Source: a virus
Virus record (IMG/VR): IMGVR_UViG_3300032267_000365
Location: 1-24,988 of that record
DNA length: 24,988 nucleotides
Strand: one strand, 5' to 3'
Shown: piece by piece, positions 1-24,988 of the stretch
How the letters are laid out: each line of letters opens with the position of its first letter
How positions within the stretch are numbered: position 1 is the stretch's first letter
The notes under the pieces: generated by a model
Seen by the model: the letters and a program-made list of their open reading frames with translations, nothing else
The model's database searches: none
Told to the model about the DNA's origin: nothing
Program-made: the position numbers and the translations under genes

Positions 1-829
1 CAACGTGCTGCATCACAAGCGCGCACAGCGGGTTAATGTTGAAGTCAACGCTGATGTGCACTGGCATGTTGCGGTTGAGCTGCACGCTGTCATCGATGTG
101 CTTATCATCGCTCCACTCGTAGAGGAACGGGTTCGCCACATCGTCCATCACATCCCAATCGCCCTCCACGAATCGGGCGTACTGCACAGGCGGAAGCTCC
201 TTCAGGCTATCAAGATACTCAGCCGGTATGTGCGGGTTATCGGTAATCTTGCTCGGGATGAATGTCCAGCGCTCGGGCAGCGTGCCCTCTTTATATCGTT
301 CGTAGATGATTGACTTAACCCAGTTGTTCGCCGGGTTGCACGTTGCGAGGCACACGATCGGCGGCTTGCCATGCGCCTTGTTCCATGAGCCGATGCGCTC
401 TTGCACCTTGTAGAATGTCTGCTCTTGCAACTCGTTAACCTCATCCAAGCCCGCGCCATTGACCTCGAGCCCCTTGAAGCGGTTGAGGTCTTTATCATCG
501 TCAAAGCTCTCAGCCATGAACAGCAACTCGCTGCCATTGATAAATGTCACTACTTGCGTGTCTCGGTTCCAGCTCTCAACGTACTGATTCACGCCATCGT
601 CAAGTATCGAGTTGAAGGATGTAAAGGTTGTGCGCTTCAGGTCCGGCAGGCTGCGGCGAATAATCACCCATCGGCTCCGCGGGTATTGAAGCGCAAGGTA
701 GCTGAGAGTTAGCAACAGCCAATACGTTTTGCCACCACGTATGGCCCCCCCGAATACGATGACACGGTATGCGCCTGACTCAATTGCCTCGAATGCTGTG
801 GTCTGCCTGCCAGTGAGTTCGAAGTTCAT
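1..829 (-). CDS. terL: Terminase large subunit (3' part cut by window edge)
   Basis: This is the packaging motor ATPase/nuclease that cuts concatemeric DNA and drives it through the portal. I translated it directly from the ATG at 829, and 276 codons remain open to the edge. The N-terminal ATPase shows Walker A GGAIRGGKT (about residues 23-31), a Walker B-like GAGLDEVNEL and the coupling motif CNPANNW. Near the edge, SVDFNINPLCAL carries the first Asp expected of the RNase H-like nuclease domain. The remaining nuclease residues lie outside the window. The start overlaps the upstream stop (TAATG), so translation is probably coupled. The family is certain from the motifs; the packaging type (cos or headful) cannot be told. 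Confidence 0.95.
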   Translation of the reverse strand, partial: MNFELTGRQTTAFEAIESGAYRVIVFGGAIRGGKTYWLLLTLSYLALQYPRSRWVIIRRSLPDLKRTTFTSFNSILDDGVNQYVESWNRDTQVVTFINGSELLFMAESFDDDKDLNRFKGLEVNGAGLDEVNELQEQTFYKVQERIGSWNKAHGKPPIVCLATCNPANNWVKSIIYERYKEGTLPERWTFIPSKITDNPHIPAEYLDSLKELPPVQYARFVEGDWDVMDDVANPFLYEWSDDKHIDDSVQLNRNMPVHISVDFNINPLCALVMQHV

Positions 830-960
830 TATTCTTCCTCATCATTCGGGTCGGGCATGCAGTCGATAATGTGGCGAAGCACCAGCACTAAGCAGTACGC
901 AAGTCCAACCATGAACAGGGTGAACAGCACTCCGATGCCGATGGCCTTAAGCATTGCCAT
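829..960 (-). CDS. Small single-span membrane protein, 43 aa
   Basis: This short gene sits between the small-terminase-like gene and terL. It starts at ATG 960 (or the in-frame ATG 954) and its TAA shares one base with the terL ATG. The product begins MAMLKAIGIGV, has one hydrophobic stretch of about 24 residues (roughly 6-29) and ends in an acidic tail, PDPNDEEE. It overlaps the end of the preceding gene by 14 bases. Perfect packing between two packaging genes argues that it is real. I do not recognise a family; a membrane-anchored accessory or holin-like role would be a guess. Confidence 0.7.
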   Translation of the reverse strand: MAMLKAIGIGVLFTLFMVGLAYCLVLVLRHIIDCMPDPNDEEE

Positions 961-1258
961 CCTCTTTCGTCTTGATGATCACCAACGGCTCGGTAGTCTT
1001 TAGCGTGGTCTCATTGGTCTGCTTCGGCTTGCCGTAAGCACGGTCAAGCAACAACTCAGATGCTCGGACATCGCCTTTCGTGGCTCTTGCTCTTAGTGCT
1101 TTAAGTATTGCCTCTGCTGCCGTGATGCCATCCTTCTCTTCGCCCAATACATCAGCGAGCAATACGTGAAGCTCCGGCAGCTTACGTGGTCGCCCGTTAG
1201 GGTTTCCCGTTTGCCCTTTCTTAAATTTATGTGGCTCTATGTTCTCAGGCTTTGGCAT
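947..1258 (-). CDS. Small terminase-like DNA-binding protein (DUF5681-like)
   Basis: The 103-aa product opens with MPKPENIEPHKFKKGQTG and NPNGRPRKLPE, the basic KFKKGQxGNPxGRP motif of DUF5681-type phage proteins. A helical region (EAILKALRARATKGDVRASELLLDRAYGKPKQ) follows. Proteins of this type often sit directly before terL and are thought to act as the DNA-recognition subunit of terminase. The longer reading from 1339 adds 27 residues that are antisense-like and lie inside the methyltransferase gene, so I chose ATG 1258, which overlaps the methyltransferase stop by 14 bases. The role as small terminase is inferred from position plus motif. Confidence 0.75.
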   Translation of the reverse strand: MPKPENIEPHKFKKGQTGNPNGRPRKLPELHVLLADVLGEEKDGITAAEAILKALRARATKGDVRASELLLDRAYGKPKQTNETTLKTTEPLVIIKTKEDGNA

Positions 1259-2432
1259 CGCTGTTTTTTCGCTGTAAATATGGCTGCCCATTGCGCTTAA
1301 TTGTAAGCGATGGGTCAAGTTTAAGCATCCTGTCGACAATCACTTGGCAATACTTCGGGTCGAGTTCCATCCCGTAGCATTTACGCTTAAGTTGGTGTGA
1401 TGCAACCATTGTTGAGCCGCTGCCAAGAAATACGTCAATAATAATATCTTTTTTTACCGAAGAATTATTCATGAAATATTCTACTAAACCAATAGGTTTC
1501 ATCGTTGGATGCTCTTTATTGTTTCTTGTCTTTTCAAATTCAAATACGGATGTTTGTTTTCTATCTCCGTACCATTTATGAGCTGCTCCTTCTTTCCATC
1601 CATAATGTATTATTTCATGTATTGGATGATAATCAAATCTTGATAAATTTAAAGATGGCTTTTTCCAAACAATAGCTGATTGATATTTCCATAGCCATGC
1701 ATTCACATATTTAGATTGTTCTAAACCTATTGGACTTGCAGCATAAATTGGGCATCCTTCTTTAATAAATAAATCTAATGTGGTAAATACATCTAAAAGA
1801 AATTCCTCAAAATCATCCCTTCTTTCATCGTTTTGTATTTTCCTTCCTTTGCTTTCATAGCCTATTCCATACGGCGGGTCAGTAAATACCATATCCGCTT
1901 TTTGCCCATCCATCAACTTTGCAACCGCATCGCTATCCGTTGAATCCCCACAAAGCAACCGATGCTCTCCAATCTCGAATAGGTCACCAAGTACGATGTC
2001 TGTTTCAATGCCCCCATCAGGTACTTCGAACTCGTCCTCAACTGCTTCGAGTACTTGCTCAGTCTCAAAGTTTGGAATATCAAGCCCCCAATCATTAAGC
2101 TGCTCAGTATCCCAATCGTTAGCAAGCATCTGCCAATCCCATTCGCCTCCGCTTACGTTGTCTTTGATTAAGAATTCACGTTGTTGTTCTTCCGTTAGGT
2201 TGTCTGCGATGATGATAGGTACTTCTTTCAATCCTGCTTCTTTGCAAGCCTTTAGTCGCATATTGCCACCAAGCACCACCATGTCGCTATTGACTACGAT
2301 AGGACGAATGGAAAGCATCTCGGGCAAGTCTTTGATCGACTGCACCAACTTAGCAAACTTCTCATCCTTAATCAATCGAGGATTATTCGGATTGAGTTTA
2401 ACTTCTGATATCTTAACTGCTTTTGTTTTCAT
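1245..2432 (-). CDS. ParB-like nuclease domain fused to adenine DNA methyltransferase
   Basis: The 395-aa protein has an N-terminal ParB/sulfiredoxin-like domain (about 1-120; NPNNPRL and VLGGNMRLKACKEAGLKEVP) joined to a DNA methyltransferase. TDPPYG (184-189) precedes the SAM-binding DVFLGSGST (333-341), with HPTMKP at 308-313. This is the motif order of beta-class amino-methyltransferases, and DPPY suggests N6-adenine. Such fusions are common in phages and probably protect the phage genome from host restriction. ATG 2432 was chosen over the 2573 start because the extra residues lie in the upstream gene, whose stop (2434) is 1 base away. Residues about 184-334 are encoded by strikingly AT-rich DNA. 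No cognate restriction endonuclease is visible. Confidence 0.92.
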   Translation of the reverse strand: MKTKAVKISEVKLNPNNPRLIKDEKFAKLVQSIKDLPEMLSIRPIVVNSDMVVLGGNMRLKACKEAGLKEVPIIIADNLTEEQQREFLIKDNVSGGEWDWQMLANDWDTEQLNDWGLDIPNFETEQVLEAVEDEFEVPDGGIETDIVLGDLFEIGEHRLLCGDSTDSDAVAKLMDGQKADMVFTDPPYGIGYESKGRKIQNDERRDDFEEFLLDVFTTLDLFIKEGCPIYAASPIGLEQSKYVNAWLWKYQSAIVWKKPSLNLSRFDYHPIHEIIHYGWKEGAAHKWYGDRKQTSVFEFEKTRNNKEHPTMKPIGLVEYFMNNSSVKKDIIIDVFLGSGSTMVASHQLKRKCYGMELDPKYCQVIVDRMLKLDPSLTIKRNGQPYLQRKNSDAKA

Positions 2433-2433
2433 G

Positions 2434-2745
2434 TCAACTCCTAAATAGCACAGCCTGTGCATCAGTGTTTTGCTCAATCTTATCGACCTGCTCGCGGCTG
2501 TTATCGTAATGCAAATCGATGTCGAGCCGATCGATGGTCCGCCACTTATCAGCGCCATTGGTGAAGTAAACACGCAGGCGTGGTATGTCGAGCTCTTCAG
2601 CGATGGCGAATACCTCAGCCGATGCGCGGCCTTCGTTGCGGGCTGTTATAATAAACACATCATCGCCCCTGTTAATTGCGCGTTGTGCAATCTGCTTGCC
2701 GGGCTCTGTGTCCAGCACACCATCGATGTCGAATGATACTCTCAT
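2434..2745 (-). CDS. HAD-like phosphatase / 5'-nucleotidase-like protein
   Basis: The 103-aa product starts MRVSFDIDGVLDTEPGK, the HAD motif I DxDGVL with nucleophile Asp6 and acid/base Asp8. FIITARN follows as motif II, and DLHYDNS near residue 80 could be the Asp-containing motif IV. It resembles small phage 5'(3')-deoxyribonucleotidase or polynucleotide phosphatase-like proteins, which trim nucleotide pools or nucleic acid ends. At 103 residues it is a minimal HAD core without an obvious cap domain. Its ATG overlaps the stop of the preceding small gene (ATGA), and its stop is 1 base from the methyltransferase start. The substrate is unknown. Confidence 0.75.
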   Translation of the reverse strand: MRVSFDIDGVLDTEPGKQIAQRAINRGDDVFIITARNEGRASAEVFAIAEELDIPRLRVYFTNGADKWRTIDRLDIDLHYDNSREQVDKIEQNTDAQAVLFRS

Positions 2746-2882
2746 CGTCTACGTGCTTTGCGGTACTTCTCAGCCTCTGCCAGTGCGATTGCCTGCGCTT
2801 GCTGCGGTGGATATCCCTCGCCTATTAGCTTGCGGATGTTCATGCTGATTACCTCTTGACTGTCTCCTTGGAATAGTGGCAT
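2742..2882 (-). CDS. Small basic protein with QAQAIAL motif, 46 aa
   Basis: This tiny gene is too short for usual ORF cut-offs. It starts at ATG 2882 (MPLFQGDSQEVISMNIRKLI) and ends with a basic tail, EKYRKARRR. The pattern of a short N-terminus, NIRKLIGEGYPP, QAQAIAL and a basic tail matches a family of very small proteins found across phages and prophages (DUF6496-like), whose function is not known. The stop overlaps the next ATG (ATGA at 2742-2745). The upstream gene ends at 2884, so the gene fills the gap exactly. An in-frame second ATG (2843) would give a shorter form. Confidence 0.75.
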   Translation of the reverse strand: MPLFQGDSQEVISMNIRKLIGEGYPPQQAQAIALAEAEKYRKARRR

Positions 2883-2883
2883 G

Positions 2884-3255
2884 TTATGCTGTGATTAGTT
2901 CGGTGAAGATACGGCCTTCGTGCTGTGCGTTAAGGCTGTGCCCATTGGTAGCGATTTGATTGTATTGCAGTGGGTAGATAACGAGGTTGTGCAGTTTGCC
3001 CGATGCGAATACTTTGCATGTGTAGGCATTGTTCTTATCGCGGTCTTCGGTTGGCAATATAACGCCGAATTTATACTCAGGTTCATCGGTTGGCAGTATC
3101 AGCTTGTTAACCTCTGCAAAGCCTTTCAAATCCTTTTCAGTGAATGCCACGGCTATATCGTACTCCATGCTCGGATGCGTAAGGTAGCCGAAATAATGCG
3201 GCTTTCCGTTCACCTCTGAATCAATGAATACTCCGGCTCTTAGTCTGCGTGTCAT
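2884..3255 (-). CDS. Hypothetical phage protein, 123 aa
   Basis: This soluble 123-aa product starts MTRRLRAGVFIDSEVNGKPH and carries the notable stretch YKFGVILPTEDRDKNNAYTC. I recognise no domain, and there is no membrane segment or signal peptide. The start overlaps the upstream stop (ATGA, 3252-3255), so it is probably translated by coupling with that gene. It sits in the run of small genes between the helicase and the HAD-like protein, which suggests an accessory role in DNA metabolism, but no motif supports this. Confidence 0.65.
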   Translation of the reverse strand: MTRRLRAGVFIDSEVNGKPHYFGYLTHPSMEYDIAVAFTEKDLKGFAEVNKLILPTDEPEYKFGVILPTEDRDKNNAYTCKVFASGKLHNLVIYPLQYNQIATNGHSLNAQHEGRIFTELITA

Positions 3256-3635
3256 AGGTTGTATGTATCAATGCGTTTCTTAACCATCTCGATGAATCGC
3301 TCCATCATTGTCGCGTAGAAGCTGTTAAAGTCCTTATGCCCTTCCGGTGCGTGTTCGAATAGCACATAGAGTGTTGATCGTAACCGCTGGCTCGGTGTCT
3401 TACTTCCAAGCTCGGCGGCATCGAGTTTAAGGTTATTAAGTAGCTGTTCATCGTTGTAGTTGAACTGCTCGCCTTTGAATGCCATCACACCCACTCCACC
3501 CATCCACTGGTTGAATAGTGCGCTCGTTTGCTCGGGCGTTAGCTCCTGCGTTCCGATTGTAACCTTAATGGTTTTATCGCGGCGCGTTGCTACCGATTCA
3601 ATCGCACATGGTATGGTTAATAAGTCAACAGCCAT
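3252..3635 (-). CDS. Conserved-type phage protein, 127 aa, possible DNA-metabolism accessory
   Basis: The 127-aa product begins MAVDLLTIPCAIESVATRRD, followed by KTIKVTIGTQELTPEQ. That pattern (conserved N-terminal strand, TQELTPEQ, then a helical C-terminus ending in FIEMVKKRIDTYNL) is one I associate with uncharacterised proteins in Bacteroidetes phages. No catalytic motif is visible. The gene overlaps the preceding one by 11 bases and the next by 4. Placement between a small basic protein and a hypothetical gene gives no direct clue to its job. Confidence 0.65.
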   Translation of the reverse strand: MAVDLLTIPCAIESVATRRDKTIKVTIGTQELTPEQTSALFNQWMGGVGVMAFKGEQFNYNDEQLLNNLKLDAAELGSKTPSQRLRSTLYVLFEHAPEGHKDFNSFYATMMERFIEMVKKRIDTYNL

Positions 3636-3840
3636 ATTCAGGAATATTTTGCTTAGGTTCGTTCTTAGGGTTTGTCTTTAACCCATCCATGTAATCGTAC
3701 ACCATACGGCGAATTGATGATTTATGCGACTCAGGCACGCGGAAGGTAATGTTAACCGTTGGCTCGCCATATAGCGGCTTTGCTCCAGCGCCCTCGCGGT
3801 ATCCCCCTCGCCCTGTCTTTATGTTTTCACTTGACTCCAT
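3625..3840 (-). CDS. Small protein with N-terminal RGGYREGAGAKP motif, 71 aa
   Basis: I chose ATG 3840 (MESSENIKTGRGGYREGAGA), because the 25 extra residues from 3915 would cross the promoter box at 3848-3855. The N-terminal RGGxREGAGxKP motif followed by VNITFRVPESHKSSIRRMVYDYM is typical of small phage and mobile-element proteins. The second part looks like a short ribbon-helix-helix type strand and helices, so DNA binding or regulation is plausible but unproven. The -7 box ends 7 bases from the ATG, giving an almost leaderless transcript. It overlaps the next gene by 11 bases. Confidence 0.65.
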   Translation of the reverse strand: MESSENIKTGRGGYREGAGAKPLYGEPTVNITFRVPESHKSSIRRMVYDYMDGLKTNPKNEPKQNIPEYGC

Positions 3841-3847
3841 TGAATTG

Positions 3848-3855
3848 CAAAGATA
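3848..3855 (-). promoter_or_regulatory. Bacteroidetes -7 box (TATCTTTG)
   Basis: TATCTTTG matches TAnnTTTG and lies 7 bases before the ATG at 3840. No good -33 TTTG is visible at the usual spacing, so this is weaker than the sites at 11434 and 21335. If it is used, the leader would be only a few bases long. Confidence 0.45.
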
Positions 3856-3860
3856 AGTAT

Positions 3861-4097
3861 TTATTTGATTGTGTGGTGCATTTCGATGCCGTTTTTTTTC
3901 AAAAGCATCAGCCACCCATAGCAGCGTTTGAGGTATGCCTTGCGCACGAATGAGCCATTAAGTGCGTGTTTCAAGTGCGCTGCGTAGCTTCGATGCGTTC
4001 GCGTGGTGCTGTGGTATGTTACGCATCCATCGGTTATCGTTGCCTCGCTCGGTTCGTAGTTATTCATGCGCTCGATTAGTTGCTCTTCGATTGTCAT
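3861..4097 (-). CDS. Hypothetical protein, 78 aa, coupled to dnaB
   Basis: The ATG at 4097 shares a base with the dnaB stop (TAATG), so it is probably coupled. The product MTIEEQLIERMNNYEPSEAT has a basic, aromatic-rich C-terminal half with a YLKRCYGWLMLLKKNG stretch. It is soluble or weakly amphipathic, and I recognise no family. Its position right after the helicase suggests a replication accessory, by context only. Confidence 0.6.
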   Translation of the reverse strand: MTIEEQLIERMNNYEPSEATITDGCVTYHSTTRTHRSYAAHLKHALNGSFVRKAYLKRCYGWLMLLKKNGIEMHHTIK

Positions 4098-5515
4098 TAG
4101 AAGGGGCTTATATCAAAACTTTCATTCGGCTGCATTGCTTTCGGCTCGAGCTCAGGCATGTCATGCTTAACCGGAAGGAAGGTGCTGCCACCACTCGAGC
4201 CATTATCGTGAAAGCTCGTGAGGGTGCTGTTATGCTTAAAGCGTACCTCACCGGTTGAACCTTGCCGATGCTTTTCGAATAGGTAAAATACATCGGAGCT
4301 ATAAGGGTTGCCAGCTTCATCATTCAATCCGTAGTATTCAGGTCGATAGACGAACATAACAGTGTCGGCATCCTGTTCGATGCTACCCGACTCGCGAAGG
4401 TCTGAGAGTATCGGTCGCTTATCGGCGCGTTGCTCGACTTGCCTACTCAACTGGGCAAGTGCGATAATCGGTATATTAAGCTCCTTCTGTGCGGCTTTCA
4501 AAGTTCGGCTTATCTCTGCAACCTCAGCCTCGCGATTACCGCCTCTGAAGCCCTCGATTGTCATAAGCTGAAGATAGTCAATGATTGCCCACTTGCAATT
4601 GTTCTTACGTGACTCCCGCCGCATTATGCGTATTGCCTCATGCACACCGCATCGCGGCTTATCGTAGATTGTTATGGGTAGCTTCTCAACTAATCCGATC
4701 GTGGTTTCGAATGCGTGTAGCTCGGGCTGAGATAGGTTACCATCGCGCAGGCGTGCGCTATTAATCGCATCGTTCGCGTGTTGAAGTATGAGCCGCTGGC
4801 AGAGCTGCGATTGATTCATCTCGAGGTTGAAGTATATGCCCGGCTCATTGAACTGGCAGGCGTGGTACAATGCGAGGGCTGTCTTACCCATCGATGGCCT
4901 GCCTGCTAAGATTATAAGCTCGGGATGAAAGCCTCCAGTGAATCGATTAAGTGCTGCGATGCCAGTATTCAATCCGCTCGTCTTACCGCTTTGATGTAAC
5001 GCTGCGCGGCGGTAGTATGCTTGCCGCTCTTCGTGGGTGAGTTGAAGGGTAGTGATTATGTTATCGGTAGGGCTGCCATTCTCGATCAGGGTATTGAGGC
5101 GCTTAATGATGTTAACCGCTGTTTCACCTCCGCTCTTCAACTTACCTAAGCCGAGTGCCTCTTCGGTTAGGATGTGGTTTATACTGCGCTTGATGTGTTC
5201 ATCTTTGAGAATGCTGATGTACTCATTAATTGGCTCGGAGTAACTCAGCTCATTGCCCCACTGGGTTACGCTGGCAATCTCATTAGCCGTGAGTGTTTTT
5301 TCCGATAATGCGTATTTTCCGAATGTAACGAATGTCGGCTGCTTGCCGTCCTTCATTATCGCGTTTATGACCTTAAAGGCTTTGAGGGCTGTATCGTCTG
5401 AGAAGTGTTCATCGATAAGCTGCGGCGCGATTTCCTTGTAGTTATCATCGCCGTTTAGGCAAAGGAACATAAGAGCCTGTTCGATTTTAGGCACGTAGTG
5501 CTTTGGGATGTTCAT
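4097..5515 (-). CDS. dnaB: DnaB-like replicative DNA helicase
   Basis: The 472-aa hexameric 5'-3' helicase would unwind the phage replication fork. An N-terminal DnaB helical domain (about 8-110) is followed by a RecA-like motor. Motifs are Walker A GRPSMGKTA (205-213), Walker B AIIDYLQLM (310-318), AQLSRQVEQR (354-363) and the C-terminal SDLRESGSIEQDAD (371-384) containing the arginine region of DnaB motif H4. Length is normal for the family. The ATG at 5515 lies 4 bases from a TAAATTTG box (5520-5527), predicting a leaderless message. The DUF6291-like replication protein is directly upstream. No phage DNA polymerase is visible, so host polymerase is probably recruited. Confidence 0.95.
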   Translation of the reverse strand: MNIPKHYVPKIEQALMFLCLNGDDNYKEIAPQLIDEHFSDDTALKAFKVINAIMKDGKQPTFVTFGKYALSEKTLTANEIASVTQWGNELSYSEPINEYISILKDEHIKRSINHILTEEALGLGKLKSGGETAVNIIKRLNTLIENGSPTDNIITTLQLTHEERQAYYRRAALHQSGKTSGLNTGIAALNRFTGGFHPELIILAGRPSMGKTALALYHACQFNEPGIYFNLEMNQSQLCQRLILQHANDAINSARLRDGNLSQPELHAFETTIGLVEKLPITIYDKPRCGVHEAIRIMRRESRKNNCKWAIIDYLQLMTIEGFRGGNREAEVAEISRTLKAAQKELNIPIIALAQLSRQVEQRADKRPILSDLRESGSIEQDADTVMFVYRPEYYGLNDEAGNPYSSDVFYLFEKHRQGSTGEVRFKHNSTLTSFHDNGSSGGSTFLPVKHDMPELEPKAMQPNESFDISPF

Positions 5516-5519
5516 AATT

Positions 5520-5527
5520 CAAATTTA
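5520..5527 (-). promoter_or_regulatory. Bacteroidetes -7 box (TAAATTTG) for dnaB
   Basis: TAAATTTG fits TAnnTTTG and ends 4 bases before the dnaB ATG. It lies in the 33-base gap between dnaB and the preceding gene. No clear -33 TTTG is seen; the region is T/A-rich. The 4-base spacing matches the sites at 12898 and 23210. Confidence 0.45.
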
Positions 5528-5548
5528 GTGAATGAATGATTTATTTTT

Positions 5549-6145
5549 TTATTCCATCTTAACGCCCATCGATGCGCGTGTCTTTGTTGGTGCTGCGTTT
5601 GCTGGTTGCTTATCCTTATCGCGTTTATTCCAAGTAACCAATCTTCGCCCAGTATCCCAAGCATCCTGAGAGGTCAAACGTATCCTACCATTCGCAAGCG
5701 GCTCAGTCCAATAGTTAAAGAAAGCATTTAGGAGTTCCTTAGGATATCTATCCTTGTATGCCGTCATTGATTCAATCAAATCTTGCTCGCTCCACCTCTT
5801 AAAGCTATCTTTATTTTTATCCTTATCTTTATCTTTATCCTTATCCTTATCCTTATCCTTATAGGCTTCCGTTTCGCTTTCAATTCGCTTCGGTTTCGCT
5901 TCCGATTCGCTTCCGATTCGCTTCGATTTCGGTTTGCTTCCGTTTATATAGTTAGTATTGCCCTTTGTTAACACAGGCTCAAAAGCAATGAATAATGCCT
6001 TCGCGAGTCCGGTTAATTCAGTCTGTTTGAAATCGAGCGAATAAAGAAAAATTGCATCGTATAACTCAAGCCTTGCGGCTTCAGGTAGCTCTTGCATTGC
6101 CTCATACATTGATCGGTAAAATATGCAAGTATCTCGCTTATCCAT
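5549..6145 (-). CDS. DUF6291-like replication protein with a KD-repeat linker
   Basis: The 198-aa protein has an N-terminal domain (about 5-68; FYRSMYEAMQELPEAARLEL through ELTGLAKALFIAFEP) like DUF6291, found beside phage helicases. A low-complexity linker follows (KRIGSE/KRIESE repeats, then about eight KD units, residues 95-112). The C-terminal domain (about 113-198) includes LLNAFFNYWTEP and GRIRLTSQDAWDTGRRLVTW. Its place just before dnaB fits an origin-binding or helicase-loading role, by analogy with DnaD-type proteins. The ATG lies only 3 bases after the U-tract of the terminator-like RNA element, so that RNA could control its expression. Confidence 0.7.
   Translation of the reverse strand: MDKRDTCIFYRSMYEAMQELPEAARLELYDAIFLYSLDFKQTELTGLAKALFIAFEPVLTKGNTNYINGSKPKSKRIGSESEAKPKRIESETEAYKDKDKDKDKDKDKDKNKDSFKRWSEQDLIESMTAYKDRYPKELLNAFFNYWTEPLANGRIRLTSQDAWDTGRRLVTWNKRDKDKQPANAAPTKTRASMGVKME
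5817..5863. repeat. Hexanucleotide tandem repeat (ATCCTT/AAGGAT-type)
   Basis: About eight consecutive 6-base units (ATCCTT or ATCTTT on the + strand) encode the alternating Lys-Asp linker of the DUF6291-like protein. Because the unit is a multiple of three, gain or loss changes linker length without a frameshift. A second degenerate repeat (TTCCGATTCGC type, about 5880-5945) lies next to it. Confidence 0.8.
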
Positions 6146-6148
6146 TGT

Positions 6149-6222
6149 AAAAAAAATGCCCTTTGGCGGCTGCGGTCAGAGCGGCTCGGTTGTTAAACTT
6201 CGCCTCGCAGCCATCAAAGGGC
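6149..6222 (-). terminator. Strong intrinsic terminator / attenuator hairpin
   Basis: On the minus strand GCCCTTTGATGGCTGCG (6206-6222) pairs with CGCAGCCGCCAAAGGGC (6158-6174), 17 positions with one mismatch and one wobble. A run of eight T follows (6149-6156). The loop is 31 bases. It ends 3 bases before the ATG at 6145, so it either closes the short RNA that starts near 6264 or attenuates transcription into the replication genes. Confidence 0.8.
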
Positions 6223-6265
6223 TTCAAGATTTTTGAAAATACATTCAGGCTCTGACCTCCGAATG
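6149..6265 (-). ncRNA. Candidate structured small RNA (kissing-loop fold), about 115 nt
   Basis: The 136-base gap between the VRR-NUC gene and the replication gene has its own -7 box (6268-6275) and its own terminator. In RNA order the first hairpin pairs CATTCGG (6259-6265) with CTGAATG (6242-6248), and its 10-base loop contains GGTCAGAGC (6249-6257). A small hairpin TTCAA/TTGAA follows (6223-6237). The large terminator hairpin carries GCTCTGACC (6174-6182) at the end of its loop, fully complementary to the first loop over 9 bases. No ORF of note lies inside. I do not recognise it as a known riboswitch or ribozyme. Confidence 0.55.
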
Positions 6266-6267
6266 CT

Positions 6268-6275
6268 CAAATATA
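6268..6275 (-). promoter_or_regulatory. Bacteroidetes -7 box (TATATTTG) for the structured RNA
   Basis: TATATTTG fits TAnnTTTG, and a TTG lies 23 bases upstream (6299-6301), at the long end of the allowed spacing. The predicted transcription start, near 6264, falls at the base of the first hairpin, so the RNA would begin with a folded 5' end. Confidence 0.5.
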
Positions 6276-6281
6276 CACAAT

Positions 6282-6665
6282 TTATCTCAAATACTCTTCA
6301 ATTATTTCAATGCACTCCATTAACCCAATGCCGAACACGGCCTTATATCCTACCATGTTAAGATGGTTGAGCATTGCATGTTGCTCTTCAAGGTGTTGAT
6401 CGGCGTAGAGCGTGCCGTCCTTGCGCTGCGTTCGTTCGCCCTCCTTTTTTATTTCGATGTATAGCCCAGCGTAACCGTTCGATGGCTGGCAGATGAATAG
6501 GTCAGGGTAGCCTCGATGCGGGTTGAGCCCCTTGTGCGATTTCGCTTGCCCGATGCTCATCTTTACGCCCGCGCTGAAGTCGAAACGCCATAATACTCTC
6601 GCGTGCTTTAGCTTCATAAACTTCGCGATTGCAAAGTATATATCTGATTCTTTAGCCTTTCTCAT
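6282..6665 (-). CDS. VRR-NUC domain nuclease
   Basis: The 127-aa protein is a single-domain VRR-NUC nuclease of the PD-(D/E)XK superfamily. Members cut branched or flap DNA structures and are frequent in phage replication modules. Visible catalytic elements are GYPDLFI (52-58, Asp55), LYIEIKKEG (68-76, Glu71 and Lys73) and EEQHAMLNHLNMVGYKAVF (93-111, Gln95). Length is typical for stand-alone phage versions. The start at 6665 overlaps the end of the cytosine methyltransferase by 14 bases. The structured RNA lies directly downstream. A role in resolving recombination intermediates with the nearby RecE-like exonuclease is likely but inferred. Confidence 0.88.
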   Translation of the reverse strand: MRKAKESDIYFAIAKFMKLKHARVLWRFDFSAGVKMSIGQAKSHKGLNPHRGYPDLFICQPSNGYAGLYIEIKKEGERTQRKDGTLYADQHLEEQHAMLNHLNMVGYKAVFGIGLMECIEIIEEYLR

Positions 6666-7980
6666 ACTGCTCGATTGCTTTGAAAATTTGGTAAACCACT
6701 TGAGGCACTATGGCGTTTCCTCCGGCTTTGATTGATTCGTTTCGCCACTTAGAAAAGGTAATTCCGTCCAGTCGGGAGGAAATCCCATCATTTCGAGTAC
6801 GAATTGTGGGTTCAGTTGTTGGGAAATTTCTCCAGTTTGTTGAGTGTGCTTCCCAAGCATTACCGGCAGATTGTTCAATTGGTCTGCTCTGCTCTTGCCA
6901 TCCTTTCTCGTCATTCCATTTGGTGATTGACCGCTTTTGCAGTCTCTCGTTGTCGGTGTTGGAAGCATTTGATTCTTTAACAATTGCGGCAGACTCAATT
7001 GTAGATTGATTCCCTTTTCTGCCCATTTTTCTTTTCGCGCTTGATACTTTTCCGGAGTCTGGGCATCCTTGTAATCTCTTTGATTCGGTGTTGGTAACAT
7101 CCCCATTGCCATTGCTCGGCAAAGGGTTACACTGTGCATCGAGCCCTCCTTCACTTGGCTGCTCTTCATCGTTGCCGTTGCGTTCGTTGAGTCCATTGCC
7201 GTGGGGGTGGGCAACATCCCGTGAAACTGCAAATGGTCTATTATTGAGTTCGGTCTTGCTTCCCCGTTCGCTCTGCTGAACATTGATGTTGCTCCTGTTT
7301 CTTGTAGTGCTTGTACTCTGTCGGGGTGCTCCCTTTGGATTGCCGTTGGTGTGGGGAGTAGTCCGTTCCGAGCCATTTGCTTCAAAGGAAATTGAAGATT
7401 CACTCCCTTTGCTTTGTGTCTTTCCTGTGCTGCCTTGAATGTGTCCGGATGCCTCCCATCTTTGCAATCGTATGCCGATGGGGTTGGTAGCATTTCGGTA
7501 AGCAACAAACCATACTCTATCTCTTCGGTGCGGTGCGTTGACGGCACAAGCTGGAAGTACATACGGTTGAACTTCGTACCCTTCAGCTTCCAAATCAGCC
7601 TGCACTTCGTGGAAGACCACCCCTCCTGACCAATTAACAAGGCCGAGAACGTTTTCGCCCACAACCCAACGCGGCTGAATTTCTCGAATCGCTCTAAGCA
7701 TCTCCGGCCAGAGGTGTCGCTCATCTTCTTTTCCAAGTCGCTTTCCGGCCATTGAGTAGGGCTGGCAGGGGAATCCACCTGTGAGGATGTCAATTCGTCC
7801 TCTGTGAATAGTGAAATCTGTCTTTGTGATGTCATCATAACTGATTGAATTTGGAAAGTGATATTTTAATACTTTTTGCCCGAATGAATTCCACTCGCAA
7901 TGGAATATGTTCTCCCACCCCATCCACTCAGCGGCTAAATCAAAGCCGCCGATTCCGCTGAATAAGCTGCCGTGTGTCAT
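6652..7980 (-). CDS. dcm: C5-cytosine DNA methyltransferase
   Basis: The 442-aa enzyme would methylate cytosine C5 in phage DNA, probably against host restriction. Conserved motifs are SLFSGIGGFDLAAEWMG (5-21, SAM site), TGGFPCQPYSMAGKR (67-81, catalytic Cys72), VGENVLG (107-113), HRRDRVWFVA (151-160) and GGNAIVPQVVYQIF (420-433). The long middle (about 161-400) is hydrophilic and carries five spaced copies of a TNxxGxxLQ-like element instead of an ordinary recognition domain. ATG 7980 overlaps the upstream stop (ATGA). Most of the gene is also open in a second frame on the same strand (6708-7838). No partner endonuclease is visible. Confidence 0.95.
   Translation of the reverse strand: MTHGSLFSGIGGFDLAAEWMGWENIFHCEWNSFGQKVLKYHFPNSISYDDITKTDFTIHRGRIDILTGGFPCQPYSMAGKRLGKEDERHLWPEMLRAIREIQPRWVVGENVLGLVNWSGGVVFHEVQADLEAEGYEVQPYVLPACAVNAPHRRDRVWFVAYRNATNPIGIRLQRWEASGHIQGSTGKTQSKGSESSISFEANGSERTTPHTNGNPKGAPRQSTSTTRNRSNINVQQSERGSKTELNNRPFAVSRDVAHPHGNGLNERNGNDEEQPSEGGLDAQCNPLPSNGNGDVTNTESKRLQGCPDSGKVSSAKRKMGRKGNQSTIESAAIVKESNASNTDNERLQKRSITKWNDEKGWQEQSRPIEQSAGNAWEAHSTNWRNFPTTEPTIRTRNDGISSRLDGITFSKWRNESIKAGGNAIVPQVVYQIFKAIEQYEKG
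6708..7838 (-). CDS. Second-frame protein nested in dcm, with LPTP repeats
   Basis: A 376-aa ORF lies entirely within dcm on the same strand in another frame, starting MMTSQRQISLFTEDELTSSQ. It has an N-terminal region (about 11-110; KKMSDTSGRRCLERFEK, WSSTKCRLIWKLKGT, YFQLVPS), then five repeats of 39-48 residues each opened by LPTP (117, 161, 209, 248, 292), and a C-terminal block LNPQFVLEMMGFPPDWTELP (342-361). I recall proteins of this exact layout (SSTKCxLxWK, LPTPTAxD repeats, LNPxFVxxMMGFPxxWTEL) being annotated in other phages and Bacteroides mobile elements near dcm genes. No function is known to me. It may be real dual coding or the shadow of a repeat-biased gene. Confidence 0.55.
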   Translation of the reverse strand: MMTSQRQISLFTEDELTSSQVDSPASPTQWPESDLEKKMSDTSGRRCLERFEKFSRVGLWAKTFSALLIGQEGWSSTKCRLIWKLKGTKFNRMYFQLVPSTHRTEEIEYGLLLTEMLPTPSAYDCKDGRHPDTFKAAQERHKAKGVNLQFPLKQMARNGLLPTPTAIQREHPDRVQALQETGATSMFSRANGEARPNSIIDHLQFHGMLPTPTAMDSTNATATMKSSQVKEGSMHSVTLCRAMAMGMLPTPNQRDYKDAQTPEKYQARKEKWAEKGINLQLSLPQLLKNQMLPTPTTRDCKSGQSPNGMTRKDGKSRADQLNNLPVMLGKHTQQTGEISQQLNPQFVLEMMGFPPDWTELPFLSGETNQSKPEETP

Positions 7981-8213
7981 CGCGAATAAACTTTATCAAT
8001 CATTCGTACCAGCTCGACCTTATTAAGGCGTTCAGCATCATCGTAGAGGTCAATAACGATGCAGCGATTGTTCTCATAATCGTTGTAGAACTTCCGATAT
8101 TTATAGTTCGACTCATAATAATCGAAACCGCAAGCCATGAGATACGAAGCCACGTTCTTATAATTGTGATCAATGAACTCGCTCAGGTTGCCTAAGTCAG
8201 GTGCCGCGCTCAT
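7977..8213 (-). CDS. Hypothetical acidic protein, 78 aa
   Basis: The small soluble protein starts MSAAPDLGNLSEFIDHNYKN and is rich in Tyr and Asp (FDYYESNYKYRKFYNDYENN). No known domain is seen. It is held by ATGA overlaps on both sides: with the exonuclease stop at 8210-8213 and with the dcm start at 7977-7980. It is thus firmly part of the recombination/methylation operon, but its job is unknown. Small acidic phage proteins can act as DNA mimics or inhibitors; nothing here shows that specifically. Confidence 0.65.
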   Translation of the reverse strand: MSAAPDLGNLSEFIDHNYKNVASYLMACGFDYYESNYKYRKFYNDYENNRCIVIDLYDDAERLNKVELVRMIDKVYSR

Positions 8214-8782
8214 AATTGCTCGAAGTATTTACTTATTAACTGCTTCGCGTTCTCAATCTCGAGCGCATTGTGCCGGTATAGGTAGAGGTCGCTGAACTTT
8301 CCTGACTGCTTCACCTTTGGCGGGATGCCGATGTAGTAAAAGTTCGCAGGGTTGAAGTCCATAAGCATCGAATACCATACCGCCTGAACGTGGTTGAGGT
8401 GTCGTATCATATCTTCGGCAAATGCCTGCATCGTTGGCGCGCTTGTGGTCTTAACATCGGCAATAATACCCTCGCTTATCCAGCACAAGTCCATCATGCC
8501 CTTCGCCTCGCGCTCAATGCCGTTTACCTCAACGCTTCCGAGCTTGATGTATTCGTGCTCCGATTCATTAAACAATCGCGCAAGCATCGGCAATTCGTTA
8601 ATCGCTGTGTAAACATTGCGCACAGGCTCAGGCATCTTAATGAATGGCTGCTCCAGTAGGTCGAAGTGAAACGCAGCACCGGCATCGAGTGCGGCTTGTG
8701 CGTAGCTTATATCGCCTGTATAGTGGCGTTTGATACGGCTCGCGCTCGTTGCTGGGTGTTTGATATACTCTTCGCGTGTCAT
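8210..8782 (-). CDS. RecE/PDDEXK_1-like phage exonuclease
   Basis: The 190-aa product resembles the putative exodeoxyribonuclease 8-like (DUF3799/PDDEXK_1) proteins that resect double-stranded ends for phage single-strand annealing recombination. Signature elements are GAAFHFDLLEQP (35-46, family His39), EAKGMMDLCW (92-101, Asp98), IIADVKTTS (106-114, Asp109 and Lys111) and HVQAVWYSML (131-140, Gln133). This is the PD-(D/E)XK order of metal-dependent exonucleases. An SSB-like gene lies two genes upstream, giving a plausible resection/annealing set, although no classical RecT or Erf annealase is recognisable. Both ends overlap neighbours by 4 bases. Confidence 0.85.
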   Translation of the reverse strand: MTREEYIKHPATSASRIKRHYTGDISYAQAALDAGAAFHFDLLEQPFIKMPEPVRNVYTAINELPMLARLFNESEHEYIKLGSVEVNGIEREAKGMMDLCWISEGIIADVKTTSAPTMQAFAEDMIRHLNHVQAVWYSMLMDFNPANFYYIGIPPKVKQSGKFSDLYLYRHNALEIENAKQLISKYFEQL

Positions 8783-9183
8783 GGCTTCACTTCTTTGAAT
8801 TGTTCAATCTGCTCAAGTGAAATGAATATTTGAAGCTCATGGCAGTACCTTGTGAAGAGCAATGGCTGGCCGTGCTCAACGATAAACTCACGCGGTATAT
8901 TCCATGTCGAGAATTCATCAATGATGCGCACTGTATCGAATCGCGTTGCCTCTGTGATTAGCTTATGATTTAGTCCATAGGCATTGCGCTTAACGAGTAG
9001 GTGCTTCATCCGGCTTCGCTTTACAATCAATGTGCGCGTGCTCATGTTGATGTCACCAATATATCTATCGGTTGTGCTGTTGGCTAACTTAATCGACACC
9101 GTGAGCTTATCGTTATTGCGGTTTACGATAATCCTATTGCCGCAAGTGTCCTCCACGTAGGCTGAGTTTTCGTTGATTTTCAT
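8779..9183 (-). CDS. Hypothetical protein of the recombination module, 134 aa
   Basis: The product begins MKINENSAYVEDTCGNRIIV. A basic central stretch (TLIVKRSRMKHLLVKRNAYG, then LNHKLI) is followed by a beta-rich C-terminal half (RIIDEFSTWNIPREFIVEHG). The LLVKRNAYGLN pattern recalls uncharacterised Bacteroidetes phage proteins encoded between SSB-like and exonuclease genes. There is no catalytic motif. It overlaps both neighbours by 4 bases (ATGA). The basic region could contact DNA, but this is only a guess. Confidence 0.65.
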   Translation of the reverse strand: MKINENSAYVEDTCGNRIIVNRNNDKLTVSIKLANSTTDRYIGDINMSTRTLIVKRSRMKHLLVKRNAYGLNHKLITEATRFDTVRIIDEFSTWNIPREFIVEHGQPLLFTRYCHELQIFISLEQIEQFKEVKP

Positions 9184-9839
9184 CGTATTACTTGTGTTTT
9201 AGATTCGTAAAGTTCAATACCATCGATGCTATCCACGCCGAGCTCCTTCATTGCTTTAGGCAGCCCGCCGATTAAATCTTCAGCGGTTAGGTTGCCAAAT
9301 GCGAATTGAACAGAGAGCACCTTCAACCAGTCCACCTCGCCAATCGTTCGCGCCTTAATGGTGGTGCGCACGTTCTTAGTGTGATTCGTTTCAACGCTGG
9401 TAGTGTATAGGCTATCCGTAAACGATGCCATAATATCGCCTATTGATTGCGCCTGCCGCATTGATGCCTCTGCTTCGGCTTTCAATTTTGCCTCAGCCGC
9501 AGCCCGCTCAACAGCAAGGCGCTCGTGGTAATCAATCATTCGCTGCTTTGCTGATTCGATAAACTCGTTAAGCGGTGCGATGCTATCCTTTTCGAGCTTC
9601 ATCAATTCCTTTTTGAAAGCATCGAGCGGCGTTGTTACTTCCTTACGCGCTGCTTCGATTGCCTTAACTGCATCGCTTACCTCCTTAATGCAGGCTGTCA
9701 TTGCATTGTATTCACTCACGTTGTTAATGAGTATGCCTTTATTCGCTGCGATTAACGATTGCGCGTTTAATGTTTTAGGCGAATTAATCGCGATGTATAT
9801 TTTCTCGATTGGTATTTGTACCTTTGCCAATGTGTTCAT
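9180..9839 (-). CDS. Coiled-coil recombination-associated protein (DUF1351-like)
   Basis: The 219-aa product has a long helical coiled-coil core (about 45-130; KEVSDAVKAIEAARKEVTTP through RMIDYHERLAVERAAAEAKL and further Ala/Glu/Lys runs) between small N- and C-terminal domains. The layout resembles DUF1351-type phage proteins that sit beside annealases and exonucleases and share the EAxRKExTxPLxxFxxxxK pattern. No enzyme motif is present. It follows the SSB-like gene after a 56-base gap holding a GC-rich hairpin and overlaps the next gene by 4 bases. A structural or DNA-binding role in recombination is inferred. Confidence 0.65.
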   Translation of the reverse strand: MNTLAKVQIPIEKIYIAINSPKTLNAQSLIAANKGILINNVSEYNAMTACIKEVSDAVKAIEAARKEVTTPLDAFKKELMKLEKDSIAPLNEFIESAKQRMIDYHERLAVERAAAEAKLKAEAEASMRQAQSIGDIMASFTDSLYTTSVETNHTKNVRTTIKARTIGEVDWLKVLSVQFAFGNLTAEDLIGGLPKAMKELGVDSIDGIELYESKTQVIR

Positions 9840-9859
9840 GTTTGTTTCGATTAGTGTTA

Positions 9860-9890
9860 GAGGGGCGGCGCTTTACCGCCCCTTATTTTT
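9860..9890 (+). terminator. Plus-strand intrinsic terminator / GC-rich hairpin
   Basis: GGGGCGG (9860-9866) and CCGCCCC (9874-9880) form a 7-bp GC stem with a 7-base loop. On the plus strand TTATTTTTTT follows, which is a good terminator. On the minus strand, where the genes are, the hairpin is preceded rather than followed by the T-tract, so it would only be an RNA stem between two cistrons. It may block antisense transcription. Confidence 0.6.
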
Positions 9891-9895
9891 TTCAG

Positions 9896-10561
9896 TTAAT
9901 CCCAAGGTAAATCATTCGCCGCTTTCTGTCCGAAGATATCGTCAATGTCCGGCAGCTCTTCAATGTTCTGAGGCGGTTTATTAAACGCTGACCTTTGCTC
10001 ATTGCGACTCATTGCAATGTATTCGTCCGATTCTTTAATCTTATCCTGAATGAACTCGGGCAGCTTTGAGAATACTTCTTGATCGTGCGCGGTTGGCGTG
10101 TAGGTGAATGCCTCATTGATTGCTGCTGGGCATTCATAGCCCTTCATCAGCGGCGCGAAGCTGATAATGTTTGCATATGTGTTCTCGCCTTTCGTTACGT
10201 GGGCGATGTTCACCATGCAGGTCTTACCGAGCATCTTAAAGATATCGAGCTTTGCTGCCTCGGCATCGCTTAACTTTTTACCAAGCCATGCCGAAAGGTC
10301 GCGGCGTAGTAATGCTTTCTCATTCATCGAAAGCGTGTAGATGCTGCGCACGTAGTACGGCTGACTGCCTTTAGCTTCATCGAATACTGCAAGCTCGGTA
10401 GGTAGTTCGAATAAGAATTGAACCTTGCGCTTTTTACCGGGATAGTTACCGCCCTGCTCAGTGGTTCCGAGGTCAATGATTTGATAGCAGCGTGCAGGGT
10501 AGCTGCCTTCGGGTGCGATTTGACGATTCGATGAACCGCCAATGGGTGCTGTTAAAGACAT
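9896..10561 (-). CDS. SSB-like phage DNA-binding protein
   Basis: The 221-aa product opens with an OB-like layout: YPARCYQIIDLGTTEQGG, then GKKRKVQFLFELP, YYVRSIYTLSMNEKALLRRD, LSAWLGKKL and MLGKTCMVNIAHVTKGENTY. I associate this pattern with phage single-stranded-DNA-binding/replication proteins encoded beside recombination exonucleases. The C-terminus is acidic (IEELPDIDDIFGQ ... NDLPWD), resembling the protein-interaction tail of SSBs. It would coat single strands made by the exonuclease and helicase. Its ATG is preceded by the TTAAAC-type leader motif shared with the next three upstream genes. Confidence 0.7.
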   Translation of the reverse strand: MSLTAPIGGSSNRQIAPEGSYPARCYQIIDLGTTEQGGNYPGKKRKVQFLFELPTELAVFDEAKGSQPYYVRSIYTLSMNEKALLRRDLSAWLGKKLSDAEAAKLDIFKMLGKTCMVNIAHVTKGENTYANIISFAPLMKGYECPAAINEAFTYTPTAHDQEVFSKLPEFIQDKIKESDEYIAMSRNEQRSAFNKPPQNIEELPDIDDIFGQKAANDLPWD

Positions 10562-10576
10562 GATATAAATGTTTAA
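10562..10576 (-). promoter_or_regulatory. TTAAAC-NN-TTATAT leader motif
   Basis: TTAAACATTTATATC lies immediately before the ATG at 10561. Four consecutive genes carry versions of TTAAACnnTTAyAy within 0-2 bases of their start codons (10562, 10880, 11125, 11406). No Shine-Dalgarno sequence is present, so this AT-rich element probably sets translation initiation. Confidence 0.5.
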
Positions 10577-10579
10577 GGG

Positions 10580-10879
10580 TTAAAGATTGTCAGATTCGAG
10601 TGATTGGATAAGGTCGCGGTTAATGCCATCGATTACGCTGGTAAACCTATCGACATAATCAGCGCGAGATAGTGGCTCGAATAGTCTATGCTCAACCAGT
10701 ACGCCCTCGAATTGCTCGCGGTGGAACTTACGCGCCATGTTTGCTGCGCCTGAATCGCAGCGTGTGTGAATGCCCTTTTGGCATCCGTGTGAAACGAGCA
10801 AGGTCATAACACCGCTGAGGTGATCGTAATGGTAGAACTCTGTGCGCTCGTAGTTTTGGAATGTGGTACTTGTGTCCAT
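10580..10879 (-). CDS. Hypothetical early protein, 99 aa
   Basis: The soluble product starts MDTSTTFQNYERTEFYHYDH. It contains a central SHGCQKGIHTRCDSGAANMARKFHREQ, with Cys and His residues that might bind metal, although the spacing is not a standard zinc finger. The opening MDT and the AT-rich TTAAAC leader are shared with the upstream 74-aa gene. No family is recognised. Its place upstream of the SSB-like gene suggests early expression. Confidence 0.6.
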   Translation of the reverse strand: MDTSTTFQNYERTEFYHYDHLSGVMTLLVSHGCQKGIHTRCDSGAANMARKFHREQFEGVLVEHRLFEPLSRADYVDRFTSVIDGINRDLIQSLESDNL

Positions 10880-10895
10880 GTGTATAAAGGTTTAA
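10880..10895 (-). promoter_or_regulatory. TTAAAC-NN-TTATAC leader motif
   Basis: TTAAACCTTTATACAC abuts the ATG at 10879. It is the second copy of the four-gene leader motif; see the site at 10562. Confidence 0.5.
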
Positions 10896-10899
10896 GAAA

Positions 10900-11124
10900 T
10901 TACTTGATTACTTCGATTAGTTGGTAAGTGTCGGCATCAATTATGACGGCTGATACTTCAACGATTAGTGGGTACTGTGCTGCCTTTGCCTTTGCGATTG
11001 GAAGCTCGGAGAGGTCGGTGTTTGGAACCTCAAGTTCGTAAGCGATGAAATCGTTCATGGTTTCGTGCCAAATAAGGTTCATCCCTGACTTGGTAATTGC
11101 GGTAATTTGTGTGATTGTGTCCAT
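10900..11124 (-). CDS. Hypothetical early protein, 74 aa
   Basis: The product begins MDTITQITAITKSGMNLIWH and is a small alpha/beta-looking protein ending in VSAVIIDADTYQLIEVIK. No known motif, membrane span or signal is seen. It is preceded by a TTAAAC-type leader with an extra TTAAAC copy just upstream. It lies between the promoter-proximal 73-aa gene and the 99-aa gene in what looks like the start of the early operon. The function is unknown. Confidence 0.6.
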   Translation of the reverse strand: MDTITQITAITKSGMNLIWHETMNDFIAYELEVPNTDLSELPIAKAKAAQYPLIVEVSAVIIDADTYQLIEVIK

Positions 11125-11140
11125 TTGTATAATTGTTTAA
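11125..11140 (-). promoter_or_regulatory. TTAAAC-NN-TTATAC leader motif
   Basis: TTAAACAATTATACAA abuts the ATG at 11124, with another CTTAAACCC just upstream. It is the third copy of the leader element. Confidence 0.5.
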
Positions 11141-11157
11141 GGGTTTAAGAGTGTAAA

Positions 11158-11176
11158 GGGCGGTTGTTAGCCGCCC
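11158..11176 (-). terminator. GC-rich hairpin after the 73-aa gene (weak terminator)
   Basis: GGGCGG and CCGCCC (11158-11163 and 11171-11176) form a 6-bp stem with a 7-base loop, 8 bases past the 73-aa gene's stop. Only TTT follows on the minus strand, so it is at best a leaky terminator or an RNA-stabilising stem that lowers expression of downstream genes. Confidence 0.4.
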
Positions 11177-11183
11177 GTGATGC

Positions 11184-11405
11184 TTATGAAAACGCTGGAG
11201 CCATTGAGTAAGTGCCTAAAGCCATAACATACTCGTTACCATTGTAGCCTACTTTTACTTTTTTGCGTACAATATCCTTGTAGCCTTTTACTTTAAGGGT
11301 TACAAAATCACCATTTCGAGTTAGTACTTCGGCTGTAAAAACGCATTCTGAATCGCAAATGCTTACCGCCTTAATTGTTGTTCCTGCTTTAATTGTTGTG
11401 CTCAT
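11184..11405 (-). CDS. Small basic beta-rich protein, first gene of the early unit, 73 aa
   Basis: I chose ATG 11405 (MSTTIKAGTTIKAVSICDSE). The longer reading to 11444 would run across the -7 box at 11434-11441. The protein is beta-rich and basic in the middle (VTLKVKGYKDIVRKKVKVGY), perhaps a small OB- or SH3-like fold, but no family is recognised. It is the first gene after the clear promoter at 11434, with a leader of roughly 25-30 bases. That makes it a likely abundant early product. Confidence 0.65.
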   Translation of the reverse strand: MSTTIKAGTTIKAVSICDSECVFTAEVLTRNGDFVTLKVKGYKDIVRKKVKVGYNGNEYVMALGTYSMAPAFS

Positions 11406-11420
11406 CGTGTAAGTGTTTAA
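11406..11420 (-). promoter_or_regulatory. TTAAAC-NN-TTACAC leader motif
   Basis: TTAAACACTTACACG abuts the ATG at 11405, with GTTAAACAA just upstream. It is the fourth and promoter-proximal copy of the leader element. Confidence 0.5.
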
Positions 11421-11433
11421 TTGTTTAACACTG

Positions 11434-11463
11434 CAAACATACAACCTTTATTTGAACCTGCAA
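11434..11463 (-). promoter_or_regulatory. Bacteroidetes-type promoter for the early unit
   Basis: The -7 box TATGTTTG (11434-11441) has a TTG (11461-11463) 19 bases upstream, matching the TTTG/TTG-N17-23-TAnnTTTG consensus. It lies in a 113-base non-coding gap after the spanin-like gene and drives the small early genes, the SSB-like gene and the recombination module. I see nothing else in the gap. Confidence 0.65.
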
Positions 11464-11518
11464 TACACGAACAAAGAAAAAAGCAAAATAATTTATAACG
11501 TGCTGATTTACAACGCAA

Positions 11519-12163
11519 TTATTTTGCGCGACCAATTGCGAATCCTGTAATGCCACCAAGTGCGAAAGCGAATGCGCGTGTCTCGTACCACTTTTTAGGC
11601 GGCTCGGCCACGATTATATTGCTCATGCCGGTAACAGTCACGTATGGGTTATCAATGCCAAGCCTAACAACCTTATCGCGCTTACGCGATAGGAAGCCCT
11701 TACGCAGCGTATCTCCGATTGCAACGGTATAACTTACTGGAATAATAATTGAGTCCAACTGAAGCCGTCCTAAGCGGTTAATTTGCCCACCTATCTCGAG
11801 CCACTTACCGGGCCGATGGAAGTAACGCGGCAATCTCATATGCGGAAAGCTGTCAATGTACACAGTCTCGCCGAGTTGAATCTCGGTCTTAATCTTGGTT
11901 CGCGTTTGGTAGCGTATCACCACTTCAGGCTCACGCAGCTGCAAGGCTCGCAGCTTGGTGCCTGCCGCTGAGAGCTGCACTCCTTGGCTGTGTATCTTGC
12001 TGCTATCTCTCGCGATGCGTACCATATACTCATTATTGAGCGAATCCAGATACATAGCATTGCTTTCAGCCTCACCTAATGCTCCGCAAGTGCGAAACAA
12101 AAGCAGCAAAAGAAATAGGCATATTACTAAGAGGCTGAGACTGGTTACGTTGCTTTGCTGCAT
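11519..12163 (-). CDS. Spanin-like / DUF6808-like membrane protein of the lysis module
   Basis: The 214-aa protein has an N-terminal membrane anchor (about 8-27, LLVICLFLLLLLFRTCG) and a helical stalk (about 30-75). A beta-rich region follows (VVIRYQTRTKIKTEIQLGET, SIIIPVSYTVAIGDTLRKGF), and then a hydrophobic C-terminal end, FAFALGGITGFAIGRAK (about 196-214). Anchored periplasmic proteins of this sort follow the lysozyme in Bacteroidetes phages and are candidate spanins that fuse inner and outer membranes at lysis. No lipobox for a separate outer-membrane spanin is seen here. The assignment rests on topology and position. Confidence 0.6.
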   Translation of the reverse strand: MQQSNVTSLSLLVICLFLLLLLFRTCGALGEAESNAMYLDSLNNEYMVRIARDSSKIHSQGVQLSAAGTKLRALQLREPEVVIRYQTRTKIKTEIQLGETVYIDSFPHMRLPRYFHRPGKWLEIGGQINRLGRLQLDSIIIPVSYTVAIGDTLRKGFLSRKRDKVVRLGIDNPYVTVTGMSNIIVAEPPKKWYETRAFAFALGGITGFAIGRAK

Positions 12164-12330
12164 TTTATCAGTTCGTTTAATCGTTTGAGGTACGTGCTCT
12201 TATCTCTAAGCTCGTTGAGCAATATATCGCCCGCCACCTTAATCGGCATCGACTTCTCGGCTATGTAAACTGCCAGCACTTTAACAAGTCTATCATCGCA
12301 TTCGCAATCGGTCGCTGGGAGGTTATTCAT
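12145..12330 (-). CDS. Small helical protein after the PAS-HisKA gene, 61 aa
   Basis: The product starts MNNLPATDCECDDRLVKVLA and is mostly helical and amphipathic, with no membrane segment. Its ATG overlaps the stop of the PAS-HisKA gene (ATGA, 12327-12330), so the two are translationally coupled, and it overlaps the spanin-like start by 19 bases. It is not the missing kinase ATPase domain: no N, G1 or G2 box is present. It may be a partner of the upstream protein. Confidence 0.6.
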   Translation of the reverse strand: MNNLPATDCECDDRLVKVLAVYIAEKSMPIKVAGDILLNELRDKSTYLKRLNELIKCSKAT

Positions 12331-12893
12331 AATTGCCGTGTTGCTTTTTTGACTAACAGCCGAATCACATTGTCGAGCTTTTCAACGCTATCTTCGAGCA
12401 TCTTCATAACGCCATCGCGCTCTTGATCGGTTGCCCAAGTATGCTCGTTTATCATCTTCACCAAGCCACCAATCGATGTCAATGGCTGACGAAGTTCGTG
12501 CGATAGGGTGAAGCGAAATTCTTCGAGAAGCATCTTTTGCCGTTCATATTCGTGGTTGCTTATGGAAGTAACATCGACCAGTTGAATTCCGATAAAGTGC
12601 AGCATATCGACAATGGCGTAAACATTCCACATATTGAAACGCTCCGAGCTTATCTTCTGCTTCGTCTTAGCGTATGCCCGAATCGGGTCAGGCGATTTGG
12701 TTTGCGCCTTGCGAATTGCTGCAAGCAGTTCATCGCGGTCGCTATCTTGCGCTGCGATGTCGAGGATATTGCCGGGCTTTATGTGGCTGGAGTACTCGCG
12801 GAATAGGTCATTCGTAGTGACGATGTTGCCATCCCTGTCGGTGATCACATAGAAGAGGTCAATTGATGACTCAAGGATGTGCAGCGATGCCAT
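12327..12893 (-). CDS. PAS-HisKA protein lacking the histidine-kinase ATPase domain
   Basis: The 188-aa cytoplasmic protein has an N-terminal PAS-like domain (about 5-110; DLFYVITDRDGNIVTTND through IQLVDVTSI). A HisKA dimerisation helix pair follows, with a complete H-box FTLSHELRQPLTSIGGLVKM (128-147), phospho-acceptor His132. It stops at residue 188, where the HATPase_c domain of a sensor kinase should begin; neither it nor the next gene has ATP-binding motifs. It could therefore be phosphorylated by, or dimerise with, host kinases and rewire a two-component pathway. ATG 12893 sits 4 bases after a TATCTTTG box, so it has its own predicted leaderless promoter. Its place inside the lysis module is unusual. 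Confidence 0.85.
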   Translation of the reverse strand: MASLHILESSIDLFYVITDRDGNIVTTNDLFREYSSHIKPGNILDIAAQDSDRDELLAAIRKAQTKSPDPIRAYAKTKQKISSERFNMWNVYAIVDMLHFIGIQLVDVTSISNHEYERQKMLLEEFRFTLSHELRQPLTSIGGLVKMINEHTWATDQERDGVMKMLEDSVEKLDNVIRLLVKKATRQL

Positions 12894-12897
12894 GCTG

Positions 12898-12930
12898 CAA
12901 AGATACGTTAAACCGAACGTAAATCCGCAA
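12898..12930 (-). promoter_or_regulatory. Bacteroidetes-type promoter for the PAS-HisKA gene
   Basis: TATCTTTG (12898-12905) has a TTG (12928-12930) 22 bases upstream and ends 4 bases before the ATG at 12893. The predicted transcript starts at or within a base or two of the start codon. The site lies at and just beyond the 3' end of the upstream gene. Confidence 0.6.
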
Positions 12931-13300
12931 TTAATGAACGCCATGCTGGCACACATCCGAGCGCATACTTGATGGTAAGCAGCATCGTGAAGGTGAGCAC
13001 AATTCCGTTGGCAAGTATATCGTAATTCATAGGCGTTGGCATTTCCGGCTCGTTTCTTACAGGATGAGTTTTCGGGATGTAATACGTAGCGGCTGGGTAT
13101 AAAGATACATCACATGGTTGAATCGTGTCGAATGCTGTGAGCACTTTCGCCTTTGCCGGTTGCGCCATCACAGCGTGAAAGCTCTCACGATTCGCCTGGG
13201 CGAATGAGGTGTCGGCATTAGCAGCCTCCCAGCTCATCGTGTCAATGTTGAGCTTGCTGTGGCGCACTACCTTTATTGTATCTCTTCTAATCTGTTGCAT
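12908..13300 (-). CDS. Membrane protein of the lysis module, 130 aa
   Basis: The product starts MQQIRRDTIKVVRHSKLNID, has a soluble region of about 90 residues with several Pro and Tyr, and then one hydrophobic segment near the C-terminus (about 95-113, ILANGIVLTFTMLLTIKYAL). This topology fits a tail-anchored membrane protein; it might be a second holin, pinholin partner or antiholin. It overlaps the holin's stop by 14 bases, starting at ATG 13300. No family is recognised. Confidence 0.6.
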   Translation of the reverse strand: MQQIRRDTIKVVRHSKLNIDTMSWEAANADTSFAQANRESFHAVMAQPAKAKVLTAFDTIQPCDVSLYPAATYYIPKTHPVRNEPEMPTPMNYDILANGIVLTFTMLLTIKYALGCVPAWRSLIADLRSV

Positions 13301-13490
13301 CGCTTTTGGCTTTTGGAATATACCCTGCGGCTAATAGTGCTGCAATGATGGCGGTTAATGTCTCGGCTGTTATCACTTTGAAGATAAGTAGGAAGATGGA
13401 CACCAGAATCATAAGCGAACCGATTGTGCCGCGCCAGTGCTTCACAATCACATCGAGTATTCGCCTTTGCTTGGTAGCCCTTTTCCGCAT
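13287..13490 (-). CDS. Two-TM holin-like protein
   Basis: The product from ATG 13490 starts MRKRATKQRRILDVIVKHWR: a strongly basic N-terminus, then two hydrophobic helices (TIGSLMILVSIFLLIFKVI and LTAIIAALLAAGYI) separated by a short loop, and a charged tail. This is class II holin topology, and the gene directly follows the lysozyme, which lacks a signal peptide and so needs a membrane pore to reach the cell wall. An in-frame GTG at 13505 would add five residues, giving a possible dual-start arrangement as in lambda holins. The function is inferred from topology and context. Confidence 0.75.
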   Translation of the reverse strand: MRKRATKQRRILDVIVKHWRGTIGSLMILVSIFLLIFKVITAETLTAIIAALLAAGYIPKAKSDATD

Positions 13491-13505
13491 ACCTAATATA
13501 CGCAC

Positions 13506-13536
13506 ACGCCAGCGCGGCGTTGGGGCAATTGCGCCC
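13506..13536 (-). other. Two tandem hairpins between lysozyme and holin
   Basis: The roughly 30-base gap consists of two GC-rich inverted repeats: GGGC/GCCC (13523-13536) and ACGCC/GGCGT (13506-13520). There is no U-tract, so they are not obvious terminators. They may regulate holin translation, since the GTG start is directly next to the second hairpin. Confidence 0.45.
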
Positions 13537-13994
13537 TAAATATTACACAATGAGAAATAGATATTTGCTTCTTCTCGCCTGCGATTTGTAAGCCCTGAGA
13601 GCACTTTCCCGCCTGCCTTGTTCCACTTCAGGAACTCATCGAGTATGCTCGGGTCGGCTGAGTTGGCTTTGGCTTTCTTTAGCAGCGTGGACTTTACCAA
13701 AGCACCAGTCCCTACATTGTAAGCGAAGCAGACAAGCGCATCGAATTGGCATTGGTTGAGGTTAGGTAGGTGTTTATTTACTGCCGACTCGAATGGGTCA
13801 AGCGTAGAAAGTAGCAATTGCGTTGCTTCCTTTTCGCCGCTCAGCTTTTCGCCGAGCACTACCTTCTTGCCATTCGGGTAGCGTGTCGAGCCGTAGCCAA
13901 TCGTGGGCACTCCGGCGGGGCATAGGTAGCTTGAGAGCCTCAATCCCTCGTACTTCTTAATCAGATTAAGGCCGAGAATTGAGGTGCTGCGCAT
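13536..13994 (-). CDS. GH24 (T4-type) lysozyme, endolysin
   Basis: The 152-aa product is a muramidase-type endolysin that hydrolyses peptidoglycan at lysis. The N-terminus holds YEGLRLSSYLCPAGVPTIGY, with catalytic Glu16. T4 lysozyme's Asp20 position is Cys25 here, and Thr31 aligns with T4 Thr26 (spacing +9 and +15 conserved). FDALVCFAYNVGTGA and GLTNRRREEANIYF are the other family blocks. The Asp-to-Cys variant is known in GH24 phage lysozymes and does not imply inactivity. There is no signal peptide or SAR helix, so export depends on the adjacent holin. The start at 13994 overlaps the upstream stop. Confidence 0.92.
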   Translation of the reverse strand: MRSTSILGLNLIKKYEGLRLSSYLCPAGVPTIGYGSTRYPNGKKVVLGEKLSGEKEATQLLLSTLDPFESAVNKHLPNLNQCQFDALVCFAYNVGTGALVKSTLLKKAKANSADPSILDEFLKWNKAGGKVLSGLTNRRREEANIYFSLCNI

Positions 13995-14491
13995 TAGAGC
14001 ACTAAGTATTGAATTGTCGAAATGAACGTGCTAACATCGGTTATTCCTGTATTGCCCTCCACCTCAACAGCGCATTTATTGTTTACAGTATCGGCAGAAA
14101 TAATATAGTAAGTAAAGGTATCAATTGAATTGGTCATTATAGTTGCAGTGCCATAGCAATCCCTCGCCGTTGCAAATGTCGATGCAACCGGAAGCGCAAC
14201 ATTGAATGTACCAACACCCGCAGGATTGTCCAAAGCAATGCTCAAGTAAAGTGTCATTGTAACAACATCATTAACGCGGCTGTAAATGCCACGCAATGGC
14301 GTTACAGTGCAATCCACCTCATCGGTAATCGTAGGCGTGAAACTGCCACTCGCAAACTGCGGCATTCCTGAATAGATGTCTTGCACCTCAATCTGCTTGC
14401 TCGTGTTGCTGCTTGTATCAACGATGTAGAAGATGTCATCGTTCGCTGCCGTTGCTAAGGGTGTTAAGTCGGTTACTTTTACGCCTGCCAT
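13994..14491 (-). CDS. Tail-fibre-associated protein, 165 aa
   Basis: The product starts MAGVKVTDLTPLATAANDDI, the VTDLxxLxxxxxxDxFxIVDxSxNTSKxIxVxD layout that begins many Bacteroidetes phage fibre proteins. A beta-rich domain follows (GSFTPTITDEVDCTVTPLRG, VVTMTLYLSIALDNPAG, ending in ISTIQYLVL), like C-terminal receptor-binding modules. It probably decorates or tips the fibre. It is the last structural gene before lysozyme, with its own -7 box at 14507. Fibre function is inferred from the N-terminal pattern and the neighbourhood. Confidence 0.65.
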   Translation of the reverse strand: MAGVKVTDLTPLATAANDDIFYIVDTSSNTSKQIEVQDIYSGMPQFASGSFTPTITDEVDCTVTPLRGIYSRVNDVVTMTLYLSIALDNPAGVGTFNVALPVASTFATARDCYGTATIMTNSIDTFTYYIISADTVNNKCAVEVEGNTGITDVSTFISTIQYLVL

Positions 14492-14503
14492 AGTGGGTAG
14501 TTT

Positions 14504-14707
14504 TTACAAAGGTAATACATCTTTTGGAATATATTCAATCGCTGGCAATTGCTTCACCCATTCGATGGTTGTGCTGCTTACCTCTTCGCCGCTTATTATC
14601 CAATTGCCATTCGCATCTTCGATCGGGTTGAATGTCATATCTGCAACATATTGAACGCCGCGTAATTGCTCAGCTTGTTCGGGTGTTAGTTGGTATACTT
14701 GTGTCAT
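14504..14707 (-). CDS. Small fibre-associated protein, 67 aa
   Basis: The product starts MTQVYQLTPEQAEQLRGVQY and contains MTFNPIEDANGNWIISGEEV. The pattern of helix, YVADMxFNPIxDxNxNWIISxEEV is one I have seen in small proteins next to tail-fibre genes of Bacteroidetes phages; the function is unknown, possibly fibre assembly. It overlaps the preceding fibre gene by 4 bases (ATGA at 14704-14707). The -7 box of the next gene (14507-14514) lies inside its last codons. Confidence 0.65.
   Translation of the reverse strand: MTQVYQLTPEQAEQLRGVQYVADMTFNPIEDANGNWIISGEEVSSTTIEWVKQLPAIEYIPKDVLPL
14507..14514 (-). promoter_or_regulatory. Bacteroidetes -7 box (TACCTTTG)
   Basis: TACCTTTG lies 15 bases before the ATG at 14491, with TTG (14536-14538) 21 bases further upstream. 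TTTGTAAAAACTA following the box is shared with the promoter at 20075, suggesting a common start-region element. Confidence 0.5.
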
Positions 14708-15486
14708 ACTTGCCGTCCTAATGTTGTGTTAAATGCTTGAATCGCTGTGTATAGATTAGCGGATTCGGTATCGTTTAATCCTGTGCCCAATGTGGCAAAT
14801 GCACACTGTCGATTTGAGTAGCGAATAATTGTGCCCGGGAATTGCCTCCAAGCAGAAATAATCATATCGTAGGTTGGAACCCCCGAGCTGGCTGTGGATG
14901 CGGTTATTACTGCTGAAGCATTTTTGTAAACTTTAACCGCATTCGAAGCAGTCCGAGAAATCATATAGAATCCGCGTGAATCGGTATTTGCAACAGTATT
15001 GTCGGAAGATGCATTCACTGTGGCATATATCAAATTGTTAAACCTTAACAATAAATAAGTTAAAGGCCCGACACCGCTTCCGTATTCATGGAATAATCCA
15101 GTGGTATTGCTGCGCGAATAGAATGACAAGCTCGCCGAGTTCTGCTGTGTGCTTAGCCAAAAGGTGTCAGCGTATGCGTTGGTTCCATTGGGCAAAGCAC
15201 CATTTGCCGAGTGAGTCCAGCCACCGACAAAGCTCAAGCGATACGCTGCATTGGTATCAGCGGGATTCTTTAGGTTGAACTTATGCGTTGTGGCTGTTCC
15301 TCCTACCATTGGATAGATAGCATCGAGCTTGCTCCAAATGCCTTGTGATTTGAGTGTTGTTACCAATGTGCAAATCGCGCCCGAGATGGTCGGGTCTGTT
15401 ATCCCTGCCGCTGTTAGGAAAGCATTTGCATCGGCATCAGCGCAGCCACTGCTTGCGTACCAGTAAGGATTAACAATGAAACTCAT
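14704..15486 (-). CDS. LamG/concanavalin-like tail-fibre protein, 260 aa
   Basis: The N-terminal block ADANAFLTAAGITDPTISGA, TLKSQGIWSKLDAIYPMVGG, KFNLKNPADT and GALPNGTNAYADT matches a protein type widespread in Bacteroidetes phages and prophages at the end of the fibre operon. The rest (about 100-260) is beta-rich, like a concanavalin/LamG fold, and is suited to binding surface sugars. It is a likely receptor-binding or fibre component. It is coupled to the large fibre gene by a 4-base overlap. The function is inferred from family recall and context. Confidence 0.75.
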   Translation of the reverse strand: MSFIVNPYWYASSGCADADANAFLTAAGITDPTISGAICTLVTTLKSQGIWSKLDAIYPMVGGTATTHKFNLKNPADTNAAYRLSFVGGWTHSANGALPNGTNAYADTFWLSTQQNSASLSFYSRSNTTGLFHEYGSGVGPLTYLLLRFNNLIYATVNASSDNTVANTDSRGFYMISRTASNAVKVYKNASAVITASTASSGVPTYDMIISAWRQFPGTIIRYSNRQCAFATLGTGLNDTESANLYTAIQAFNTTLGRQV

Positions 15487-18470
15487 GCCCTTGTGCCGAT
15501 TAATGTAACCTTCAAGCCTTTAGCCGTGCCGTCTCCGATTTGGTCGATGTCGATTGTCATCTCTGCATCATCGGCAAGATTGGCATCGCTTATGACCGGA
15601 GGTGTCGCAGCCGTTGTGCTTGTCTTTTCAGTGTTGTCAATGGTCAACTTAGTGCTCAATATACTTGTGCCAGCTTCATTGATGTCAACCGTAAAGATAT
15701 TGCCACTTGCTTGCGCTGTTGTGAGCGATGCGCGAACCGAGGTAAGGGTAACAGCTCGCGGCATTCTAAATGTAATCTTTGCCGTGCCTGCCGTTAGTGC
15801 TGTTGTCTCATCCGATGCAGCCACAACAAGTTCGAAAGGCAATGAAGCAAGCGAGCCATCGCCGCGAACGTATTGCGAGGTTGTGCCGCTTGGCGTATTG
15901 AACTTGCCGTTGAATGTAGTCCAATCCGCTGTGCTTAATGCACCCCTGTTGCTTGCGCTGGCAGTTGGTAGGTTGAATGTATGCGTGCTGCTTGCCGAGC
16001 TGATGCCGAAGTCGGTGCCACTCGTGCCCGTTGCGAAATTTTGCACTTGCGCAGTCAAGCCATTCAATGCGTTAAGCCCTGTGGTGAAAGTTGTGATTAC
16101 TTGACAAAGGTTATTGTCCTCGGTGTGCAGCGTAATGGTTCGACCTGATGTGGTTACAAAAATGCGCACTGCGAGCCTGTCAGTTGCAACCAATACAGTC
16201 GAAGGTACTGCAAGAGCACTAACGTACAAATCGACCACCGTGCCGCCTGTAATCGCTTCGGGATTTGTTGCCCCTGTTGAAATAAGCGTAAAGGTTGCGC
16301 CATCGTACTTGTAAAGCTCGATGTAAAAGCTCGGACTACCGCCGTTGCTCGATGCACTAAAGTAAGTTTCGAAATTCCAATTGCCTGAAGGGATTGCCAA
16401 AAGGTTCGGGTCGCCTGCATTCGTTATGAATTGCGCGATGTAGCCATTGCCTTGCGCCTGCGTGCGTGTGAAGTTCGTGCCACCTCCGAGCACTGGAGTG
16501 CGGCTCATTTGGAAGTAAGCATTGCCGCCTATCGTGCCCTGACTGATTGAGCCGTTGAGATAATAGTTAACTGATGCGCCACCTCCACCGCCGAGAGGGA
16601 AGTTAGCGAGTGAGCCATCGCCACGAATGTATTGGCTTACAACTCCGTTTGCCGTTATGTCAACGCTTGGTGTCGTGGTTGAGTTAGGTACTGCAACGCT
16701 AAATGCTGGGTTTGTTGGGTTTGGTACTGTTGCCGCAACCGATGTAACCGTTCCATTTGTAAGGGTTGGAAATGGCTGAGGTGCGCCCGTTCCATCTAAG
16801 TAGTCAGTATTGCTGCCCGTTGGCACATCGAATTTGCCGTCGAAGGTATTCCAATCTGCGCTGCTGAGATAGCCATCACTACTCGCCGAGGATTGGCTGA
16901 TTGAGATGTCAGGATTAGCCCCGCCACTCGAAGCCACAGGGCTTGTTGCGGTCACTGATTCGACAATCGTGTTCGGTATATCCGTCGTTGTGGCAATGGT
17001 ATAATTGCCTGTTACTTTGTTAGGGAACTCTAACTGTACGTTGGAATTTACAAGGTTGTTAACCGATAGAATACCCGCACTTGTGCCATCTGATAATGTC
17101 AATTGGCCATTCGTAGTGACAAATAACTCAGCGTAGGCGTTTGAAACGGTGTTAAAGACGGATATACTTTGCGATGAAACTTGGCCTATAAAGTCATTGG
17201 CACCTTGAACAATTAAATCGTTCGTTGTTATATTGCCAACATCAGTCACATCTTGAAGACTTCCAACTGATGCCGTTTGCACCGCCCACACAGCCGCGCC
17301 AATTGTGGCATCTGAGCAAAGGTATACCGTGCCATCATCCAGCGACCATCGAGAGCCTACAACAAAGCCCTTGCTTGAGTCATCTGTTACCTGTGGCACA
17401 AAGGTAAAGTTGTGCGTTACATCGCGAATGGTGAAGCCATCTTGCTCCATGTAGTACAATCGCCCAGCTTCCCACTTCAGCTCATAGCTAAGCGAGCAAA
17501 TTTGCGCCGTGCCCTTTGCCCCGCCATTGCCCGCATCGGTTGTGCCTTTTCGGAAGAATGCGCCATTGTCGAAGCTAAGTCCAGCAGCGCCAGTGAATGC
17601 AATGTTATTCGTTGTGCTGTTGCCGATGTCGGTTGTTTGCTGCAAGTCCTCACCGCCACCGCCACCGCCCGGCACATTCACCTCAACCACTCCAGGCGAA
17701 GTAAGCGAAGCAGTCACGCCAGAGCCGGTGAAGTTCAGCGTGGTTGTGTTGGTGCTTACGTTTGTGCCTTCCTCTTGCGTGGTTAGTGGTGTACCACCAC
17801 CGCCACCAATTGCGACAAGCGGGTCGGCTGGTGTGCCGTTGCCTGTGATTGTCACCCCATCCACAGCCACTGATATGAGGCAAGGCTCGCAAGGCTCGAA
17901 ATCGGGCAGAGGTATGTCACCCGTTTGGCAAGTGTCATAGCAGCCGTCCTCAGATGATGTGCTGACATTAACATCCACATCAATTGCAACCGCTGCCCAC
18001 TCATAGTTTACTGGCAAATACTTAATCTCATTTTGATACCCGCTCGGCACTACCTCATAAGCGATTGCCCCGATTGCAGTCTTAAATTGCGGGTCAGTGC
18101 CGCTAATTAAACGAAGCACCCTCGATGCTACCCAATCCTGTGCATCGGCTGAGTCGCAAGGAAGGTGCGACTTGCGCACCATTGCGTATGCCGTCATCGA
18201 GAAGCGTGTCTCATAGATTGAGCGGCAGCCAGCCAGCTTAAGCGAATCATTTTTCGTCACGTTAATCTTGCCACGCTTTGCCCAGAATAGCGTGCCCTGC
18301 TTCGCATCGTAATCGGTTACAGGAATCGCTTGACCGTTGCCGATATAGAACGCCCACGCTTTATCATTGCCCTCGCCTACAAGCTCGCTAAGGCCGTAAA
18401 TCTTATCGAAGATATTGCCGACCTCAATGCGCTGGTTAAGCCTGTCGAGAATGGTAGAAAGTATATTCAT
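15483..18470 (-). CDS. Large tail fibre with neck-like N-terminal domain, 995 aa
   Basis: The longest gene of the window. Residues about 1-175 (start MNILSTILDRLNQRIEVGNI; WAAVAIDVDVNVSTSSED; Cys-rich YDTCQTGD/EPCEPC) look like a compact neck or tail-terminator-type domain. After that come fibre modules: Gly-rich hinges, the repeated DLQQTTDIGNSTTNN / SLQDVTDVGNITTND, two LSSADWNTFDGKF-like units, and QYIRGDGSLANFP / QYVRGDGSLASLP. The C-terminal domain (about 890-995) is a beta-sandwich-like module (TSVRASLTTAQASGNIFTVD). The protein probably joins the neck to a receptor-binding fibre. No tape-measure gene accompanies it, supporting a short tail. Confidence 0.8.
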   Translation of the reverse strand: MNILSTILDRLNQRIEVGNIFDKIYGLSELVGEGNDKAWAFYIGNGQAIPVTDYDAKQGTLFWAKRGKINVTKNDSLKLAGCRSIYETRFSMTAYAMVRKSHLPCDSADAQDWVASRVLRLISGTDPQFKTAIGAIAYEVVPSGYQNEIKYLPVNYEWAAVAIDVDVNVSTSSEDGCYDTCQTGDIPLPDFEPCEPCLISVAVDGVTITGNGTPADPLVAIGGGGGTPLTTQEEGTNVSTNTTTLNFTGSGVTASLTSPGVVEVNVPGGGGGGEDLQQTTDIGNSTTNNIAFTGAAGLSFDNGAFFRKGTTDAGNGGAKGTAQICSLSYELKWEAGRLYYMEQDGFTIRDVTHNFTFVPQVTDDSSKGFVVGSRWSLDDGTVYLCSDATIGAAVWAVQTASVGSLQDVTDVGNITTNDLIVQGANDFIGQVSSQSISVFNTVSNAYAELFVTTNGQLTLSDGTSAGILSVNNLVNSNVQLEFPNKVTGNYTIATTTDIPNTIVESVTATSPVASSGGANPDISISQSSASSDGYLSSADWNTFDGKFDVPTGSNTDYLDGTGAPQPFPTLTNGTVTSVAATVPNPTNPAFSVAVPNSTTTPSVDITANGVVSQYIRGDGSLANFPLGGGGGASVNYYLNGSISQGTIGGNAYFQMSRTPVLGGGTNFTRTQAQGNGYIAQFITNAGDPNLLAIPSGNWNFETYFSASSNGGSPSFYIELYKYDGATFTLISTGATNPEAITGGTVVDLYVSALAVPSTVLVATDRLAVRIFVTTSGRTITLHTEDNNLCQVITTFTTGLNALNGLTAQVQNFATGTSGTDFGISSASSTHTFNLPTASASNRGALSTADWTTFNGKFNTPSGTTSQYVRGDGSLASLPFELVVAASDETTALTAGTAKITFRMPRAVTLTSVRASLTTAQASGNIFTVDINEAGTSILSTKLTIDNTEKTSTTAATPPVISDANLADDAEMTIDIDQIGDGTAKGLKVTLIGTRA
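15838..16640 (-). repeat. Repeated RGDGSLA fibre module at DNA level
   Basis: Two near-identical stretches (about 15845-15885 and 16600-16640) encode QYVRGDGSLASLP and QYIRGDGSLANFP in the large fibre. A third, diverged copy near 16790 encodes YLDGTGAPQPFP. Such repeats allow fibre length change by recombination. Confidence 0.7.
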
Positions 18471-19021
18471 TTATTCATAGCATTAATGATTTGTTGCACG
18501 AGCTCGGCTGCATGGTCTTCAAGCATCTCGGCTTGCTCTTCAGGTGTCGGCAAAAAGATAGTGCCGTATTTCTTCTCTAAGCCATCAATCTTGCCCTCCT
18601 CTGATGCGGGTACTGTTATCGCTGCTTCCAATCCTTCGGTCAATACATCGGACGAAAGGAAGCCGCCTTTTAATCTTCCGGTCAATTCCAAAGGTAACTT
18701 GCGCGAAGTGCCTTTTTTCAATTCGGCATAACCGCCGGGAAAGAACAGCGACTTAATCGGCTCGCCACGTTTGCCCACCTTGTACTTGCTTGGTGCCGAT
18801 GCCAACGCTCGCGGACTAACATATATCGGCGTTGTTTTGTATGGCACAGTCGGCAATTTCTCGCCCGCCGTGTTTGTGCCTCCACTCGAGCCAGTGCCGA
18901 AAATGCGCTTAAACATGATGCGCTTCAATTCACGAACAGGGCCGTATAAGGCAGTAAAATTATTAGTCCAATCGCTATACAACGCATCGAGGTTCTTTTG
19001 AATTTCGGCGGGTGTCGGCAT
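18467..19021 (-). CDS. Virion morphogenesis / neck protein (Mu gpG-like), 184 aa
   Basis: The product starts MPTPAEIQKNLDALYSDWTN. A basic helical region (RELKRIMFKRIFG) is followed by PIYVSPRA, KVGKRGEPIKSLFFPGGYAE, LKKGTSRKLPLELTGRLKGG and a helical acidic tail. The GYxELKxGxSRKLPLELTGRL pattern recalls phage virion morphogenesis/tail completion proteins (Mu gpG, P2 gpS type). Its place between a head-side structural protein and the fibre fits a neck or tail-completion role. It overlaps the fibre gene by 4 bases. Confidence 0.6.
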   Translation of the reverse strand: MPTPAEIQKNLDALYSDWTNNFTALYGPVRELKRIMFKRIFGTGSSGGTNTAGEKLPTVPYKTTPIYVSPRALASAPSKYKVGKRGEPIKSLFFPGGYAELKKGTSRKLPLELTGRLKGGFLSSDVLTEGLEAAITVPASEEGKIDGLEKKYGTIFLPTPEEQAEMLEDHAAELVQQIINAMNK

Positions 19022-19022
19022 G

Positions 19023-20060
19023 TTATGGCAGGGCTGTAACGTACTTCATATTGCGCTTGCAATCCCAGCAATGCGTGTCATCAGGTAGGCGCATGTTCTG
19101 CAACGTAGCGCCAAGGTCTTCGCTGTATCGCGTTGCTGCGATGTCGCGAGCTGCCATGATTCCATCCATGAGCTCGGTCTTGTTCTGCCCCCGATTTACA
19201 ATAACTGTTGTATTCACTCGCTGATTCGGGCTAATCATTAGGGCATAGTTGTAAATCTCAACGGCTGTGGCATAGGCTAACGCTAATGCCATCGTTCCAC
19301 CTACCGAGCACAGCCATCCTTGTCTGTCGCAGTTCACATTGTACGTGAGGCTCATGCCTGTGGTATATCTTGAGCTGGTACTTGTCAGCACATTCGTGCC
19401 ATCTGTTGTGAGCTCGATGCCTATCGCATCCACGAAAGGACAGATATGCGATTCTCTTGGACCGCCTCCACAACTTGTGCAAGTGCCCCTCTTTGGTGTG
19501 AACTTAACCGTGTTCATGTCTGACTCATAGACAATGGCGATGTCCATCTTACGCTTTGCTGAGGTGAAGGTCTTGCCGATGAACTGATCGAGCGCGCCCT
19601 CAGCATAGGTGATTGTTTCAATCAGCTTGCCTGTGGTCATGTCGAAGATAAGCACCGGCACATTCACATTAGCCGAGTCGATTGCAAGGTTAATGTCGGC
19701 AAGGTAAAAGTTGAGATAGCTAACCGTGTTCGGGTCAATCTTCAACCTGATGCCGCCATAGTTGCCAGCACCGAGCGCAGTCTGCACATTGGCATAATTG
19801 GACAAAACTTGTCCAACGCGCTTGCTCTCGATGATCGTGTCGCTCTTCATCATTGGGCTGAGCTTAGTCAGCACATCGGATGAAAGTTTGCGCCATGCGA
19901 ATGCTCGCTTATCTTCGAACAGCTCAACGCCATTGCGGTATTGGTCTGTGATAAGTTGCCCGAGAAAGGTTTGATTGATGCCGAGGTCATCGATGTAGAG
20001 CCCAGTCGATGGCTCTGGTGATTCGCAGCCTCTTAATCCGAGTAGTGATTCAATGCACAT
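19023..20060 (-). CDS. Cys-rich virion structural protein, 345 aa
   Basis: The product starts MCIESLLGLRGCESPEPSTG, then LYIDDLGINQTFLGQL, a pattern (Cys-rich start, PEPSxGLYIxDLxGI) found in structural proteins placed after the capsid gene in Bacteroidetes phages. Cysteine pairs CTSCGGG with a nearby HIC (about 196-210) and a terminal CWDC (about 332-335) could bind zinc or form disulfides. The exact role (head completion, connector or decoration) is unknown. It has its own promoter box at 20075, directly after the capsid terminator. Confidence 0.65.
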   Translation of the reverse strand: MCIESLLGLRGCESPEPSTGLYIDDLGINQTFLGQLITDQYRNGVELFEDKRAFAWRKLSSDVLTKLSPMMKSDTIIESKRVGQVLSNYANVQTALGAGNYGGIRLKIDPNTVSYLNFYLADINLAIDSANVNVPVLIFDMTTGKLIETITYAEGALDQFIGKTFTSAKRKMDIAIVYESDMNTVKFTPKRGTCTSCGGGPRESHICPFVDAIGIELTTDGTNVLTSTSSRYTTGMSLTYNVNCDRQGWLCSVGGTMALALAYATAVEIYNYALMISPNQRVNTTVIVNRGQNKTELMDGIMAARDIAATRYSEDLGATLQNMRLPDDTHCWDCKRNMKYVTALP

Positions 20061-20074
20061 CTCTTTAGTTTTTA

Positions 20075-20082
20075 CAAAGATA
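20075..20082 (-). promoter_or_regulatory. Bacteroidetes -7 box (TATCTTTG) fused to the capsid terminator
   Basis: TATCTTTG begins 3 bases after the T-run of the capsid terminator and ends 14 bases before the ATG at 20060. TTCG, one mismatch from TTTG, lies 19 bases upstream inside the terminator loop. The surrounding 20 bases are identical to those at 21333-21352. Confidence 0.6.
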
Positions 20083-20085
20083 AAT

Positions 20086-20116
20086 AAAAAAAGGAGGGCA
20101 CGAAGCCCCCCTCTTT
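20086..20116 (-). terminator. Intrinsic terminator after the capsid gene
   Basis: On the minus strand AAAGAGGGGGGC (20105-20116) pairs with GCCCTCCTTTTT through a 5-base loop (20100-20104), a stem of about 12 with two wobbles. Seven T follow (20086-20092). It starts within the stop codon of the -1 frame extension and leads straight into the next promoter, so capsid and downstream genes are separately transcribed. Confidence 0.85.
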
Positions 20117-20204
20117 ATTGCGTGGTTAGATTATCTAATCCGTCTTGGGTCAATAAGTCCTCATCGGCTTGCGAGAGTAAACCTACCGACCCGATTACGG
20201 GTTT
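20115..20204 (-). other. Possible -1 frameshift extension of the major capsid protein
   Basis: The capsid's last codons contain A AAC CCG (20198-20204), which fits the X-XXY-YYZ slippery pattern, followed at once by the zero-frame TAA (20195-20197). In the -1 frame the sequence stays open for 27 codons (VIGSVGLLSQADEDLLTQDG then LDNLTTQ) and stops at 20115-20117, exactly where the terminator begins. No ATG or likely alternative start precedes it. GTAAACC/GGTTTAC and CCCG/CGGG inverted repeats surround the site. T7 makes its minor capsid protein 10B in the same way. Confidence 0.45.
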
Positions 20205-21238
20205 ACAATGCTAACGCAGTTAACGTAGTTAACACCAGCGAACTTGTCAGCTGCTTCGTAGATGTCAGTCGGAAGCGTTACAATCTTTCCAGTTGTAGTT
20301 AACACGATTGACAAGTTACCGCAATCATCCTTCATTGTCAAATCTACTGGTACGCCTGCTGGTGTGAACACCAAGGTCTTAGAGTAGTTTGAACCAGCCA
20401 CAGGAGTGATGCCAGTGTTCCAATCAGCCAAGTTGAAAGACAACCACTGGATTGCTCCGGCAGTAGTTATCAACGCGGAATTCTGATCACCTTGTGCAGC
20501 AGCCAAACGTGAATCATAAGCAAAGCCGAAACCGTTCTGCTGAGTGATTGCAAGTAAGTCTAAGCCGTACTGTGAGCAGCAGCCAGCAGCCATTGCATTA
20601 GCATAACGCTGCATTGCTGCGCCTCCGAAAGCAACTGGTGCTGCTGGGTAGTTAGCCATGCGAGTTGCTTGCTGAATGTCAGCGATTGCAAATGGATTCG
20701 GCTCAGTTGTTCCGTTCATTGTAGCAATCTCCAAGCAGTCACCAGTTACAGTGTAGAAACCTTCTACATCAGTGCCCCAGTTTCCGATGTCAGCAACAGC
20801 CTGAACAGCGGCAGCAGAAGCAACCTTACGGTCGATTACATCCATTAAGCGCATAACCGACTCAAGCACATAGCGAGAGTTTTCTTGGCAATGGCGAGCG
20901 ATGTCGGCAGCATTGATAAGCTGAGAAGCAGTGTAAGTGTCAGTCGTGTCAAGCGTGTAAGTGGTTGTTGAATCGCCGTAAGTATTGGTTGAAGTACAAG
21001 CAAGGATGTCGCCACCCTCTTCTACTTCAGTCTCAGGCAAACGCTGAATCCAACGAGCTTGTACTGTTTTTAATTTACCGCCACCGGGTGCAACCTCAGT
21101 GCGGATTAGTTTTGCGTTTTCAGGCGAAAGCAAGAACTCTAAGAAAGGCAATTGCTCACGCTGTCCAACTTCGATGAAGAGTTCGCTAAGTGACATTTGC
21201 ACATTAGGACACTCCGATAGAATGCGAGATATAGACAT
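20195..21238 (-). CDS. Major capsid protein
   Basis: The 347-aa product starts MSISRILSECPNVQMSLSEL and follows portal, MuF and scaffold genes, the normal position of the capsid gene. It has a long N-terminal helix region and a beta-rich centre (KTVQARWIQRLPETEVEEGG). Helices with Ala-rich stretches (DRKVASAAAVQAVAD, AAMQRYANAMAAGCC) and a beta-rich C-terminus complete a plan consistent with an HK97-type shell protein, although I recognise it by context more than by motif. It has its own promoter (21335), a 95-base structured leader and its own terminator, fitting very high expression. The 3' end may be extended by -1 frameshifting. Confidence 0.82.
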   Translation of the reverse strand: MSISRILSECPNVQMSLSELFIEVGQREQLPFLEFLLSPENAKLIRTEVAPGGGKLKTVQARWIQRLPETEVEEGGDILACTSTNTYGDSTTTYTLDTTDTYTASQLINAADIARHCQENSRYVLESVMRLMDVIDRKVASAAAVQAVADIGNWGTDVEGFYTVTGDCLEIATMNGTTEPNPFAIADIQQATRMANYPAAPVAFGGAAMQRYANAMAAGCCSQYGLDLLAITQQNGFGFAYDSRLAAAQGDQNSALITTAGAIQWLSFNLADWNTGITPVAGSNYSKTLVFTPAGVPVDLTMKDDCGNLSIVLTTTGKIVTLPTDIYEAADKFAGVNYVNCVSIVNP

Positions 21239-21239
21239 G

Positions 21240-21334
21240 ATTAATGTAGTATTAAGAGAACTTCCAATTACAAAGGCCGGAAGTTGCGCCTACTTTGCCG
21301 CGATAAGTTGCGGCTCACTACATCATAGATGCTA
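21240..21334 (-). ncRNA. Structured 5' leader of the capsid mRNA
   Basis: In the roughly 95-base leader, ATGTAGT (21317-21323) pairs with ACTACAT (21244-21250), enclosing two hairpins: GCCGC/GCGGC (21297-21301 and 21310-21314, loop 8) and AACTTCC/GGAAGTT (21259-21265 and 21279-21285, loop 13). Together they form a closed three-way junction ending 5 bases before the ATG. It could stabilise the mRNA or control capsid translation. Confidence 0.5.
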
Positions 21335-21366
21335 CAAAGATAAATAAAAAAATAATACGCTACAAA
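21335..21366 (-). promoter_or_regulatory. Bacteroidetes-type promoter for the capsid gene
   Basis: TATCTTTG (21335-21342) has a perfect TTTG (21363-21366) 20 bases upstream, the best match to the Bacteroidetes consensus in the window. The -33 box lies in the loop of the preceding terminator and the spacer contains that terminator's T-run, so termination and re-initiation share the same DNA. Confidence 0.75.
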
Positions 21367-21372
21367 TTAGCG
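21346..21372 (-). terminator. Intrinsic terminator after the lipoprotein gene
   Basis: CGCTA/TAGCG (21358-21362 and 21368-21372) forms a short stem with a 5-base loop, followed on the minus strand by TATTATTTTTTT. A second inverted repeat, GTAGCAA/TTGCTAC, lies just upstream (about 21388-21408). The stem is short, so readthrough is possible. Confidence 0.55.
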
Positions 21373-21404
21373 GCTATAAGAGAGTTAGTAGCAATTATTT
21401 TTTG

Positions 21405-21680
21405 CTACCTTATGTTCGGATAAATAACATCTTCCGCTTCAATATTCATTTTATAGCCGTCAACCCAAACAAATGCTTTTCTTGTTCCTTGCATCTGAAA
21501 ACTATCACACTCTACAACCGAGCCACCAGCACTCCATCCGCTTCCATTTCTTACTGTTAAAAAGCATTTCCTGTTCGCTTTATTTGGGCTTTGTTCTCCA
21601 CAACCGCAAAAAATAACAGCTACTAACAGCACATAAGCAAAAGCAAAGGCTCTGTGGTAAATTAATGTTTTTGTTTTCAT
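21405..21680 (-). CDS. Small lipoprotein in its own transcription unit
   Basis: The 91-aa product starts MKTKTLIYHRAFAFAYVLLV: a basic n-region, a hydrophobic core and then IFCGCGEQ, a type II signal with Cys27 the likely lipidated residue (Gly at -1). The mature part is about 65 residues, with paired Cys and WSAGGSVVECDSFQM. It does not look like a virion gene, it lies between two terminators, and the DNA is more AT-rich than its neighbours. That is the pattern of a moron: an extra gene giving the host cell a trait such as superinfection exclusion. No family is recognised and no good -7 box is seen upstream. Confidence 0.65.
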   Translation of the reverse strand: MKTKTLIYHRAFAFAYVLLVAVIFCGCGEQSPNKANRKCFLTVRNGSGWSAGGSVVECDSFQMQGTRKAFVWVDGYKMNIEAEDVIYPNIR

Positions 21681-21761
21681 ATTATATTCTGTTTTTAAGT
21701 TAAAATTTTCGTTTCTAAATCTTTGCCTTCGCTTATCTGCAAACCGTTATGGGCAACCGAT

Positions 21762-21791
21762 AAAAAAAGCCTGCATTTCTGCAAGCCTTTT
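21762..21791 (-). terminator. Intrinsic terminator after the 90-aa gene
   Basis: AAAAGGCTTGCA (21780-21791) pairs with TGCAGGCTTTTT (from 21775) around a GAAA tetraloop, 12 pairs with two wobbles. A run of seven T follows (21762-21768). It closes the portal-scaffold transcription unit. The gap of about 160 bases between the 90-aa gene and the lipoprotein otherwise holds only AT-rich sequence. Confidence 0.85.
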
Positions 21792-21839
21792 CAAATAGTG
21801 CCTAAACTATTGTATGAATAAAGAACGAGCTGCAATATA

Positions 21840-22112
21840 CTAAGGCAATTCGATTCTACCAAAAAAAGGTTTATCGCTTACCGACCTTCGCCCCTCGCAG
21901 CTCCAAAGCTGCCGAGCCCACCAATTCGCCGAGCCTTTCGGCGAAGGGATGCCATTACTACGAGCGCAGTAAGAATTGCCTGCATCCGTGCCGGGGTTAA
22001 TCCGATAGCCTTCAGCGCCAAAGTGAATCTCATTGCCGTCATCGTCTACCGCTTTATACTTCTTTCCAGCGCGATCGGATGCCGTGACATTGTAACCTTC
22101 ATATTCAGGCAT
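21840..22112 (-). CDS. Conserved phage protein (DUF5754-like), 90 aa
   Basis: The product starts MPEYEGYNVTASDRAGKKYK and carries GNEIHFGAEGYRINPGTDAG and SYCARSNGI, then WWARQLWSCEGRRS. The KKYKAxxxxGxxIHFGAxGYxxxPGT...SYCARSxGI pattern is shared by small proteins of many phages, close to DUF5754 as I recall it, of unknown function. It is the last gene of the portal-scaffold unit and is followed by a strong terminator. Its start overlaps the upstream gene's end by 8 bases. Confidence 0.7.
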   Translation of the reverse strand: MPEYEGYNVTASDRAGKKYKAVDDDGNEIHFGAEGYRINPGTDAGNSYCARSNGIPSPKGSANWWARQLWSCEGRRSVSDKPFFGRIELP

Positions 22113-22260
22113 GGGCTGTCTGCGTTAGTTTATTTTCGAGATATGTAAGCACAATCTCAAGTGCTTTGGTCAGGTCAGTAGGGCTTACCATTTCGGCTGT
22201 TCTGCCATCGCGCCAATCAGCGTGATGCTTCAATATCTTATACGCTTGCTTGATTGTCAT
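22105..22260 (-). CDS. Small helical phage protein, 51 aa
   Basis: This gene, below usual ORF size limits, starts at ATG 22260 (MTIKQAYKILKHHADWRDGR) and runs through SPTDLTKALEIVLTYLENKL. The plan (MTIKQAY helix, W-R-G turn, then an acidic helix ALxIVLxYLE) is one I have seen in small proteins of Bacteroidetes phages. No function is known. It is coupled to the scaffold stop by ATGA (22257-22260) and overlaps the next start by 8 bases. Confidence 0.75.
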   Translation of the reverse strand: MTIKQAYKILKHHADWRDGRTAEMVSPTDLTKALEIVLTYLENKLTQTAHA

Positions 22261-23081
22261 TTGGTAAAGAATCGAGGGTTGACACCTTTCATGCGTTTGT
22301 CGGTCTGTGCTTCAATCGGCGGGATGATAGCCTGCCCCGGTCTCGGCACACGCTGCCCAGCCGATGGGTTCTTCATAATAATGCCCGCCGCCGTAGCTTC
22401 GGCAAGCAGCACATCAGATAAGTTGAGGAATGAACCGGCTTTCTCTTTGGACTTCAATCGCTCGCCGCTGTTCTTATCCTTTACAAAGACATTGCCGTCC
22501 TCTTCCAGGTCGATTGCATACTTCTCGCCGATGGTAGCCTTAAAGCCTTTAATGGTAAACTCATTCACCGATGGGTCGAGCTTGATTGCTGATAGCTCCT
22601 TCTCGAAGGTGTGGTTTATCTTGCTCTGCTTTTGTTCGTCCGCAATCTTAATCTTGAACTGGTCGAACTGATTGATGGCATCTTGCCGGGCAGAGTCGAT
22701 ATCATTAACCTTCTTCTCGAGGGATTTGTATTTCTTCTCCCATTCCTTCACCAGCTCTTCGCTGCCTGACTTATCGGCTCGCTGTTGCCACTCTTCTTGC
22801 TGTTTCTCATAAGCCTCTCGAGCTCGCTCGGATGCCATGCGTAAAACATCTTGCGCCTTCTTGTCTTTGAAATCTTCTTCAGTGAGCGTAACTCCGAAAG
22901 GCTCAAATGCTCGTTTAGCAACGTGAGCAATTGTGCCATTAATCTTTCCGAGCTTTTCGCTTAGCTCCTTGCTGTTTACCCAGTTCTCTTGGAACTTCTC
23001 CTTTGCTTCCTCGAGGTTCTCGGCTTCGTTTAGGTTTAGGAAGTTGACTATCTCCAGTGCTTCCTCCGGTTTGATCGGCAT
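22257..23081 (-). CDS. Capsid scaffolding protein (GP20-like)
   Basis: The 274-aa, highly charged protein has a long coiled coil (about 75-165; REAYEKQQEEWQQRADKSGS, EWEKKYKSLEKKVNDIDSAR). A C-terminal region follows with ATIGEKYAIDLEEDGNVFVK, NLSDVLLAEATAAGIIMKNP and a Pro-rich stretch. This is the composition of phage scaffolds that guide capsid assembly and then leave or are cleaved. Its position between MuF and the capsid supports this. No protease gene is visible, so processing, if any, is by another route. The first 125 bases of the gene overlap a second ORF (22939-23205). Confidence 0.82.
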   Translation of the reverse strand: MPIKPEEALEIVNFLNLNEAENLEEAKEKFQENWVNSKELSEKLGKINGTIAHVAKRAFEPFGVTLTEEDFKDKKAQDVLRMASERAREAYEKQQEEWQQRADKSGSEELVKEWEKKYKSLEKKVNDIDSARQDAINQFDQFKIKIADEQKQSKINHTFEKELSAIKLDPSVNEFTIKGFKATIGEKYAIDLEEDGNVFVKDKNSGERLKSKEKAGSFLNLSDVLLAEATAAGIIMKNPSAGQRVPRPGQAIIPPIEAQTDKRMKGVNPRFFTK

Positions 23082-23205
23082 ATATTTGAGGGGTGTTAAT
23101 TGGTTGCAATATTAATTCCTTTGCGCCCTTCTTATTCAGTAGGTGCTCGGCCACCATATCGGATGCTTGAATGATGCGGCCATCTGAGAGTATTAAGTGT
23201 CTCAT
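22939..23205 (-). CDS. Small protein overlapping the scaffold start, up to 88 aa
   Basis: The product starts MRHLILSDGRIIQASDMVAE (HLLNKKGAKELI next). The first ~40 residues look like a folded domain and lie upstream of the scaffold ATG (23081). The last ~47 (SQLPKPKRSREPRGSKGEVP onward) are basic, disordered and read in another frame of the scaffold gene. ATG 23205 sits 4 bases after a TACCTTTG box, so it would be leaderless. The 5' half is convincing; the tail could be real overlapping coding or simply the absence of a stop. Confidence 0.5.
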   Translation of the reverse strand: MRHLILSDGRIIQASDMVAEHLLNKKGAKELILQPINTPQIYADQTGGSTGDSQLPKPKRSREPRGSKGEVPRELGKQQGAKRKARKD

Positions 23206-23209
23206 ATAG

Positions 23210-23217
23210 CAAAGGTA
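23210..23217 (-). promoter_or_regulatory. Bacteroidetes -7 box (TACCTTTG) before the scaffold unit
   Basis: TACCTTTG ends 4 bases before the ATG at 23205, in the 22-base gap after the MuF gene. A TTG (23233-23235) lies 15 bases upstream, slightly short of the usual spacing. The same 4-base box-to-ATG distance occurs at 5520 and 12898. Confidence 0.5.
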
Positions 23218-23227
23218 TAAAATTTAT

Positions 23228-24139
23228 TTAATCAATAAACCCCTCCGCTCTCGCTCGAGCTTTGACCGTCTCCGGCACTTTTCTTTCGGGCACTGGCACA
23301 AGATAGTGTCGGCAATTCCACCCCCCTACAAGTGTAAAAATCGACTTACTATCTGTGCCTTCAATGCGCCCAGCCCATGAGCCGTCACGAATGTCATTGA
23401 TGCCAGCACTATTCTTACCCGCGCCCCATGCCTCAATTTCCTTGCGATGGTAGATGCCGCCCTCACGATTTTCGCAGAATGGGCGCGTTGTGTCAATCTC
23501 CCCGCCGAGGTATTCAAACCACTCGATGCCGAGTTCGTCATTGACAGCGGCTGAGTAGCTGCGGTCTGCAACGGCTTGCGCGGTGGTGGCTGTGGTCTTT
23601 ATGTTGGCAAGCAGCCGCCCATCATTCGCCTCTGTTCCGGTGACAATCCCTTCCAATGCAACAACGGCCTCGCGTAGTGGTGCGCGTGCTGCGATGTTCG
23701 TGGTTAGTTGCTCGAGGAAGGGCTGCGTGAATCGTGCATCCAAGCCAGCACCGAAGAATGTGTTAATCGCATTCTGCTTAGATATTTGCAGCAATTGCTT
23801 TTGCACTTCGGTAGGTTCGAATGCGCTTTCGAATGTTCGTGCAATCTCGTTAGTGAGCTGCACCCCTTCATCGATTGAGCCGAGAAAGGCACGAACTGCT
23901 TCCTTGTATTCACTACCCGCAAGCACCTTCTTAAGTTCATCAGCAATGAGCCCGATGCGCCTAATGTTGCCCTCTGTTTGCTCGATGTTCCCAGCAGCGC
24001 TGACATCCATGTCATCGAGAATCGGGCGAATCTTGCGCCATATCTCAGCCTGTGTCTTAATCGCAGCCGTTGCCAGTTTATCCGGCACCGACTCGAAGAG
24101 CTTAATCTTTTGGTTTACGAGCGAATCAAATGATGCCAT
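23228..24139 (-). CDS. MuF-like minor capsid protein
   Basis: The 303-aa product follows the portal gene with a 14-base overlap. Its N-terminal two thirds are helical. The C-terminal part (about 205-285) has the MuF signature: GIEWFEYLGGEIDTTRPFC (Cys/Asp pair), REGGIYHRKEIEAWG, then TLVGGWNCRHYLVPVPE. Proteins of this family (Mu gpF, SPP1 gp7) are minor head proteins at the portal vertex, involved in assembly and DNA release. No extra toxin domain is fused. Confident by motif and by synteny portal-MuF-scaffold-capsid. Confidence 0.92.
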   Translation of the reverse strand: MASFDSLVNQKIKLFESVPDKLATAAIKTQAEIWRKIRPILDDMDVSAAGNIEQTEGNIRRIGLIADELKKVLAGSEYKEAVRAFLGSIDEGVQLTNEIARTFESAFEPTEVQKQLLQISKQNAINTFFGAGLDARFTQPFLEQLTTNIAARAPLREAVVALEGIVTGTEANDGRLLANIKTTATTAQAVADRSYSAAVNDELGIEWFEYLGGEIDTTRPFCENREGGIYHRKEIEAWGAGKNSAGINDIRDGSWAGRIEGTDSKSIFTLVGGWNCRHYLVPVPERKVPETVKARARAEGFID

Positions 24140-24988
24140 TCAATAGTTCCTGTTGCGCCTGTTGAATCGGGTCGAGCTGCACGGCAATCCTATCCGATGC
24201 CAAGCGGTTAAGTGCTGCAATCTGCTCGGCCATCGGTAAGTCGATGAAGCGTTGAGCACCCTCGGTCGGTATATGATTGCGAATGAGCTCCATGATTAGC
24301 TGTGGTGCGCTGTGATGGATTACATCCTGATACTTCTCGATTGTGCCATTAGCAACGCGCAGGGCGATGTCGGCCGAGCTCATTAGTAGTAATTCATCAG
24401 CGTTGAGGATTAAGTCATAAACAGCACTTGTCTCTTCATCGGTGTAGTGAATTGCCTTTATGTAGTTGTAGACATTGCTGAACGTAATCGATGGCGGTAC
24501 GCCTGCCTTCACACCTTCGCTGATGACAGCTAAGTAATCGCTCGGTGTGCTAATGTCGAAGCTGGTCGGGTACACAAGATTCACCCCGCCAAAGTTTTCG
24601 CCATAACGCATCTTACCCATTGTCACCAAGCAGAACTCATAAAGGTTGAATAGCTGGTCTGAGATAGGCTTGATAAACGCATAGAGCGCACGTAGCTTAT
24701 TCAATGAGCCTGTGGCTGTCGATGCCTCGCCAATGGTTCCCGTCTCATCTGAGCTTGGCAAGTGCAATATCCTGCGAGCCTTTGCCATTTGTTGCTCAAT
24801 CTCTGTGCGGAGGAAGTTCAGCGTGTCCATTGGTGGGCTAACGAACTTCAAGTACTCTCCACTAAGTGCACTGTCACCTTCGCTCAATGCTGTCTTAGGC
24901 TTTATTAGTAGCATCCCAGTTGGGCTGAATCGGCTCTTCACGCCCGAGCCATTACAGCTCGAGCAAGTACGGTAGCCTCCATTGATGG
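24126..24988 (-). CDS. Portal protein (5' part cut by window edge)
   Basis: This is the dodecameric ring at the head vertex through which DNA is packaged; 286 C-terminal residues are present. The frame is open to the right edge: upstream of the GTG at 24941 it continues as INGGYRTCSSCNGSG, so that GTG is internal. The Cys pair CSSCNGSG, followed by SPTGMLLIKP, is a feature I associate with portals of Bacteroidetes phages. Helical stem and crown elements (QQMAKARRILHLPSSDETG, GEASTATGSLNKLRALYAFI) and the MuF gene immediately downstream support the call. The missing N-terminus is probably about 170-200 residues. Confidence 0.85.
   Translation of the reverse strand, partial: INGGYRTCSSCNGSGVKSRFSPTGMLLIKPKTALSEGDSALSGEYLKFVSPPMDTLNFLRTEIEQQMAKARRILHLPSSDETGTIGEASTATGSLNKLRALYAFIKPISDQLFNLYEFCLVTMGKMRYGENFGGVNLVYPTSFDISTPSDYLAVISEGVKAGVPPSITFSNVYNYIKAIHYTDEETSAVYDLILNADELLLMSSADIALRVANGTIEKYQDVIHHSAPQLIMELIRNHIPTEGAQRFIDLPMAEQIAALNRLASDRIAVQLDPIQQAQQELLNGII

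Follow-up and report, generated by a model that had tools for sequence, protein, structure and literature searches.

The locus raises the question of what a viral protein built of a PAS domain and a DHp/HisKA hairpin, with no ATPase domain, does in a lysis cassette. The gene lies in a window (the whole 24,988-nt stretch of viral DNA that was analysed) in which an earlier, sequence-only reading had placed a PAS-HisKA ORF with a phospho-acceptor histidine. The ORF, its strand, its length, and His132 are all as described there.

Domain structure of the PAS-DHp protein

12327..12893, minus strand: PAS-DHp (HisKA) gene, 188 aa, without an ATPase domain
12576..12863, minus strand: PAS domain, residues 11-106, from the AlphaFold model and structure matches
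12336..12557, minus strand: DHp/HisKA helical hairpin, residues 113-186, from the HisKA match, solved-structure matches, and the AlphaFold model
12498..12500, minus strand: His132 codon (phospho-acceptor), within the invariant H-box SHELRQPL

The start at 12893 is the one used family-wide; an alternative start is possible at 12956. The H-box of the window protein, SHELRQPLTSI, contains His132. In agreement with the full H-box read from the sequence, the HisKA profile (PF00512) matches residues 129-178 with 30.8 bits, compared with a gathering score of 26.9, and the same profile is matched by 33 of 33 diverse relatives.

The PAS half has no Pfam match over threshold. Its TIGR00229 score is 12.9 bits against a cut-off of 22.9, and PAS_9 gives a weak match in one member. 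The AlphaFold monomer model of the 188-aa protein, made with 67 aligned sequences (mean pLDDT 80), supersedes a shallow-alignment model with a pLDDT of only 49.5. It has PAS topology, with strands at residues 13-18 and 23-27, helices at 29-34, 43-46, and 50-65, and strands at 71-78, 84-94, and 97-105. In a structure search with the model, the PAS half matches solved PAS-B domains with Z up to 14.8 (rmsd 1.9 over ~94 residues). The window protein is thus modelled with a PAS fold, which bears out the PAS-like domain of the sequence-only reading. It contains zero cysteines, and hence no LOV-type flavin-binding Cys motif.

The C-terminal part of the model consists of two long helices (residues 113-150 and 156-186) that make up the DHp hairpin. 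Solved DHp domains match it, the best being the sensor protein 3a0r. Only two residues follow the second helix, and the chain ends at residue 188, where an ATPase domain would begin. The top full-length structural matches are LOV-histidine kinase chains, which match with low global TM-scores (~0.4); nothing can therefore be read from how the model places PAS and DHp relative to each other.

The protein resembles HisKA sensor kinases of the PhoR/PnpS type, in which PAS is followed by DHp with an H-box, and is co-linear with them over residues 16-181. However, it has no ATPase or transmembrane part, is viral, and is encoded in a lysis cassette. PhoR-type models are the nearest curated models, with scores far under the cut-offs, and this nearness may be due simply to how common PhoR is among PAS-DHp proteins. 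Viral histidine kinases and PAS proteins with PAS(-DHp) folds are also found in other phages (BFVD A0A6J5L941; short PAS proteins A0A6J5KZZ3 and A0A6J5NY05), but their similarity to the phage PAS-DHp protein is structural only, at 10-18% identity.

A conserved family without the ATPase domain

Queries with the window protein and with its PAS half alone match 128 and 356 IMG/VR stretches, respectively. Full-length relatives occur in hundreds of IMG/VR contigs, with identity down to 46%. A search for homologues with the same truncation yields 168 distinct full-length proteins, every one of 185-189 aa, that share the ATPase-less architecture. The distinct complete proteins number 147. Of these, 146 carry SHELRQPL in its expected position and measure 185, 188, or 189 aa; the remaining one is a frameshifted copy. 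A pattern search that contains the H-box is biased, and members were also gathered via the PAS half and via the neighbouring spanin-like gene. His132 is present in every readable full-length member gathered in these two ways, and it is kept despite changed surroundings (e.g., SHEIRQPFAS in L362). Residues S131, H132, E133, R135, Q136, and P137 are invariant in a non-redundant set (n = 29) that takes in members retrieved by PAS-only or neighbour-gene queries, and they are held while the family diverges to 46% identity. The stretch after the histidine is almost constant at ~56 residues.

The gene is under strong purifying selection: the dN/dS ratio is ~0.06 (dS 0.8-1.1), and non-synonymous changes are scarcest in residues 119-150. 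The conservation excess of the predicted regulator-docking positions over the rest of the helices is not significant (permutation p 0.09-0.12). The sequence-only reading had named two observations that would speak against it, namely ATPase-bearing homologues and a variable His132. No ATPase-bearing homologue is found among the relatives, and His132 is invariant. Together these support a maintained ATPase-less PAS-DHp protein that acts with host partners.

A tblastn search of 50,697 phage isolate records finds no close relative, a divergent-member query against phage isolates gives short chance-level matches only, and two tblastn scans of GTDB contigs find no cellular relatives. For the window protein no named family beyond HisKA was found, and among the papers searched none deals with a HisKA protein encoded by a phage or with a PAS protein in a lysis module. 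The component parts are of known kinds, and what appears to be undescribed is their stable combination, PAS-DHp without an ATPase domain, at a fixed place in a lysis cassette.

Absence of phage-encoded partner domains

The stop falls where HATPase_c is expected to start, as had been noted from the sequence. Profile searches covered the window and 30 relative records, 19 of which are 35-40 kb and some of which may be incomplete. HisKA is over the cut-off in 30 of the 30 relative records. HATPase_c is found in none of them and not in the window; Response_reg is over the cut-off in 0 of 30; HATPase_c_2 and Hpt (PF01627) are each found in 0 of 21 records including the window. Each of these searches is positive in most or all control genomes. 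No ATPase family is matched among the lysis-side neighbours in the window, again in line with the sequence-only reading. One relative has a Response_reg match of 15.9 bits on the opposite strand near the HisKA gene, which is under the cut-off and was taken as chance.

HATPase_c is therefore neither in the chain nor nearby, and the window protein is not an orthodox sensor histidine kinase. Lacking the ATPase domain, the protein is unable to phosphorylate itself. The same absence in record after record argues against these phages encoding the missing ATPase. Since their own ATPase, Hpt, and receiver are missing across the records searched, any partner is probably host-encoded.

Spo0B bears a C-terminal ATPase-like domain. 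ChpT bears one as well, and these phosphotransferases resemble the phage protein in having a DHp-like hairpin with a phospho-accepting histidine and in not being expected to autophosphorylate (PMC3433190). However, they have no PAS domain, whereas the phage protein has a PAS domain and, with two residues after the second DHp helix in the model, no C-terminal domain of the Spo0B/ChpT type.

The lysis cassette

13536..13994, minus strand: phage lysozyme (endolysin) of the PAS-DHp cassette, Pfam Phage_lysozyme 2.7e-39
13287..13505, minus strand: holin-like small membrane protein, a conserved small hydrophobic gene with a weak match to phrog_565 (E 0.014)
12908..13300, minus strand: 130-aa protein with one C-terminal hydrophobic segment, directly upstream of PAS-DHp, in 21 of 22 genomes
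12145..12330, minus strand: 61-aa conserved protein, directly downstream of PAS-DHp, in 19 of 22 genomes
11519..12163, minus strand: unimolecular-spanin-like protein, assigned by anatomy only

The order lysozyme, holin-like, membrane protein, PAS-DHp, 61-aa protein, spanin-like is near-constant in 22 genomes. It also holds for L250 and L257, two genomes in which BLAST recognises no relationship to the window for the head and replication genes. The spanin-like query alone retrieves 80 contigs, 78 of which carry PAS-DHp (one as a contig-end fragment); the other two stop short of the PAS-DHp position, so PAS-DHp is upstream of the spanin-like gene in 78 of 78 testable cases. The position inside a lysis module, which had been read from a single genome, is thus much firmer.

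Two of these neighbours were named in the sequence-only reading. The proposed holin is a conserved small hydrophobic gene, but its family assignment is weak. The proposed spanin has an N-terminal hydrophobic segment with an invariant cysteine at its end and a C-terminal Gly-rich hydrophobic segment, the layout of a unimolecular spanin, which makes it a putative member of that class. The spanin-like protein (11519-12163, minus strand) has a weak relative in Flavobacterium phage vB_FspS_tant8-1, adjoining a peptidoglycan hydrolase.

The 61-aa ORF overlaps the PAS-DHp stop by 4 nt. Its relatives span 61-69 aa with the motif DERLxKV...MPxxxA, and those of the upstream membrane protein (12908-13300, minus strand) span 130-177 aa; neither belongs to a known family. 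In the divergent L250, L257, and L258, an extra protein of 253-266 aa with an N-terminal signal-like segment (cluster c34) lies between lysozyme and holin.

A promoter box ahead of the PAS-DHp gene

12898..12905, minus strand: TATCTTTG, a Bacteroidota-type -7 promoter element with 4 nt between it and the PAS-DHp ATG, predicted leaderless mRNA
14507..14514, minus strand: TACCTTTG, promoter box ahead of the gene preceding lysozyme, possible second cassette promoter

The promoter that the sequence-only reading had assigned to the gene itself is recovered as this box, read from 12905 to 12898. The Flavobacterium -7 element TAHHTTTG spans -12 to -5 (PMC6847099). With a spacing of 4 nt, transcription would begin at the start codon, and the mRNA is therefore predicted to be leaderless. 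The box stands at exactly this spacing in 88 of 147 distinct members; as background, 0.8% of ATGs in the same DNA have such a box within 18 nt. No conserved -33 element is evident beside it. The remaining cassette genes are mostly without a box, and the gene before lysozyme has one at 14-23 nt. Divergent PAS-DHp groups are without the box, so a leaderless promoter of the gene's own is frequent rather than universal. The box points to a Bacteroidota host.

A model for PAS-DHp function and its alternatives

We favour, with a probability of about 0.45, a dimer that accepts phosphate without having an ATPase of its own, is gated by PAS, and cooperates with two-component proteins of the host around lysis. 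The PAS sensor and the DHp would form a cytoplasmic homodimer, a four-helix bundle built from two hairpins. The ATPase domain would have been lost long ago and the ATPase-less form retained. His132 would be the entry point into the host two-component network, phosphorylated by the ATPase domain of a host kinase or by a host response regulator. The protein would then transfer or drain the phosphate and so set host regulatory output during infection, with the PAS domain, presumably ligand-binding, gating the effect. The exposed histidine and its acidic neighbour are invariant, although simple dimerisation would place no constraint on them, and a phospho-accepting role is favoured for this reason. 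The H-box invariance could instead serve binding and not phosphorylation. The fixed cassette position suggests that the output may matter for lysis or envelope state. The protein probably plugs into host signalling proteins late in infection; the more specific proposal of a phosphorelay node, which reads host two-component signalling via His132 and ties lysis to it, is tentative and on balance doubtful.

If the favoured reading is true, a viral protein that is widespread and strictly maintained retains from a sensor kinase just the parts for sensing and for accepting phosphate, and viruses would use or rewire host two-component signalling. Whether lysis timing responds to host signals could be tested directly by mutating His132.

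Lysis timing might instead be set independently of phosphate, with PAS switching a dimer whose binding partner is a cassette neighbour: the 61-aa protein, the upstream membrane protein, or the holin. The gene keeps its place between the holin and upstream membrane protein on one side and the 61-aa and spanin-like proteins on the other in nearly all of the 22 diverse genomes, including the two with unrelated-looking head and replication genes, and at all 78 testable spanin-like neighbours. However, gene order is conserved along most of the genomes, which makes neighbourhood a weak sign of interaction, and the invariant phospho-acceptor motif is left unexplained. We consider such a regulator unlikely.

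Less likely still is a dominant-negative protein that pairs through its DHp with a host sensor kinase in mixed dimers and blocks trans-autophosphorylation, in the manner of RetS on GacS. RetS is a membrane-bound sensor kinase, which sets it apart from the phage protein, for which a heterodimer is hypothetical. The full DHp hairpin and helical linker without an ATPase would suit such a blocker. By analogy, the phage DHp may engage the DHp of another kinase, and DHp-DHp exchange is known to block a kinase (PMC12148439). However, a blocker needs neither an invariant histidine nor the adjacent glutamate, yet both are invariant.

A captured host sensor kinase that was recently truncated, or is now a decaying fragment, is a reading which a single sequence alone would be unable to exclude; it is extremely improbable and can be set aside given the same architecture in 168 distinct proteins, the strong purifying selection, and the failure to find a full-length, ATPase-bearing relative.

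Other genes of the window

A single ORF at 1245-2573 (minus strand) fuses a ParB-N domain to an N6/N4 DNA methylase. A 376-aa ORF at 6708-7838 (minus strand) lies in another frame wholly within the C5 methyltransferase gene at 6652-7980 (minus strand). Both frames are matched by 27 related loci, and in several of them the identity in the overlap frame equals or exceeds that of the methyltransferase. From this comparison, the 376-aa ORF looks like a genuine overlapping gene.
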